This document shows, piece by piece, positions 1-64,000 of a stretch of 64,000 nucleotides of DNA; positions within the stretch are counted from its first letter, which is position 1, and each line of letters opens with the position of its first letter. A program made the translations under genes and the position numbers. Source of the DNA: an uncultured Aquimarina sp. (lineage in GTDB: Bacteria > Bacteroidota > Bacteroidia > Flavobacteriales > Flavobacteriaceae); assembly GCF_947500065.1 (NCBI RefSeq), contig NZ_CANMQT010000001.1:806001-870000 (forward strand), read 5' to 3'. A model generated the notes under the pieces. The model ran no database searches and was not told the DNA's origin. It saw only the letters and a program-made list of their open reading frames with translations.

Positions 1-1992
1 GCAGGAGTATACGTTCCCGCGGATATCTATTCTCGATACCTAAGAATTACAGGAAATGATGTAGCATTCATTTGTGGAAGTGATGAACATGGTGCTGCCA
101 TACCTATGCGTGCAAAAAAAGAAGGAGTATCTCCTCAGGTAATTATTGATAAGTACCACGCTATTATTAAAAAGTCTTTTGAAGATTTCGGAATTACGTT
201 TGATAATTACTCTAGAACCTCTGCTCCTATTCATCACGAAACGGCTTCAGAATTTTTCAAGAAATTATATGAAGATGGAAAATTTATCGAAGAAACATCA
301 GAACAATTATATGATGCAGAAGCAGATCAGTTTCTTGCTGATAGATTTGTAACAGGTACTTGTCCAAAGTGTGGAAATGAAGAAGCATATGGTGATCAGT
401 GTGAAAATTGTGGTAGTTCTCTGAATGCAACAGATCTAATAAATCCAAAATCAACCATTTCTGGAGCAAAACCAACATTAAAACAAACTAAACACTGGTT
501 TTTACCCCTAGATCAATATGAAGATTTTCTGAGAGAATGGGTATTAGTTGGTCACAAAAAAGACTGGAAAACCAATGTATATGGCCAAATAAAATCCTGG
601 GTAGACGATGGCTTAAGAGCAAGAGCTGTTACTCGTGATTTAGACTGGGGAATCCCTGTTCCGGTTGAAGGTGCAGAAGGAAAAGTATTATATGTATGGT
701 TTGATGCGCCGATTGGTTATATATCATCTACCAAAGAATGGGCAGCAAGAGAAGGAAAAGATTGGGAACCATACTGGAAAGACAAGGACACAAAGTTGGT
801 CCATTTTATCGGTAAAGATAATATCGTATTTCACTGTATTATTTTTCCAAGTATGTTGAAAGCTGAAGGAAGTTATATTTTACCAGAAAATGTACCTGCA
901 AATGAATTCTTAAATCTGGAGGGTAACAAACTTTCTACTTCTAAGAATTGGGCTGTCTGGTTACATGAGTACTTAGAAGATTTTCCTGATAAACAAGATG
1001 TATTACGTTACGCTTTAACAGCTAACGCACCAGAAACTAAGGATAATGATTTTACCTGGAAGGATTTTCAGGATAGAAATAATAATGAATTAGTAGGTAA
1101 TTTTGGAAATTTCATCAATCGTATTGTTGTATTGACAAACAAATACTATGATGGTGTAGTTCCTACTCCAAACGAATTCTCTGAAGTAGATCTACAAACG
1201 TTGACTGAATTGAAGGCATACCCGAGTGTTATTAGCAGTTCCATAGAGCGTTATCGCTTTAGAGAAGGTTCTCAGGAGTTGTTAAATGTTTCTAGATTAG
1301 GTAACAAATACTTAGCAGACGAAGAACCTTGGAAACTCATGAAAACCGATCCAGAACGTGTAAAAACCATTATGTACGTTGGTTTACAGGTTGCTGCGGC
1401 ATTAGCTACTTTATCAGAACCATTCTTACCATTTACTTCTCAGAAATTAAAAAACATACTGGCAGTCACCTCGAGCGAAGTCGAGACACAATGGAACGAA
1501 GTTTCCACCAAAGAAGTTTTACTCCCTGCGGGTCATACCATAGGAAAAGGAGAACTATTATTTTCTAAAATCGAAGATGCAGATATCCAAAAGCAGTTGG
1601 ATAAACTAGAAGCTACTAAAAAAGCAAACGAAGTGGAAAACAAAATAGTAGAACCGCAAAAGGACACTGCAACTTTTGAAGATTTTACTAAAATGGATCT
1701 ACGAGTAGGAACCATTATAGAAGCTGAGAAAATGCCAAAAGCCAAAAAACTATTAGTTCTTAAAGTGGATACAGGAATTAATACCAGAACGATCGTTTCA
1801 GGTATAGCAGAACACTTTAAACCAGAAGATCTTATTGGTAAAAAGGTTACTGTATTAGTAAATCTTGCTCCCAGAAAACTAAGAGGTGTAGAAAGTGAAG
1901 GAATGATTCTTATGACAGAAACTCCTGCTGGGAAATTAGTATTCCTAAACCCAGATGAGGATCAGGTGAATCCTGGAGCTGTGATTAGTTGA
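1..1992 (+). CDS. metG: Methionyl-tRNA synthetase, 3' part (N-terminus outside window)
   Basis: Charges tRNA-Met with methionine in the cytosol. The frame is open from base 1 and begins with [15 protein letters not shown], which in MetG follows directly after the HIGH motif, so the start codon and HIGH lie just upstream of the window. The ATG at 106 is internal and is not the start. A zinc knuckle is visible (Cys121, Cys124, Cys134, Cys137 of the fragment), as is a KMSKS-like KLSTS at 310-314. A C-terminal Trbp111-type tRNA-binding domain starts near residue 559 ([11 protein letters not shown]), so this is the long, dimer-forming MetG. An odd point is a REP-like palindrome inside the frame at 1470-1485, in the linker before the C-terminal domain. 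It encodes SSEVET without breaking the gene. Confidence 0.97.
1470..1485. repeat. REP-like palindrome inside metG
   Basis: CTCGAGCGAAGTCGAG has 5-bp arms and a 6-nt loop. It matches, with one or two changes, the intergenic elements near 5067, 24320 and 24355. It lies in frame in the metG linker and codes for part of VTSSEVETQ. Confidence 0.6.
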
Positions 1993-2099
1993 TTTTTTAA
2001 AATTATTGTTTTTGAAAGTAACATTTTGGCTCTTTAAGGCACTTACTGAATAGAGCATATCAGTATCAATTCGATAAATGCCACAAAAAATTAAAATTT

Positions 2100-3593
2100 A
2101 TGCTACAAAAGAGCCTTTTATTTCTATTACTACTAGTATTTGTAAATATCAATAGCCAAACTAGTACTTCATTAGAAATTCTGGAAAGTCCGGAATACAG
2201 TGATCAATATAAAAGTAAAAATATTTTATCTATACATACCACAAAATCTGGATACACTGGTATTGTTAGAGAGAGCAAAAAACACTTTCTATTCGATATT
2301 TTTGATAAAGATTTGAAAAAGGTATTTTTTCAAATTGTAGAAAAAGAGAAAAGAGAAGATTTTGCAGGTGAGCTTTTTCACGGAAATGAGATTAAATTCT
2401 TTACTGTGCATTCTCCAAAAAAAACAGAGCGGATTTTGTATTGTCATACCATAAATCTAAAAGAAAAAACATATAAAAAAGTTTCGTTATTTGAAAAAAC
2501 AGTAACTAAAAAACACAATTTGTTTTCTGGCCGAAAAAGACATCACGTTAATTTTACAGTTTCTGAAAACGGTGATTATTTTGCATTAGCGGCTGATAAT
2601 ATTAAAAAAAGCCTGAACTCTCATACCGTTTATGTATATAATTCAAAAAATTTAGAACTTCTTTTCAAAAAAGAATATGGGAAAAATGATGAGCGCTACT
2701 TTGAACATAATGATATTTCTATAGATAATAATGGAATCGTATATACTTTAGGAAAGGTTTTTGCTCAAAATGTATCTATACAAACCTTTAATGAAAAACC
2801 AAATTATACTTTTTCCTTAAATAAGATTACCAAAGACAGCATCAATAACTTAAATATTGGCGGAACAGATAAACATATTGAATCCTTGTCGATTTCTAGT
2901 AAAAATGATCAATTACACCTTATAGGTTTCTATTCTGATAAAAATGTTGATAGAATAAAAGGTGGATATAATTTTATTATTGATCCTGATCAACTCTCTA
3001 TTGTTGACACAAAAATACACGAACTACCGATAGAAGTGTATGAAAACCTATATGGATATAGAAAAGCCAAAAAGAAAAAAAACAAAGAACTTACTAGATT
3101 TAATATTGACTATGTGATAGAGGATGATGCTGGTAATACTTTCATACTTGCTGAGGAATTTTTTATAACTACTAACTATGTTAATACTGGAAATATGGGT
3201 GGATATTGGCAGACGGTATATCATTATAATGACGTAATCATTCTAAAATATAATGTTTCTGGAGAATTAGATTGGGCGAGGAGTATTTTTAAAAGAGCCC
3301 ATAATCATTCCTATAATGCTTTTATAAAAGGAGATGAGCTACACGTAATTCTAAATTCTGGTGAAAACTTAAAAGAAAAAAAAGATGGAAGAATAAAAGC
3401 TTCTAAAGGTTTCTTTGAATCTACAGCTTTATATGATTTTGAATATTCAAAAGAAGGAGAAGTATCCTATAATAAAATTCAAAATAATCGAGCTAATACA
3501 CTTTATCTTCCAAATCATGGAACATTCGAAAATGAAACATTTATTATGATGAGTTCTGGAAAAAGAAAAAAACAATTCATGATTTTAAAATAA
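2100..3593 (+). CDS. Secreted protein of unknown function, 497 aa
   Basis: I do not recognise a named family. The first 20 residues (MLQKSLLFLLLLVFVNINSQ) form a clear Sec signal peptide ending in the SQ/AQ cleavage context common in flavobacteria. The rest is soluble, rich in Lys, Asn and aromatic residues, with alternating hydrophobic beta-like stretches. No cysteine-rich, catalytic or sorting motif was seen. Its length, signal peptide and overall texture resemble the two paralogues at 5173 and 6771, but sequence similarity to them is weak by eye. It stands alone: metG ends 107 bp upstream and the convergent MFS gene ends 87 bp downstream. Confidence 0.75.
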   Translation: MLQKSLLFLLLLVFVNINSQTSTSLEILESPEYSDQYKSKNILSIHTTKSGYTGIVRESKKHFLFDIFDKDLKKVFFQIVEKEKREDFAGELFHGNEIKFFTVHSPKKTERILYCHTINLKEKTYKKVSLFEKTVTKKHNLFSGRKRHHVNFTVSENGDYFALAADNIKKSLNSHTVYVYNSKNLELLFKKEYGKNDERYFEHNDISIDNNGIVYTLGKVFAQNVSIQTFNEKPNYTFSLNKITKDSINNLNIGGTDKHIESLSISSKNDQLHLIGFYSDKNVDRIKGGYNFIIDPDQLSIVDTKIHELPIEVYENLYGYRKAKKKKNKELTRFNIDYVIEDDAGNTFILAEEFFITTNYVNTGNMGGYWQTVYHYNDVIILKYNVSGELDWARSIFKRAHNHSYNAFIKGDELHVILNSGENLKEKKDGRIKASKGFFESTALYDFEYSKEGEVSYNKIQNNRANTLYLPNHGTFENETFIMMSSGKRKKQFMILK

Positions 3594-3680
3594 CATCCGT
3601 TTGATGTAAATTTTAATACTTTTCGTAATTAATTGATATCCGAAAGAAAAATGATTAGTTGATATTTAATTCAACATTAG

Positions 3681-4940
3681 CTACTTATGTTTTTCTTCTA
3701 TATCTTTTCTAAGGTCTAATTTCCTAAAGGCTGGAGAAATAATAGATGTAAAAATAACCGTAAGCAATGTCATACTCCCACCAAATACAACAGCAGTTAC
3801 CGTACCCATGTATTTAGCCGTAATACCACTTTCAAAAGCGCCTAGCTCGTTTGAAGATCCTACAAACATAGAATTTACAGAAGACACTCTCCCTCTCATA
3901 TGATCAGGAGTTTTAAGCTGTAGTATGGTTTGCCTTATCACCATTGAAATTCCATCTGTAATCCCGCTAAAAAACAAAGCAATAACAGAAATCCAAAAAA
4001 TTGAAGAAACGCCAAAAATTATAATACTTACTCCAAACCCAAAAACAGCTAATAATAATTTAATCCCTGCGTTTTTATTAATTGGAAAATAAGCAGTGGT
4101 AAACATAATTATAAAAGCTCCTACCGCAGGAGCGGCTCTTAAAATACCAAAACCCTGAGGCCCAACTTTGAGAATATCCTGGGCAAAAATAGGTAGTAAT
4201 GCAATCGCGCCTCCAAAAAGAACAGCAATCATATCCAAAGTAAGAGCTCCTAAAACCGCTTTGGTCTTAAAAACGAATCTTAATCCTTCTTTCAGACTTT
4301 TTAGTATAGGTTCCCCGATATTAGGATTCATTATTGGTTTTTTAGGGATTTTAAATAAACAAATGAAAGCTAGTGTAGCCCAACCAACAATCACCAACAT
4401 CGACCAATGTACATCCATCAAACCAATGGTAAATCCTGCAAGCGCTGGTCCTGCCACAGCTCCTATTTGCCATGTCGAACTACTCCAGGTAGCAGCATTA
4501 GGGTACACCTTTTTAGGAACCAATAATGCCAGAAGAGAAAATATAGTAGGACCTAAAAAAGCCCTTACAACACCGCCTAAAAAAACAAGAAAGTAAATTC
4601 CGTATAAAATAGTAGATTCAGTCAAAGAACTACTAATACTAGGCAATGTTAATAGAAACAGCCCTAAACTAATCACCAAAAAGCCTAAAATACATATAGA
4701 CAATAAACTCTTCTTCTCTTTTTGATCCACTATATGGCCTGCGAACAAAGCCAAAGAAACTGCAGGGACTACTTCCATTAATCCGATTATACCCAAAGAT
4801 AAAGGATCCTTTGTAAGACTATACACTTGCCATTCGATTACGATAAACTGCATTGTCCACGCCATCACCAGCGACACCCGTATTAATAAAAAAATAGTAA
4901 ACTCTTTATATCGCAGTGCTGAGTATGGATCGTTTTTCAT
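3681..4940 (-). CDS. MFS transporter, probable exporter of the EntS/MFS_3 type
   Basis: A 419-residue inner-membrane protein with about twelve hydrophobic segments, the usual size for the major facilitator superfamily. Features typical of the EntS-like MFS_3 group are the N-terminal SALRYKEFTIFLLIR segment, GHIVDQKEKKSLL in the loop after TM2 (the MFS A-motif region) and a late DHMRGRVSSVNSM loop. Members of this group export small molecules such as siderophores or drugs, but nothing here names the substrate. It is transcribed alone, converging on the secreted-protein gene at 2100 and diverging from the one at 5173. The ATG at 4940 is the first methionine. Confidence 0.88.
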   Translation of the reverse strand: MKNDPYSALRYKEFTIFLLIRVSLVMAWTMQFIVIEWQVYSLTKDPLSLGIIGLMEVVPAVSLALFAGHIVDQKEKKSLLSICILGFLVISLGLFLLTLPSISSSLTESTILYGIYFLVFLGGVVRAFLGPTIFSLLALLVPKKVYPNAATWSSSTWQIGAVAGPALAGFTIGLMDVHWSMLVIVGWATLAFICLFKIPKKPIMNPNIGEPILKSLKEGLRFVFKTKAVLGALTLDMIAVLFGGAIALLPIFAQDILKVGPQGFGILRAAPAVGAFIIMFTTAYFPINKNAGIKLLLAVFGFGVSIIIFGVSSIFWISVIALFFSGITDGISMVIRQTILQLKTPDHMRGRVSSVNSMFVGSSNELGAFESGITAKYMGTVTAVVFGGSMTLLTVIFTSIISPAFRKLDLRKDIEEKHK

Positions 4941-5015
4941 TAAAAAGGCAATTAGTTTTTTAACAAAGATAGTATCTTCGCCAGCATAATATAAATGATT
5001 CTTGTCTTATCTAAA

Positions 5016-5065
5016 ATCCTCAAAATAATATATCAACCAATTTATAAATACCCATTACCAGAAGA
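5016..5065 (+). pseudogene. Relic of the 5' end of the histone-deacetylase-like gene
   Basis: By direct alignment, 41 of 50 bases match the first 50 bases of the gene at 8259. The relic reads LKIIYQPIYKYPLPED in the same frame as LKIAYHPIYKHPLPEA, but its start codon is ATC. Similarity ends at 5065, next to the REP-like sequence at 5067. It is a decayed fragment, not a gene. Confidence 0.75.
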
Positions 5066-5066
5066 T

Positions 5067-5088
5067 TTCGACTACGCTCGACCTGACA
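5067..5088. repeat. REP-like element
   Basis: TTCGACTACGCTCGACCTGACA is a degenerate member of the TCGACTnCGCTCGA family also seen at 1470, 24320 and 24355. It abuts the end of the histone-deacetylase relic and may mark the rearrangement breakpoint. Confidence 0.5.
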
Positions 5089-5172
5089 TGTTAACCTAAA
5101 TTATAAATACCAACTATAAAAAATCAGAGTAACATTTTACCCAATACCGACACTTATTAATAAAGAAAATAA

Positions 5173-6675
5173 ATGATTAAACAATTTCTGCTATTAATTA
5201 GCATATGCTGTATTACTTTTTCTATTAATGCACAAGAAAAAGTAATAGAACTAGAAGATAGTTTCTCGTTTCCAAGGGAAATCCCTAAGCAATCCTATTC
5301 AGTACCAAATCAAATTAATGGAGAGCTGGGAATCGTGTTTCAAGAAAAAAAACGATTAAAAGCTTATTTGTTTGACGCTAATCATCAAATAAAATCCCAT
5401 ATTCTAACAAAAACACTCCCTAAAAAATATAATGATCTAATTGGGTATACCATTTATGAGGATTTATACGCTATCTTTTTTTCAAATGCAAAAAAGACAA
5501 AATTCGGAGTTTTGCAACTTGATTTTAATAATCAAAAAACTGAAGTTGTATACTTAAAAGAATTTAACTTAAGTGGTGAAAAATTTATTGAAGCCATAAA
5601 TTACAAAAATCAAATTCATGTCCTAGCAAGTAAAAATAATTCTTCAGATATTTATATCTATAAATTCAATAAAGATCTTAGTAATGAAAAAACTTTAGTT
5701 TCTTTAAAAGAAGTAGAGTTTGAGAGTAAAAGTATGCCAGGTGTGATGACAAAGGCTTCTCAACTTTTCAAACAAGGAGCTAAAGAATTATTTAATAGCA
5801 CTGTCCAGATATCTAAAATAGACCATCACTATCCGAGTACTTTAGAAACAACTTCAAAAAAACTGAAACTATATCAGCAAGATAATATAGCTGTTTTAGG
5901 CTTTGATCATAACATAGAAGAAACTAAATTATGTTATCTAAATCTAGAAGATTATAGCACCTCATTTAAAACCTTTGATAAACCTTCTAAAAAAGAAGAA
6001 GGATTTAAAAAAAGTAACTCTTTCTTATATAAAGATGAACTATTTCAAATAGCAAGTTCTTCTTCTAAGATGAAATTTATAGTTTCTAATGTTACATCCG
6101 GAGAAATTATTAAAGAGTATGCTATTAACAAAAAAGACTCTATTACTTTTAAAAACTCTCCTATCATTCAAGAAGGAAGTATGACTTTCTTCGGGTTCTC
6201 AGAAGATCAGACTCGAGAAATGGAGAAAACCACCAAATTTTTGAGAAAAATATCTCAAGGTAATCTAGGAATTTCTGTTGCCAAAGGAGAAAAAGGGTAC
6301 AACATTATTTTAGGAGGAATACAGGAAATTAGAACAGGTTCTGGTGCTGGTTTTGGCTCAGGATTTGGATCAGGCTTTGGCACAAGTGTTTCTTCAGGAG
6401 TGCCAGTATATTTTAACGTTGGGTTCAATCCCGCCTCAATGGAATATGGAAGATATACATCATCCAAACAAACATATATTAAGTGCTTGTTCGATACAAA
6501 CATGGAGCATCTTCAGGGAAAATTTGAAACAAATAGTTTTGACAGGCTTAGAAAATTCGAAAGAAAAATAAGCTATTTTATGGCAAAGAATATTTTTACC
6601 CATAAAGGTAAATTATACTATGGTTTATTTCATACTAAAGATAAAGTATATAGATTGTATCAATTTGAAAAGTAG
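5173..6675 (+). CDS. Secreted protein of unknown function, tandem paralogue 1
   Basis: A 500-residue exported protein with signal peptide MIKQFLLLISICCITFSINA followed by QEK. It is clearly homologous along its length to the next gene; for example KTLPKKYNDLIGYTIY pairs with KTLPSKYKNLLGYNIV. A glycine-rich stretch near residues 390-410, with repeated GFGS units, interrupts the fold at the same place as a Gly-rich stretch in the paralogue. No enzyme motif was seen. The pattern of beta strands suggests a propeller-like or other beta-rich periplasmic or surface protein, which is inference. It has its own upstream region and lies 95 bp before the paralogue. Confidence 0.75.
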   Translation: MIKQFLLLISICCITFSINAQEKVIELEDSFSFPREIPKQSYSVPNQINGELGIVFQEKKRLKAYLFDANHQIKSHILTKTLPKKYNDLIGYTIYEDLYAIFFSNAKKTKFGVLQLDFNNQKTEVVYLKEFNLSGEKFIEAINYKNQIHVLASKNNSSDIYIYKFNKDLSNEKTLVSLKEVEFESKSMPGVMTKASQLFKQGAKELFNSTVQISKIDHHYPSTLETTSKKLKLYQQDNIAVLGFDHNIEETKLCYLNLEDYSTSFKTFDKPSKKEEGFKKSNSFLYKDELFQIASSSSKMKFIVSNVTSGEIIKEYAINKKDSITFKNSPIIQEGSMTFFGFSEDQTREMEKTTKFLRKISQGNLGISVAKGEKGYNIILGGIQEIRTGSGAGFGSGFGSGFGTSVSSGVPVYFNVGFNPASMEYGRYTSSKQTYIKCLFDTNMEHLQGKFETNSFDRLRKFERKISYFMAKNIFTHKGKLYYGLFHTKDKVYRLYQFEK

Positions 6676-6770
6676 CACATAGTTTCATTTACAGTTCTTC
6701 ATAAAAAAATGATCAAATATGAATTACTCTCCAAATAAATATTACTTTAAGAAAATTATAGCTGCTTGTT

Positions 6771-8252
6771 ATGAATAAAAAGATGAAAAAAATTACAGTA
6801 CTTATTAATCTACTTTTTATAACTTTTTTTATAAATGCACAGGAAAAAGTATTGGATTTAAACGACACTTTTTATACTTCATATCTTAGCAAAAAGGAAT
6901 CCTTTGCTATATCAAATCAGGTTACTAATGATTTGGTATTATTATTAAAAGAGAAGAAAAAATTATATTCTTACTTATTGGACGTTAATTATGAAATCCT
7001 TGCAAAGGTTACTACAAAAACGTTACCTTCTAAATACAAAAATTTATTAGGTTATAATATAGTCGACAAAAAATACACTATCCTTTACAGTAATGATCGT
7101 AACTCTAAATTTGCCATTCTACAGATAGATTTTACAAATAACTCCTCAAAAATTAAAATTCTTGACGATTTCAAAATAAAAAAAGAGCTGTATATAAAAA
7201 GTATTAATTACAATAACAAAGTACATATTTTAGCTGTCACGGAGAATACATCAGATATAAACATCTATACCTTTGATGAAGATTTTAATTCTCAAAAAAA
7301 AGTAGTGACCTTTGAAAATCTAGAATTCCCAAACCTTACAGGCCTTGATGCCAAAATCACTGCTTCTAATATATTTGCAGGCATCCCGTTAGAATATAGA
7401 ATTGCTAAAATAGAATCCAGTAACCCTAATGTTTTAGAGACTACATCCAGCCAAGTTAAGTTGTATCCTTTGGGTAATGAATTAGTAATAAGTTTTGATA
7501 TTACTCCAAAAGAAACAAAACTATGTTATATAAATTTGGATACTTTTACAACAAGACATAAAACATACGCTATTCAGCAAAAACCAGAAGAAGATTTTAG
7601 CAGAAGTAATTCTTATCTTTTTGATAATAAATTATTTCAAATTGCCAGTTCTGGGATCAAATTAAAATTTTCAATATTAGATCTAAAAACAGAAGAGCTT
7701 ATTAAGGAATATACCATTGAAGAAAAAGACTCAATTACTTTTAAAAATTCACCAATTTTTATCGAGGGTTCTGACATCTCACTCCTATTTAGAAAAGATA
7801 AATTTCGTAAAGTAGAAAAAACGAAAAAATTCCTTAAAAATGTTTCATCAGGCAGTTTAGGTATTTCCGCTTATAAAGTAGCTAATGAATATAATATTGT
7901 ACTTGGAGGAATCGCTTTTTTATCCGGCGGAGGTGCTGGTGGAGGTTTTAGTGCTGGTGGAACGATTGGCAGTGGTGGTTTCGCTTCATTAAATTTTAGT
8001 CCAACTTCTTATGGGTATAGAGGATATAGTACTTCTTCCAGAACTACGTATATAAATTGCTTATTTGATACTAGTTTTGAGCATTTACAAGGAGATATTC
8101 CTATAAACAAATACGACAAACTAAATGATTTCGAAGATACATTACCGGAAGAAATTAATGCAATAAACATCTTTATGCATAACAAGATTTTGCATTATAA
8201 CTATTTCGATCCGAAAGAAAGAATCTTTAAAGTATATCAATTCAAAGAATAA
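6771..8252 (+). CDS. Secreted protein of unknown function, tandem paralogue 2
   Basis: A 493-residue paralogue of the preceding gene and the product of an old tandem duplication. The start is either MNKKMKKI at 6771 or the internal ATG at 6783, which gives the more usual signal peptide MKKITVLINLLFITFFINAQ. The Gly-rich insert near residues 385-405 has a different sequence from that of the paralogue but occupies the same position. No catalytic motif was seen and the function is unknown. The histone-deacetylase-like gene follows only 6 bp downstream, so the two were probably co-transcribed. Confidence 0.75.
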   Translation: MNKKMKKITVLINLLFITFFINAQEKVLDLNDTFYTSYLSKKESFAISNQVTNDLVLLLKEKKKLYSYLLDVNYEILAKVTTKTLPSKYKNLLGYNIVDKKYTILYSNDRNSKFAILQIDFTNNSSKIKILDDFKIKKELYIKSINYNNKVHILAVTENTSDINIYTFDEDFNSQKKVVTFENLEFPNLTGLDAKITASNIFAGIPLEYRIAKIESSNPNVLETTSSQVKLYPLGNELVISFDITPKETKLCYINLDTFTTRHKTYAIQQKPEEDFSRSNSYLFDNKLFQIASSGIKLKFSILDLKTEELIKEYTIEEKDSITFKNSPIFIEGSDISLLFRKDKFRKVEKTKKFLKNVSSGSLGISAYKVANEYNIVLGGIAFLSGGGAGGGFSAGGTIGSGGFASLNFSPTSYGYRGYSTSSRTTYINCLFDTSFEHLQGDIPINKYDKLNDFEDTLPEEINAINIFMHNKILHYNYFDPKERIFKVYQFKE

Positions 8253-8258
8253 CTCTCA

Positions 8259-9160
8259 ATGCTCAAAATAGCATATCATCCAATTTATAAACATCCATTG
8301 CCCGAAGCTCATCGATTTCCGATGATTAAATATGAACTATTGCCTGAACAGTTGTTGCATGAAGGAACCTGTAATGAAGACAACTTTTTTGAACCTCAAA
8401 TTCCGGATTCTAAGCATATTTTAGCAGTACATGATCAAAAATACTATAAGAGCTCACAAAACTAACTTTAGATCGAAAAACAGTACGTAAAATCGGCTTC
8501 CCTTTATCCCAAGAATTGGTGAACAGAGAGGTCATTATTGCAGATGGAACTATAAAGGCTTCAGAACATGCTTTAGACTACGGAATCGCCATGAATATCG
8601 CTGGCGGCACTCATCACGCCTACACCAATCGTGGTGAAGCATTTTGCTTATTAAATGATCAAGCCATTGGAGCAAGGTATTTACTACAAAAAAGATTGAT
8701 AAAAAAAGTATTGATTGTAGATCTGGATGTGCATCAGGGGAACGGAACCGCAGAGATATTTAAGAACGATACTGATGTTTTCACATTCTCTATGCACGGT
8801 GCTAGTAATTACCCTTTTAAAAAGGAACAATCTGATCTGGATATTGCACTTGCTAATGGCACTGAGGATGAAAATTATCTAAAAATATTAAAAGAAACGC
8901 TCCCTAATCTTATCGAAACGCAAAAACCTGACTTTATCTATTATCTCTGCGGTGTAGATATTCTGGCTTCAGATAAGCTAGGTAAATTAGGGTGCACAAT
9001 CAATGGCTGTAAAGAAAGAGATCGCTTTGTTTTACAAACCTGCAAGGACCTCTCAATCCCGGTAATGTGTTCTATGGGTGGTGGATACTCTCCTGAAATC
9101 AAAATCATCGTCGATGCCCACGCGAATACCTTTAGATTAGCACAAGATATTTTCTTTTAA
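8259..9160 (+). pseudogene. Histone-deacetylase/AcuC-family protein, split by a one-base frameshift
   Basis: The whole family protein is present in two frames. Residues 1-68 (from MLKIAYHPIYKHPLPEAHRF) are read from 8259 and hit a stop at 8465. The rest is open from about 8450 in the -1 frame, passes through LTLDRKTVRKIGFPLS, and runs to 9160. Loss of one A near TATAAGAGC (8445-8453) explains the break. The zinc-site signatures of the arginase/deacetylase fold are intact in the second part: GGTHHA, DLDVHQGNGT and GVDILASDKLGKLG. If functional, it would remove acyl groups from lysine or small amines. It is either a recent pseudogene or a sequencing error in an A-rich run. A second ORF starting around 8516 is not an independent gene. 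Confidence 0.85.
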
Positions 9161-9217
9161 CATGTAAACGTTTGTAAACGGGTAAATTACGTATCTTCGA
9201 AACACAATTAATTCTAT

Positions 9218-9568
9218 ATGCAAAAAGATTGTCCAGAATGTGGTGAAAAACTTATCGGTAGAGCGGATAAAAAATTCTGTAGTGATTATTGCAGAAATGC
9301 TTTTAACAATAAACTAAATAAGGATAGTAAAAACCTGGTTAGAAACATTAATAATCGTCTCAGAAAAAATTACCGAATACTGGAGGAACTCAATCCCAAT
9401 GAAAAAACTAAGACAACAAAATCAAAACTAATTGCTAAAGGTTTCGATTTTCAGCATTTCACCAGTATTTACACAACTAAAGTCGGTACAGTCTATTATT
9501 TTGTATATGATCAAGGGTATCTTCCGTTAGAAAATGAATATTATGCATTGGTAAAAAGAAATAGTTAG
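9218..9568 (+). CDS. Small zinc-ribbon protein
   Basis: A 116-residue cytosolic protein. The N-terminus has two CxxC-like pairs, CPECGEKL (Cys5, Cys8) and FCSDYC (Cys21, Cys25), forming a zinc ribbon like those of small bacterial DUF2116-type proteins. The middle is basic and helical (NNRLRKNYRILEEL). The C-terminus has GFDFQHFTSIYTTKVGTVYYFVYDQGY, a conserved-looking beta region. The function is not known; a nucleic-acid or protein-binding role is inference from the zinc ribbon. It ends one base before the ATG of the next gene, so the two are probably translated from one mRNA. Confidence 0.75.
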   Translation: MQKDCPECGEKLIGRADKKFCSDYCRNAFNNKLNKDSKNLVRNINNRLRKNYRILEELNPNEKTKTTKSKLIAKGFDFQHFTSIYTTKVGTVYYFVYDQGYLPLENEYYALVKRNS

Positions 9569-9569
9569 T

Positions 9570-10283
9570 ATGTCTGATTTTATAATTCCGTTTCAAATGA
9601 ATTCTAATACTTATTTATTAATAGGCATTTTTGTCTTATTAATGATCTCATTTAGTGTGATCGGATATTATTTTAGTCACAAAAACAAAATACTACGAAA
9701 ACTAAAACAAGTAAACACAAAAAGGATTCAACTTATTAAAGACAATGAATACGCTAAACTTATCGGAAAAGTAAACACCTCAGGTGAACCCCTTACCTCT
9801 CCTATCGGAAAAAGAAAATGTGCCTATTATCAAATTATAGTTGAAGAAAAGAGTGGTGGTAAAAATAAATCTTGGCATACCATCATAAAAGAAGACAAAG
9901 CAATAGATTTTATAATAGAGTCTTCTGGAGAAAGAGCTGTAGTACAAGTAGACACATCTCCAAAAACTAAAATGGTTTACTTAGTTAAAGATGTAAAACA
10001 CACATCAGGAACTTGGAATGATCCTCCTAAACATCTTGAAATGTATTTACAATCGCATGGAAAAGACAGTACCGGATTATTTGGTTTCAACAAAAGCATC
10101 CGTTATCGAGAAGGAGTAATTGAAATAGGAGAAAAAATCACAATATTGGGTACAGCTAGCTGGAAGGAGTCTGATCATAATTTTGATCGATACTCTTCTA
10201 AAAGTTTATTCATATCTGGTGATCGTGAAAACAAGCTTATCATAACAGATGATCCAAAAGCACAAAAGTCAAAAAAAAAATAA
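9570..10283 (+). CDS. Membrane-anchored protein with GIDE-like domain
   Basis: A 237-residue protein with one N-terminal transmembrane helix (about residues 14-36). The soluble domain includes LIGKVNTSGEPLTSPIGKRKCAYYQIIVEE and, later, IRYREGVIEIGEKITILGTA. This layout matches the GIDE domain found in the mitochondrial ligase MULAN and in many bacterial membrane proteins. There is no RING domain, so no ligase activity is implied. The domain probably faces the cytosol or periplasm as a binding module. Spacing of one base to the zinc-ribbon gene indicates an operon. It converges on the CBS gene, whose end is 10 bp away. Confidence 0.7.
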   Translation: MSDFIIPFQMNSNTYLLIGIFVLLMISFSVIGYYFSHKNKILRKLKQVNTKRIQLIKDNEYAKLIGKVNTSGEPLTSPIGKRKCAYYQIIVEEKSGGKNKSWHTIIKEDKAIDFIIESSGERAVVQVDTSPKTKMVYLVKDVKHTSGTWNDPPKHLEMYLQSHGKDSTGLFGFNKSIRYREGVIEIGEKITILGTASWKESDHNFDRYSSKSLFISGDRENKLIITDDPKAQKSKKK

Positions 10284-10293
10284 GTAAGATTGT

Positions 10294-10764
10294 CTACTTG
10301 TCTCTCCAATTCTGACTATTCATTTTCAATGCCGCTTTCATAACATCTTTTTGACTAATTTGTCCAACCAATTTACCGTCTTCTAGAATTGGAAAACGTC
10401 TTCTTTTGGTTTCTAAAAACTTATTAGCTGCATCAAAAATACTTACATTACCATCAATAGTTTCCACATTTTTTACCATAAATCGTTCTACATTGGCATC
10501 ATCAATAGGCATGTTATAGTAACGGCTTTCATTTAATTGTTTGATACAATCCCCTTCAGAAATAATCCCTAACAATTCATTTTGTTCATTAACTACAGGG
10601 CCACCAGAAATTTTATGTTTTACTAAGCTCTCCATAACTTCAAGAACAGACTGTTTTGGAGAAAAGGTGATCAAATTCCTAGTCATATAATCCGAAACTT
10701 TAATCGGAGTATTATCTTGCTTCTTTACCTTAGTTCTAGCGCCCTGAAAACTTATAATTCCCAT
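10294..10764 (-). CDS. CBS-domain pair protein
   Basis: A 156-residue cytosolic protein consisting of two CBS motifs, about residues 25-80 (DYMTRNLITFSPKQSVLEVM) and 92-148 (FMVKNVETIDGNVSIFDA). Such pairs form a Bateman module that binds adenine nucleotides and often acts as an energy sensor. No enzyme or transporter domain is attached, so its partner is unknown. The gene is monocistronic and converges on the GIDE-like gene. Confidence 0.88.
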   Translation of the reverse strand: MGIISFQGARTKVKKQDNTPIKVSDYMTRNLITFSPKQSVLEVMESLVKHKISGGPVVNEQNELLGIISEGDCIKQLNESRYYNMPIDDANVERFMVKNVETIDGNVSIFDAANKFLETKRRRFPILEDGKLVGQISQKDVMKAALKMNSQNWRDK

Positions 10765-11082
10765 AATAATAGTGATTTAGTGAATCTTAAATATAGTGAT
10801 TTTGGATTACTTTTTCAATAGCATTTTAACATTAAAGAGGATGAAATCTTATTTTATTACCTTTATCAAAACCAATAAACCAATCAAAAATTAGTTATTA
10901 TCTAAAAAAAGAACGTTCACAACGTTTATCTTAAAGGATATTAAACAAATGAGGGAAATAGAAATCAAATTGATAAAAGTGAGTCTTCTTAGGTTACTCA
11001 TTAAAAAGTCTTCTTTTTCCGCTTCGAAAACTTATCTCACATATTTTCTTACAAACAAACTAACTCAAACAACCAATAACTG
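10765..11082. other. Intergenic region, 318 bp, no gene seen
   Basis: This region lies between the divergent CBS and M28 peptidase genes and must hold both promoters. A perfect 8-bp palindrome GAACGTTC is at 10911-10918, followed by AACGTT at 10921-10926. No TAnnTTTG box with a good -33 partner was found on either strand, and no small ORF with a convincing start. Confidence 0.4.
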
Positions 11083-13464
11083 ATGAAAAAAATTCTTTCA
11101 GTACTTACTCTTGTATTAATTTTCTTAGCCGTTTGGTATACCTTTTATAGTAGCATGCCACAACAAATTTCAGGTCTCGATACTCCTGAGAAAGAATTTT
11201 CTACCTTAAGAGCACTAGAACACGTCAAAAAGATCTCTGAAAAGCCTCATTATATAGGTAGTCCTGCACATGATGAAGCTAAGAATTATATTGTAGAAGA
11301 ACTCAAAAAACTAGGTTTGTCTCCAGAAATCCAAGAAGGTTTTTCTATTGGCGATCTGGGCAGCATGACTAAACCTCAGAATATTATTGCTAAAATCAAA
11401 GGTACTACCGAAGGTAAAGCATTACTCCTACTATCACATTATGATAGTAGTCAACACTCTTCCTACGGAGCCAGTGACGCAGCTAGTGGTGTTGCTACAA
11501 TTATAGAAGGTATTAGAGCATATTTGACAAAAAATGTAACTCCTAAGAATGATATTATCATCTGTATTACCGATGGAGAGGAATTAGGCTTAAATGGAGC
11601 CAATTTATTTGTTTCAGAACATCCCTGGACAAAAGATGTAGGTCTTGTACTAAATTTTGAAGCAAGAGGAAGTGGAGGAAATTCCTATATGCTATTAGAA
11701 ACAAACGGCAAGAATGGTAAAATGATAGAAGAATTCATAAAAGCCGATCCAAAATTTCCCGTAACAAATTCTTTAGCATATAGTATTTATAAGTTATTAC
11801 CTAATGATACCGATTTAACTGTTTTCAGAAAACACGGAAATATTGATGGCTATAATTTTGCATTTATTGACGATCATTTTGACTATCATACCGCTAATGA
11901 CACCTGGCAAAATCTTGACTTAAATACATTACAACATCAAGGCAGTTATTTAATGCCATTGTTAACGTATTTTTCTAATTCCGATATTACCAATTTAAAA
12001 TCAGAAGAAGACTTTTTATATTTTAACGCTCCAATATTTAAGGTTATTAAATATCCCTTCAACTGGATTTATCCCTTACTTGGTTTAGCAATTTTCCTTT
12101 TTATTGGTTTAATACTATACGGAAAGGCTAGGTTTCGTATCAATGCTGGTGAAGTCGGAAGTGGGTTTTTAGCATTTATAATTTCTTTAGGTCTAGCAGG
12201 AGTGCTTGGTTTTGGACTCTGGAAATTAGCTTTAATCATATATCCAGAATACAACGATATTTTACACGGTTTTCCTTATAATGGTTATTATTATATAGCT
12301 GGAGCAGTATTATTAGCTATAGCGGCATTCTTTAAAGTGTATAGCATTTTTGATAATTCAGAAGAACTCCCAAGTATATTAGTTGCTCCTTTATTTTTTT
12401 GGATCGTGATTTGCGGAGCTGCCGCTGTTTATTTAGAAGGTGCTAGTTATTTTATTATACCTGTATTACTGTGTCTTTTATGTCAGTTTGTTTTGATTAA
12501 TCAGAAGAAACCATTTCCATTATTAATGCTTCTTTTGTGTCTACCATCGATTATTATGATTGTACCCTTTATTGCAACTTTCCCTGTTGCTTTAGGATTA
12601 AAAATAGCCTTCGTTTCATCGATTCTAACAGTCTTGCTTTGTTCGTTGCTATTACCTGTGATTGGTTTTTATACTAAAAAAAGTATGTTGGGAACTATTG
12701 TTTTCGTGCTAGCATTAATATGCCTCGGAGCATCCCATTTTAAGTCTGATTTCACAAAAGAAAGACAAAAACCAAATAGCTTGGTTTACATATTACATGA
12801 AGACCAAAATAAAGCATATTGGGCGTCTTATGATCATACATTAGATTCCTGGACAAAAAACCATATTGATCGACTTAAAAATCTTGCCAAAGATTGGAAT
12901 CAAAATACTATTGAGAGTAAATACAGTAACTCTTTCAACTATGTTAATACCGCTCCCGTAAAAGATATTAAATCCGTAAAAATTGAAACCACTTTTGATA
13001 GTATTCAAGAAGATTCCAGAATACTAGATATTTGCATACGTCCGCAACGAAACCTAAATAGAATTGATCTATTTATGCGTAAGTCTTTTAATTTTGAAAG
13101 TTTGTTTGTAAACGGAGTTACTCCTAAAGATGTATCACATAAAGATGGTTCTGTGTATAATGCATTTACCAAACGATGGAGCAATCGTCTACTCACATAT
13201 CACCTAAGAGACAATGACCCTTTAGAACTTAGAATGCAATTTCATAAAGATTCAGTCCCTGAAATTGTTTTATATGAATCCTCATACAATCTGTTAGAAA
13301 GTGATCTGTTTTCTATCCCGAAACGTTCTGAAACGATGATTCCAAAACCATTTGTACTTAATGATGCCATTACAATTAAGAAAACTTTGAGATTAGAATA
13401 CACCGAAAAAGTGCTGGATACATTGAGCTCCGCTTCTAAAAAAGCGACTATAAATGAAGAATAA
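11083..13464 (+). CDS. Membrane M28-family zinc metallopeptidase
   Basis: A 793-residue protein. Residues 1-22 form an N-terminal membrane anchor. A periplasmic M28 aminopeptidase domain (about 40-310) has the two-zinc site: His119 (SHYD), Asp132 (GASDAASG), catalytic Glu166 with Glu167 (DGEELGLNGA), Glu193 (NFEARG) and His269 (DYHTANDTWQN). About eight transmembrane helices follow (about 328-570), then a C-terminal soluble domain. The layout is that of the ER-metallopeptidase-1/Fxna-like branch of M28, which is common in Bacteroidota. It probably trims peptides outside the cytoplasmic membrane. The 3' end overlaps the next gene by 11 bp, which implies translational coupling. Confidence 0.9.
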   Translation: MKKILSVLTLVLIFLAVWYTFYSSMPQQISGLDTPEKEFSTLRALEHVKKISEKPHYIGSPAHDEAKNYIVEELKKLGLSPEIQEGFSIGDLGSMTKPQNIIAKIKGTTEGKALLLLSHYDSSQHSSYGASDAASGVATIIEGIRAYLTKNVTPKNDIIICITDGEELGLNGANLFVSEHPWTKDVGLVLNFEARGSGGNSYMLLETNGKNGKMIEEFIKADPKFPVTNSLAYSIYKLLPNDTDLTVFRKHGNIDGYNFAFIDDHFDYHTANDTWQNLDLNTLQHQGSYLMPLLTYFSNSDITNLKSEEDFLYFNAPIFKVIKYPFNWIYPLLGLAIFLFIGLILYGKARFRINAGEVGSGFLAFIISLGLAGVLGFGLWKLALIIYPEYNDILHGFPYNGYYYIAGAVLLAIAAFFKVYSIFDNSEELPSILVAPLFFWIVICGAAAVYLEGASYFIIPVLLCLLCQFVLINQKKPFPLLMLLLCLPSIIMIVPFIATFPVALGLKIAFVSSILTVLLCSLLLPVIGFYTKKSMLGTIVFVLALICLGASHFKSDFTKERQKPNSLVYILHEDQNKAYWASYDHTLDSWTKNHIDRLKNLAKDWNQNTIESKYSNSFNYVNTAPVKDIKSVKIETTFDSIQEDSRILDICIRPQRNLNRIDLFMRKSFNFESLFVNGVTPKDVSHKDGSVYNAFTKRWSNRLLTYHLRDNDPLELRMQFHKDSVPEIVLYESSYNLLESDLFSIPKRSETMIPKPFVLNDAITIKKTLRLEYTEKVLDTLSSASKKATINEE

Positions 13465-13819
13465 TATTTTAAGACAAATAACCGATATACAAGTTCAGGC
13501 TGATAGGTTGATCAGTGAAAAAGCTAATCTTGAAGAAATCGAGCAGTTCAGTCAATATTCTCAGGAAATAAAAACATTTCTTCTTAATACAGTTAAAGAT
13601 GAATTTGTTAAAAAATATGTATTAGAAATACCTGATTTGGATCTAGACAGTCCCAAAAATTCTTCAAAAGCCAAAAGTATCATCGCTATTATCATAGGAG
13701 GTATTGGTGGTTCATATTATAATGAAAAACGGAAAATAGACGAAGCCTTAGATACTCTAAAGGATATTCGAAACAAATATGCTTCAGCAGAATTTATGCT
13801 AAAGAATTATTTTAATTAA
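13454..13819 (+). CDS. Small protein of unknown function coupled to the M28 peptidase
   Basis: 121 residues. The N-terminal half is a charged helix (QADRLISEKANLEEIEQF) and the C-terminal half has a short hydrophobic, glycine-rich segment (SIIAIIIGGIGGSYY, about 76-90) that could be one membrane helix. I recognise no family. The ATG lies inside the end of the peptidase gene in another frame and the next gene starts 2 bp after its stop, so it is expressed in a three-gene operon. It may be an accessory subunit of the peptidase; this rests only on position. Confidence 0.65.
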   Translation: MKNNILRQITDIQVQADRLISEKANLEEIEQFSQYSQEIKTFLLNTVKDEFVKKYVLEIPDLDLDSPKNSSKAKSIIAIIIGGIGGSYYNEKRKIDEALDTLKDIRNKYASAEFMLKNYFN

Positions 13820-13821
13820 AT

Positions 13822-14643
13822 ATGAAACAAATTAGTATCCTTGGCACAGGATGGTTAGGATTCCCCTTAGCCAAAGCATTACTCAAAGAAAAATACAGCA
13901 TTAAAGGTTCCACAACCTCAGAAAATAAATTAACTACTCTAAAAGATGTAGGTGTTCATCCATATCTTATTAAAGTTGCGGAAGACGGTCCTAAAGGTTC
14001 TATTGATTCTTTTTTAGACGGAAGTAAAATTCTAATTATCAACATTCCTCCAGGATTAAGAAGAAATCCAGAAAGCAACTTTGTAGGTAAAATCCAAAAT
14101 ATTATTCCATATATAGAAAGATCCACTATCGATAAAGTACTTTTTATCAGCTCTACTTCTGTTTTTGCAGATCTTGAAGGATTTCCTTTGATTACTTCAG
14201 AAACTATCCCTAATGCATCTTCTAATGCTGGGAAACAATTAATAGAAACAGAACAACTTTTACTAAATGATCAAAAATTCGAAACTACCATACTTCGTTT
14301 TGCAGGTTTGTTTGATACGAGAAGACATCCAGCTACCATGCTTTCGAAAAGAAAAAATATCAAAAATCCTCTCGCACCTGTAAACTTAATTCACAGAGAA
14401 GATTGTATAGGTATCATTAAAAAAATAATAGAAACTAATCGCTGGAATACAACTTTTAATGCTTCCTATCCAGAACATCCTCCAAAAGCTGAATATTATA
14501 GTGCTATCTGCAAAAAAATGAAATTGCCAATTCCGGACTATGATTTTGTAACCCCTTCTAAAGGGAAGGTTATTGATGCTGATAAAGTATTAAACAACCT
14601 GAAGTACAATTTCACTAATGGTGTAGATGTATCTAATGAATAG
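13822..14643 (+). CDS. NAD(P)-dependent epimerase/dehydratase-like protein (YeeZ type)
   Basis: A 273-residue Rossmann-fold protein. The nucleotide-binding glycine motif ILGTGWLGFPLA is at residues 5-16. SSTSVFADLEG and a late HREDCIGIIKKII follow the pattern of extended SDR proteins of the YeeZ group, which lack the usual YxxxK and have no established reaction. It lies 2 bp after the previous gene at the end of the peptidase operon. A nucleotide-sugar substrate would be a guess. Confidence 0.78.
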   Translation: MKQISILGTGWLGFPLAKALLKEKYSIKGSTTSENKLTTLKDVGVHPYLIKVAEDGPKGSIDSFLDGSKILIINIPPGLRRNPESNFVGKIQNIIPYIERSTIDKVLFISSTSVFADLEGFPLITSETIPNASSNAGKQLIETEQLLLNDQKFETTILRFAGLFDTRRHPATMLSKRKNIKNPLAPVNLIHREDCIGIIKKIIETNRWNTTFNASYPEHPPKAEYYSAICKKMKLPIPDYDFVTPSKGKVIDADKVLNNLKYNFTNGVDVSNE

Positions 14644-14742
14644 AATTAAAAAAAAACTCAATTCTTTCTAGTAATGCATTTCTAGAACTTAATCTTAGAA
14701 GTTCATTATACAAGAGTTTAAATATGTTAATAAAACAATATT

Positions 14743-14774
14743 AAATACTCAGTCTACAAAGAGACTGAGTATTT
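14743..14774 (-). terminator. Hairpin after the minus-strand GG-peptide gene
   Basis: A perfect 13-bp stem (14743-14755 with 14762-14774) with a 6-nt loop. It lies 7 bp past the peptide stop codon. On the minus strand it is followed by AATATTGTTTT, a modest U-rich tail. Confidence 0.7.
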
Positions 14775-14780
14775 GTAAGT

Positions 14781-14963
14781 TTAGCATGCATCCCAACATT
14801 CCTGAACAGAACTTACACAAGAATGTGCTCCATTACAAGTACAATGAATTTCTGAACTAGGACATTCATGCATCAAGGCTTCTCTACCTCCGTTCAAATT
14901 TTTAAGTTCTTCTCTTTCAATAATACGACCTTGCTCTTTAGCAAATTTAATTAAATCACTCAT
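14781..14963 (-). CDS. GG-leader, Cys-rich peptide precursor (putative RiPP/bacteriocin)
   Basis: A 60-residue precursor. The leader MSDLIKFAKEQGRIIEREELKNLNGG ends in a double-glycine site like those cut by C39-peptidase ABC exporters. The core has 34 residues with six cysteines (HECPSS, IHCTCNG, HSCVSS, QECWDAC), so disulfides or thioether bridges are both possible. No maturation enzyme or exporter is nearby. The upstream DNA (14983-15033) carries the same leader element as the peptide genes at 21413 and 21706. The gene has its own terminator and is isolated between the epimerase gene and sdhB. The peptide call is firm; the type of modification is unknown. Confidence 0.75.
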   Translation of the reverse strand: MSDLIKFAKEQGRIIEREELKNLNGGREALMHECPSSEIHCTCNGAHSCVSSVQECWDAC

Positions 14964-14982
14964 TTTATAGGTTTTAAGATTC

Positions 14983-15033
14983 CCTACTCTATTAAAGGCT
15001 TTTCGGTTTACGCCTATTTGCTACATAGCAAAT
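14983..15033 (-). promoter_or_regulatory. Shared 5' leader element, copy A
   Basis: Read on the minus strand: a 7-bp hairpin ATTTGCT-atgt-AGCAAAT (15033-15016), then AGGCGTAAACCGAAAAGCCT and AGAGTAGG. The core matches the elements upstream of the peptide genes at 21413 and 21706. AGGC can pair with GCCT, or the CCT can pair with the later AGG. The ATG is 20 bp past the end of the core. Whether it acts as DNA (promoter/operator) or as RNA is open. Confidence 0.6.
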
Positions 15034-15280
15034 ATCTTTATCTAATAACATAAAATGTATAGATTCTAAACAAGAAAATTTTTTAAAGTAATATCGATTT
15101 TATCTTGGCGGGGTATTGATTAAAAAAAATGAATCTGACAATTCATTTACTTTACCAAATAACGATAAAAAAAGTAAGTTATCACTATAATTTAAGGGAA
15201 TATTCTCTAAAACATTATTCTAATTAAAAGTGAAAATTGAGACTAGAGGAAATTTTACCTCTAAAAAGGAGTCAACAACA
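15034..15280. other. Intergenic DNA with nothing recognised
   Basis: AT-rich, between the leader element and the sdh terminator. It probably contains the promoter of the minus-strand peptide. No ORF, repeat or RNA gene was recognised. Confidence 0.35.
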
Positions 15281-15312
15281 AAAACTCCAAACCTTTTCAG
15301 ATTTGGAGTTTT
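15281..15312 (-). terminator. Terminator of sdhCAB
   Basis: An 11-bp perfect stem AAACTCCAAA-type (15281-15291 with 15302-15312) and a 10-nt loop. On the minus strand the stem ends in GGAGTTTT followed by TGTTGTTG. It lies 74 bp past the sdhB stop. Confidence 0.75.
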
Positions 15313-15336
15313 AATAATAATTCTTGTATAAATACA

Positions 15337-15377
15337 CTTCGACATCTATCCGCCTCTGGAGGAAGCTCAGTGTGACA
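15337..15377. repeat. REP-like element downstream of sdhB
   Basis: Starts CTTCGAC and ends GCTCAGTGTGACA, with the internal palindrome CCTCTGGAGG (15353-15362). It resembles the CTTCGACTCCGCTCAGTGTGAC repeats scattered through flavobacterial intergenic regions, here interrupted by an extra hairpin. Confidence 0.5.
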
Positions 15378-15385
15378 ATAATCTT

Positions 15386-16132
15386 TTATCCTTTCAAACT
15401 TGCGCTAAGATATTCACGATTCATACGTGCAATATTTTCTAAAGAAATTCCTTTAGGGCATTCTATTTCACAAGCTCCGGTATTGGTACAGTTACCAAAT
15501 CCTTCTTCGTCCATTTGGTTTACCATAGCCATTACGCGGTCCGTAGCCTCTACTTGTCCTTGCGGCAGTAATGCATATTGAGATACTTTTGCCGCTGTAA
15601 ACAACATCGCAGAAGCATTTTTACAAGCCGCTACACAAGCTCCACAACCAATACAAGTTGCCGCAGCAAATGCATCATCCGCATTATCTTTATTTATAGG
15701 AATTGCATTAGCATCAATAGTATTTCCAGAAGTGTTTACGGAAACATATCCTCCAGCATGCTGGATTCTATCAAATGAACTTCTATCTACCATTAGGTCT
15801 TTAACAACTGGAAAAGCTTTTGCTCTAAACGGTTCGATAAAAATAGTATCTCCATCATTAAACTTACGCATATGTAATTGGCAAGTTGTCACCAAACGAT
15901 CTGGTCCATGAGGTTCTCCGTTGATCTGTAAAGAACAAGCTCCACAGATTCCTTCTCTACAATCATGGTCAAAAACTACGGGCTCTTCTCCTTTAGTAAT
16001 TAACTCTTCATTTAACACGTCTAGCATTTCTAAAAAAGACATGTCTCCTTCAATTCCAGATATTGGATATTCTACTATCTTTCCTTTGGATTGAGCGTCT
16101 TTCTGACGCCATATTTTTAATGTAAGATTCAT
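15386..16132 (-). CDS. sdhB: Succinate dehydrogenase iron-sulfur subunit
   Basis: A 248-residue subunit that passes electrons from the flavoprotein to quinone in complex II. The cluster ligands are present in order: a 2Fe-2S site ([11 protein letters not shown] and the later TCQL), a 4Fe-4S site ([13 protein letters not shown]) and a 3Fe-4S site ([15 protein letters not shown]). It is the last gene of sdhCAB, 6 bp after sdhA, and is followed by a hairpin terminator. The length and the [18 protein letters not shown] start are typical of the Bacteroidota type-B enzyme. Confidence 0.96.
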
Positions 16133-16138
16133 AGCTTT

Positions 16139-18154
16139 TTATTTATAAGAACGTGTTTTTAATTCAATGTTTTCGAATGCTAACTCTTCTTTATGAAGTA
16201 CAGCGTCTTTAGGCTCTCCTTTATATTCCCAAGCAGAAACATATTTAAAGTTTTTATCATCACGTAAAGCTTCTCCTTTTTGTTCACCTGATTGCTCTAC
16301 AGATTCTTCTCTAAAATGTCCTCCACATGATTCGTTACGATCCAATGCATCCTTCGCAAATAATTCTCCTAACTCTAAGAAATCAGCTACTCTTCCCGCT
16401 TTTTCTAATTCTGGATTCATACTATTAGCATCTCCTGGTACTTTTACATTTTTCCAGAAATCTTCTCTTAAGGCAGCAATCTCATCAATCGCTTCTTTTA
16501 ATCCTTGCTCATTACGAGACATTCCGCATTTATTCCACATGATCTTACCTAATTTCTTATGGTAATAATCAACAGAATGTTCTCCTGATCCACCCATTAA
16601 CTTCTCAATTCGATCTTTTACATCTTTCTCTGCTTGATCAAACTCTGGTGAATCCGTTGGAATTTTTCCGGTTCTGATATCATGAGATAAGTAATCACCG
16701 ATAGTATACGGCAATACGAAATATCCATCAGCTAAACCTTGCATCAATGCTGATGCTCCTAATCTATTTGCTCCGTGATCAGAGAAATTAGCTTCTCCCG
16801 CAGCGTAACAACCAGGAACAGTTGTTTGCAAGTTATAATCTACCCAAAGACCTCCCATTGTATAGTGTACTGCAGGATAAATCATCATTGGTGTCTTATA
16901 TGGATTTTCATCCACAATCTTCTCATACATCTGGAATAAGTTACCATACTTATCTTCGATAACTTTTTCTCCTAAATCTAATATCTGCTCTGCAGTTGGA
17001 TTATGCATTCCAGAAGTTAATGCTTTTTCTTTTCCGTATCGCTGAATTGCCGCAGCAAAATCAAGATATACAGCTTCTCCGGTTTTATTTACTCCAAAAC
17101 CTTCATCACAACGTTCTTTTGCCGCTCTAGAAGCTACATCACGAGGAACTAAGTTCCCAAATGCAGGATAACGACGTTCTAAGTAATAATCTCTTTCTTC
17201 TTCGGATAATTGTGTTGGCTTTAATTTACCAGCACGTATCGCTTCTGCATCTTCTTTCCTTTTTGGAACCCAAATTCGACCATCATTACGCAAGGATTCT
17301 GACATCAAAGTCAATTTAGATTGATGATCTCCTGATACCGGAATACAAGTTGGGTGAATCTGTGTATAACAAGGATTAGCAAAGAAAGCACCTCTTCTGT
17401 GTGCTCTCCAGGCAGCCATTACATTACTTCCCATTGCATTGGTACTTAAAAAGAATACATTTCCATATCCTCCAGAAGCTAACACAACAGCATGGGCAGA
17501 ATGACGTTCGATTTTTCCTGTTACCAAATCACGTGCTATAATTCCTCTTGCTTTGCCATCAACTTTCACTAGATCTAACATCTCATGACGATTGAAAGCT
17601 TTTATTTTTCCTCTATTTATCTGTCGGTTCATTGCTGAGTATGCTCCCAACAATAATTGCTGACCCGTCTGTCCTTTAGCATAAAAAGTACGTGATACTA
17701 ATACACCACCAAAAGATCGGTTATCTAGTAACCCACCATACTCACGTGCAAAAGGAACTCCTTGAGCTACACATTGATCAATTATGTTTCCAGAAACTTC
17801 AGCTAGTCGATAAACATTTGCCTCTCTAGATCTATAATCTCCTCCTTTTACAGTATCATAAAAAAGACGGTAATTAGAATCTCCATCTCCTTGATAATTT
17901 TTTGCTGCATTGATTCCTCCTTGTGCTGCAATGGAGTGTGCACGACGAGGTGAATCAGAATAACAAAATGTTTTTACATTATATCCAAGTTCTGCTAAAG
18001 TAGCCGCAGCACTTCCTCCTGCCAATCCAGTTCCCACAACAATAACATCTATATTACGCTTGTTGGCTGGATTCACCAGGTTAATTGTATTTTTATGTTT
18101 TGTCCACTTATCTGCCAGTGGACCTTCTGGTATTTTAGAGTCTAAAATTGACAT
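16139..18154 (-). CDS. sdhA: Succinate dehydrogenase flavoprotein subunit
   Basis: A 671-residue catalytic subunit that oxidises succinate to fumarate. It shows the FAD Rossmann motif [12 protein letters not shown], the [13 protein letters not shown] segment with the histidine that carries covalent FAD, HPTC in the substrate region, and the C-terminal catalytic block with [18 protein letters not shown]. The protein is longer than proteobacterial SdhA, as usual for the type-B succinate:quinone oxidoreductases of Bacteroidota that use menaquinone. It lies between sdhC (10 bp) and sdhB (6 bp). Confidence 0.97.
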
Positions 18155-18164
18155 AATAGTGGTT

Positions 18165-18836
18165 TTAGTTATTTAATACATGATTAAGATGAAGAACAAT
18201 TGATACAATGATAAATCCTAGTGGAATAACAATTGCAAATGCCTTAGCAAACTTAGTAGCACCAACAGAAAACTTATTATTGAATCCTACCGATTGAAAC
18301 GATGATGCAAATCCGTGCCATAAATGTAATGCTAAGAAAACAAAAGAAATGACATACAGTATAGTACGAACATGACTTTCGAATTTCTCTAGTAACTCGG
18401 GATAATAACGAGCTGGATCTTCTGGAGCAAATTCCACATATTTATGTACCATTTCAGGAATCCAGAAATCATAAAAATGCAATCCTAAAAATGCTAGAAT
18501 TACTAAACCTGAAAGAATCATATTTCTGGACATCCAAGAAGAATTAGCTCCGCCACTATATTTAGCGTATTTAACTGCTCTGGCGTTTCTATTTTTTATT
18601 TCTAAAATAAATCCCATAATAAAATGGAAAACTACCCCAAAAATTAACACTGGCTGTAAAGCAAACTGCACCAATGGATTTGTACCCATAAAATGTGATA
18701 ACTCATTAAAAGTCTCTGGACTAATAATAGAAGTCAAATTAATGGTAAAGTGCTGTAATAAGAAAAACACTAAGAAAAGTCCCGAAAGTGCCATCGCCAC
18801 CTTTCTAGCTATTGAAGATTTTATCAATCCACTCAT
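18165..18836 (-). CDS. sdhC: Succinate dehydrogenase cytochrome b subunit
   Basis: A 223-residue single membrane subunit with five hydrophobic helices, as in the Bacillus/Wolinella type-B enzymes that need no SdhD. Histidines for two b hemes are available in QHFTIN, FHFIMGF, LHFYDF and LHLWHGFAS. It anchors SdhAB and reduces menaquinone. It is the first gene of the operon, with a recognisable promoter 30-60 bp upstream. Confidence 0.94.
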
Positions 18837-18865
18837 TATTAAGAATGTTTAGAATTTTTGAATAG

Positions 18866-18896
18866 CAAAAGTAAGCTTCAAACTTGTTTTTAACAA
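18866..18896 (-). promoter_or_regulatory. Bacteroidota sigma-A-type promoter of sdhCAB
   Basis: On the minus strand: TTG (18896-18894), 20 bp, then TACTTTTG (18873-18866), a full match to the phylum's TTG-N19/20-TAnnTTTG promoter. The expected transcript start is about 18860, giving a 5' UTR of roughly 25 nt before the sdhC ATG. Confidence 0.7.
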
Positions 18897-19210
18897 GATT
18901 TTGATGTTTTTATGCTGTATTTATAATGAATTAAAATAGATTTCAAATTTTGTTGAGCTTTCATTACGAAATCGTTTGAAATATAGGGACAATTTTAAAC
19001 AAAAAGCAAATGACATAATTACTACTATTGCATCTTCATCTTAATTAAATGAGTGACGTTTATCTTTATTTCAAATTTATTTTGAGCCATCACAACACTA
19101 TTTTCTAACTAATCTTGTTATTAATAGCTTTTAAATATTCCATTACCGATTTTACAGAAATTTAAAAAACGAAAAACACTATTTTTGAGAAATCATCGAA
19201 TTTTAAATAA
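18897..19210. other. Intergenic region between sdhC and the TPR/AraC gene
   Basis: AT-rich, no gene seen. A TATTTTTG box at 19180-19187, 24 bp before the ATG at 19211, is a likely -7 element for the regulator gene, but no clear -33 TTG lies 19-21 bp before it. The same octamer stands upstream of the paralogous regulator at 59079. Confidence 0.4.
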
Positions 19211-20875
19211 ATGACTTTCTTCTCAAAACAACTTCTATCAATAGGGCTCATTACTATATTTGTGTTTCTAACCAAAACTGTAACTGCTACCGAAATTCAA
19301 TCAATCATTCCTGATAGTTTGGTAACTAAATCTCCTAAGCAATTAATAGAAAGTATACAACACTCTACCCTTGAAGAAAGTAAAATTTATGAAATCGCCC
19401 TTAATAAGATTTCCGATAGTGATCTAATTTTAGCACAACAGCACTATAACATAGCGGTATTCTTCTATAAAAAGGAGGAATATGAACGTAGCACCTATTA
19501 TCTAAATAAAACTATCAAACTTGCAAAAAAGATAGAAGACGATACGTTTTTATCTAAATGTTATATAAAATTAGGAAATGCTTATTTAAAAGACTGGAAA
19601 AATCAAAAATCCCTTGATTCTTATGATCTCGCACTAAAAATTTTACAAAAGAATAAAAATATAAAATATGAACTTGCAGTAAATTCAGGATTAGCAATGA
19701 TTCTTAGAAGAATGCAGCAATTGGATAAAGCATTAGAGGTTTGTAAAAACGCATTACGACTTATTGAAAATTCATCATATAAAAATAGTATAGATCACGT
19801 TAAATTTCTTACCATAATTAGTGAGACATACCTCGATCAAAGAAAATATGATTCGGTGCTACATTATGCAGACATAGGTATAGCAATGGCAGAACCGTTG
19901 GATTATTCTATAGGACATATTGATTTATTAACTAAAAAAGGCATCGTATCATATAATAGAAACAAACTACCCCAAGCATTGGAGCATTTTTATTCAGCTG
20001 AGGATATTCTGATAAATAAGAAGATTACCCAAAAAAAATCAATACTAAATCTCTATTATTTTCTGGCAAGTTGTTTTTATGAGCAAAAAGAATATAATAA
20101 AGCCATTTCTTACTTAAAAAACACGGAACCTCTATTAGAAGAAAAAGATTCAAGAAACATAAGATTCATAGATATAAATAACTTATTTGCAAAATGCTAT
20201 AAAGTAATTGACAAAAAACAGGAATCAATATATTTAGAGAAAGTTGTAGCACTACAAGCACAGTTTCAGCATGCAACAAACAAAACTGTAAACAAATTAC
20301 ATAAGCAGAATACCCAAAAACTAGAAAATAAATTAAAAGCGCGTTATAAAGAGTATGTGTTCTTTATACTACTATTCGTTTGTGTTTTTATAATGTTTAT
20401 TCTTTTTAAATATTTTAGAAAACAAAAAAGTAATAAAGTGCGTTTTGATACATTAATACAAAAAATAAACACTTTAGAACCCAAAGAAAAAAACCAGACT
20501 AAGTCTATTATCATTGATGACAAAAAAGTTAATGCTGTTCTTAATGGATTACACAAACTCGAAAGCCAAGAGTTTTTCTTAAATACCGATTGTGATTTAA
20601 GATCCATGTCTAAAAAAGTAAAAACAAATACTACCTATTTATCTAAAATCATTAAAACGCATAAAGCAGCTAGTTTCAACGACTATATTAATGATCTAAG
20701 AATCGAATATGCTCTAAAAAGGTTAAAGAACGACAAAAAGTTTAGATCATTTTCTGTTAAATCAATTGCTCTAGAAATTGGATATAAAACGGATAATTCG
20801 TTTACTAAACATTTTAAATCAAAGACAGGATTAAACCCTTCTTATTACATCAAAAAAATAAGTAATCAGAGTTAA
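19211..20875 (+). CDS. Membrane TPR regulator with C-terminal AraC helix-turn-helix
   Basis: 554 residues. A signal peptide or first membrane segment is at 1-27. A long TPR region (about 45-370), probably periplasmic, contains several SYDLALKILQKN-like helical repeats. One transmembrane helix follows (about 383-401, FFILLFVCVFIMFILF), then a cytosolic linker and an AraC-type DNA-binding domain (about 450-550) with YLSKIIKTHKAASFNDYINDLR and SIALEIGYKTDNSFTKHFK. It would bind DNA while tethered to the membrane. A paralogue with the same layout is at 59079. Three GG-peptide genes begin 183 bp downstream; control of them is a guess from position. Confidence 0.85.
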   Translation: MTFFSKQLLSIGLITIFVFLTKTVTATEIQSIIPDSLVTKSPKQLIESIQHSTLEESKIYEIALNKISDSDLILAQQHYNIAVFFYKKEEYERSTYYLNKTIKLAKKIEDDTFLSKCYIKLGNAYLKDWKNQKSLDSYDLALKILQKNKNIKYELAVNSGLAMILRRMQQLDKALEVCKNALRLIENSSYKNSIDHVKFLTIISETYLDQRKYDSVLHYADIGIAMAEPLDYSIGHIDLLTKKGIVSYNRNKLPQALEHFYSAEDILINKKITQKKSILNLYYFLASCFYEQKEYNKAISYLKNTEPLLEEKDSRNIRFIDINNLFAKCYKVIDKKQESIYLEKVVALQAQFQHATNKTVNKLHKQNTQKLENKLKARYKEYVFFILLFVCVFIMFILFKYFRKQKSNKVRFDTLIQKINTLEPKEKNQTKSIIIDDKKVNAVLNGLHKLESQEFFLNTDCDLRSMSKKVKTNTTYLSKIIKTHKAASFNDYINDLRIEYALKRLKNDKKFRSFSVKSIALEIGYKTDNSFTKHFKSKTGLNPSYYIKKISNQS

Positions 20876-21058
20876 AATACACATAGAATAACAGATTATT
20901 ACAAAAGATAAAAGCTCCTCTATTTAATTGCTAAATCTCACCTTAATTTCTTTAAAATACGGTTACTTATTTATGAATTATCGGGTATAAAAAGTACCTT
21001 GATAACATATTCATTGGAGTGCATATAAAAATAATAATTCATTTTAAACATTAAGATT

Positions 21059-21217
21059 ATGAAAACAAAACAAGAACAGAGTATCACTTTTAAAAAGCTT
21101 ACTATCGCTAAGATCAACACAAGTTCTATGCATAAGATAAAAGGTGGAGATTGCGAAGTAATCGAACCTGATATGGGTACTCATGAGAGTATTTGTATTT
21201 GTGATAATCCTTACTAA
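21059..21217 (+). CDS. GG-leader peptide precursor, class I lanthipeptide-like leader
   Basis: A 52-residue precursor. The leader contains FKKLTIAKINTSSMHKIKGG, which follows the LxLxK...I...L..I.GG pattern of Bacteroidota class I lanthipeptide leaders. The core DCEVIEPDMGTHESICICDNPY has three Cys plus Thr and Ser residues that could form lanthionines. No LanB/LanC, ABC exporter or other tailoring gene lies in the window, so processing would have to come from elsewhere. It has its own strong terminator just downstream and a different upstream sequence from the next two peptide genes. Confidence 0.75.
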   Translation: MKTKQEQSITFKKLTIAKINTSSMHKIKGGDCEVIEPDMGTHESICICDNPY

Positions 21218-21247
21218 AAAAGGAATAAAAAAAACTGTTATTATTTA

Positions 21248-21288
21248 CATCCGTATTTTGTGAAAAATACGGATGTTTCATTTTTTTA
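21248..21288 (+). terminator. Rho-independent terminator after peptide 1
   Basis: A 13-bp perfect stem (21248-21260 with 21265-21277), loop GTGA, followed by TTCATTTTTTT. It separates the lanthipeptide-like gene from the next transcription unit. Confidence 0.88.
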
Positions 21289-21318
21289 CACCTTCATTTC
21301 GGTATACCTTGAGTACAG

Positions 21319-21382
21319 AATCGTAGTACAATAAGTACTTGATTTTAAAAAGGGGAAACCGAAAACCTTGTCAAAGAGTAGG
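21319..21382 (+). promoter_or_regulatory. Shared 5' leader element, copy B
   Basis: A hairpin (AATC..AGTAC-aataa-GTACT..GATT, 21319-21344) precedes a core at 21351-21382: AGGGGAAACCGAAAACCTT, then AGAGTAGG. AAGG/CCTT can pair, and CCT can pair instead with the last AGG. The ATG is 31 bp downstream of the core. Confidence 0.6.
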
Positions 21383-21412
21383 TAAAACACGAATAATTTA
21401 AAACACAAAATT

Positions 21413-21589
21413 ATGTTATCTGAAATTTTAAAATTAAAAGATGTTGAGCAGTTAGACAAAAAACAACAAAAAGGAATTAAGGGAGGTACTATACAATATC
21501 CTATTGGATGTCAAAGAAGAAGAGATTGTATTATAGTAACTGGAGATGCGGGTTGGGCATGTATCAATAGAACATGCATAGCTTTATAA
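21413..21589 (+). CDS. GG-leader, Cys-containing peptide precursor 2
   Basis: 58 residues. The leader MLSEILKLKDVEQLDKKQQ-KGIKGG ends in a double-glycine cleavage site; the core TIQYPIGCQRRRDCIIVTGD... has four cysteines and a basic RRR patch. It is too short to score as an ORF by length alone but is supported by near-identity of its leader and upstream DNA with the following gene. The leader type (MLxxILKLxxVxxLxKxxQxxIxGG) is common for flavobacterial bacteriocin-like precursors exported by C39-type ABC transporters. No terminator separates it from the next gene. Confidence 0.75.
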   Translation: MLSEILKLKDVEQLDKKQQKGIKGGTIQYPIGCQRRRDCIIVTGDAGWACINRTCIAL

Positions 21590-21611
21590 AAAAAATTCAT
21601 CTTAAGTGCAG

Positions 21612-21675
21612 AATCGTAGTACAATAAGTACTTGATTCTATCAAGGGTTAACCCAAAACCTTTTCATAAAGCAGG
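21612..21675 (+). promoter_or_regulatory. Shared 5' leader element, copy C
   Basis: The same hairpin (21612-21637) and core (21644-21675) as copy B at +293 bp. The core reads AGGGTTAACCCAAAACCTT, then AAGCAGG. It keeps AAGG/CCTT pairing and the alternative CCT/AGG pairing, although single bases differ. Confidence 0.6.
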
Positions 21676-21705
21676 TAAAATATCAATAATTTAAAACACA
21701 AAACT

Positions 21706-21885
21706 ATGTTATCAAAAATTTTAAAATTAAACAACGTTGCAAAATTAGACAAAGTAGAACAGCAATCTATTAATGGTGGGTACTATTGTAGAACAAATAT
21801 CCGTTGTTCTACAACACAGGATTGTTGGGAGGTAACAGGTGATTTTTCTGATAAATGTCACCAGGGATATTGTCATATATTTTAG
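21706..21885 (+). CDS. GG-leader, Cys-rich peptide precursor 3
   Basis: 59 residues. The leader MLSKILKLNNVAKLDKVEQQ-SINGG is homologous to that of the preceding gene. The core YYCRTNIRCSTTQDCWEV... has six cysteines, against four in its neighbour, and a different sequence. Conserved leader with divergent core is the usual mark of a secreted, processed peptide family. It is followed 27 bp later by a strong terminator, so it ends the peptide cluster. Confidence 0.75.
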   Translation: MLSKILKLNNVAKLDKVEQQSINGGYYCRTNIRCSTTQDCWEVTGDFSDKCHQGYCHIF

Positions 21886-21911
21886 GCATACAATTTTATT
21901 TATCATCTTTG

Positions 21912-21937
21912 AACCCTGAAAACTTCAGGGTTTTTTT
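21912..21937 (+). terminator. Rho-independent terminator after peptide cluster
   Basis: A 9-bp stem AACCCTGAA/TTCAGGGTT with loop AAC, then an uninterrupted T run to 21937. It ends 26 bp before the aminotransferase ATG. Confidence 0.9.
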
Positions 21938-21963
21938 ACACCTTCTTTTTTTGATCTACAACT

Positions 21964-23109
21964 ATGAGAAATATCCATTCTAAATTGCCTAACGTCTCTA
22001 CTACAATTTTTACTGTTATGAGCAAATTAGCAAGCGAGCATCAAGCTATAAATCTGTCACAAGGCTTTCCTAACTTTGGAGGAGATCAACACCTCATCAA
22101 TCTTGTTTCTAATGCAATGAATAATGGATATAATCAATATGCGCCTATGCCAGGTTTACTATCGTTAAGAGAAGTAATTGTAGAGAAAACTAATACGCTT
22201 TATAAAAGCAACTATCATCCAGAATCCGATATAACAATTACTTCTGGAGCAACACAGGCTATTTTTACAATCATTTCGGCATTTGTGAACACTGGAGATG
22301 AAGTGATTATTTTTAAACCAGCCTATGATTCTTATGAGCCTTCTATAGAATTATTTGGTGGAACGGTCATTCCAATTCAATTGTTAGCTCCTGATTATAG
22401 TATTGATTGGAAAGAAGTAGCACGTAAAATTACTTCTAAAACTAAAATGATCATCATCAACACTCCGCATAATCCAACTGGAACCATTTTATCTAAACAA
22501 GATATGTTTCAGTTAGAAATATTATTAAAGGATACCGATATCATCTTACTGAGTGATGAAGTTTATGAACATATTATTTTTAATGGTCAGGAACATCAGA
22601 GTATTGCCAGATTTCCAGGGTTAGCAGAAAGAGCTTTCATTACAGCTTCCTTTGGAAAGACTTTTCATACTACTGGTTGGAAAATGGGATACTGTCTTGC
22701 TCCCAAAGATCTTATGGCAGAATTCAGAAAAGTACATCAATTCAATGTTTTTTGCAGTAACCACCCTATGCAACAGGCATTAGCAGAATACCTGAAAACA
22801 CCTGAGCATTATTTATCCTTGCCAGATTTTTATCAAGAAAAAAGGGATTTATTCTTATCTCTAATCAAAGATTCCCGATTTTCATACATTCCTGCAGCGG
22901 GAACTTATTTCCAGTTATTAGAGTATGCTGCCATTACGGATGAAGGTGATGTGGCTTTCGCCGAAAGGTTAACAAAAGAGCATAAAATTGCTTCGATTCC
23001 TGTTTCCGTGTTTAATATGAATCAACAGGATGATAAAGTACTACGATTTTGTTTTGCTAAAACAGAAGATACACTAAAACGTGCGGCAGAGATTTTATGT
23101 AGCATATAA
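21964..23109 (+). CDS. PLP-dependent aminotransferase, methionine aminotransferase (YbdL) type
   Basis: A 381-residue class I/II aminotransferase. It has the N-terminal INLSQGFPNF, the NTPHNPTGTIL loop, LSDEVYEH and the PLP lysine in SFGKTFHTTGWKMGYC (Lys232). This set, with the short first helix KLPNVSTTIFTVMSKLA, is closest to E. coli YbdL, which prefers methionine and aromatic amino acids; kynurenine-type activity is also known in the wider family. It is cytosolic. It follows the peptide terminator and converges on dinB 28 bp away, so it is its own transcription unit. Confidence 0.88.
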   Translation: MRNIHSKLPNVSTTIFTVMSKLASEHQAINLSQGFPNFGGDQHLINLVSNAMNNGYNQYAPMPGLLSLREVIVEKTNTLYKSNYHPESDITITSGATQAIFTIISAFVNTGDEVIIFKPAYDSYEPSIELFGGTVIPIQLLAPDYSIDWKEVARKITSKTKMIIINTPHNPTGTILSKQDMFQLEILLKDTDIILLSDEVYEHIIFNGQEHQSIARFPGLAERAFITASFGKTFHTTGWKMGYCLAPKDLMAEFRKVHQFNVFCSNHPMQQALAEYLKTPEHYLSLPDFYQEKRDLFLSLIKDSRFSYIPAAGTYFQLLEYAAITDEGDVAFAERLTKEHKIASIPVSVFNMNQQDDKVLRFCFAKTEDTLKRAAEILCSI

Positions 23110-23137
23110 ACTATTGCCAATTAATATGATATAACTT

Positions 23138-24244
23138 CTAAAAATCGAATCGCAACTGAATAATCTCTACTTCTTCTTTTTCTTTCTTTTTTTGATCTTT
23201 TTTGCCTGTATTTAAATTTGAAAGTGAAATACCCAATAATCGAACAGAATTCTTCATTTCTGATTGATACAATAATTCTTTTGAAGTCTCTAATAGTATT
23301 GCAGCATCATTTACAAAATACGGTAATGTCTTACTACGAGTTTGAAGTGTGAAATCACTGTATTTAATCTTTAAAGTTACGGTTCTTCCAGATACTTTGC
23401 TCCTTTTTAATCTTTTTTGCAATTCTTCAGCGATGTTTTCTAATCGTTCCAGCATATATATTTCTGAAGATATATTTTCGTTAAAAGTTCTTTCTGCAGC
23501 CAATGATTTTCGTTCTCTATTTGGTTTCACTTCGCTCAAGTGTATTCCTCTAACAATATTATAATAATGCCCCCCAGATTTACCAAAATGTTGGGTTAGG
23601 AATTCTTCTGATTTAGTCTTTAGATCTTTCCCTGTATAAATTCCCATTTTGTACATCTTGGCTTGTGTAACCTTCCCAACGCCGTAGAATTTTTTAACAT
23701 CCAGATCTTCTAAGAATTCGATTACTTCTTCCGGGTTTACCGTTTTTTGGCCATTGGGTTTATTATAATCACTTGCTACCTTAGCAATAAATTTATTAAT
23801 GGATACTCCTGCAGAGGCAGTCAGTCCAACTTCATCAAAAATTTGTTGTCTGATCTCTTGAGCAATCAAAGAGGCGCTTGGGTTTCCTTTTTTATTTTCT
23901 GTTACGTCCAGATATGCCTCATCTAATGACAAAGGTTCTACCAAATCTGTATAGTCAAAAAATATTTTTCGAATCTGTTTAGAAATTTCCTGATATCGAT
24001 CGAATCTTGGTCGTACAAAGAGTAGTTCAGGACACAGTTTTCTAGCAGTAAAACCTGGCATAGCCGAACGTACCCCAAATTTACGCGCTTCATAACTTGC
24101 TGCGCTAACTACCCCGCGTTTTCCTCCACCACCAACAGCTAATGGTTTCCCTTTAAGTTCAGGATTATCCATTTGTTCCACAGAAGCATAAAACGCATCC
24201 ATGTCAACATGTATAATTTTTCTATGAGCAAGTAGTTCATCCAC
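23138..24244 (-). CDS. dinB: DNA polymerase IV (Y family)
   Basis: A 368-residue translesion polymerase. It has the catalytic carboxylates in HVDMDAFYASVEQ and LSLDEAYLDVT, the YEARKFGVRSAMPG finger motif, and a little-finger domain at about 240-350. The C-terminus QLRFDF fits a beta-clamp-binding peptide (QxxLF-like). The start is GTG at 24244 (VDELLAHRKIIHVDMD); the next ATG would cut into the first active-site motif, so GTG is preferred. No operator like the one at 57881 was found upstream. The short divergent region holds the paired REP-like palindromes. Confidence 0.93.
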   Translation of the reverse strand: MDELLAHRKIIHVDMDAFYASVEQMDNPELKGKPLAVGGGGKRGVVSAASYEARKFGVRSAMPGFTARKLCPELLFVRPRFDRYQEISKQIRKIFFDYTDLVEPLSLDEAYLDVTENKKGNPSASLIAQEIRQQIFDEVGLTASAGVSINKFIAKVASDYNKPNGQKTVNPEEVIEFLEDLDVKKFYGVGKVTQAKMYKMGIYTGKDLKTKSEEFLTQHFGKSGGHYYNIVRGIHLSEVKPNRERKSLAAERTFNENISSEIYMLERLENIAEELQKRLKRSKVSGRTVTLKIKYSDFTLQTRSKTLPYFVNDAAILLETSKELLYQSEMKNSVRLLGISLSNLNTGKKDQKKKEKEEVEIIQLRFDF

Positions 24245-24319
24245 AATGCAAAAATAGTGGATTTAGAATCTTATTTTATAATATCTTTGGAGAAGGTATG
24301 TTATAACTCTTCTGTCCTC

Positions 24320-24370
24320 TCGAGCGGAGTCGAGAGATCTTTAATCTAATTACATCTCGACTCCGCTCGA
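24320..24370. repeat. Paired REP-like palindromes forming a 16-bp inverted repeat
   Basis: TCGAGCGGAGTCGAGA (24320-24335) is the exact reverse complement of TCTCGACTCCGCTCGA (24355-24370), with 19 bp between them. Each arm is itself a member of the REP-like family. It lies between the divergent dinB and NAD(P)-binding genes, 22 bp before the latter's ATG. Confidence 0.8.
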
Positions 24371-24391
24371 TTTGACCGAAATTGATTAATT

Positions 24392-25057
24392 ATGAAAACT
24401 GCAATAATACTAGGTGCAACAGGATTAACAGGAGGAATTCTTTTAAGGTCATTACTTGAAGATGATCGATATGCTAAAATCAAATTGTTTTCTAGAAAAA
24501 CTATTGGGATATCTCATCCTAAAATAGAAGAACACTTGATTAATGTACTTCAATTAAAAACTATTGCTGCCAATTTTATTGCAGACGAAGTATTTTGCTG
24601 CATTGGAACTACCAATGCTAAAACTCCAGACAAAGGATTATATCGAAGTATCGATTATGGTATTCCTGTAACAGCTGCTGAACTTTGTCGCCTAAATAGT
24701 ATTAATACTTTTATCGTTGTATCAGCATTGGGAGCAGATTCAAGAAGTAATGTGTTTTACAATCGTACCAAAGGCGAAATGGAAGAAGCAGTTTTAGATC
24801 TAGAAATCTCTAAAACACACATATTACAACCATCATTAATCGGTGGTAAAAGAAATGAAAAAAGAGCTGGAGAATATTTCTTTAAGCAATTAATGAAGAT
24901 CATGAATCCTTTACTAATTGGTTCTCTAAAAAAATACAAGTCCATTAATCCAGAAACCATAGCTTCTGCAATGGTATGGTTAGCAAATAATGAATTCAAT
25001 AGAAAAAAAATAGTTTCTGATGAAATAAAAGAAATACAGGTGAAAAACACCCTATAA
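24392..25057 (+). CDS. NAD(P)-binding oxidoreductase-like protein (HTATIP2/NmrA type)
   Basis: A 221-residue atypical SDR. It shows the nucleotide-binding motif ILGATGLTGGILL at residues 5-17, VSALGADSRSNVFYNRTKGEMEEAV (Tyr and Lys in the SDR order) and LQPSLIGGKRNEKR. The family includes human HTATIP2/TIP30 and bacterial proteins of unknown substrate. It is cytosolic. It sits alone after the paired palindromes, with 106 bp to the next gene. Confidence 0.82.
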   Translation: MKTAIILGATGLTGGILLRSLLEDDRYAKIKLFSRKTIGISHPKIEEHLINVLQLKTIAANFIADEVFCCIGTTNAKTPDKGLYRSIDYGIPVTAAELCRLNSINTFIVVSALGADSRSNVFYNRTKGEMEEAVLDLEISKTHILQPSLIGGKRNEKRAGEYFFKQLMKIMNPLLIGSLKKYKSINPETIASAMVWLANNEFNRKKIVSDEIKEIQVKNTL

Positions 25058-25163
25058 TTCGTTCATATACGGTATACGTATCTTTCTGAACCCCTATTAT
25101 TACTGAATATCCAAAACAGCTTCTACATTTGTTTAAAAATTATAAATCATTAAAAAACGAATA

Positions 25164-25862
25164 ATGAAGTTATTAAAAAATCTCGCCTTAGTATTTATAA
25201 CCTGTCTAATAACGACAAGTATTTTTGCTCAATCCAATGTAAAATCCTTTGAATTTAAAAAAGGAGAAATTCTAGACATTCTTTTACTAACCAATAAGCC
25301 TGATATCGCAAAGGACTTTGAAAAATACAAAAAGACTGCCTTCCCTGTAGCTTTTAAAAGGACCTATAGACCGCAACCTGGATTCAGTATTAAAGAAACC
25401 ACCCAAGGAAATATCCAACCTACTAGTTTTCTTTTTGGAAAGTGGAGTGACTTAAAAAATCGCGAACAATTCATTGCTGAAATTGATAATGTTGTTCCGG
25501 ATTTTCATCAGCAACGTAGAAATATGTGGTCTATATTTAATTTAACCTATTATGAAATGCCAAGAGACATTTCTTTCAAAATAGACAAAAGCAAATATAT
25601 TGTAGCTACATCCTATTGGAAAAAAGATGCTGCATCTTTCAATAAATTCACTAAAACATGGTTACAAAAATCCATAGCAAAAGGAGGAAAAGAAATCATA
25701 CAGCTAACCAACGGAAAGTCGCCTGTAGGTTATTACCACAACCCAGACCTACTAGTTATCACTCAATGGGAAAGCAAGTCAGCATTTGATGCTTTTTACA
25801 AAGAAAACCTTAAAATGGATCACAAAGGAGTGTTACATGTAAATCAGTTCGTATTAAACTAG
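25164..25862 (+). CDS. Secreted protein with dimeric alpha-beta-barrel-like repeats
   Basis: 232 residues with signal peptide MKLLKNLALVFITCLITTSIFAQ. The mature protein looks like two similar halves, each with a strand, a helix and an aromatic-rich strand; for example FGKWSDLKNREQFIAEI in the first half and ITQWESKSAFDAFYKE in the second. This resembles the ABM/EthD ferredoxin-like fold. No catalytic residues can be named. It precedes a membrane-linked AraC regulator by 73 bp, with a strong hairpin between them, and may be part of the same response. Confidence 0.65.
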   Translation: MKLLKNLALVFITCLITTSIFAQSNVKSFEFKKGEILDILLLTNKPDIAKDFEKYKKTAFPVAFKRTYRPQPGFSIKETTQGNIQPTSFLFGKWSDLKNREQFIAEIDNVVPDFHQQRRNMWSIFNLTYYEMPRDISFKIDKSKYIVATSYWKKDAASFNKFTKTWLQKSIAKGGKEIIQLTNGKSPVGYYHNPDLLVITQWESKSAFDAFYKENLKMDHKGVLHVNQFVLN

Positions 25863-25873
25863 TATATTAAACC

Positions 25874-25908
25874 CGATGTATGTTTTAGAGTTGCTAAAAC
25901 ATACATCG
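25874..25908 (+). terminator. Long perfect stem-loop after the secreted ABM-like gene
   Basis: A 15-bp uninterrupted stem (25874-25888 with 25894-25908) and a 5-nt loop AGTTG, 11 bp after the stop codon. There is no T run on the plus strand (AATACATAAAAAC follows), so it may act as an mRNA stabiliser instead of a classic terminator. Confidence 0.6.
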
Positions 25909-25935
25909 AATACATAAAAACAGATCATTACTAAT

Positions 25936-27039
25936 ATGCAATCATTCCTAAATCAGTTAGTCTATTTCGGATACTTTCAAAGCTTGTTTTTATTGTTTAT
26001 TTATATTTTTTCTCCAAAAAAAAGAAAAAGCATCAATAAATACATTGCTTTTTTAGTACTAGTTTTAGCCGTAGGCCTAAGCGGTCGCATATTATATATC
26101 TCCGGTTACTTCGGAGATAATTACAGATGGGTTGTTTTTTCTGAATTCGCAACACTTCTATTTGGTGCTACGATTTACTTATTTACTCGATCTAGTTTAT
26201 TGAATAAACCATTTTCGTATAAAGAATTACTTCATTACATACCTGCTTTAGTATATAACATATTTGTAACTGTTGCTTTTATTCTGCCATCAGATACCGT
26301 ATTACAGGAAAGATCAGAAAGTGGAGAGAAATTTAGATTTACGTTATTCTTTATTGCTATTGGATTACTGTTTAATATCACGTATTGGGTTTTAAGTCTT
26401 AAAATATTTTTAAAATTCAGAAAAGACATCCAAAACGAATTAAGTTATACAGTAAAATCTCGGTTTTTCCTGAATTTCCTGATAGCAATAGGCGTCTGCC
26501 TTCTATGCTGGTTTAGTATGTTTATATATTGGCTCTTGGGACTCCCATTCTTAAACAAATCTGCTTGGCAGATCATATGGATAAGCATTGCTCTTATTAT
26601 TCTATTTATTACATTTTATAATATAAAAGAACCTCAGTTATTCAAAGTTACTCAGCTAGTAACTCCTAAAAAATATGCGCAATCCAAGTTATCAAATCAT
26701 GAGTTAGACAGTTTAAAATCTCAACTAGAAGGTTTAATGGAGGAAAGAAAACCATATTTAAACAGAAAACTCCTAAAATCTGAACTAGCGGAAATGTTAG
26801 GAGTAAGTAATCCTGAAATAGCACGTTTACTCAATGAACGAATAGGAATGAACTTTTTCGAATACGTAAACTATTATCGAATCAAAGAATTTATAGCCTT
26901 GGCAAAAACGGACCAGGCTAAAAACATGACTTTTTTTGGTCTTGCCCAAGAAGCAGGCTTCAACTCTAAAACTACATTTAATAAGTCGTTTAAAGATTTA
27001 ATGGGAACTACTCCTAAAGAGTACTTTTCTAATCTTTAA
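25936..27039 (+). CDS. AraC-family regulator with multi-pass membrane domain
   Basis: 367 residues. About seven transmembrane helices fill residues 1-235 (for example LVYFGYFQSLFLLFIYIF and IIWISIALIILFITF), followed by a cytosolic AraC HTH domain (about 270-367) with KSELAEMLGVSNPEIARLLNERIG and FGLAQEAGFNSKTTFNKSFKDLMGTTPKEYF. This architecture is common in Bacteroidota and suggests a membrane sensor that controls nearby genes directly. The flanking secreted protein and the DUF2911 protein 23 bp downstream are the likely partners, on position alone. Confidence 0.85.
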   Translation: MQSFLNQLVYFGYFQSLFLLFIYIFSPKKRKSINKYIAFLVLVLAVGLSGRILYISGYFGDNYRWVVFSEFATLLFGATIYLFTRSSLLNKPFSYKELLHYIPALVYNIFVTVAFILPSDTVLQERSESGEKFRFTLFFIAIGLLFNITYWVLSLKIFLKFRKDIQNELSYTVKSRFFLNFLIAIGVCLLCWFSMFIYWLLGLPFLNKSAWQIIWISIALIILFITFYNIKEPQLFKVTQLVTPKKYAQSKLSNHELDSLKSQLEGLMEERKPYLNRKLLKSELAEMLGVSNPEIARLLNERIGMNFFEYVNYYRIKEFIALAKTDQAKNMTFFGLAQEAGFNSKTTFNKSFKDLMGTTPKEYFSNL

Positions 27040-27062
27040 TCACATCAAAATTTCAACATACT

Positions 27063-27896
27063 ATGTTTAAAATATTTTTTATCAGCATGATTTCCTTAGT
27101 AACAGTTCATGCACAACTTACCGTTCCTGCTCTAAGTCCATCTTCAAAAACTACACAAACTGTGGGATTGACTGAAATCGAAATCGCATATTTTAGACCC
27201 AGCAAAAGAAATCGAATCATTTTCGGAGAAAATGGCATTATTCCTTATAATGAATTATGGAGAACTGGTGCGAATGCCGCAACAAAAATCACTTTTAGTG
27301 ATGACATTACCATTTTTGAAACACCAATAAAAAAAGGCTCCTACGCAATTCTTACGAAGCCAGGGAAAAGCAACTGGGAAATATATTTTTACACTTATAC
27401 ATCAGGCAATTGGAATAGCTATGTAAATCTAGAACCTATTGCTAGTTTCACAGCCAAGAATATCAAAACAAGTGACGTTATAGAAACACTACTAATCTAT
27501 ATTGATCAAATCACTTTAGATAGTTCACAATTAGTGTTTTCTTGGGATCGAAGCAAAATAGTAGTTCCCCTAAAATTTGACACACATAAAAAGACCATGG
27601 CCAGTATAGAAAAAACCATTTCTGGACCAACAGATTTTGATTATTTTCAGGTAGCGTTATACTTGCACGAAGCGCAAAAAGATCTAGATAGAGCGTTAGA
27701 GTATATTCAAAAAGTTACTAAAAACAAGAATGCATTGTTTTTTCAGGTGTATAGAGAATCACTAATCCTTGCAGATCTAAACAGAAAAACAGAAGCCATA
27801 GTAGCTGCAAAAAGATCATTAGAACTATCAAAAAAGGCGGGAAATAAAGATTTGGCTAGATTAAATGAGAGAAATATCAAAAAATGGTCTAAATAA
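27063..27896 (+). CDS. DUF2911 secreted protein with TPR-like tail
   Basis: 277 residues. A short signal peptide (MFKIFFISMISLVTVHAQ) is followed by a DUF2911 domain (about 20-170) with GLTEIEIAYFRPSKRNR, GIIPYNELWRTGANAATKITFS and GSYAILTKPGKSNWEIYF, all typical of the family. The last 80 residues form a pair of helical repeats (ALYLHEAQKDLDRALEYIQKV). The biochemical role of DUF2911 is unknown. It lies 23 bp after the AraC gene, so the two are probably co-transcribed. Confidence 0.88.
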   Translation: MFKIFFISMISLVTVHAQLTVPALSPSSKTTQTVGLTEIEIAYFRPSKRNRIIFGENGIIPYNELWRTGANAATKITFSDDITIFETPIKKGSYAILTKPGKSNWEIYFYTYTSGNWNSYVNLEPIASFTAKNIKTSDVIETLLIYIDQITLDSSQLVFSWDRSKIVVPLKFDTHKKTMASIEKTISGPTDFDYFQVALYLHEAQKDLDRALEYIQKVTKNKNALFFQVYRESLILADLNRKTEAIVAAKRSLELSKKAGNKDLARLNERNIKKWSK

Positions 27897-27914
27897 AGAT
27901 CATTTTATAATTTT

Positions 27915-27968
27915 AAGGTGCTAGATTTGAAAAATTATGGAATTTATAATTTTCAAATCTACGCCTTT
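27915..27968. terminator. Long imperfect hairpin between DUF2911 and CYTH genes
   Basis: The arms AAGGTGCTAGATTTGAAAAA... and its near-complement (27945-27968) form about 20 bp with two or three bulges, followed by TTTTAAAAAAAG. It lies 18 bp after the DUF2911 stop. Confidence 0.5.
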
Positions 27969-27996
27969 TAAAAAAAGATAATATCTAATAGTATCA

Positions 27997-28464
27997 ATGA
28001 TTGAAATCGAACGCAAATTCTTAGTAACATCTGAATCTTTTAAGAAGGAAGCACAAAAAAACACCAAAATCTCACAAGGATATCTAAATTCTAATCCTGA
28101 GCGAGCTGTTAGAATTCGGATCAAAGGAGGTAAAGGGTTTCTAACAATTAAAGGTAAAAGCAATGATTCTGGAACTTCCCGTTTTGAATGGGAAAAAGAA
28201 ATCGATCTCAAAGAAGCAGAAGTACTATTACAATTATGCGAAAAAGGTGTCATTGAAAAAACACGCTATGAGGTACAGATCGGAAACCACACCTATGAAG
28301 TAGATGAATTCTATGGTGAAAACGAAGGTCTGATAGTTGCAGAAATAGAATTATCTAATGAAAATGAAGAATTCTTAAAACCAGATTGGTTAGGAGAAGA
28401 GGTTACAGGTGATAACAGGTATTACAACTCTCAATTGAGCAAGAATCCCTATAAAATTTGGTAA
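27997..28464 (+). CDS. CYTH-domain phosphohydrolase-like protein
   Basis: A 155-residue cytosolic protein that starts with the ExExK signature of the CYTH fold (MIEIERKFLV: Glu3, Glu5, Lys7). RAVRIRIKGGKGFLTIKGK and YEVDEFYGENEGLIVAEIEL supply the conserved basic and acidic residues of the metal-dependent triphosphate tunnel. The short bacterial branch (NeuTTM-like) hydrolyses inorganic triphosphate. Adenylate cyclase activity is less likely at this size. It lies between the long hairpin and a lipoprotein gene 43 bp downstream. Confidence 0.88.
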   Translation: MIEIERKFLVTSESFKKEAQKNTKISQGYLNSNPERAVRIRIKGGKGFLTIKGKSNDSGTSRFEWEKEIDLKEAEVLLQLCEKGVIEKTRYEVQIGNHTYEVDEFYGENEGLIVAEIELSNENEEFLKPDWLGEEVTGDNRYYNSQLSKNPYKIW

Positions 28465-28507
28465 AAATTACTATTTTCACATAGAAGAAGATTTAAATCA
28501 TATAAAA

Positions 28508-29011
28508 ATGAAGAAAATACTCCTGCTTCCTATACTGCTCTTTCTACTTTCTTGTCATCAAAAACCTAAAGAAGACACAACGGAATCCAAAGTGACACGA
28601 GAAGTTCTGGAAACCATAACACCATCTATAAAATCAGTTAGAGAAAAATTACTAAAAGATGGATTTCAAATATTTGATTATGTTGATACAGAAACAGGAG
28701 ACACTATTCTAATGCAACAATACTTCATAGCTTTTTTAAAACGTGGACCAAATCGATCGCAATCCAAGGAAGTCACAGATAGTTTACAAAGACTACATTT
28801 AGCGCATCTGGGAAGAATGTATAAAGAAGGATATACCGATATTTCGGGTCCTTTTGGAGATGATGGTGATATCCGTGGGATTACCATATATAATACACCA
28901 ACCCAAAAAATAGCAGACAGTCTTGCCAATATGGACCCAATGGTCAAAGCTGGTCGTTTAGTTATAGAAATACATCCTTGGTGGGCTGCCAAAGGATTTC
29001 CTCTACGTTAA
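28508..29011 (+). CDS. Lipoprotein of unknown function
   Basis: 167 residues. Signal peptide MKKILLLPILLFLLSC with the lipobox LLSC (lipidated Cys16), then a short acidic linker. The domain includes GDTILMQQYFIAFLKRGPNRSQ, HLAHLGRMYKEGYTDISGPFGDDGDIRGI and VKAGRLVIEIHPWWAAKG. The HLxH...GP..DDG...G pattern resembles the YCII-related ferredoxin-like fold found in many Bacteroidota lipoproteins. A YCII assignment is likely but rests on memory of the pattern. It converges on the aldehyde dehydrogenase gene, 3 bp away. Confidence 0.75.
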   Translation: MKKILLLPILLFLLSCHQKPKEDTTESKVTREVLETITPSIKSVREKLLKDGFQIFDYVDTETGDTILMQQYFIAFLKRGPNRSQSKEVTDSLQRLHLAHLGRMYKEGYTDISGPFGDDGDIRGITIYNTPTQKIADSLANMDPMVKAGRLVIEIHPWWAAKGFPLR

Positions 29012-29014
29012 TTA

Positions 29015-30436
29015 TTAAAAGTACTTTATCGTTAAATCAATCAACTTTTGCTTAAATTCTGTATATGGTGGTGTCATTAATTGAATAGCACTAGGGAACT
29101 TTTGATTAAACATAGCTCGTTCATTAGTAAATTCAATAAAACCGTAATGTCCTCTGGATTTACCGATACCGCTATTGTTAATCCCTCCAAATGGTAGATT
29201 GGGATTCCCCACATGAACGGCTGACATATTTATACAAGAACCACCAGCACTTGTATTTTGCATAAAATAATTGATATTTTTTTTACTCTGACTGTATACG
29301 TACAAAGACAGTGGTTTTTCTCTAGAGTTGATCAATTCTATCACTTCTTCCTTATTTTTATAGGTTATAATAGGAAGTATAGGACCAAAAATCTCATATT
29401 GCATCAAATCAGACTCCAAAGGAAGATCGGTAACTAAGGTTGGTTCGATATAATTTTCAGCTTCATCTAAAGTGCCACCATAAACTACTTTACCACCTTG
29501 TTTTATCGTGTTTTCCAGATATGCTTTTAATCTAGAAAAGTGTTTAGCATTAATAATCCTGAGATAGTCTGGAGAATGCATCGCATCAGAACCATAGTGT
29601 TTTGTGATTTGATTTGAGAGGCTTTGAACCAATTCCTCTTTTTTACTTTCGTGAACAATTACATAATCTGGAGCAATACATATTTGTCCTGCATTGATAA
29701 ATTTTGCCCAAGTAATTCTTTGAACTATAGCTTTAATATTTGCTGTTTCATCTATGATTGTAGGAGACTTCCCTCCTAACTCTAATGTTATACTGGACAA
29801 ATATTTTGCAGCAGCAGACATAACGATTTTACCAATTTCTGGTGCTCCAGTAAAAAAGATATGACTAAATTTCATATCCAATAAGGCAGTGGATATAGTT
29901 ACACCGCCCTCTACTAAAGCAATTTCCTTCCTATCAAAGGTTTCCTCAATAATTATTTTCATCACACGTACCGTATGAGAGGTAAACTCAGATGGTTTGA
30001 GTATAATCGTATTTCCAGCAGCAATTGCAGATACTAAAGGAGCAAAAAGCAGCTGCATTGGATAGTTCCAAGGAGCAATAATCAGGCACATTCCTTTTGG
30101 TTCATATTGAATCCAGGAAGTCGTTCCTATCATTGTTACTGGACTTGAAACATGTGTAGGTTTCATCCAACTTCTTAGATTTTTTATGGCAAATCTAATT
30201 TCCGTAAATACTGGATAAATTTCAGTAAGGTCAACTTCTGCAGCGGGTTTTCTAAAATCCTTCCACATAGCATCCTGTAATTCTTTTCGATATTTTAGAA
30301 TATTCTTTTGAAATTTCTTCAGTTTTTTAATCCGCTCTGAAGCGGTAGTTTTTCCAACAGTTCTATGGTAAGATTTCTGTTGGGCATATATGTCATTTAT
30401 TACCGAAATAGACGTTTCCTGAATATCAGTGACCAT
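29015..30436 (-). CDS. NAD(P)-dependent aldehyde dehydrogenase, fatty-aldehyde (class 3) type
   Basis: A 473-residue enzyme that oxidises aldehydes to acids. It shows the cofactor/oxyanion segment IAPWNYPMQL, the catalytic Glu in LELGGKSPTI and the nucleophile Cys in NAGQICIAPDYV. The short length, lack of the long N-terminal extension and the C-terminal LPFGGINNSGIGKSRGHYG point to the ALDH3/coniferyl-aldehyde branch. It is the last gene of the eleven-gene acyl-CoA operon, 12 bp after the ACAD-SCP2 gene. It may feed aldehyde-derived acids to the acyl-CoA ligase at the other end of the operon, which is inference. Confidence 0.9.
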   Translation of the reverse strand: MVTDIQETSISVINDIYAQQKSYHRTVGKTTASERIKKLKKFQKNILKYRKELQDAMWKDFRKPAAEVDLTEIYPVFTEIRFAIKNLRSWMKPTHVSSPVTMIGTTSWIQYEPKGMCLIIAPWNYPMQLLFAPLVSAIAAGNTIILKPSEFTSHTVRVMKIIIEETFDRKEIALVEGGVTISTALLDMKFSHIFFTGAPEIGKIVMSAAAKYLSSITLELGGKSPTIIDETANIKAIVQRITWAKFINAGQICIAPDYVIVHESKKEELVQSLSNQITKHYGSDAMHSPDYLRIINAKHFSRLKAYLENTIKQGGKVVYGGTLDEAENYIEPTLVTDLPLESDLMQYEIFGPILPIITYKNKEEVIELINSREKPLSLYVYSQSKKNINYFMQNTSAGGSCINMSAVHVGNPNLPFGGINNSGIGKSRGHYGFIEFTNERAMFNQKFPSAIQLMTPPYTEFKQKLIDLTIKYF

Positions 30437-30448
30437 AATACATTTCGT

Positions 30449-31954
30449 TTAAGCGAATAGTGACTGTAATTTCATCGCAACTCCCATATCCCCTTTAATT
30501 TTTACCTTTCCATTCATCACTGCACCCATAGGATTAAGTTCTCCTTTAATCAAAGCCATAAAATCATCAAAAGTAACATCTACTTGACAATCTGCTTCCT
30601 TATCTTCAATAGAAACAAGGTTTTTATCACCTGTTCCATCAATAAATAATTGATCTTCTCCAAAATTAAACTTTAGTGTGTTTTTTAAACTATCTGCTTT
30701 TCCTGCCTTTTCCTGAATAGTCTCTAGTACATTTTCTATTTTACTCATAATCTTACTTTCGTTATTATTATTACTGTTTACATCCTTTTTATTTGCTTGC
30801 TCATAAGAGACATCATCGATAACCATTTTTGCTATAATTTCTCTCATAATCTCTGAGGTGCCACCTCCTATAGTTCCGATTCTACTATCTCTAAACATTC
30901 TGGCTATTTTAAAATCTTCCATATACCCATATCCTCCAAAAGATTGTAGGCATTGCGTCATCGTTTTATCAGACAATTCCGTTGCCAAAAGTTTAGCCAT
31001 AGAACATTCTTTAACCGCATACTTACCGTCATTATTTAATCTGGAACAGTATAACACAAATTGTTTACAAGACTCTATCTCTGAAGTCAGTTGTGCCATG
31101 CGATGTCTCAACACCTGAAACTTATTGATAGGCCTACCAAACGCTGCTCTTTCTGACATATACTGTAGCGTGTATCCCATTGCAGCTTCACAAGCGGCAT
31201 ATCCCATAATAGATCCAGCTAACCTTTCTACCTGTAAGCCTCCCATCAAATAGTAAAACCCTTGTCCTTCTTCTCCTATAAGATTCTCTTTGGGTATCTT
31301 AACATTATCAAATGCTAGTTCTGCTGTGTCTGAAGCATGCCATCCCAATTTCTTTAGCTTGGTTTTAGAAATACCTTGTTTATCTAAATCTACAATCAGC
31401 AAACTTACCCCTTCAGGCCCTGCTTTAGGATCTGTCTTTACAACACATACTACGAAATCTCCATAAATAGCATTGGTGATAAAGGTTTTTGAACCATTAA
31501 GAATATAATGATCTCCATCTAGTATTGCCGTTGTTTTTATATTAGCCACATCGGATCCAGCTGATGGTTCAGAAATACCAATACAACTAATCTTTTCTCC
31601 AGAGATAATTCCTGGAAGATATTTTTGCTTTAGTTGTTGAGAACCGTATTTCAAAATATACGGCCCTGACATATATTGAACTACTGCCTGTGTAATTGCA
31701 AATCCTCCCGAAAACACTTTAGCAGTTTCTTCAATGAATATAACATCATAAAAGAAATCCAGATTTGCTCCACCAAATTCTTCGGGATAAGAGAGTCCAA
31801 GAAAACCCATCTGCCCCATTTTCTTCCATATTTCTCTAGGAATACGTTGATCTTCTTCCCATTGATCAATATTCGGCACCACTTCTTTTTGTAAAAAAGC
31901 CCTAAGACTTTCTCTAAATAGCGTATGTCCTTCATCAAAATAATAGCTGTTCAT
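30449..31954 (-). CDS. Acyl-CoA dehydrogenase fused to SCP2 sterol-carrier domain
   Basis: 501 residues. Residues 1-385 are a complete acyl-CoA dehydrogenase, with CIGISEPSAGSDVANI, GSKTFITNA, RAAFGRPINKFQVLRHRMA and QSFGGYGYMEDFKIARMFRD. At the site where medium-chain enzymes have the catalytic Glu (YEGT) this one has IGGGTSEI, so the base must be elsewhere, as in long-chain and isovaleryl enzymes. After an Asn-rich linker (KDVNSNNNNESKI), residues about 403-501 form an SCP2 domain (NTLKFNFGEDQLFIDG; GELNPMGAVMNGKVKIKGDMGVAMKL). SCP2 binds fatty acyl chains and sterols, so the fusion suggests a bulky acyl-CoA. The frame runs through without a break. Confidence 0.9.
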   Translation of the reverse strand: MNSYYFDEGHTLFRESLRAFLQKEVVPNIDQWEEDQRIPREIWKKMGQMGFLGLSYPEEFGGANLDFFYDVIFIEETAKVFSGGFAITQAVVQYMSGPYILKYGSQQLKQKYLPGIISGEKISCIGISEPSAGSDVANIKTTAILDGDHYILNGSKTFITNAIYGDFVVCVVKTDPKAGPEGVSLLIVDLDKQGISKTKLKKLGWHASDTAELAFDNVKIPKENLIGEEGQGFYYLMGGLQVERLAGSIMGYAACEAAMGYTLQYMSERAAFGRPINKFQVLRHRMAQLTSEIESCKQFVLYCSRLNNDGKYAVKECSMAKLLATELSDKTMTQCLQSFGGYGYMEDFKIARMFRDSRIGTIGGGTSEIMREIIAKMVIDDVSYEQANKKDVNSNNNNESKIMSKIENVLETIQEKAGKADSLKNTLKFNFGEDQLFIDGTGDKNLVSIEDKEADCQVDVTFDDFMALIKGELNPMGAVMNGKVKIKGDMGVAMKLQSLFA

Positions 31955-31966
31955 GATTATATTCTT

Positions 31967-33745
31967 TTAGATTTTATACTGATTTTCTTGTATAAAATAA
32001 GTTGCGATTGTTCTTCTATCCATAATAATATTCCTCATTGGCAGCTGTAATAATTTATGAATTGCCTTAAGGTTGGTTAGTCCCATATCTCCTTCAGAAG
32101 CAGCAAAAATCACATCTTTAGCAGCAATCTTAATAAGATCTGCAGAAGTATGCATAAATGTTGAGCTTATAGCTTCGCGAACACTTTGATGCTGTTCTTT
32201 GTTTTTTAAAGTCCTAAGTATAACTCCTTCCAACATATATATTTGTGAAATAATATCTGCCAATCGTGATAATACTTCTTGTTCTTCCTGAATATCTTGT
32301 TGAAACTTTTGCATTGCCTGGCCACTAATGAGCATGGCACATTTCTTACAATTTTCTAAAAAATCCAAAGCGAATTCACCAAATGGCTTACTACTATCTG
32401 CGGGTTTTAGATTTCCAGACTGTAGTTCCTGAAAAGCCTGCATTGCAGACTCCATCAATGGTAGTTTTCCTTTAAGAGCGTATTTAAGAATTGTACCAGG
32501 TATTACCAATCGATTGATCTCATTAGTACCTTCATAGATTCGGTTACCTCTAATATTCCTATAATGAATAGAAATTTCACTTTCTCCAGAGAAGCCCATT
32601 CCACCATGTATTTGTAATGCTTCATCTATCACATATTGTTCTACTTCAGATCCAAAAACTTTTATTACGGCACATTCTGCTGCAAATTCCTGGGCAACTT
32701 TTTGTTTAGCTATTAGAGGATCTAAACCTTCAGCAATAAACTCATCATACAGAGTATCCATATCACCTCCTAATCGATTCCATCCTGATTCTATCGCATA
32801 AATACGAATTGCCATGTTGGCTATTTTTTCCTGGATAGCTCCAAAAGATGCAATCGGTTTTTTAAACTGGATTCGTTGATTAGCATATTGTACTCCTAAC
32901 CTAAAACCTCTTTTTGCAATAGCAGATCCAGCTACACCAATCATCAAACGACCCATATTAAGTGAATTCATGGCAATCTTGAACCCTTTATTTCTTTCAC
33001 CTAGAAGATTTTCTACAGGAACTTTTACATTTTCGAAAAACACTTGTCTTGTTGAAGATCCGTGTATTCCCAATTTATTCTCTTCTACGCCTAACTTTAC
33101 TCCCCATTCCTTTTCTACAATAAGACACGATAAGTTTTCATCATCTTCAATTTTACAAAACACCGAAAAGACATCTGCAAAACCCGCATTCGTAATCCAC
33201 ATTTTTTGACCATTGAGAATATAATGCTTTCCGTCTTCGCTTATCGATGCTTTTGTTTTACCGGAATTAGCATCTGATCCTGCACCAGGTTCTGTAAGAC
33301 AATAAGAACATTTCAATTTTCCAGATAGGATATCATCAAGATACTTGGCTTTTTGAGCTTGTGTTCCATAAAAAAGAATGGTATTGACCCCTAATCCTCT
33401 TTGGATTCCTAAAGTCTGAGAGAAAGAAAAACTATCCGACATAATTTCTGAAGCTGCCAAATCTGTTCTAATATCGCAACCCATCCCTCCAATATTTTCT
33501 GGAACCGAGATTGCTAAGAAACCTAAATCCCCTAGTTTTTCTAATATTTCAGGAGCAATTTCAGTCCCTTTTTTACTATCAAAAACATCTTTAAGCGGTT
33601 CTATTTCTTTATTTAAAAAATCCCGAATAGCTTCGCGCAGCATATGGTGTTCTTCCGTATAATCTTCAGGAGTAAACACAGTATTTGGATCACTTGATTT
33701 GATCAAAAACTCACCACCTTTAATTATTTCTAGTTTTGATTCCAT
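31967..33745 (-). CDS. Acyl-CoA dehydrogenase, long form
   Basis: 592 residues, with a standard dehydrogenase core to about 400 (CLTEPGAGSDANSGKTKA; GQKMWITNAGFADVF; ALQIHGGMGFSGE; RIYEGTNEINRLVI, with the catalytic Glu in YEGT). A C-terminal extension of about 180 residues is mostly helical, like that of very-long-chain ACADs and many FadE proteins of Bacteroidota. It introduces the alpha,beta double bond with electron transfer to ETF. It lies 12 bp upstream of the ACAD-SCP2 gene and 5 bp after the SDR. Two dissimilar dehydrogenases in one operon imply two oxidation steps or two chain shapes. Confidence 0.92.
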   Translation of the reverse strand: MESKLEIIKGGEFLIKSSDPNTVFTPEDYTEEHHMLREAIRDFLNKEIEPLKDVFDSKKGTEIAPEILEKLGDLGFLAISVPENIGGMGCDIRTDLAASEIMSDSFSFSQTLGIQRGLGVNTILFYGTQAQKAKYLDDILSGKLKCSYCLTEPGAGSDANSGKTKASISEDGKHYILNGQKMWITNAGFADVFSVFCKIEDDENLSCLIVEKEWGVKLGVEENKLGIHGSSTRQVFFENVKVPVENLLGERNKGFKIAMNSLNMGRLMIGVAGSAIAKRGFRLGVQYANQRIQFKKPIASFGAIQEKIANMAIRIYAIESGWNRLGGDMDTLYDEFIAEGLDPLIAKQKVAQEFAAECAVIKVFGSEVEQYVIDEALQIHGGMGFSGESEISIHYRNIRGNRIYEGTNEINRLVIPGTILKYALKGKLPLMESAMQAFQELQSGNLKPADSSKPFGEFALDFLENCKKCAMLISGQAMQKFQQDIQEEQEVLSRLADIISQIYMLEGVILRTLKNKEQHQSVREAISSTFMHTSADLIKIAAKDVIFAASEGDMGLTNLKAIHKLLQLPMRNIIMDRRTIATYFIQENQYKI

Positions 33746-33750
33746 AAAAA

Positions 33751-34557
33751 TTAATTCATAAACGATTTAAGTACATTCGCTAAGCCCATCTTATCGAATC
33801 CTAAATGCTGCGCTCCATCTACATATAACGAAACCCCTGTAATATATGCTGACATGGGACTGGATAAGAATGTTACAGCATTTGAAACATCTTCTACTTT
33901 TCCGAATCTTTTTAAAGGAATAGCTTTTTGAGCTTCTTCAAACATATCCTGGATTTGTTTTGGATAATTATCCAATCCACTTGATTCAATAATTCCAGGT
34001 GCTACACAATTGATTCTTATATTAAAATTACTCCATTCCTGAGCAAGTGTTTTAGTCAAATTTTCTACTCCTGCTCGGGCAGCTCCTGTATGTGCCATTC
34101 CAGGAAATCCACGTAATACTTCAGCGGTAATATTTACAATTACTCCTTGTTTTTGCGGAATAAAAAAGGCGTTTGCCATTTCTCTTATCATGGAAAATGT
34201 CCCATTGAGGTTATTATTAATTACAGCATTCCAGCCTTTATCGTTAATATATTCAGCCAAAGCAGGAAACTGACCTCCAGCATTATTGACTAAAATATCT
34301 AGTCTTTTATACTTATCTTTTATCATAGCAGCCAGCGATTGAATCTCTTCCGTATTCCTGATATCGCAAGCTTGGTAGGACAATTCTCCGTATACCGATA
34401 ATTCTTCGGCTGCAGTCTTAAGTTTATCTTCTTTACGAGAGCAAATAATCACCTTTCCTCCAAGTTGTAAGAAATCCTTAGCTATCTGAAAACCAATTCC
34501 TGACCTTCCTCCCGTTACTAATACTACTTTATCTTTAAATGTATCTGACTTAAACAT
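33751..34557 (-). CDS. Short-chain dehydrogenase/reductase, dienoyl-CoA-reductase-like
   Basis: 268 residues. The Rossmann motif VTGGRSGIGFQIA (residues 14-26), LVNNAGGQFPA and IRINCVAPGIIESSG are clear. The catalytic YxxxK is missing: the region reads AHTGAARAGVENLTK, as in 2,4-dienoyl-CoA reductases (DECR-type), which have HxxxAKAG there; the Lys is Arg here. A role in reducing an unsaturated acyl-CoA therefore fits better than a 3-hydroxyacyl dehydrogenase. It sits 2 bp after the BKACE gene. Confidence 0.8.
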   Translation of the reverse strand: MFKSDTFKDKVVLVTGGRSGIGFQIAKDFLQLGGKVIICSRKEDKLKTAAEELSVYGELSYQACDIRNTEEIQSLAAMIKDKYKRLDILVNNAGGQFPALAEYINDKGWNAVINNNLNGTFSMIREMANAFFIPQKQGVIVNITAEVLRGFPGMAHTGAARAGVENLTKTLAQEWSNFNIRINCVAPGIIESSGLDNYPKQIQDMFEEAQKAIPLKRFGKVEDVSNAVTFLSSPMSAYITGVSLYVDGAQHLGFDKMGLANVLKSFMN

Positions 34558-34559
34558 AG

Positions 34560-35429
34560 TTATGCGTTTACCTTTTTTGGAATATTAAGCATTGTTCTTG
34601 CTTCTTCTATAGAAGCTATTTCTCTTCCGATCATTCTGGCCAATGATGCACCAGCTTCTACCAATTCTCCATTAGATCTTGCCATATCACCATTTGGCAA
34701 GTAAAAATTATCCTCTAATCCTACCCTAAAGTTTCCTCCCATTGCAGCTGCAATAGCAGAGAGTTGCCATTGTTTACGGCTAATGACTATAGATTGCCAA
34801 AAAGCTCCTTCAGGAACTTGTTTTATTTGATGGATTAGGTTTTCTGGAGTTGCCGGAATTCCACCCATCACTCCCATAACCAAACTATAGCAAGCATTAT
34901 CCGGTAAAAGTCCCATCGCCTTTAAAGGTTCAGCATTTCTGATATGTCCGGTATCAAAACATTCCATTTCAGGGCAAATGTTGTTCTCATTCATTGTAGT
35001 CACCACTTTAATCATATCATCAAACGAGTTTTCAAAAACTCCATTCCAGATAAATTGTTTAGCACTTTTGGAAAAAATGGCATAATTCATACTTCCCATA
35101 TTAAAAGCAGCCATATCGGGTTTGGTAGCAGGTAGATGTTTTAATCTATCATCAATAGACAAACCAATTGCTCCAGTAGAATAATTGATAATTACATCAG
35201 GACAATGTTTTCGGACTTCTGTTGTAATTTGTTCAAATACTTCTGTTCTCCAACTAGGCATTCCATTATCTTCTCTAGCATGAATATGAACAATAGCAGC
35301 TCCTGCATCTACCGCACGTTTTGCTTCCAGTCCCAACTCTTCTGGAGTATAAGGGATATCCGGGCAATGTGTCCTATTCGTTGCGGCTCCTGTAAGTGCT
35401 GCAGAAAGAATCATTTTTTTAAAAGCCAT
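34560..35429 (-). CDS. Beta-keto acid cleavage enzyme (BKACE/Kce family)
   Basis: 289 residues. A TIM-barrel zinc enzyme that cleaves a beta-keto acid with acetyl-CoA to give acetoacetate and a new acyl-CoA. Family marks are the N-terminal SAALTGAATNRTHCPDIPYT, VHIHAREDNG (zinc ligands His48 and His50), EMECFDTGHI and the late RVGLEDNFY. The best-known member is Kce of lysine fermentation, but the family acts on many substrates and this one cannot be assigned. It occupies the place where Atu and Liu operons carry a 3-hydroxy-acyl-CoA lyase. Confidence 0.9.
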   Translation of the reverse strand: MAFKKMILSAALTGAATNRTHCPDIPYTPEELGLEAKRAVDAGAAIVHIHAREDNGMPSWRTEVFEQITTEVRKHCPDVIINYSTGAIGLSIDDRLKHLPATKPDMAAFNMGSMNYAIFSKSAKQFIWNGVFENSFDDMIKVVTTMNENNICPEMECFDTGHIRNAEPLKAMGLLPDNACYSLVMGVMGGIPATPENLIHQIKQVPEGAFWQSIVISRKQWQLSAIAAAMGGNFRVGLEDNFYLPNGDMARSNGELVEAGASLARMIGREIASIEEARTMLNIPKKVNA

Positions 35430-35448
35430 ATTTTCTTAAATTTTAATT

Positions 35449-36267
35449 TCATTCTCCTGTCCAAACAGGCTGTCTTTTTTCTCTAAAAGCAAGTAATCCT
35501 TCTTGACCATCTTTAGAACCCACAGTCTTTTGAAGCATCTCCATAAGATATTTATGTTTTGAAGCTTGCTCGTTTATAGTATCCAAAGCCTCCAAACCTA
35601 ATCTAATAGCGGTTGGAGAATTTGCTTTAATCTCATTAAGTAAACCATCCATAGTACTGTCAATAGTTTCTGGAGTAGTAATATGTGTAATCAATCCAAA
35701 ATTTTTAGCATCTGTAACGTCCAAATCACATCCTCTAATACACCAATCTACAACGCTACGTTTCGGCATAACTTCCAGAAGAGCAGCCATTACCTGAAAA
35801 GGAAACAAACCTCTTTTTACTTCGGGTAATCCTAATACAATTCCTTCGTTGCATAGTACGTAATTAGCTCCCGCTAAGAAGAAAAAACCTCCTGCTAATA
35901 CTTTTCCTTCTACTTTGGTAATAATGGGCTTGTGTACTTTATTAAAGAGTTCTCCGATTAGTACTTCTCCTTTTGCCTGAGGAATTGAAGATTCGAATTC
36001 TCCCACCATTCCCATAAAAGCTTTCAAATCTGCACCTGCACAAAATACATCCCCTACAGCATCTATAACTATAGCTCTAATAGTATTGTTTTGCTTGGCA
36101 AATTGCATGGCAAATGCTATTTCCTGAACCATCTGAGGATGTATGGCATTTTTTTTCTCAGCTCTATTTAGGGTAAGCGTCATTACATGATCCTTTACTC
36201 TTAGTTTTATAAAGGCGTACTTCTGGTTTAAAGCATCTTTAATAAGTCCTAGGTCGAAAAAATCCAT
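35449..36267 (-). CDS. Enoyl-CoA hydratase/isomerase
   Basis: A 272-residue crotonase-fold protein with LNRAEKKNAIHPQMVQE near the N-terminus, the oxyanion-hole segment DVFCAGADLKAF and, later, VEGKVLAGGFFFLAGANY. Of the two usual catalytic acids, the second-site region reads LGLPEVKRGLFPFQ and contains a Glu. The homologous position in Liu/Atu operons is LiuC/AtuE, a (methyl)glutaconyl-CoA hydratase working on the carboxylase product, which fits the adjacent carboxylase genes. It follows the alpha subunit by 2 bp. Confidence 0.88.
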   Translation of the reverse strand: MDFFDLGLIKDALNQKYAFIKLRVKDHVMTLTLNRAEKKNAIHPQMVQEIAFAMQFAKQNNTIRAIVIDAVGDVFCAGADLKAFMGMVGEFESSIPQAKGEVLIGELFNKVHKPIITKVEGKVLAGGFFFLAGANYVLCNEGIVLGLPEVKRGLFPFQVMAALLEVMPKRSVVDWCIRGCDLDVTDAKNFGLITHITTPETIDSTMDGLLNEIKANSPTAIRLGLEALDTINEQASKHKYLMEMLQKTVGSKDGQEGLLAFREKRQPVWTGE

Positions 36268-36269
36268 AG

Positions 36270-38249
36270 TTAGTTTTTATTAATTTTTAAAAGTAAAAAT
36301 CCAGCTTCCACATTATTTCCTTCTTCCACATATACTTCTTCTATTACCCCATCTTCATCCGCTTCAATCACTGTCTCCATTTTCATGGAAGAAAGCACTA
36401 GCAATGGGGATCCTTGTTTAATTTGTTCTCCTGCAGCAACATGAATTTTAACAATCTGTGAAGGTATAGGAGATTCGTATCCTCCATGTACTTTTTCTTT
36501 TTCTTTGGTTGGAAAACGATCTTGTTTAATCACTCTAGCATTACCAATATCAGCAGCGTGAACATAAAAGTCATTCTCCAATTGTAATATGGAATAGCTT
36601 TTTTGTAAACCATTATTATTTAAACGAATCAGGTTTTTACTTACGTCAATTATACTTGCATCAACTTCGTTTTCTTCAATAAGTATCTTAAAATTATGAT
36701 CCAAAAACCTATATTGAATAGTTACTTTCTCTTCGTTAATAAAGAAAACTTCTTTCTGATACTCATAAAAATTATTCCTCCAACCAGAAGGAAAACTTCT
36801 TAGTATTTTTCTTGAAACTTCTCTTTGGTACCAGCTATATAAGGTTGCTGCAAGCGCTATTTCCTCTTTATGTTCTTTAGACACATTATTTATATCAGAA
36901 AGGTTGATCTGTTTATCTATAAAGTGAGTATCATATTTTCCCGCTCTAAAATCCTCATGTTGGAGTAACCTTTGTAAAAAAGCTTGATTGGTTACGGTTC
37001 CCTGGCAAATCAAGTTTTTAAGCACATAATTAAGCTTATTATGTGCTGATTGCCTATTTGTATCATGCACAATAATTTTGGCAATCATTGGATCATAAAA
37101 CATTGAAATTTCTGACCCAGACTCGATCGCCGATTCTATTCGAAGTCCTTCCATTTCTGGAAAGTCAAACTTGTGAATAGTTCCTGTAACAGGAGCAAAA
37201 TGATTAGAAGCATCTTCTGCATACAATCTGGCTTCAATAGCATATCCATTTGCTTTTATCTGATCTTGTTTAACTCGTAATGGTAACCCTTTAGCAGATT
37301 CTATTTGCATCTGTACCAAGTCGAGTCCTGTAATTGCCTCAGTAACGGGATGTTCTACTTGTAACCTAGTATTCACTTCCAGAAAATAGAAGTTTTTAGT
37401 TGTATCGTCAAAAATAAACTCTACCGTTCCCGCATTATCGTAATCCAAAGATTTAGCTGCCAAGACCGCCGCTTCACCCATGCTTTTTCTCAACTCATCT
37501 GTCATCACTGGAGAAGGGCTTTCTTCTATTACTTTTTGATAACGTCTTTGAATGGAGCATTCCCTTTCTAACAAATGAATAATAGTACCGTGTTGATCTC
37601 CAAAAATCTGAAATTCAATATGCCTTCCGGATTCAATATATTTTTCAATCAGTAATTCATCATCTCCAAAAGCATTTTTTGCTTCTCGTTTTGCAGAAGT
37701 AATTGCATTGTCAAGTTCATTTTCTTCATAAACGATTCTCATTCCTTTTCCTCCTCCTCCCGCAGTCGCTTTTAATAATAATGGAAATCCAACTTTTAAA
37801 GCCTCTGTTTTCAAGGTTGTATCTGATTGATCTTTTCCTTTATATCCAGGAATTACTGGAACACCAGATTGTTCCATGATCATTTTTGCTTGTGACTTGG
37901 ATCCCATTGCCTGAATTGCTTGAGGTCTAGGGCCTATAAAAGCAATTCCTTCATCAAGACAACGCTGTGCAAACAAAGCATTTTCAGATAAAAACCCATA
38001 ACCAGGATGTATCGCATCTGCTCCAGAACGTAGTGCCGCTACAATAATCTTATCCTGATCTAAATATGATTTTGATGGTTCTGGATCTCCTATATGGATT
38101 GCCAAATCCGCTTGCTTAACAAATGGCGCATTTTTGTCAGCTTCAGAATACACTGCTACGCAAGTAATACCCATTTTTTTACAGGTGCGGATAACTCTCG
38201 AGGCAATTTCTCCTCGATTTGCAATTAATATGGTATTGATGTTTTTCAT
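36270..38249 (-). CDS. Biotin-dependent acyl-CoA carboxylase, alpha subunit
   Basis: 659 residues. The N-terminal biotin carboxylase domain (1-450) has ILIANRGEIASRVIRTC, the ATP-grasp loop GGGGKGMRIV and EVNTRLQVEHPVTE. A middle BT-like region joins it to a C-terminal biotin carrier domain with SSMKMETVIEAD (biotinylated Lys623). The usual AMKM is SMKM here, which should still be biotinylated. This size and layout match methylcrotonyl-, geranyl- and propionyl-CoA carboxylases. It overlaps none of its neighbours and pairs with the beta gene 16 bp upstream. Confidence 0.93.
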   Translation of the reverse strand: MKNINTILIANRGEIASRVIRTCKKMGITCVAVYSEADKNAPFVKQADLAIHIGDPEPSKSYLDQDKIIVAALRSGADAIHPGYGFLSENALFAQRCLDEGIAFIGPRPQAIQAMGSKSQAKMIMEQSGVPVIPGYKGKDQSDTTLKTEALKVGFPLLLKATAGGGGKGMRIVYEENELDNAITSAKREAKNAFGDDELLIEKYIESGRHIEFQIFGDQHGTIIHLLERECSIQRRYQKVIEESPSPVMTDELRKSMGEAAVLAAKSLDYDNAGTVEFIFDDTTKNFYFLEVNTRLQVEHPVTEAITGLDLVQMQIESAKGLPLRVKQDQIKANGYAIEARLYAEDASNHFAPVTGTIHKFDFPEMEGLRIESAIESGSEISMFYDPMIAKIIVHDTNRQSAHNKLNYVLKNLICQGTVTNQAFLQRLLQHEDFRAGKYDTHFIDKQINLSDINNVSKEHKEEIALAATLYSWYQREVSRKILRSFPSGWRNNFYEYQKEVFFINEEKVTIQYRFLDHNFKILIEENEVDASIIDVSKNLIRLNNNGLQKSYSILQLENDFYVHAADIGNARVIKQDRFPTKEKEKVHGGYESPIPSQIVKIHVAAGEQIKQGSPLLVLSSMKMETVIEADEDGVIEEVYVEEGNNVEAGFLLLKINKN

Positions 38250-38265
38250 ATTCGTAAATAGTATT

Positions 38266-39867
38266 CTAATGTCTCCAGACTCCGTAACTACTAGTTCCTT
38301 TTATTTCTTGGCTATATAATACAGCCAAAGAAAAACCTATATAATTTCTAGTTTCTTTAGGGTTTATGATTCCATCATCCCACAACTCCGAAGTAGAATG
38401 CCAGGATGAAGATTTAGCTTCTGCTTCTGCTATGAGCATTCCTTCTATCATTTTTGCTTGTTCTTCATTGTATGGGATACCTTTGGCTACTGCCGAAGTT
38501 TTTTGAATGATCTTCATTACACCAGCCAATTGTTGAGATCCCATCACTCCAATCTTAGAATTTGGATATGCAAAAAGAAAGTTGGGTTCATAGGATCTTC
38601 CGTTCATCCCATAATTTCCGGCTCCAAATGAAGAACCTATCATTAAAGTAATGGAAGGTACCTTGCTATTAGAAACTGCGTTAATAAGCTTGGCTCCATT
38701 CTTTATAATACCACCTTCTTCATAGGCTTTACCTACCATATAACCCGTAGTGTTTTGTAAGAATAGCAGTGGAATATTTTTCTGATTGGATAATTGTATG
38801 AATTGCGCTGCTTTATTAGCAGACTCTGAGAAAATAACGCCGTTATTACCTAAAACACCTACAGGATATCCATGTATTTTGGTCCATCCACATATCATGG
38901 TATTTCCATATTCTGATTTGAATTCTGAAAACTCAGAACCATCCGTTATTCGCATAATTAGTTCTCTAATATCAAAAGGTGTTTTTGTATCCACAGGAAC
39001 TACTCCTAAAATTTCGTCTGCGGAAAAAAGTGGTTCTTTAATTGGTGATTCCGGTATGAAATGCGGTTTTGATTCTGGAATAAAAGCCATAATCTCTCTC
39101 GCTATTCGAATCGCATCGAGTTCATCTTCTGCCAGATAATCAGAAACACCTGATATTCTACTATGCATTTCTGCGCCACCTAGTTCTTCATCTGTAGCTT
39201 CCTCATTGGTTGCCATCTTTACCAATGGAGGACCTGCCAGAAATACTTTTGCCGATTTTTTCTGAAAGATTGCATAATCAGACATCCCAGGTACATAAGC
39301 TCCTCCCGCTGTAGCATTACCAAAAACTACTGATATTGTAGGGATTCCCATTTCTGACCTTCTGGTGATTTCTCGAAATCCTTCACCTCCATAATTAAAA
39401 ATTTTCGCTTGATCCGTAAGATTAGCACCTCCACTTTCTACAAGATTTATAGAAGGTAGTTTACATTCTCGACTAATCTGTCCTATTCTAAAACCCTTAA
39501 AAACAGTTGCATAATCTACAGACCCACCTTTTCGAGTGCCGACATTAGAATTGATCATGCATAGTTTCCCTTCTACTAATCCAATTCCAGAAACACTCGT
39601 ACCTCCAGTTCCAAATCCATCTTTTTTCTGCATTCCAGCTAATGGTAAAAGTTCCAAAAATGGACTGTCTCTATCCAAAAGCAATTCGATGCGTTCTCTT
39701 GCCAACAGCTTATTTCGGCTTCTTGCTCTATGTATAGATTTTTCCTTTCCTTGAAAACGGCTTTCCTCGAAATGTTCATCTAGTTTTTTTACTAGGTCAA
39801 GCATCGCCTGTTTATTTTCCCGGAAGCAAGCACTTGCTGTATTAATATTTGATCTTAATGCCCTCAT
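38266..39867 (-). CDS. Acyl-CoA carboxylase, carboxyltransferase (beta) subunit
   Basis: 533 residues with two crotonase-like halves. The N half has VEGKLCMINSNVGTRKGGSV, VFGNATAGGAYVPGMSDYA and VFLAGPPLVKMATNEEATDEELGGAEMH, the methylcrotonyl/geranyl-CoA carboxylase pattern. The C half has VLGNNGVIFSESANKAAQFI and GSSFGAGNYGMNGRSYEP. It transfers CO2 from biotin to the gamma carbon of a 3-methyl-enoyl-CoA in the characterised relatives. The acyl substrate cannot be told from sequence alone. It starts directly after the SDR stop codon. Confidence 0.92.
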   Translation of the reverse strand: MRALRSNINTASACFRENKQAMLDLVKKLDEHFEESRFQGKEKSIHRARSRNKLLARERIELLLDRDSPFLELLPLAGMQKKDGFGTGGTSVSGIGLVEGKLCMINSNVGTRKGGSVDYATVFKGFRIGQISRECKLPSINLVESGGANLTDQAKIFNYGGEGFREITRRSEMGIPTISVVFGNATAGGAYVPGMSDYAIFQKKSAKVFLAGPPLVKMATNEEATDEELGGAEMHSRISGVSDYLAEDELDAIRIAREIMAFIPESKPHFIPESPIKEPLFSADEILGVVPVDTKTPFDIRELIMRITDGSEFSEFKSEYGNTMICGWTKIHGYPVGVLGNNGVIFSESANKAAQFIQLSNQKNIPLLFLQNTTGYMVGKAYEEGGIIKNGAKLINAVSNSKVPSITLMIGSSFGAGNYGMNGRSYEPNFLFAYPNSKIGVMGSQQLAGVMKIIQKTSAVAKGIPYNEEQAKMIEGMLIAEAEAKSSSWHSTSELWDDGIINPKETRNYIGFSLAVLYSQEIKGTSSYGVWRH

Positions 39868-40662
39868 TTAATGCACTTCTTTAATTTCTTTTCTTACCAA
39901 AAACTGTTGAACTTTATACGGAATCATCCCTGATACTCGGTATAACATCCGCATTTTCCATCCGCTCACTATAAAACTTTTCCCCTTTATAAAACCATTC
40001 CAAACATCCTTAGCTACTTCTTCTGCAGTTGTAGCTGCTAATCCGTTAAAGGTTTTTACGTTTTCCATTTTTCCTGCTTTTTTAAAGTTAGTATCTTTTA
40101 TTGCTGAAGGACATACACAGATTACTTTGACATTCGAATTTTGCATTTTCAATTCCTCATTCACGCTTCTTGTAAAATGATTCACAAAAGATTTTGTAGC
40201 TCCATAAGTACTCAGTTTCGGTGTAGGTTGAAATGAGCTGTTAGAACTAATGTTTATAATAGTTCCTTTATTAATAGCTATCATATCTTTTAAAAAAAAG
40301 CGAGTCATTTTGTATAGATTGATAATGTTTACATCAATCATATTCAATTCTCGTTCTGAATCGGTATCATTAATAAATCCATAAGTTCCAAACCCTGCAT
40401 TATTTATTAATACATCTACATTCCATTGATTTTCTTGTATCCAATCATAAACTTTCTGTGCAGCATTTGATAAAGAAAGATCTTGTACTACAGAATTAAT
40501 CTCACAATCTGGAATTTCATTTTGTAATTGTATTGTAGCAGCCGTTATTTCTTCTTTCAAAAGCGAAACCCAAAGTAACTTGTATCCTGCATTAGCGAAA
40601 TATCTAGATATAGTAAAACCTATTCCACTGGAACCTCCTGATATCAGAACTGTTTTGCTCAT
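39868..40662 (-). CDS. Short-chain dehydrogenase/reductase (DltE-like)
   Basis: A classical SDR of about 264 residues. It shows VLISGGSSGIGFTIS, VLINNAGFGTYG, ISSNSS (catalytic Ser) and STYGATKSFV (Tyr-x-x-x-Lys), so the full catalytic set is present. I start it at ATG 40662, because that codon overlaps the stop of the ligase gene as ATGA, the normal coupling signal; the upstream codon 40668 is possible. In the operon it could act as a 3-hydroxyacyl-CoA or alcohol dehydrogenase. Confidence 0.85.
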   Translation of the reverse strand: MSKTVLISGGSSGIGFTISRYFANAGYKLLWVSLLKEEITAATIQLQNEIPDCEINSVVQDLSLSNAAQKVYDWIQENQWNVDVLINNAGFGTYGFINDTDSERELNMIDVNIINLYKMTRFFLKDMIAINKGTIINISSNSSFQPTPKLSTYGATKSFVNHFTRSVNEELKMQNSNVKVICVCPSAIKDTNFKKAGKMENVKTFNGLAATTAEEVAKDVWNGFIKGKSFIVSGWKMRMLYRVSGMIPYKVQQFLVRKEIKEVH

Positions 40663-42344
40663 AACCATATGATTTTTTTTTCATCGTTATGCCATTCCAG
40701 AAAATTTTTACTGAATTTATTATCTATTTCTCCACGTCTTATTTTGAGTGTTGGTGTTAATAGCCCATTCTCTGTATTCCATGTATTACGATCAACAATA
40801 ATCGTTGATACACGTTCATAATTCGCTAGATCTTTATTAAGTGAAACAAGCGTTTTATCCAAGGATAATTCAACTTCTTCTTTTGACGTAGCTAACGCAA
40901 CTTCTGATAGATTAATAACTGCCACAGGTTGAGGCAATCCTAAACCTGCAACACAAACTTGTTCTACTAACACATTTTTTTCTATTCTTTCTTCCATAGG
41001 GTTTGGTGTAATGTATTTTCCTTTGCTTGTTTTAAAAGCATCAGAAACACGCCCTATAATCCTTAAAAATCCATGTTCATCTATACTTCCTTTGTCTCCA
41101 CTATGTAACCAATCATTTTTTAAAACTCTTGCGGTGAGTTCAGGATCCTTGTAGTATCCTTTCATCATAAATGGAGACTTCATTAAAACTTCTTTAGTTT
41201 TTGGATCTATTTTCACCTCACAACCTGGCACTGGTTTACCAACGGAGTCTGTAGGAGCATCTCTCATAGGTGTATTTGTAATAGATCCGCATACCTCAGT
41301 CATTCCATACGCTTCTATGAGATAAATACCCAGATTCTTATACCATTCTTTAAGATATGTCGGCGTAATTGCTGATCCTGTGACTACTACTTTTGCATTA
41401 GCCAGACCAAGACCGTATCGGATTTTCTTTTTGATTAATCCAGAAAGTATTGGAATCTTAAATAGTATTTTTTGTTTTTTGAGAGAAATCTTATTAGCTA
41501 CACCCAAATAAAATTTTGTCCATATCCTAGGTGCCGCGAAAAAAATTGTCGGCTGAGTCTCTTGTAAGTTTTTAGCAAAGGTTTCAATACTTTCAGCAAA
41601 AGAAATTGTTCCGCCTAGTGTTAATGCGCTGGTATAAATACCTATTTTCTCTCCTACATGGTTTAATGGTAAATAAGACAGTAACTTAGGACTTAAATTG
41701 TTTGCAGCTCCCATCCAATCATTCAGGTCATCATTTTTAATAATATTTACTGGTGTTTTGTGCGCATGCATTACTCCTTTTGGAGTACCTGTTGTACCTG
41801 ATGTAAACAAAATAGTCCATAATTCCTCTGGATCTGGAATATATCCTTTTGATAAAGGTTCGCTTTCTGAGATCAGGTCATCCCAAAACGAACCTTGAGT
41901 TACTTTTGCATTCCCTTCATAATGTGGAAAACTGATAATCCGAGTTGTATCCTTTATCTGATCAGCATGCCCAGACCAGCTATCTAGTTTTCCGACAAAA
42001 GCAATTTTGGCATCCGATTGTTCCAGAACTTGTCCCAATTGTTTCGCTGAAAGATTATAATATAAAGGAACGGAAACAAAACCTCCCATCATAATAGCCA
42101 AATCAGCAAGTATCCAATGGTAACAGTTTTTAGAATATATCGCTACATGGTCCCCTTTTTCTAATCCTAATTTTCGTAAAGCATTAGTCATTTTTGAAGC
42201 TTCAATGTAAGCCTCATGATACGTGAGTGTTTTCCAGGAATTTCCTTTAGGTTGTTTTAAAAACGGGAAGTCCGGTTTCTCTTTAATCCAGTGATAAAAA
42301 TATTCTGGAAGTGAATTGTAATCCGGAATTCGTAAACTATCCAT
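40659..42344 (-). CDS. AMP-forming acyl-CoA ligase
   Basis: A 561-residue adenylating enzyme that activates a free carboxylic acid to its CoA ester. It has the AMP-binding P-loop ILFTSGTTGTPKGVMHAHK, EAYGMTEVCG and WLHSGDKGSIDEHGFLRIIGR. The C-terminal domain with the GKYITPN loop is like long-chain fatty-acid ligases, though it is shorter than FadD15-type proteins. As the first enzyme gene after the regulator, it probably admits the substrate to the pathway. The start is ATG at 42344, 9 bp after the regulator's stop. Confidence 0.92.
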   Translation of the reverse strand: MDSLRIPDYNSLPEYFYHWIKEKPDFPFLKQPKGNSWKTLTYHEAYIEASKMTNALRKLGLEKGDHVAIYSKNCYHWILADLAIMMGGFVSVPLYYNLSAKQLGQVLEQSDAKIAFVGKLDSWSGHADQIKDTTRIISFPHYEGNAKVTQGSFWDDLISESEPLSKGYIPDPEELWTILFTSGTTGTPKGVMHAHKTPVNIIKNDDLNDWMGAANNLSPKLLSYLPLNHVGEKIGIYTSALTLGGTISFAESIETFAKNLQETQPTIFFAAPRIWTKFYLGVANKISLKKQKILFKIPILSGLIKKKIRYGLGLANAKVVVTGSAITPTYLKEWYKNLGIYLIEAYGMTEVCGSITNTPMRDAPTDSVGKPVPGCEVKIDPKTKEVLMKSPFMMKGYYKDPELTARVLKNDWLHSGDKGSIDEHGFLRIIGRVSDAFKTSKGKYITPNPMEERIEKNVLVEQVCVAGLGLPQPVAVINLSEVALATSKEEVELSLDKTLVSLNKDLANYERVSTIIVDRNTWNTENGLLTPTLKIRRGEIDNKFSKNFLEWHNDEKKIIWL

Positions 42345-42353
42345 AACAACAAA

Positions 42354-43016
42354 TTAAAAGGTTAAATAAGAATCCATACTATGATCAAAAGCTTCTCCCA
42401 TCTTCGACAAATAATCTTCTCCAAAGAATTTCTTAAAGGATGCCAAACCTTTTTCTGTAAGATGAGGTAACAAGAGGCTCCAAATAACTTTTTCTCCATC
42501 TTCATTTGTTTTATTACCTCTAATGGTTTGTTGAGAGGACCAAAAAAACATGGACATCCAGCTCGTTAATGCTAAATTCTTATATACACCAGGAATCGAC
42601 TCATCTCTCATGTTTCCTAGTTGAATAGAAAATGCTATTGCCGTTTCTATTTCTTTAATCATTTTAGCGCAAAGCGATTTCATTTTAGGTGCAATCAATG
42701 CATGTTTCAACATCTGATTATCATGAAAAATAAAAGAGTATTCTTTTTGCAACCTATAATATAGCTGTGCTTCATTATGTAAATTCTGAAAAGAAGGAAT
42801 GCTTTTTTCAACCCTTACATTCGTCAATTTATCCCATAGCTGATTTGTTAACTCAAGTAACAAAGCTTCCTTATCCTTAAAATGATAGGTCATATTCCCT
42901 CTACTCATATCCAAAGATTTGGCTAATTCAAACAAGTTTACTGCACCATATCCTGATTTATTAAAAGTCTTAAGAGCCTTATCAAGTATTTTTTGCTTGG
43001 TTTCCAATTTCATCAT
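42354..43016 (-). CDS. TetR-family transcriptional regulator of the acyl-CoA operon
   Basis: 220 residues from the start chosen here (MMKLETKQKILDKALK). An N-terminal TetR helix-turn-helix (KSGYGAVNLFELAKSLDMSRGNMTYHFKDKEALL) is followed by a helical ligand-binding domain. An upstream ATG at 43067 in the same frame would add 17 residues, but those codons cover the palindrome at 43061-43076, so it is probably not used. A TATATTTG box (43030-43023) lies so close that the transcript may be nearly leaderless. As first gene of the operon it probably represses itself and the pathway until an acyl-CoA or related ligand binds. The group resembles AtuR/FadR-like regulators in role. Confidence 0.85.
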   Translation of the reverse strand: MMKLETKQKILDKALKTFNKSGYGAVNLFELAKSLDMSRGNMTYHFKDKEALLLELTNQLWDKLTNVRVEKSIPSFQNLHNEAQLYYRLQKEYSFIFHDNQMLKHALIAPKMKSLCAKMIKEIETAIAFSIQLGNMRDESIPGVYKNLALTSWMSMFFWSSQQTIRGNKTNEDGEKVIWSLLLPHLTEKGLASFKKFFGEDYLSKMGEAFDHSMDSYLTF

Positions 43017-43040
43017 TTTACACAAATATAAAATTATTTT

Positions 43041-43095
43041 AATATTAATATCTATTTTTATAGTCATAAATGACTAATTACAGATATTAATATTT
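43041..43095 (-). promoter_or_regulatory. Nested palindromes upstream of the TetR gene (putative operator)
   Basis: TAGTCAT-aa-ATGACTA (43061-43076) is a 7-bp inverted repeat of the size TetR dimers bind. It is flanked symmetrically by AATATTAATATCT (43041-43053) and its exact complement AGATATTAATATT (43083-43095). The nested arrangement centres on the same axis to within one or two bp. Confidence 0.65.
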
Positions 43096-43127
43096 TCATA
43101 CTTCAAAAACCAATAGGGAATTGAACC

Positions 43128-45491
43128 TTACTTCTTTACTTCAATATTTCTTTTTAATTCATTTCCGTTTTCATCTAAAACCGTAATGGTATGTAGTCCT
43201 AGATCTGGTTTCACAGGCATTTCATGAAACTGTTTTGTCACTCCAACAAATACGTTATCTATATACCAAAACACTCGTGTTTCAGGCTGGGTATGTGCTA
43301 TTTTTAAAACCACTTCATTGATTTTTCCATCAAACCCTTTGGGTAAATAAACACTACTATTTCCTTTTGGAAAAATAAAATCCATACGGCCTACTAATTC
43401 CTTAGTGCAATCCGATCTATAAGAAGGTAAGGATCGATAATCAGCATTTCTTGTTTTAAAATAATACTCTTGTAAAGGAGGTAATACAAACCAAGGTTCA
43501 TGAATAATTGTATCCACAGGTTCACAAGAAGAGTTAACCCTATATTTCCTTGTAGTATCTAAATGAACTAATTTATGATATGGACATGGTTTTGTTTTAG
43601 TCCCTGTCGTAGGAATATACATTTCATTCGCAGGACATTCTTTACTAGCTAAAAAACCACTTTTTTTGCAAACTTCTACCTTAACTAAGTCATCATAAGG
43701 AGTTGGAAACCATTTAGAATTAGGTAATACATTTATCACATCAAACAAAACAGGTGCTGCTGAGTTTAGTCCTGTGAGTTCCGGTCTTCCTTCTCCGTCC
43801 GCATTACCAGCCCATACACCTATCACATAATCTTTACTCGCCCCGATAGCCCATGCATCTCTATTACCAAAACTAGTTCCTGTTTTCCAAGCAATTTCCC
43901 TAGATGAATCATAAAATTCCCAAGCTTCATCTCCTGCTGGTCGATTTACTTTTTTCATTGCTTCGAAGGTCAACCAAATACTTCCCGCTCCAAAAATTGG
44001 TTTCTGTTTTACTTTGTCACCAAAATCAACAATATCATCTGTTAAGGTAATGGGTTCGGTAAATTCATTCGCAAAATATTCACTAGACGTGCTTTCATAG
44101 TGATTTAGTGTTCCTGCAAAGCCTGCATAAGTTTTGCATAGATCCCAAAGATTTCCTTCCGCACCACCTACAATTAGCGATAACCCATAGTGGTCAGCAC
44201 TATAGCTCAAATTCTTAATTTGGAAAGCGTTTAATTCATCTCGAAAACGCTGTAATCCATATTGTTGTAATAATCTAACCGCAGGTATGTTTAAAGATCT
44301 AGCTAAAGCTCGGTTAGCGGGAACAGCTCCACTAAAAGTTTCGTCATAGTTCCTGGGAGTATAACCAGCTATTACTGTGGGAATATCAGAAACCAATTGT
44401 TCCGGCAATAACTCTCCTTTATCCATCATTGCAGCAAACAATAAAGGTTTTAGTGTACTTCCTGTACTTCTACCAGCTTGTATAATATCTACATCTTTTT
44501 GATGTGATTTATCCGTTGGTGTATTACCTACATAACTAAGGACTTGTCGGGTATTAACATCTAATACCAAAACTGCCATATTATGAACTTCATTTTGTCT
44601 TAAAATCTCATAATGTCTTTTTACAAGTTGATTTACGCGTTGCTGTAGTGATATATCGATAGTGGTTTGTAATCTTTTTCCATTATTACTCTTAGCCAAT
44701 CGATCTAATAGATGAGGAGCAGTTCGAGGAAGTTGATATGGTTTTTGAGGTAGTGATTCACTTATGGATAATTCATAGGTTAAGGAATCAATTGTATTTT
44801 GCTCCAACAGTGTTTTTAGTAATCTGTTTCTTTTTTTCAATAATTGAATTTGGTTTTTTCCAGGGTAAATCAAGGAAGGCGCATTAGGTAAAACCGCTAA
44901 GGTTGCCGTTTCTGACCAAGATAACTGATGCGCAGGTAATCCAAAATACCGCCAAGAAGCCATATCAATTCCTACTACATTTCCTCCAAAAGGAGCATGG
45001 GAAGCATAATATTTTAAAATTTCTTCTTTGGAAGAACCAAACTCTAATCTAGTTGCTAAAATTAACTCAATTATTTTTTCAAAATAAGTTCGTTTCTTAC
45101 CCTTTCGAGCCAATCGGATAACCTGTTGTGTAATGGTACTGCCTCCTCGAACAACTTTTCCTGCTTTTATATTTTCACTAATAGCTTTAATCATAGAAAC
45201 TGGATTAAAACCAAAATGCTTATAGAACTGCTGATCTTCGAATGCGAGTATGCAATTTTTAAATTTATCAGACACACTATCTGTCTCAGGAAACCTCCAT
45301 TGTCCATCTTTGGCAATTTTGGCTCCTAATAATTCTCCCGTTTTAGTTTCGATTACTGTCGCCGTAGGATCATCAAATAATGGTTTTGGTAAGGAAAAAT
45401 AATACCAAATCAGCAATACTCCTATAATAACGAATCGCTTAGGGTGCTTCTTTATATAATTTCTAGATGTTTTAAACACTATTACCGACAA
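43128..45491 (-). CDS. pbpC: Penicillin-binding protein 1C
   Basis: 787 residues. Membrane anchor at about 19-36, glycosyltransferase domain GT51 (about 60-230) with CILAFEDQQFYKHFGFNP and RGGSTITQQV, transpeptidase domain (about 290-560) with SxxK in GSTLKPLLFA and KTGTSFGNRDAW, and the PBP1C C-terminal domain (about 690-787). It polymerises and cross-links peptidoglycan in the periplasm, or scavenges damage. The start is non-ATG: TTG at 45491 or GTG at 45479. In many bacteria pbpC neighbours an alpha-2-macroglobulin gene; here that gene is 5.5 kb away, beyond two kinases. Confidence 0.93.
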   Translation of the reverse strand: MSVIVFKTSRNYIKKHPKRFVIIGVLLIWYYFSLPKPLFDDPTATVIETKTGELLGAKIAKDGQWRFPETDSVSDKFKNCILAFEDQQFYKHFGFNPVSMIKAISENIKAGKVVRGGSTITQQVIRLARKGKKRTYFEKIIELILATRLEFGSSKEEILKYYASHAPFGGNVVGIDMASWRYFGLPAHQLSWSETATLAVLPNAPSLIYPGKNQIQLLKKRNRLLKTLLEQNTIDSLTYELSISESLPQKPYQLPRTAPHLLDRLAKSNNGKRLQTTIDISLQQRVNQLVKRHYEILRQNEVHNMAVLVLDVNTRQVLSYVGNTPTDKSHQKDVDIIQAGRSTGSTLKPLLFAAMMDKGELLPEQLVSDIPTVIAGYTPRNYDETFSGAVPANRALARSLNIPAVRLLQQYGLQRFRDELNAFQIKNLSYSADHYGLSLIVGGAEGNLWDLCKTYAGFAGTLNHYESTSSEYFANEFTEPITLTDDIVDFGDKVKQKPIFGAGSIWLTFEAMKKVNRPAGDEAWEFYDSSREIAWKTGTSFGNRDAWAIGASKDYVIGVWAGNADGEGRPELTGLNSAAPVLFDVINVLPNSKWFPTPYDDLVKVEVCKKSGFLASKECPANEMYIPTTGTKTKPCPYHKLVHLDTTRKYRVNSSCEPVDTIIHEPWFVLPPLQEYYFKTRNADYRSLPSYRSDCTKELVGRMDFIFPKGNSSVYLPKGFDGKINEVVLKIAHTQPETRVFWYIDNVFVGVTKQFHEMPVKPDLGLHTITVLDENGNELKRNIEVKK

Positions 45492-45749
45492 TTAATACAT
45501 TTAAACAATGGTACTAAAATTTATGTAAATAAAACATTCTTTATAGCCTTTGAAAGAATTTCTCCCCTAAATTTTTCTTATTTAATTATAGTAAAAACAC
45601 ACATAAATTTACTAACTTAAACGTTTTTTGCATTTATCAGGTATTATTCTTCACACGAATCCTTTTGATAAGAACAGTTACTAAAAGTGCTACACGTAAG
45701 CATTTATAAATTTTAAAGTTTGTTATCCATTTGATAAAATTGTTTTGTG

Positions 45750-47966
45750 TTGAAAAAATATTATTTCCTACTTATAGTTTTTATTTCCTATTCTTCTTTA
45801 TCACAGGAAAATATATCTTTTAAAAAAAACGATAGCATCGATTATTTATTAAAAACTGCTGAAGACTTAAGCTACAAAAATGATATGTATAAGGCTTTGG
45901 AGTACGCATTTGAAGCTGTTAGTTATGCACATGTAATACAAGATAATTATTACATATCAAGTTCCTATATGATGATGGGAACAATTCAACATGAAATCAT
46001 AGATTATAAAAATGCTAAAAAAAACCTCTTAAAGTCTTTAGAATATACTGAAAAAACAGAGGAAAAAATTCTCTTACCTTCTATACTGCATAGTCTCGCT
46101 AATATATATTATGATGACAATAAAGACTACAAAAATGCTTTGATTTATTACAAAAGAGCACTCGAATTAACTAATAAAGAACGCTCTCCGAATAACTACC
46201 AAATTACTTTACATAATTTGATATGGACATTTATGGATCTGAATAGATTTGACGAAGCAAAACCTTATCTTAAAAAAGCAGATAGTATTGAAAAAACAAT
46301 TCCTGATAGCCTACAAATAGACAGGAGTTCCTTGTTCCTACTTAAAGCAAGAGATTATGCCAATAATAAAGAAATCAATAAAGCCGAACAAGCTTTTAAG
46401 GAGTCTTTTAAACAATTAGAAAAAGAAAGCTACTGGATTAAAGGTAAAAGTTATTTTTATGACTACCGATCAGGAATGTATGAGAACATAGGAGATTATT
46501 TTAAAGCTTCACAGGATCTTAAAAAATTACTAAAAAATGAACGTAAAGTTTTTGAAAACGCAAAAACAAAGAATGAGGAAATTGCTAAGTTCAGATTTAA
46601 GGTAGATGAATATGAAAGAGAGCTTGAGGCAGCCAAAAGGGAAAAAGTCTTATTATTAGATATTGATAAAAACAACAAAATTATCATTTTTATCTCCTCC
46701 GCAGCCTTATTGCTATTGATTGGGGTATTATTTTTTTATTATAGGGCTTACCGATCTAAGAAAAAAATCAGTGAAATTCTTAAGATAAAAAATTCCGAAC
46801 TCTATGAAGCTAAGGCGCAAGCCGAAAAGTTAAGTAAGATTAAATCACAATTTATCTCGACAATTAGTCACGAACTAAGAACTCCTTTATATGGTGTTGT
46901 TGGGATCTCTTCAATTTTATTAGAGAATGATGGAAAAATGGAAAAAGATAAAAAACTTCTTAATTCATTAAAATTTTCTGCTGACTACTTATTAGATTTA
47001 GTCAATAAGGTTTTGAAAATAAGCAAAATAGATTCCGAAGAAAAAGAACTTATCAAGACTCCTACAGATCTATTTTCTTTATCTCAAAACATTATACAAT
47101 CCTTTGAGTACCAAGCTCAAAAAAAGGATAATAAATTAATTCTTGAGCATGATGATAGTACCCCTAAACTAGTCAATATTGATGCATTACGAATATCCGA
47201 AGTTTTAATTAATTTAATCGGCAATGCTATTAAATTCACTGATAAAGGAAAAATATGGCTCCGAATCAAACAATTATCTACAGATACGAAAACCGTTAGA
47301 ATTCGCTATGAGGTAGAAGATACCGGTATGGGAGTGCCTGAAGACCAAAAAGAATACATTTTTGAGGAGTTTTCACAAATTGGCAGCGTATATGACAATA
47401 AGCAAGGAACTGGCTTAGGGCTCTCTATTGTTAAAAAATTGGTTCAGGTAATGGGTAGTCAGATTCATTTCGAAAGCAAAAAAGATGTAGGGTCTATGTT
47501 TTATTTTGATCTAGATGTAGAGATTTCAGAAAGCTTGAATCATGCAGAAAATGGTTCCTTAAGTCTAGAAAATACTGACAGTATCTCTGCAAAAATATTA
47601 GTTGCAGAAGACAATAAAGTGAATCAATTAGTGACTAAAAACTTGTTGAAAAATATTGGATGTATTTGTACGATAGTAGAAAATGGTTTTGAAGCTGTTC
47701 AAATTTTGAAGGAAGAAACTTTTGATTTAGTACTCATGGATATTAATATGCCCGTTTTAGACGGTATGCAAGCAACATTAAAAATTCGGGAATTTGATAC
47801 AACCACTCCTATTATTGCATTGACAGCTTCAGAATTAAGTGAAGTAGGAGATGAATGTAAAAAAGCAGGTATGAATGACATGATTAATAAACCATTAAAC
47901 AAAAACGATCTTAGAGATGTAATCCATAAAAGTTTAATCGTTGATGCTTCCCCAAAAAAGGGTTAA
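45750..47966 (+). CDS. Hybrid sensor histidine kinase with TPR sensor domain, paralogue 1
   Basis: About 738 residues. Signal peptide (MKKYYFLLIVFISYSSLSQ), periplasmic TPR region (about 25-290), one membrane helix (about 310-328), a coiled linker, HisKA with the phospho-His in STISHELRTPLYG (about 374), HATPase_c with NLIGNAIKF, DTGMGVPED and GTGLGLSIV, and a C-terminal receiver with the phospho-Asp in LMDINMPVLDG (about 664). It has no DNA-binding output, so an Hpt or response regulator elsewhere is needed. I start at TTG 45750, because the paralogue at 48385 starts with TTG at the same place after a matching AAAATTGTTTTG; GTG at 45747 is the alternative. Confidence 0.88.
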   Translation: MKKYYFLLIVFISYSSLSQENISFKKNDSIDYLLKTAEDLSYKNDMYKALEYAFEAVSYAHVIQDNYYISSSYMMMGTIQHEIIDYKNAKKNLLKSLEYTEKTEEKILLPSILHSLANIYYDDNKDYKNALIYYKRALELTNKERSPNNYQITLHNLIWTFMDLNRFDEAKPYLKKADSIEKTIPDSLQIDRSSLFLLKARDYANNKEINKAEQAFKESFKQLEKESYWIKGKSYFYDYRSGMYENIGDYFKASQDLKKLLKNERKVFENAKTKNEEIAKFRFKVDEYERELEAAKREKVLLLDIDKNNKIIIFISSAALLLLIGVLFFYYRAYRSKKKISEILKIKNSELYEAKAQAEKLSKIKSQFISTISHELRTPLYGVVGISSILLENDGKMEKDKKLLNSLKFSADYLLDLVNKVLKISKIDSEEKELIKTPTDLFSLSQNIIQSFEYQAQKKDNKLILEHDDSTPKLVNIDALRISEVLINLIGNAIKFTDKGKIWLRIKQLSTDTKTVRIRYEVEDTGMGVPEDQKEYIFEEFSQIGSVYDNKQGTGLGLSIVKKLVQVMGSQIHFESKKDVGSMFYFDLDVEISESLNHAENGSLSLENTDSISAKILVAEDNKVNQLVTKNLLKNIGCICTIVENGFEAVQILKEETFDLVLMDINMPVLDGMQATLKIREFDTTTPIIALTASELSEVGDECKKAGMNDMINKPLNKNDLRDVIHKSLIVDASPKKG

Positions 47967-48384
47967 ACTACAGATTTATCAAACTTAACTAACAGCAAAT
48001 ACTTAGTAAGTCAAGATTCATAAACCTACTTATTAAAGAAATAATCTCTGGAACTACTTCAAAGGCTTTTGTAATGATTTTACATTTAATTCTCCAACAC
48101 TGGGTCTGGAAACATCTTTAATTTATTCAACTATGATCATCAAAAAAGCGGAAATATCCCCTTTTCAGCAACAAATAGGAATGTATATTCATTAGTTTTC
48201 TTATCAATTATAGCGGAAAACCCTATAATTTCATTAAATTATATCACTCTTAAAAACAATTAGCTATTATTTCATTCTCAAATTTACCAGGAATAACTGG
48301 GCTTAAAATGTAAAGATGAAATCGAAATGAAATCAAATGGTGATTTGATTTGGTACATTCATTTTTAATAAAAATTGTTTTGCA
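47967..48384. other. Intergenic region between the two kinases
   Basis: 418 bp, no gene seen. It contains a 9-bp inverted repeat AAATCAAAT-ggtg-ATTTGATTT at 48330-48351, 33 bp before the second kinase start, and AAAATTGTTTTG next to the start as in the first kinase. The first kinase lacks the inverted repeat. Confidence 0.45.
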
Positions 48385-50604
48385 TTGAAAGAAAGTACAT
48401 TTTACATATTCATTTTTATTTTTTCTCTGACTTCTTTTTCACAAGAAAAATCTTCTTTTGAGAGAATTGATAGTTTGGAGGTCATATTACGAACTTCAGA
48501 AGAACTACGACGTGATAATGATATGTATCAATCATTAGAATATGCTTTCAAAGCTGTTAATTATGCTCAAGAGCTACAAAATGATCATTATTTATCCCAC
48601 GCATATATGATAATGGGAACCGTTCAATATGAAATTATTGATTATGAAAATGCTACAAAAAACTTTTTAAAATCCTTAGAACATACTGAAAAAACAAAAG
48701 ATAAAATACTTTTACCATATATCTTACATAGTCTAGCCAACGTATATTATGATGGCAATAATGATTATGAAAGTGCTTTAAAATATTACGAAAGAGCCGT
48801 AAAACTAGGTAAGAACAACCCTCATGTTACACAGTATCAAATCCCTTTGCATAACCTAATTTGGACATACATGGATCTGGATCGATTTGATGAGGCCTCA
48901 ATCTACCTTAAGGAAGCTGATAGCATAGACAGTACAATTTCTGATAGTGTTCAAATAGACAGAAGTACTCTCTATCTATTAAGAGCTAGAGATTATGCTC
49001 ATAAAGGAGAAATTAAAAGGGCAGAAGAGAACTTTGAAAAATCATTTGAATACCTCAAGGATGAAACGTATTGGCCAAAGGGAAAAAGTTACTTTTATCG
49101 ATACAGGTCTCAGATGTATGAAGATTTTGGCTACTATCCAAAGGCTATTGCTGATCTAAAACAACTGAATAAAAACGACCGTAAAATTTTTAAGAATGCA
49201 CGATCTAAAAGTGATGAGACTACAAAAATTAGATTTAAGGTAGATCAATATGAGGAAGAATTAGAGATTGCTAAAAGAGAAAAAGCACTGTTGTTGGACA
49301 TTGACAAAAACAATAAGATCATCATTTTTATTTCTTCTACGGCCCTATTATTACTAGCAGGAATGGTCTTTTTTTATTACAGAGGATATCAATCAAAGAA
49401 AAAAATTAGTGAAATTCTGAAAATAAAAAATGCGGAACTCTATGAAGCTAAATCACAAGCAGAACAACTAAGTAAAATTAAATCACAGTTTATCTCTACA
49501 ATTAGCCATGAACTGAGAACTCCTTTATATGGTGTAGTTGGAATCTCTTCTATTTTATTGGAAAATGACGCGAAATCGGAAAAAGACAAGAACTTACTCA
49601 ATTCTTTGAAGTTTTCTGCAGACTACTTACTTGATTTAGTGAATAAGGTTCTAAAAGTTAGTAAAATTGATTCTGAAGAAAAAGAACTCATCAAAACGCC
49701 AACAGATATATTTTCTTTATCGCAAAACATCCTACAATCTTTTGATTACCAAGCACAAAAAAAGGAAAACAAACTAATTCTGGAGCATAACCATAGCATC
49801 CCTAAACCAGTTAATATAGATGCATTAAGGATATCTGAAGTTTTAATCAATCTAATCGGAAATGCTATCAAGTTTACCGATAAAGGAAAAATTTGGCTCC
49901 GAATCAAATTATTAGCTATTGATTCAGAAACCGTTCGGATTAGATATGAGGTGGAAGATACCGGTATGGGAGTACCAGAAGACCAAAAAGACTACATTTT
50001 TGAAGAGTTTTCACAAATAGGTAGTGTGTATGATAATAAACAAGGGACAGGTTTAGGGCTCTCTATTGTTAGAAACCTGGTACAGGTAATGGATAGTCAG
50101 ATCCATTTCAAAAGTAAAAAAGGTGTAGGGTCTTTGTTTTATTTTGATTTAGATGTTGAGATTGCTGATAGTTTAAATGATATAGAAAATGATTCTCAAA
50201 ACCCAGAAAATACTAACAGTATATCTGCAAAAATACTGGTTGCAGAGGACAACAAGGTTAATCAACTGGTAACCAAAAATTTATTAAAAAACATTGGTTG
50301 TAGTTGCACTATAGTGGAAAATGGATTTGAAGCTGTCCAAATATTAAAAAACGATACTTTTGATTTGATCCTTATGGATATTAATATGCCTGTTCTAGAT
50401 GGTATGCAAGCAACACTAAAAATCAGAAAATTTGATACAACAACACCTATTGTTGCACTTACCGCTTCGGAACTTAGCGAAGTAGCTGATGAATGCAAAA
50501 ATGCCGGTATGAATGACCTAATCAACAAACCTTTGAATAAAAACGATCTTAGAAATGCTATCCACAGAAATTTAGTCGTAAATAATTCTGAAACGAAAGA
50601 TTAA
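48385..50604 (+). CDS. Hybrid sensor histidine kinase with TPR sensor domain, paralogue 2
   Basis: 739 residues and the same architecture as the preceding gene: signal peptide (MKESTFYIFIFIFSLTSFSQ), TPR sensor, single membrane helix, HisKA (STISHELRTPLYG), HATPase and receiver (LMDINMPVLDG). The kinase and receiver parts are near-identical by eye to paralogue 1, while the signal peptide and TPR region differ much more, as expected if the two sense different signals but share a phosphotransfer partner. The start is TTG; no ATG exists near the signal peptide. The stop overlaps the end of the convergent ABM gene by 4 bp. Confidence 0.88.
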   Translation: MKESTFYIFIFIFSLTSFSQEKSSFERIDSLEVILRTSEELRRDNDMYQSLEYAFKAVNYAQELQNDHYLSHAYMIMGTVQYEIIDYENATKNFLKSLEHTEKTKDKILLPYILHSLANVYYDGNNDYESALKYYERAVKLGKNNPHVTQYQIPLHNLIWTYMDLDRFDEASIYLKEADSIDSTISDSVQIDRSTLYLLRARDYAHKGEIKRAEENFEKSFEYLKDETYWPKGKSYFYRYRSQMYEDFGYYPKAIADLKQLNKNDRKIFKNARSKSDETTKIRFKVDQYEEELEIAKREKALLLDIDKNNKIIIFISSTALLLLAGMVFFYYRGYQSKKKISEILKIKNAELYEAKSQAEQLSKIKSQFISTISHELRTPLYGVVGISSILLENDAKSEKDKNLLNSLKFSADYLLDLVNKVLKVSKIDSEEKELIKTPTDIFSLSQNILQSFDYQAQKKENKLILEHNHSIPKPVNIDALRISEVLINLIGNAIKFTDKGKIWLRIKLLAIDSETVRIRYEVEDTGMGVPEDQKDYIFEEFSQIGSVYDNKQGTGLGLSIVRNLVQVMDSQIHFKSKKGVGSLFYFDLDVEIADSLNDIENDSQNPENTNSISAKILVAEDNKVNQLVTKNLLKNIGCSCTIVENGFEAVQILKNDTFDLILMDINMPVLDGMQATLKIRKFDTTTPIVALTASELSEVADECKNAGMNDLINKPLNKNDLRNAIHRNLVVNNSETKD

Positions 50605-50891
50605 ATAATAGACGTGTAATGCTCAACTACTGGGAATGGCTCATAAAAATGATGCAATAATTCTTTCCATTCTTGATATTCTATCGATTGCCTGAATCCA
50701 ATTTCATGATCTTCTATTGTTTCCCATGTTACGAGCAACAGGTATTTGCTATTCTCTTCAGTACAACTTAGCAAATCTAACTTTACAAAACCCTTCATAG
50801 AAGCGATAATTTTTTTAGCTTTTCTAAAGGTTTTTTCAAACAATTCTGATTCTCCTGACTTTATATACAGTTCTGCCTTTTCTAAAATCAT
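50601..50891 (-). CDS. Antibiotic-biosynthesis-monooxygenase-like (ABM) protein
   Basis: 96 residues when started at MILEKAELYIKSG. The ABM ferredoxin-like fold is suggested by FEKTFRKAKKIIASMKGFVKLDLLSC, YLLLVTWETIEDHEIGFRQS and EYQEWKELLHHFYEPFPVVEHY. Small proteins of this kind are dimeric; some act as heme or quinone monooxygenases, many have no known activity. A longer frame from 50963 adds 24 residues that do not look like the family and is rejected. It overlaps the 3' end of the kinase gene tail to tail. Confidence 0.8.
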   Translation of the reverse strand: MILEKAELYIKSGESELFEKTFRKAKKIIASMKGFVKLDLLSCTEENSKYLLLVTWETIEDHEIGFRQSIEYQEWKELLHHFYEPFPVVEHYTSII

Positions 50892-51024
50892 TTTTTTTAC
50901 GATAATTTTGTTTTGGATCCAGCTTATATTTATCCTAAGTGATATTAGAAAAACGAATAACAAAACGTTCTAAAAAACACTTACTTCCTTAAAAAACTCA
51001 TCACTATAACCTCGCTTTTAACAC

Positions 51025-54000
51025 CTACTTCACCACCTCAATCCACCTGCCTTTAGTACGCACTAAATAATCATTGTCGTACATAGCTTCGGATTGAATA
51101 CCTGGTAAATAATACTTCCCTAAATATGAAGCATTAAGCAGTAATGTTACCGTTTTACTTTCTTTTGGTTTAAGATCAAAATAGAAATTAACCCGATCAT
51201 CACGGATATCGGTATAGGTAACCTTATTAGCTCTGAATGATCCAAAATCTGTGAAACGAGTATTGACCACTTCCCATCCTGATGGAAAAATCTCCGTTAA
51301 AGCAATATCTTTCACCTTACTTCCAGAAGTATTAGTTATCGTTACCTCTGCTACAAAATCGGTTCCTTGAGATAATTGAGTAACATCAATGACTCTTCCG
51401 TTTCGATTTTTATAGTCCACGATAGCTCTAAAATTACTTTGTATCACTTTTTCCTGACCAACTGGTAAAATTCCACTAGTTGCCAATTGCACGAAAATCG
51501 TGTTGTCCTTATTATTTTTAAGAAGTAACTTATTGTTTTTAGTAATAGATAATTCACCAGAAGACAGCAAGGTTTTATTGGTATTCGCACTATTGGTTTT
51601 ACCATTAAACGTGTAATTTACATCTATTCCTTTTCCTCCAACAAATGCTGCATATTTGGCCATAGCCATTAAAGCGTATGAACTCGTTTGGGTACTCATC
51701 CAACTCTTTGAAGATAATTCCCTGGCCAGCTCTTCCGCTACTTTTTGCGCTTTTACTTTTTCATCTAATAACACCAATGTCTCCAAAGCCATAGCTCGAT
51801 TTCGGTTCGTGGATCCATAGGTATAATAATGGTTTTTTCTTGGCTGAAAATCAATGTTGGCACTATTTAGCAATTTATCCGCAGCATTCTTCTGACCAAT
51901 TAATCCATAGGCAGCTGCCAATCTTAATTTAGCATCATTAGAAAGGTCTGAGGTCTCTCTTAATCGATTCATTGACGATAAATCAGGACTTCCTGCCAAA
52001 GCCAACGTATACAATCTGTATGCCTGAGAAAGGTCACTACTGCCACTTCTCCATCGTTTTGCCTGTTGCTGTTGATAATTAATCCAATTGTTTTTAAAAC
52101 CAATCGGTAATACATACCCTTTTTTATTTGCTTCTAATAAAAAATGTCCTGCATAACTTGTGCCCCAATCATTAGCATTACTATATCCAGGCCAATATGA
52201 CATTCCTCCATTGGGTTGAATAAAGCTTTTTAATCTATAAATAGCAGCTTCCATATTTCGCTGGATTTTCTGTTTCTTCTCAGAAGGTAACGCAAAAACA
52301 TCAGCAAGATATAATTGAGGAAATGCTGCAGAAGTGGTTTGTTCTACACACCCATGAGGATATCGTATCAAGTATTTCAATCTACCTTCAAAATTCATAG
52401 GTGGTAGCGAAGACAATTCAATAGTTGTAGTATTACTTCCATCAATCCCAAAAGATGCAAAATCAATTTCTTGCTCACTATTGGGCTCTAAAACTATAGA
52501 AGTAATTTCTGTAGTCATAGGATTTGGATTAATAATATCGATAGGAATACTGTAAGAAGCTTTTTCTCCATTTCCACTGGCAACCACCTCAATATCTGTA
52601 ATCGAAGCACCTTCTAGTACCTCAATATCAAAATATACCATTTTTTCATCTGGTTGTGAGAAAGAAAGGTTCTTAGTTGTTTCTCCAGTTACCGCAAATC
52701 CTTTATTAGGTTTCAATGTTACATTTACATTCTTTACTTTATTTTCCATTGCAAAAACAGTAACCGGAATAGTCACTTTTTCACCAGGAGTAATTTTCCT
52801 AGGAATCGAAGTCAGTATCATTAATGGTTTTCTGACAGGAGTTGTTTTGTCAGCACTTCCATAAGCCGCTTTATTAGCATCAGACGCAACAATCATAGTT
52901 CGAACGGAACCTATATATTTTGGTATTTTGATTTTATGGGATTTGGTTTCTCCATTTTTAAGTTCAAAAGGCCCTTTATAAACCACCATTGGTTTAAATC
53001 GATTTGCTTTTTTGGATTTACTACCACCCGCTTCTCCATCACCACCAATACTAAAGATTTGATTGATACTACCTCCATATGCTCCTATTACATCATCATA
53101 TACATCCCATGTTTTTACCCCTAAAGCTTCTCTAGCATAAAAGGTATCCCAAGGATTTGGTGTTTTATGTCGAGTTAAATCCAACAATCCTTCATCCACA
53201 ATTGCTATGGAATAAGTCATAGCTTTCCCATTGGTTTCGCTAATTTTAACATCGATGGTCTCTTCTGGACGTAAAACATCAGGCATTTTTATTATCGGTG
53301 TAATTCTTGTTGCCGGATTTTCTACTGAAATAGGGATCACACCATACAATCGTATTGGCAAATCATTAGCAGTAGAACTATGAGGCTGTAATAATGTAAT
53401 ATGGATAAATACATTTGGCGTATATATGTCCTCTATTGGCAATTCGAATTTGGTTTCTCCTTTTTGCGGAGTTACCCATAAAGAGGATAATACTTCTGTG
53501 CCATTTTCTACTGTAACCAAAGCTCTTCCTCCTTCACTGGATGGAAATGTTACGGTTGCTGTTTCTCCAACATCATAGGTGGTTTTATCTGCTGAGAACA
53601 TTAACATCGTTGCTGCTGATGGATCATTTTTATTAGCTCTACCTGCCCAACCTGGCCAATCTACATAAACTGCTTTTCCGGTAGCGTGACCACCATTTGG
53701 GTCCACAACTCTTACCAGATATCTTCCCCATTCGGGATGTTTTATTTCAAAATTAAAATTGGCTTTACCGCTACTATTGGTAGTAACTTTGGTTTTAAAC
53801 ACCTCATTACGATAAGATCCGCGATTATAAGAAGACAGATTATCTTCTGAAGTATCCCACCACCATCTCCAGTTTACTTTGTATACATATACCTCTAGAT
53901 CTTTAACTGATTTTGGACTTCCTTTCTCATCCACCGAAACCACTTCAAAATTATGTTGTGTATCTGTAAGTAGCATTCCACGTGCCTTATCTCCTTTTGG

Positions 54001-56547
54001 AACGTTTAGTCCAATATAAGTTTTATACGGAGAAAAATCTTTAGAAATTACATCCGTACTGAAATCACCACCGTTTTCATAAACTTTGGTAATAAACGAA
54101 GCTCGTAACATTCCGGCAGCCTTTGTCTTTAGTTTAGGTTGCATAGAAAAATTAACTTTTCCTTCTGAAGACAATTTACCATTAAACACCTCTTGTTCAT
54201 CTATGCCAAATCTCCTCGAAGGATCATCAAAAATATAACCCGGAAAGGTTTTAAAACTTGTCCTTTTAGCATTAAAACGAACATTAATATCTGTTTGAAG
54301 GTTCTTAGCAATAGCTCCGTGTAACCATAATACTTCTAGATTTCCGTTTATACTTTTATTAGCTCCTAATACTTCATCCTCAAAACTTGTTTTGATTTTA
54401 AGACGATTAGGCTTAATCGTTTCAATTTTTAAGGATTTGGAAAAACTAGCTCCTCCAACATGTACTTTGGCTTGCCAGTTTCCAGTAGGTGCTTCATCTG
54501 AAGTTTCTACAATAAACTTATAGAAATTACCAATTCCTTCTTTTTTAGTTTCCTGATGAACTACTTTTCCATAAGGATCTTTTAATTCAAATTTTACTGG
54601 ATGTCCTTTTGGTAATTTATTCGCATTATCATTTAACATAAACGAAAGAAACAATGTGTCTCCAGGTCTCCAAACACCACGTTCTCCGTAGATATATCCT
54701 TTAATTCCTTTTTGTAATCGTACTCCAGAAACATCAAATTTACTAACAGATAGTGCATTACCATCATTCAGTTTTACATAGGTTTGTTGCTTACCTGATG
54801 TCGCGATAGCAAAATAAGCAGGTTTATCCGCATCAAATCCGGACATACCTTGTGCATCTGTTGTTGTAATCCCTATTTCTTGTTGTTGATAGTTATAGAA
54901 GGAAACTTTTACGTTGGGGACTGGATTTGTCGTAATGATGTCATTGACAGCAACCATATATGACTTGTTTAATCCCTTTTTAATTACTACTCCAAGATTA
55001 GACGCTAATAGATTTGCAGCAATCTTCTTATTTCTATAAAAAGAATTACTACAAGGGTTATCTCTTTCATTCCAATCATAATCATAATCGTCATAGTAGT
55101 ATTGCGAAGTATCCCAAAAACTAGACTCTTCTTCATCATCGTAGTTCTCCGAAAGTTCATCAACTGTAGTATCATCTGCAGCTGCTCCATCACATTTATA
55201 AAGTGAATATGCTTTTCTATAGTTCAATTCTATTCTATAAATAGCTCCTGGATCTGGTGAAATCAATTCTTTCAAATCTATGGCAAAAGCATTCCATTTA
55301 CCGAGATTCAATGATGCATTTTCCTGAAGATTAATCAATTTTTTAGCGATTGGTCTGGCAACGCTTCTTAGATTACTAGCCCCATCAAGGTTATTATTCT
55401 GTAAAAATTGAAGGACATTATTCTCAAATACTTTTACTACTTGAACTTCTACTGCGCGCAGATTTATAGCTTCGAAATTAAACTTCAAATTTTCTGAAGT
55501 TGGTAGAATTACACCACTCTGTAATAACCTAATTTCTGGTTTTGGTTGTTGAAACGAAATGTTTTCGGAATAGGTATTCTTTAGCTTATAATCATCAATA
55601 CTTTTAATTCCCTCAAAAACAGTTACTTCTAATGTCCCTTTTAGTTCTTGTTTTGGATACACCTTTAGATTCTGACCTTTTACTGTATATTTTAAATCTC
55701 TTGCTCCCGCTATTCTAACTAGTCCATCAAAGTTTTGATTTTTTTTCAACGGATCCGAAAAATTAATTTCTACATATTGTCCTTCAAAATTAGAAACCGA
55801 TACACTTATCACAGAAAAATTATTCTTTCCTGGCACATTCAATACATCATCCCCTTCACTTTCTATATCAAATGATTTTCCTGACCATTTTATTTCCACT
55901 TCAGAATCATCTTCGAAACGCTGTATACTATCTATTCTAAAACTAAACTGCCGACTTTTAGCAAGCGATTCTCCAAAAGTAACGGGAACATTTTTACCTT
56001 TTTGTGTAGCCGTAATTAATTGTTTTGCAGTATCAAAACTTAGTTGATCGCTAGCTGTAATTGTTCCATTAAGATATTGCCAATCCTTACTATACGACTG
56101 AAGGTTATCGGTAAGTACCGAAAACTGTTGTTTTAACGTTTTAACACTAAAAACAAATTCTTCATCTAAATCATCTTTTAAATCTTTTACTAAGCCTTCT
56201 AAATTTAGTGTAAACGTATAATCAGTATCTTCTTTAAAGCCTTCTTCTGGTTTAAAAGCAATAGTTTGATTATTAACTGCAAAGACTCTCCCTTTTACTT
56301 TTGGTGAAACCGAAAGTACTTTATTAGAAAGTTCCTGATTATCATCCCAACCTTCCACAGGCGTCTGCAGAACCACATATACATTGTCTAAAACCGAAAT
56401 TACACCTGTGGAAACATCGGAAATATAATTCTGATATTTATTAAGTTCAGAGGCATTTGCTTCGGATATTGATTTAGCATCTTTCTTTTTACAGGAAAAT
56501 ACAATTGCTGAAAATAAGAAAAGATACAGGATACGTGATAATCGCAT
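51025..56547 (-). CDS. Alpha-2-macroglobulin family lipoprotein
   Basis: A very large protein of 1840 residues. Signal peptide MRLSRILYLFLFSAIVFSC with lipobox Cys19, then many macroglobulin beta-sandwich domains, an acidic Asp/Glu/Tyr-rich insert near 450-480, and an intact thioester motif CVEQ (Cys1400-Gln1403) within HGCVEQTTSAAFPQLYLADV, followed by the alpha-helical thioester domain and a receptor-binding-like C-terminus. Bacterial A2M proteins trap attacking proteases in the periplasm. They usually work beside PBP1C, which repairs the wall. Here pbpC lies in the same orientation 5.5 kb downstream, so the link may have been broken by insertion of the kinase pair. Confidence 0.92.
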   Translation of the reverse strand: MRLSRILYLFLFSAIVFSCKKKDAKSISEANASELNKYQNYISDVSTGVISVLDNVYVVLQTPVEGWDDNQELSNKVLSVSPKVKGRVFAVNNQTIAFKPEEGFKEDTDYTFTLNLEGLVKDLKDDLDEEFVFSVKTLKQQFSVLTDNLQSYSKDWQYLNGTITASDQLSFDTAKQLITATQKGKNVPVTFGESLAKSRQFSFRIDSIQRFEDDSEVEIKWSGKSFDIESEGDDVLNVPGKNNFSVISVSVSNFEGQYVEINFSDPLKKNQNFDGLVRIAGARDLKYTVKGQNLKVYPKQELKGTLEVTVFEGIKSIDDYKLKNTYSENISFQQPKPEIRLLQSGVILPTSENLKFNFEAINLRAVEVQVVKVFENNVLQFLQNNNLDGASNLRSVARPIAKKLINLQENASLNLGKWNAFAIDLKELISPDPGAIYRIELNYRKAYSLYKCDGAAADDTTVDELSENYDDEEESSFWDTSQYYYDDYDYDWNERDNPCSNSFYRNKKIAANLLASNLGVVIKKGLNKSYMVAVNDIITTNPVPNVKVSFYNYQQQEIGITTTDAQGMSGFDADKPAYFAIATSGKQQTYVKLNDGNALSVSKFDVSGVRLQKGIKGYIYGERGVWRPGDTLFLSFMLNDNANKLPKGHPVKFELKDPYGKVVHQETKKEGIGNFYKFIVETSDEAPTGNWQAKVHVGGASFSKSLKIETIKPNRLKIKTSFEDEVLGANKSINGNLEVLWLHGAIAKNLQTDINVRFNAKRTSFKTFPGYIFDDPSRRFGIDEQEVFNGKLSSEGKVNFSMQPKLKTKAAGMLRASFITKVYENGGDFSTDVISKDFSPYKTYIGLNVPKGDKARGMLLTDTQHNFEVVSVDEKGSPKSVKDLEVYVYKVNWRWWWDTSEDNLSSYNRGSYRNEVFKTKVTTNSSGKANFNFEIKHPEWGRYLVRVVDPNGGHATGKAVYVDWPGWAGRANKNDPSAATMLMFSADKTTYDVGETATVTFPSSEGGRALVTVENGTEVLSSLWVTPQKGETKFELPIEDIYTPNVFIHITLLQPHSSTANDLPIRLYGVIPISVENPATRITPIIKMPDVLRPEETIDVKISETNGKAMTYSIAIVDEGLLDLTRHKTPNPWDTFYAREALGVKTWDVYDDVIGAYGGSINQIFSIGGDGEAGGSKSKKANRFKPMVVYKGPFELKNGETKSHKIKIPKYIGSVRTMIVASDANKAAYGSADKTTPVRKPLMILTSIPRKITPGEKVTIPVTVFAMENKVKNVNVTLKPNKGFAVTGETTKNLSFSQPDEKMVYFDIEVLEGASITDIEVVASGNGEKASYSIPIDIINPNPMTTEITSIVLEPNSEQEIDFASFGIDGSNTTTIELSSLPPMNFEGRLKYLIRYPHGCVEQTTSAAFPQLYLADVFALPSEKKQKIQRNMEAAIYRLKSFIQPNGGMSYWPGYSNANDWGTSYAGHFLLEANKKGYVLPIGFKNNWINYQQQQAKRWRSGSSDLSQAYRLYTLALAGSPDLSSMNRLRETSDLSNDAKLRLAAAYGLIGQKNAADKLLNSANIDFQPRKNHYYTYGSTNRNRAMALETLVLLDEKVKAQKVAEELARELSSKSWMSTQTSSYALMAMAKYAAFVGGKGIDVNYTFNGKTNSANTNKTLLSSGELSITKNNKLLLKNNKDNTIFVQLATSGILPVGQEKVIQSNFRAIVDYKNRNGRVIDVTQLSQGTDFVAEVTITNTSGSKVKDIALTEIFPSGWEVVNTRFTDFGSFRANKVTYTDIRDDRVNFYFDLKPKESKTVTLLLNASYLGKYYLPGIQSEAMYDNDYLVRTKGRWIEVVK

Positions 56548-56686
56548 ATTGGATGATTTTAGTTGACCACATAAATGTAAGACATTTTTAAATGTGGTTA
56601 TCCCCTGAAAACGGTGAATTTATCATTTTAAATAAAAGAGTATTAGATCTAATAGAAAAAATGATAGGATTTCTACTATATGTCTA

Positions 56687-57667
56687 TCATTTCTTATTTT
56701 TATAAAAATCAATTAACGCAATCCTTCCTTGAAAAAACCGAAAGGTTAAATGCATAACATTTCCACCGTTATCTTCTAAAGAGACCACTTTATTAAGCTC
56801 AAAACTGTATGGTTGATCTTTTCCTCCTTCGATTGCGATATTATCCGCATATAGACTTAATCCCTTATCAGCTTTTAAAGCAGGCTCTATTTTACCAGAG
56901 ATCCCAGGAATATAACCTGATTTATTGATGATTACGGAACCTGAATCGTTTGATTTTTCAATAGTAACTTCAATATCTTCCTTTGGATTCATACTATGAA
57001 AAATTACCGCTGGATATTCTGAATGTGCTATAAGAACTGTATATAGTTTTCTCGTTCTAATTACAAAATGCGCTAATCCGTTTTCATCTGTAAACCCTTC
57101 TAGATATGTGGAATTATTTGCAATTAATACCACTTTAGCATGCTTGATTAATTGATGCTTTTCATCTACCACTTTAATCGTAAAAATAAAAGGTTTAGGA
57201 TTAATCATAGTAGAGAGTTTCGACCATCGGTTTCTGAAAAATGCCTGATCCTTTTTTAACTTATTTTCGATCAGAATGGCTAATTCCTCAGGAGTCTTAT
57301 TTTCCAGATTAATATAACCGATCGTTTTAAGAATTCCAGGGATTTCTGTATTATCAAATCTGGCAGGTAAAATATATTCTCTGCTCTCCTGAAATGCTCT
57401 TGCTTGCATCGAAACTCTCTCATGATTTGTCCATAATTTTTTATTATAAAAACTAGATACAAAAAGCACTGTATATCTTGCTTTATTTTGATAAATCTCT
57501 GATAAATATTCATACAAATTTTTTCCCCACAAATTAGCTTCTTCAAACAAATCATAGAACACCTTAATGCCCTTAACTTTTAAGCTATTCGCCACCTTCT
57601 CCACATATGCTCTATTCTCTCCTGCAAAAGATAAAGCAACATCATATTCATAACTTCTATTCTTCAT
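56687..57667 (-). CDS. TIR-domain protein with beta-rich C-terminal region
   Basis: About 326 residues. The TIR domain (1-140) has YDVALSFAGENRAYVEKVA, the loop LFEEANLWGKNL and LWTNHERVSMQARAF, whose Glu84 (numbered from 57670) is at the position of the catalytic Glu in NAD-cleaving bacterial TIRs. After a linker, residues 158-250 look like a transthyretin/carboxypeptidase-regulatory beta sandwich (FTIKVVDEKHQLIKHAKVVL; GFTDENGLAHFVIRTRK). The last 70 residues are a further beta-rich part I do not recognise. No signal peptide is present. The start is ATG 57667; GTG 57670 is possible. It stands alone without a recognised defence partner, so an immune role is possible but unproved. Confidence 0.82.
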   Translation of the reverse strand: MKNRSYEYDVALSFAGENRAYVEKVANSLKVKGIKVFYDLFEEANLWGKNLYEYLSEIYQNKARYTVLFVSSFYNKKLWTNHERVSMQARAFQESREYILPARFDNTEIPGILKTIGYINLENKTPEELAILIENKLKKDQAFFRNRWSKLSTMINPKPFIFTIKVVDEKHQLIKHAKVVLIANNSTYLEGFTDENGLAHFVIRTRKLYTVLIAHSEYPAVIFHSMNPKEDIEVTIEKSNDSGSVIINKSGYIPGISGKIEPALKADKGLSLYADNIAIEGGKDQPYSFELNKVVSLEDNGGNVMHLTFRFFQGRIALIDFYKNKK

Positions 57668-57880
57668 CACTGACTATTTTTTAACCTAAATCTGACTATT
57701 TGAGCTAACCTTTACTTCTGTAATCTCCTCCAAAACCATCTTTAACATGTATGTTTTGTCTTTTTTCTATCCGTAGCGCTGCTATGAATCTCAAAAAAGC
57801 CTTCATCTAAATGCTAAATCTTGGTTTTTCGGTCACATGAAGAAGTCAAGATGAGCTCATTACAAAATTACTTTGTTTAT

Positions 57881-57916
57881 TTGGAAATATTCCATTTTTT
57901 ATTGGAAATATTCCAA
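57881..57916 (+). promoter_or_regulatory. Two identical palindromes 21 bp apart (putative tandem operator)
   Basis: TTGGAAATATTCCA occurs at 57881-57894 and again at 57902-57915. Each is a TGGAA-ata-TTCCA palindrome; the second extends to TTGGAA/TTCCAA. The 21-bp spacing is two helical turns, placing both on the same DNA face. The second copy ends 38 bp before the TTG start of the radical SAM gene. Confidence 0.65.
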
Positions 57917-57953
57917 CAAAAGTTTTACTTTTAAACCGTAAAAATTATAGCTT

Positions 57954-59027
57954 TTGGAACCTAAAAAAAACATAAAAGGAAGAGGTGCACAGGAAAAAAC
58001 GCATAATCGATTCTCTTCAAATCACTATGAATTAAGAGATGATTTTCTTAATTATCTTCAAAAAGAAGGAGAATCTATTGATCATCATAAAACCACTTTG
58101 ATCGAGACTTTTCCTAAAACAATAGTGAATAAAGTAACCAGTCCAGATGTTGGTATGATGTATTCACTTAATCCCTATCAAGGTTGCGAGCATGGATGTG
58201 TGTATTGTTATGCTAGAAACTCCCATGAATACTGGGGTTATGGTGCAGGACTGGATTTCGAAAGTAAAATTTTAGTTAAAAAAAATGCTCCAGAATTATT
58301 AGAGAAGAAATTAAAAAGTAAAAACTGGAAGGCATATCCTATTTCACTTTCAGGAAACACAGATTGTTATCAACCTGTTGAAAAAAAGCTTAAAATAACA
58401 AGAGAACTTCTGAAAATATTCTTAAAATACAGACATCCTGTGGGTATTATTACTAAAAATGCTCTTATACAAAGAGATATAGATATTCTTTCTAAACTAG
58501 CCAAGGAGAATCTGGTATTGGTATTTTTATCAATAACATCACTTAATGAAGAAACCAGAAGAATACTGGAACCCAGAACCGCTAGCATAAAAAAACGTTT
58601 AGAAACCCTAGAAAAACTAAACAGTTTAGGAATTCCTACTAATGTAATGATGGCGCCAATTATTCCTTCTATTAATAGCCATGAAATATTAAGTCTTTCC
58701 AAAGAAGTATCCATAAGAGGTGCAAAAAGTTTAGGATATACAATCGTGCGATTAAACGGTGCTATTGGGCAGATATTTACTACGTGGTTAGAAAACACGC
58801 TTCCTGACCGTAAAGAAAAAATTTTACATCAGATTATGGAATGTCATAATGGAACCCTAAATGATAGTGAATTTGGGAGAAGAATGAAAGGAACAGGAAA
58901 TATTGCAAATCAAATTCATCAAATGTTTGCTATTGCAAGAAAAAAATACTTCCCTAAGGAAAATAAAATATCCTTAAACTGCGATTTGCATGAATCATAT
59001 AAAGATGGTCAATTAACACTGTTTTGA
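57954..59027 (+). CDS. Radical SAM protein, PA0069/SPL-like family
   Basis: 357 residues. The radical SAM cluster motif is in GCEHGCVYCYARNSHEYWG (CxxxCxxC), followed by GLDFESKILVKKN and the family's SGNTDCYQPVEKKLKITRELL. The N-terminal KGRGAQ is the usual start of this family. The family is related to spore photoproduct lyase, but substrates of the PA0069 branch are not established; a DNA-repair role is often suggested. The start is TTG at 57954: an in-frame stop lies directly upstream at 57948, and there is no ATG before the conserved region. The tandem palindromes imply tight regulation. Confidence 0.87.
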   Translation: MEPKKNIKGRGAQEKTHNRFSSNHYELRDDFLNYLQKEGESIDHHKTTLIETFPKTIVNKVTSPDVGMMYSLNPYQGCEHGCVYCYARNSHEYWGYGAGLDFESKILVKKNAPELLEKKLKSKNWKAYPISLSGNTDCYQPVEKKLKITRELLKIFLKYRHPVGIITKNALIQRDIDILSKLAKENLVLVFLSITSLNEETRRILEPRTASIKKRLETLEKLNSLGIPTNVMMAPIIPSINSHEILSLSKEVSIRGAKSLGYTIVRLNGAIGQIFTTWLENTLPDRKEKILHQIMECHNGTLNDSEFGRRMKGTGNIANQIHQMFAIARKKYFPKENKISLNCDLHESYKDGQLTLF

Positions 59028-59078
59028 TGCTTTTTTAATTATTTTTGAAGCTTTATACAGAGGTTTTAGCCATTCTTT

Positions 59079-60827
59079 ATGAGATTGTATCATCTATTCA
59101 TCTTTTTTGTTCTATTATTTTCAAATCCTGTTGCGGCTCAGATTGATGATATTTTAGTTAACAAAAACGTAGAAGATATTCGTCTTCAACTAGAAGCTTT
59201 AGAAAATAGAGAAATTGATGAAATCATATCATTAAGTAATACTCTATACAAAACTGCTTTCGAGAGTAAAGACATTGTTCATATGATCTTGGCTTTAGAA
59301 AACTTAAGCGTTGCTAATCTTAATGAGGGGAACAACAATCTAGCCATTGAATATTTAGATCGAGCCATCTCAATTGCCAATCAGTATGCAGTAGATAAAA
59401 AAATCCTTGTTGACCTAATAAAGTTAAAAGGCAATCATTACTTTGATATTGAAGAATATGATAAAGCAGCCAATTCCTACTATGAATCTCTTAGGATAGC
59501 GCAAAAAATTAAGTATAGTTATGCCATTTGGGCATTACGAACCAATTTAGGATTTGTCAAACTTCGTTCAGGAAACCCAAGAGAAGCTCTCGAGGAACTA
59601 AAAATAAGCGATGAAATTCTAACAAGTGGTAAAGGAGAATTTGCTAATCATGTTCCTATGCTTAACAAAGCTAGAATCTGCGAGGCATATATAAAACTTA
59701 ACTTATTAGATTCTGCATTACAGTATAATAATGCTGGGCTAGCATTTACTAAAACTATAAAGCTGGATAATGTTCATATAGATTTATTGATGCATAGAGG
59801 TATCATATATATGAATAAGAAAGACTATGCACAAAGTCTTATCTATCTAAATCAGGCAAAAAAATTATGTTATGAAGCTAATGATATCATTTTTTTAGGT
59901 AAAACTTTAAACCTGATCGGGGCCTGTAAGTTAGAACAAAAACAATACGCAGAAAGCATTGACATTCTAAAAGAATCTCTGGAGATTCTTACTAACAAAT
60001 ATTCAAATTCTGATGAACTAAGTACTTGTTATAAACTGCTAGGACAATCGTACAAAATGAATGGTGATCTAGAAAAATCCAATGAATATTATGAAAAACA
60101 TATTTTAAGCCTTAGCAAACTTAATAGCAAAAAATCATCAGCTTCCAGAAAAGTACAAGATATTGCTCTCAATGATTATCAAAATGAGATCGCTACTCTG
60201 GAAAATCAAAAAAAGAAACAAAAAAACAGACTTACATATTCTCAAATAGGTTTAGTTATTGTTGTCATAGGATTAATCTTGTTCGTATTCTTTTTTCAAA
60301 AAATGAGAAAAAATAACAAGAACAGATTCGAAACCTTACTTGCAAAAATTGAAGAGCAAGAACATGCAAATTCCTCTGTTATAGAAATTAACGATAAAAT
60401 TAAGAATAGTTCTATTATTGATACCAAAGACGCAACATTAGAATCACATTCCAGCGAAATAGATATTAATGAAGAACTCTATGAACAAATTCTTATTGGG
60501 TTAAAAAAGATTGAATCACAGGAATATTATCTTAGAACCGAATGTAATTTATATAATGTAGCCAAAAAGATAAATACAAATACTTCTTATTTATCTAAAG
60601 TAATTAATTCTCATTTTGGTAAAAATTTCAACACCTATATTAATGACTTAAGAATTAATTATGCAATTTTAAGACTGAAAAATGATTCTAAATTCAGGTC
60701 ATACTCTATAAAATCAATCGCCGAAGAGGTCGGTTACAAAAGTGCCGATTCTTTTACTAAGTACTTTAAAGTTCACACAGGATTACTCCCTTCGTTTTAT
60801 ATTAAACAACTTAAATCCAAAAGCTAA
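59079..60827 (+). CDS. Membrane TPR regulator with C-terminal AraC helix-turn-helix, second copy
   Basis: 582 residues with the same layout as the protein at 19211: signal peptide (ending PVAAQ), TPR repeats (about 50-350), one transmembrane helix (about 387-406), linker with a coiled part, and an AraC domain (about 470-580) with YLSKVINSHFGKNFNTYINDLR and SIAEEVGYKSADSFTKYFK. The helix-turn-helix parts are highly alike by eye, while the TPR sensors differ. A TATTTTTG octamer, the same as upstream of the other copy, is at 59040-59047. Target genes are unknown. The radical SAM gene ends 51 bp upstream. Confidence 0.85.
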   Translation: MRLYHLFIFFVLLFSNPVAAQIDDILVNKNVEDIRLQLEALENREIDEIISLSNTLYKTAFESKDIVHMILALENLSVANLNEGNNNLAIEYLDRAISIANQYAVDKKILVDLIKLKGNHYFDIEEYDKAANSYYESLRIAQKIKYSYAIWALRTNLGFVKLRSGNPREALEELKISDEILTSGKGEFANHVPMLNKARICEAYIKLNLLDSALQYNNAGLAFTKTIKLDNVHIDLLMHRGIIYMNKKDYAQSLIYLNQAKKLCYEANDIIFLGKTLNLIGACKLEQKQYAESIDILKESLEILTNKYSNSDELSTCYKLLGQSYKMNGDLEKSNEYYEKHILSLSKLNSKKSSASRKVQDIALNDYQNEIATLENQKKKQKNRLTYSQIGLVIVVIGLILFVFFFQKMRKNNKNRFETLLAKIEEQEHANSSVIEINDKIKNSSIIDTKDATLESHSSEIDINEELYEQILIGLKKIESQEYYLRTECNLYNVAKKINTNTSYLSKVINSHFGKNFNTYINDLRINYAILRLKNDSKFRSYSIKSIAEEVGYKSADSFTKYFKVHTGLLPSFYIKQLKSKS

Positions 60828-61020
60828 TTCTACTGGAGACATACTAAATTTGACTTGAAAAAGCCCTAAATTCATAAATATAGGGTCTATGAAACAGTAT
60901 TCAATCAGAATGCTTTCAACTCTTATAAAACAATGAAAAACAGATGTTTAGCTGCAAATATCTCACCCGTTTTTCTTTAAATTAGGTTAACTACTCTTGT
61001 TATTACTGTTTTTTTAAAGG

Positions 61021-61035
61021 TACTTTGATAAAGTA
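61021..61035 (+). promoter_or_regulatory. Palindrome TACTTT-gat-AAAGTA
   Basis: A 6-bp inverted repeat with 3-bp centre, 36 bp before the ATG at 61072. It may be an operator for the small membrane-protein gene. Confidence 0.35.
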
Positions 61036-61071
61036 ATCAATGAAGCAATTTATTACATCAAAACATTAATA

Positions 61072-61452
61072 ATGAAAAAACAATTTGTTTTATTTTCTAT
61101 CGGGATTATAGCTGGGTTATTTACCTACGGCTTTTTCTTCGGAAATAAAGTAGAAGATAAATCAAATGCTATTCTAAATGTCTTACAGTCTAATTGTGAA
61201 TGTGATCAGATTAAGCAATTCTTATATGTGAAAGGTTTAGCTGTTTCTGACAAAGGAGTTTCTACTGAAACTGCTGAATATGAATTAAAAAACTGTAAAT
61301 ATTCTGATTTAACATCTGAGGCCAACAGAATCAATCAGTTATTAATGAAAAAGGTTGACGGATATCAAGATATTGATAGATTAACCATGGAGTTTGTAAA
61401 TCAAAATTCTTCAAAGCTTGTAACAATCAATAATGGAACTATAAATCACTAA
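61072..61452 (+). CDS. Small membrane-anchored protein of unknown function
   Basis: 126 residues. An N-terminal hydrophobic helix (FVLFSIGIIAGLFTYGFFFG, about 4-23) with a positive N-terminus would anchor it in the membrane. The rest is soluble, with three cysteines (SNCECDQ and KNCKY), and has no recognised domain. It is isolated between the TPR/AraC gene and the convergent HD gene. A 28-codon hydrophobic reading frame starts 2 bp after its stop. Confidence 0.6.
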   Translation: MKKQFVLFSIGIIAGLFTYGFFFGNKVEDKSNAILNVLQSNCECDQIKQFLYVKGLAVSDKGVSTETAEYELKNCKYSDLTSEANRINQLLMKKVDGYQDIDRLTMEFVNQNSSKLVTINNGTINH

Positions 61453-61454
61453 TC

Positions 61455-61541
61455 ATGATAGCACTAACAAAACTTTTAATAGATTTAATTTTAAATTATT
61501 TTCTTCTAATAGTCGAATTTGTAATTAGCATTTTCGCTTAA
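61455..61541 (+). CDS. Possible 28-residue membrane micropeptide
   Basis: MIALTKLLIDLILNYFLLIVEF... is almost wholly hydrophobic, with one Lys and two acidic residues. It starts 2 bp after the stop of the preceding gene, so translational coupling is possible. AT-rich DNA often gives hydrophobic frames by chance, so this is only a candidate. Confidence 0.3.
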   Translation: MIALTKLLIDLILNYFLLIVEFVISIFA

Positions 61542-61612
61542 TCAAAAAAACGAACAATCAAATTACATCAAAAAACGAACAGATTGGAATTCAATAATAG
61601 GTAGGCAGTTCA

Positions 61613-62272
61613 TCAATGTCTACCTTCCCATTCTTTATAAAACTGTTTTAAAAATGTTTCCATAAAAAGATGCCTGTCTTCTGCAATCCTTTTACCTGCA
61701 TCAGTATTCATTCTGTCTTTAAGTAATAATAGTTTTTCGTAGAAATGATTAATCGTAGGAGCAGTAGAGTTTTTATATGCTTCTTTTGTCATATTCAGAT
61801 TAGGTAGTATTGCGGGATCATACAAAGCTCTATTCTTAAATCCTCCGTAATTAAAACATCTAGCAATTCCAATAGCGCCTATAGCATCCAAACGATCTGC
61901 ATCTTGTATAACATCCAATTCGGGAGAAGTAAACTTTTGGATAGTATTTCCTCCTTTAAAAGAGATATTTTCGATAATAAGAATTACATGGTCGATTATA
62001 TCCTTTTCCACTTCCAAACTTTCCAAAAAATCACTAGCTACTTTAGGACCTACGGTTTCGTCTCCATTATGAAATTTAGAATCAGCAATGTCATGAAGTA
62101 ATGCTCCAAGAGAAACAATAAAATGATCTACATTTTCATCTTTTGCTATGAGCTTAGCATTATTATATACTCTTTCAATATGAAACCAATCATGTCCTCC
62201 TTCAGCGCCCTTTAACGTATTTTTTACGAAGTCTATAGTTTTATTTATAACTTGATCTTCTGTCATACGCAT
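61613..62272 (-). CDS. HD-domain phosphohydrolase
   Basis: A 219-residue cytosolic protein. The HD metal site is visible in GGHDWFHIERVYNNA, GALLHDIADSKFHNG and IQDADRLDAIGAIG, the order found in the YedJ/PF01966 group. Enzymes of this group hydrolyse phosphate esters of nucleotides or related compounds; the substrate is not known. It is 7 bp downstream of the desaturase gene, in the same minus-strand operon as the acyltransferase. Confidence 0.87.
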   Translation of the reverse strand: MRMTEDQVINKTIDFVKNTLKGAEGGHDWFHIERVYNNAKLIAKDENVDHFIVSLGALLHDIADSKFHNGDETVGPKVASDFLESLEVEKDIIDHVILIIENISFKGGNTIQKFTSPELDVIQDADRLDAIGAIGIARCFNYGGFKNRALYDPAILPNLNMTKEAYKNSTAPTINHFYEKLLLLKDRMNTDAGKRIAEDRHLFMETFLKQFYKEWEGRH

Positions 62273-62279
62273 TGACTAT

Positions 62280-63281
62280 CTATTTAATTAGAGCAGGTTG
62301 TACCCATTTGAATTCAAAAACCTCTTCTGGAATTACCAACCGCTCACTAATACGTTGCATCCTCGCTGGTAATCTCATTACAAAATCACGTGCTTTTTCA
62401 GCTTCATCAGTAAGATCTACAAGTTTATCTATTTCCCACTTATCAATCAGACGCTGCATAATATCTATATAATCCTGCGCAGTATATACTCCTAATCGCT
62501 GTGCCGCATTAGAAAATTCTTCGAAAGCACTACCAATAGTATTTCCAGATTCTCTTAGAAAGACTGCTGGCATCACTATTTTATGTTTCATCATATCACT
62601 AAAGGCTACCATCATCTGACTTGGATCGACCTCGAAAATATTTTTCACAAACTCACTATATGCATTGAAATGACGCATTTCATCACCAGCTATAATTTTA
62701 CACATTTTGGCAAGTGATTTATTCGAATATCCTTTAGCTAACTTCGCAACTCTACTATGAGAAATATTAGTTGCTAATTCCTGAAAACTAGTATATATGA
62801 AATTCTTATAAGGATCACGATCTGTTCCAATATCAAAACCGTCATTAATCAGATGCTGCGTAGTACGTTCTACTTCAATCATATTTACTCTTCCTGATAA
62901 ATACAAGTACTTATTTAAAGTATCTCCATGTCGGTTTTCTTCACTAGTCCAATAACGAACCCATCTAGACCAGCCATTTCCTCCTTCACCTTCGTGTTGA
63001 TTTACTCCCTCAACATCCATTAACCAAGATTCATAGGTTGGTAGTGCTTCTTCTGTAATAGTATCTCCAACTAGAACCACCCAGAAGTCATATGGAAGCT
63101 CCTTAGCTAATTCCCTCAATTCTTTAACCTCATCAAAGAAAGTATCATCATTCTGTGAATCAGGTAAAAAGTCAGTGGGTTGCCATACTTTATCAATTGG
63201 AATCAGAAATCTATCAATATAAGATTCAATTTTCTTTTCCAGTAATTGCATTACCTCTAATCTAATATTATCTATAGCCAT
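62280..63281 (-). CDS. Acyl-ACP desaturase (soluble di-iron type)
   Basis: A 333-residue ferritin-like enzyme that inserts a double bond into acyl-ACP in the cytosol. The two iron-binding ExxH motifs are in EENRHGDTL and DEMRHFNAY, and WTSEENRHGDTLNKYLYLSGRV is diagnostic of plant-like stearoyl-ACP desaturases found in flavobacteria. It lies between the PlsC gene (11 bp) and the HD gene (7 bp), so unsaturated chains would go directly to phospholipid acylation. Confidence 0.92.
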   Translation of the reverse strand: MAIDNIRLEVMQLLEKKIESYIDRFLIPIDKVWQPTDFLPDSQNDDTFFDEVKELRELAKELPYDFWVVLVGDTITEEALPTYESWLMDVEGVNQHEGEGGNGWSRWVRYWTSEENRHGDTLNKYLYLSGRVNMIEVERTTQHLINDGFDIGTDRDPYKNFIYTSFQELATNISHSRVAKLAKGYSNKSLAKMCKIIAGDEMRHFNAYSEFVKNIFEVDPSQMMVAFSDMMKHKIVMPAVFLRESGNTIGSAFEEFSNAAQRLGVYTAQDYIDIMQRLIDKWEIDKLVDLTDEAEKARDFVMRLPARMQRISERLVIPEEVFEFKWVQPALIK

Positions 63282-63292
63282 GACTATTTAGT

Positions 63293-64000
63293 TTACGTTT
63301 TAATAGTAGAGATCACTCTCTTTTCTGTAATATCTAGTAATTCTTCTGTTTCTATACCGTTTCTTTCTATAGGTTCTTGCACTTCCAAAGTAAGATGTAT
63401 TCCTACTCCCATTGGGAAATTTCCAAATCGCACCAATTTCCAACTATTATTTATAGTAACCGGAACCACTAAAGCTTCTGGAGCATTTTTAAGCAATATT
63501 TTAAGTCCTGTAGGTGCAAATTGCTTTGGTTTTCCATCTCTACTTCTTGTGCCTTCAGGATAAATTACTGCCGAAAACTTATTTTTAGCAATGAATTTTC
63601 CAAATTTAGAAATTTCAGGTATAGATTGTTTTGCATTCTTTCGATCAATTAATGCATGTCCTCCATTTCGTAAATTAAAAGATATACTTGGAATTCCCTT
63701 GCCTAATTCAATTTTTGAAATGAATTTTGGTTTATGAGTATGCAAATACCAAGATATAAGCGGGACATCAAACATACTTTGATGATTAGATACAATAATC
63801 AATGAACGATCTTTGGGTAACGTATAATTATTTTTAAAACTTATGGTTACTCCTAAAACATGCAAACAACGTAATAAACAAAGGTTCATAAGGTTAATCA
63901 TACCTCTATGTCCTTTTGCTCCTCCTAATTTGACTCCTAGCCACTGTAATGGATGAAAAATCAACAGTGTTAGCCCAAAAAATAAATAGAAAACTATCGA
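63293..64000 (-). CDS. plsC: 1-acyl-sn-glycerol-3-phosphate acyltransferase (5' end cut by window)
   Basis: At least 235 residues. The PlsC motifs are VSNHQSMFDVP (HxxxxD) and IYPEGTRSRDG (EGTR). It makes phosphatidic acid at the inner membrane. The frame stays open through 64000 with a hydrophobic segment (FYLFFGLTLLIF), so the start lies beyond the window; the TTG at 63964 is internal. It heads a plsC-desaturase-HD operon of lipid metabolism. Confidence 0.9.
   Translation of the reverse strand, partial: SIVFYLFFGLTLLIFHPLQWLGVKLGGAKGHRGMINLMNLCLLRCLHVLGVTISFKNNYTLPKDRSLIIVSNHQSMFDVPLISWYLHTHKPKFISKIELGKGIPSISFNLRNGGHALIDRKNAKQSIPEISKFGKFIAKNKFSAVIYPEGTRSRDGKPKQFAPTGLKILLKNAPEALVVPVTINNSWKLVRFGNFPMGVGIHLTLEVQEPIERNGIETEELLDITEKRVISTIKT

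Follow-up and report, generated by a model that had tools for sequence, protein, structure and literature searches.

The leader element shared by genes for small GG-type peptides in a stretch of DNA from an uncultured Aquimarina sp. is the known Rfam family RF02914, DUF805b (clan CL00115), and we put at about 50% the probability that DUF805b acts at translation initiation, as a dock or a protein-binding gate, in a phylum that works without Shine-Dalgarno pairing. Judged from the covariation of its homologues, DUF805b is an H-type pseudoknot in which the first AGG pairs with CCU (S1) and a later GG pairs with CC in the loop (S2). The window, by which we mean the whole stretch of 64,000 nucleotides analyzed, holds the following features.

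14982 to 15015, minus strand: DUF805b core, copy 1 (RF02914, 48.5 bits; model R1, 50.9 bits), made up of S1 AGGC/GCCU, loop GUAA, S2 5' strand ACC, GAAAA, a linker, GAGUA and S2 3' strand GGG
15016 to 15033, minus strand: upstream hairpin of copy 1, directly against the core, with an 8-bp stem and a loop of 2 bases; an optional feature of the family
14964 to 14981, minus strand: spacer of copy 1 from core to start codon, 18 nt
14781 to 14963, minus strand: GG-type small peptide gene of copy 1, 60 aa
21350 to 21383, plus strand: DUF805b core, copy 2 (RF02914, 47.0 bits; model R1, 46.8 bits)
21325 to 21339, plus strand: upstream hairpin of copy 2, 5 bp, 10 nt 5' of the core, read directly
21384 to 21412, plus strand: spacer of copy 2 from core to start codon, 29 nt, long for the family
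21413 to 21589, plus strand: GG-type small peptide gene of copy 2, 58 aa
21643 to 21676, plus strand: degenerate copy 3, in which AAGG/CCUU and ACC/GGU are both possible (model R1, 9.4 bits, E 0.97)
21618 to 21632, plus strand: upstream hairpin of copy 3, identical in sequence to that of copy 2, read directly
21706 to 21885, plus strand: GG-type small peptide gene of copy 3, 59 aa

Identity of the leader element

The Rfam covariance-model scan of the window returned RF02914 at 14981-15016 on the minus strand (48.5 bits, E 9.3e-11 over the window) and at 21349-21384 on the plus strand (47.0 bits, E 3.1e-10). Both matches span positions 1-35 of the 35 in the model, exceed its cut-off of 35.6 bits and lie far beyond chance. 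RF02914 was the sole family reported, and neither Flavo-1 nor any other Rfam family passed its cut-off in the window. The preliminary description of this DNA had named Flavo-1 as a candidate for comparison and could not match the element to a known riboswitch class; RF02914 now matches copies 1 and 2. Start codons lie 18 and 29 nt 3' of these two copies, the placement of the Cis-reg type under which Rfam files the family.

The same description had placed one leader element before three GG-peptide genes on both strands, which holds for copies 1 and 2 but not for copy 3. No RF02914 match was reported for copy 3, permissive filters included, its score with model R1, which was built here, falls under three chance matches in the window, and it deviates from the letters that are constant across 113 aligned matches (GAAAA to CAAAA, GAGUA to AAGCA). 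It is recognized as a copy only because it has its flank and hairpin in common with copy 2. Copy 1 has A opposite G at the outer S2 position, which leaves it unpaired; in copy 2 (S1 AAGG/CCUU, S2 ACC/GGU) 7 of 7 pairs can form. A further GG-type peptide gene, at 21059-21217 beside copies 2 and 3, lacks an upstream DUF805b match.

As printed, the RF02914 model is a 4-bp hairpin alone; the second helix, the start-codon spacing, the promoter position and the use by phages were worked out here. The related family RF03081 (DUF805) has the same core with a hairpin upstream, like the hairpin plus core first described for the window, but it differs in its 68 positions, its own fixed hairpin and the 3-bp S1 in its model, and at its cut-off of 51.1 bits it gave no match in the source genome. 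In the literature searched, RF02914 occurs in one paper (PMC7682815), and no stated function for DUF805b was found.

A pseudoknot supported by covariation

Homologues covary throughout the pseudoknot, the test that the preliminary description had proposed. In 113 covariance-model matches (112 distinct) the whole pseudoknot was 97.9% paired, compared with 71.7% after shuffling, and 7 of 7 pairs showed changes on both sides; the model behind these matches encoded S1 only, and one step of the analysis covered 100 of 295 loci. Controls slid along the alignment were 8.8-50.5% paired in the same test. The outer S2 pair occurred as G-C (45), A-U (27), U-A (22) and C-G (7), and the inner S2 pairs switched to U-A in 2 and 4 rows. 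When S1 was required and the S2 letters were left free, 364 of 375 S2 pairs formed (125 matches, 195 loci), against a shuffled mean of 297 and maximum of 311; the pattern used to collect some of those 195 loci already contained CC and GG, so the free outer S2 pair is the cleaner test. The loop letters GAAAA and GAGUA were constant in 113 of 113 matches, a constancy that is partly imposed because the pattern behind model R1 demanded both. Among the viral matches there were two deviants (L318 at 3964 and L392 at 2031).

The first reading of the window was of an attenuator, with CCU alternating between the earlier and the later AGG in two exclusive folds. As a conserved feature this switching did not hold: the pairing of CCU with the later AGG was 84.4% satisfied compared with 84.5% in shuffled rows, with no covariation, and pair 24-41 of the alternative fold failed in 31 of 83 rows. 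The impression of two folds arises because RNAfold, which cannot form pseudoknots, favors the alternative in copies 2 and 3, where it is the minimum-energy fold; in copy 1 RNAfold picks S1. By energy the alternative is nearly as stable in copy 2 (4 bp, -2.4 kcal/mol, against -2.7 kcal/mol for S1 alone), but S1 has a clear advantage in copy 1 (-4.4 against -1.2 kcal/mol). We saw neither a terminator nor a start site sequestered in a way that would provide the output, and the spacer is nearly G-free; we consider an attenuator of this kind highly improbable.

The hairpins noted before the cores do form in the window, but as a part of the element they are optional, most copies of the family being without such a stem. 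Among the 195 copies without a sigma-54-like site, the 30 bases adjoining the core held stems of at least 7 bp in 14 copies (3.65 in single-base shuffles) and of at least 6 bp in 32 (13.9 in shuffles). The stretch from -119 to -90 showed a similar excess (10 against 1.85 in shuffles), perhaps from terminators of other genes, so the excess near the core is by itself not specific. The distinctive feature is the 11 stems of at least 6 bp that end exactly at the core.

Position before genes in hosts and phages

The core keeps a regular place before genes. An ORF-opening ATG lies 12-40 nt 3' of the core in 232 of 259 pattern matches; among the 232, the median spacing is 21 nt, with a 5-95% range of 16-28 nt computed inside that 12-40 nt window. 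With its 29-nt spacer, copy 2 falls in the tail of this distribution, and the spacer of copy 3 is also 29 nt. The element was further said to be more than a local duplication, and this holds: it is a single conserved leader element, present on both strands, with covarying homologues and a regular place before genes.

The spacer is poor in G (4.5%, compared with 11.4% before other ORFs). In a subset of the loci with identical start regions collapsed, 153 element genes were compared with 235 other ORFs in the same loci, the latter taken at their predicted starts. A was raised at -12 (124 of 153 against 88 of 235), at -13 (107 against 101) and at -3 (123 against 104) and hardly at -6 (78 against 98, z 1.8). 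In excerpts of a study of F. johnsoniae, A at -3, -6, -12 and -13 raised translation, and C and G content had virtually no effect on it (PMC6847099); given the latter, nothing about strength follows from the low G content of the spacer. According to an excerpt of PMC9976891, bS21, bS18 and bS6 form a pocket in which the ribosomes of Bacteroidia keep the anti-Shine-Dalgarno hidden. Pairing with 16S rRNA was considered and dropped: the 16S rRNA of the source genome contains no complement of AGAGUAGG or of GAGUAGG, and AGAGUA has a single 6-nt complement, at position 480, which is at chance level.

Upstream of the core, a sigma-54-like site was found in 26 of 229 copies, one of them (L172) doubtful. 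The strict sigma-54 pattern occurred in 20 of 230 copies compared with 0.0 in single-base shuffles, and 18 of these sites end 14-17 nt before the core. By the usual sigma-54 geometry, the core of such copies would begin at about +3 to +6 of the transcript. These sites are not independent, since by eye most of them precede one secreted protein family. That family, with N-termini like MKRLVLLFAGLLIGLT followed by RYRYAQPIMFVERGVEFLIFPDG, carries the sigma-54-like site and the DUF805b leader in many Flavobacteriaceae (L034, L036, L039, L041, L048, L200, L226 and others). For the housekeeping promoter TAHHTTTG, 9 exact matches were scattered over 203 upstream stretches without a peak at a fixed distance. 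A shared upstream motif spotted by eye in the source genome was also dropped, as it occurred in 2 of 22 copies against a shuffled mean of 0.38 and maximum of 3.

The source genome has 23 RF02914 matches, 16 of them over the cut-off. Matches were present in 91 of 149 genomes of the family sample (69 over the cut-off) and in 92 of 296 genomes of the phylum sample (59 over the cut-off), two samples that partly overlap and were searched with filters that lose weak matches; none was found in the 14 control genomes. Among 80 labelled contigs, all containing the motif and with labels sorted by eye, good pairing together with an ATG at 12-40 nt was found in 46 of the 67 not labelled as other phyla, compared with 2 of the 13 labelled otherwise. 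One of these 13, an Ignavibacteriaceae contig, has RF03081 before a DUF805 gene. A metagenome-assembled contig labelled Ruminococcus (L108) carries a perfect element with an ATG at 22 nt and is either misbinned or a genuine case outside Bacteroidota.

Phages use the element as well. Motif matches occurred in at least 120 viral stretches and, among the matches listed, 54 of 123 usable viral matches combined S1, the outer S2 pair and an ATG at 15-28 nt, compared with 0 of 118 for the permuted motif. Of the 76 viral matches, which came from 100 of the 120 viral loci, 72 scored above 26 bits; the loci left out were 16 chance-like ones and L412-L415, which look real. Among these matches as listed, 59 of the 72 copies have an ORF-opening ATG 15-26 nt downstream, and in 34 of 72 the element starts -8 to +15 nt from the stop codon of the same-strand ORF before it, counting ORFs of at least 60 aa. 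For such intercistronic copies, the phage gene that comes before may contain a promoter.

Flavobacterium phage lillamy9-1, an isolated phage, has the element at 12780-12815 (RF02914, 52.1 bits), between a gene that ends at 12776 and one that starts at 12836. The element thus fills the gap between gp040 and gp041, and the gp041 record cites PF02195, which we take to be ParB-like. The best ParB-like PHROG family accounted for 9 of 66 scanned phage proteins among the matches listed; by eye, elements stand before ParB-like genes at viral loci such as L310, L340, L360, L412 and L413 and at lillamy9-1 gp041. An Aureispira plasmid (L448) has the same layout, with the element between two genes, and its cluster continues with a gene for a deoxyribosyltransferase domain and then one for a TIR domain.

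Two alternatives were weighed. Palindromes directly 5' of some copies would suit a DNA element, either an operator or a promoter part, that does not act as RNA; however, the helices covary in pseudoknot order, the sigma-54-like sites lie 5' of the core and copies sit within phage gene clusters, making this reading very unlikely indeed. An mRNA-stability or processing element, which would protect or create a 5' end, is consistent with the 26 of 229 copies whose sigma-54-like site would have the RNA reach the core by about +3 to +6, with the hairpins that end exactly at the core and with the phage copies at gene junctions. Such a role alone would leave the regular start-codon spacing and the invariant loop letters unexplained, and we regard it as improbable.

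Downstream genes and a proposed role in translation initiation

The genes downstream are varied. Protein-family scans covered 192 of 243 downstream proteins (87 + 105), with L236-L275 and some doubtful ones left out, and among the families listed none was higher than DUF6520 (4 of 87) and the bacteriocin-like leader (7 of 105); the NCBIfam figures refer to the first 25 of 53 and the first 25 of 30 families. The proteins include RiPP or bacteriocin-like precursors, DUF6520, subtilases, bacteriorhodopsins, LRR proteins, DUF2589, aldehyde dehydrogenase and DUF805, and many had no family match; no common function emerged from these scans. The DUF805 gene that the name of the family suggests was found downstream in 1 of 87 and 1 of 105 proteins, and in the window the genes are those of GG-type peptides. 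At L236, L237, L238 and L242 the elements precede proteins that by eye are phage-tail-collar-like and caspase-like.

A specificity for GG-peptides was rejected as a rule, the relation being an association. In the source genome 13 of 22 pattern-found elements precede GG- or AG-type peptides (by eye), and of the 64 GG-peptide matches at E<0.01, 13 have RF02914 directly upstream. The 64 GG-type matches represent a large repertoire of small peptide precursors in this genome. At one locus of the genome (L008, C1, about 910113-911264), about 1.2 kb hold four DUF805b elements, and each of the four precedes a separate gene for a small GG- or AG-type peptide.

The preQ1-I riboswitch is an H-type pseudoknot of about 34 nt that acts through a terminator or through sequestration of the Shine-Dalgarno sequence, and DUF805b is similar to it in size and fold, although no preQ1 family was reported in the window. 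This likeness, together with the near-invariant loop letters, would suit a riboswitch in which the pseudoknot is the site of a small ligand, and the variety of the genes would make a second messenger one candidate. However, no expression platform was seen in the sequence, where the spacer is nearly G-free and the core close to the start codon; no family exceeds 4 of 87 or 7 of 105 downstream proteins among those listed, and phages carry the element before ParB-like and other genes. We consider a riboswitch quite unlikely.

At the level of sequence, comparison establishes that the RNA has two helices and the near-invariant loops GAAAA and GAGUA, that it keeps a regular distance from the start codon, that the genes behind it vary and that phages use it too. 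Its fold, its spacing, the variety of its genes and its use by phages are better explained by a role at translation initiation than by a metabolite attenuator. In the mechanism that we propose, a pseudoknot of about 33 nt would occupy the 5' leader or the junction of two genes in one mRNA, followed by an almost G-free spacer, usually of about 21 nt, and the start codon. The 3' edge of the pseudoknot would then be just upstream of the stretch covered by the ribosome, which could bring the invariant loops up against the 30S platform or an RNA-binding protein. Contact there would promote or gate the use of the start codon on ribosomes that do not use Shine-Dalgarno pairing and, in the window, the pseudoknot would set the output of two GG-peptide genes. 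The regular spacing and the strong start contexts fit a repressed message equally with an enhanced one.

The leader of phage T4 gene 32 has a pseudoknot on its 5' side and then an unstructured spacer to the start codon. DUF805b is like it in this order of parts; the T4 leader differs in serving one autoregulated gene and in having a Shine-Dalgarno sequence. By analogy, a global RNA-binding protein could use the element as its site to repress or release a dispersed regulon, nucleating on the pseudoknot and covering the spacer to the start codon as in gene 32. The near-invariant unpaired letters suggest a recognized surface, and the varied genes, with up to 23 copies per genome, and the G-poor spacer are also in keeping with such a site. 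Phages, however, would need to accept host control of their own genes, and we judge this explanation unlikely, though it overlaps with a role at translation initiation and differs from it in the sign of the effect.

A more specific form of the initiation role, which we offer tentatively and consider possible but doubtful, is that Bacteroidota use DUF805b as a portable pseudoknot that recruits ribosomes and takes the place of the Shine-Dalgarno sequence by its structure. Hosts would place it at the 5' end of a message and phages between genes, and dedicated messages, such as those for bacteriocin-like peptides, secreted proteins and phage genes, would gain privileged or conditional initiation on ribosomes that hide their anti-Shine-Dalgarno. 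Start-site choice in Bacteroidota, which do without Shine-Dalgarno pairing, is an open question, and a small covarying knot that hosts and phages share, that keeps a regular distance to the start codon and that is easily moved to a reporter would make the question directly testable. This reading would also give a function to the Rfam family RF02914.
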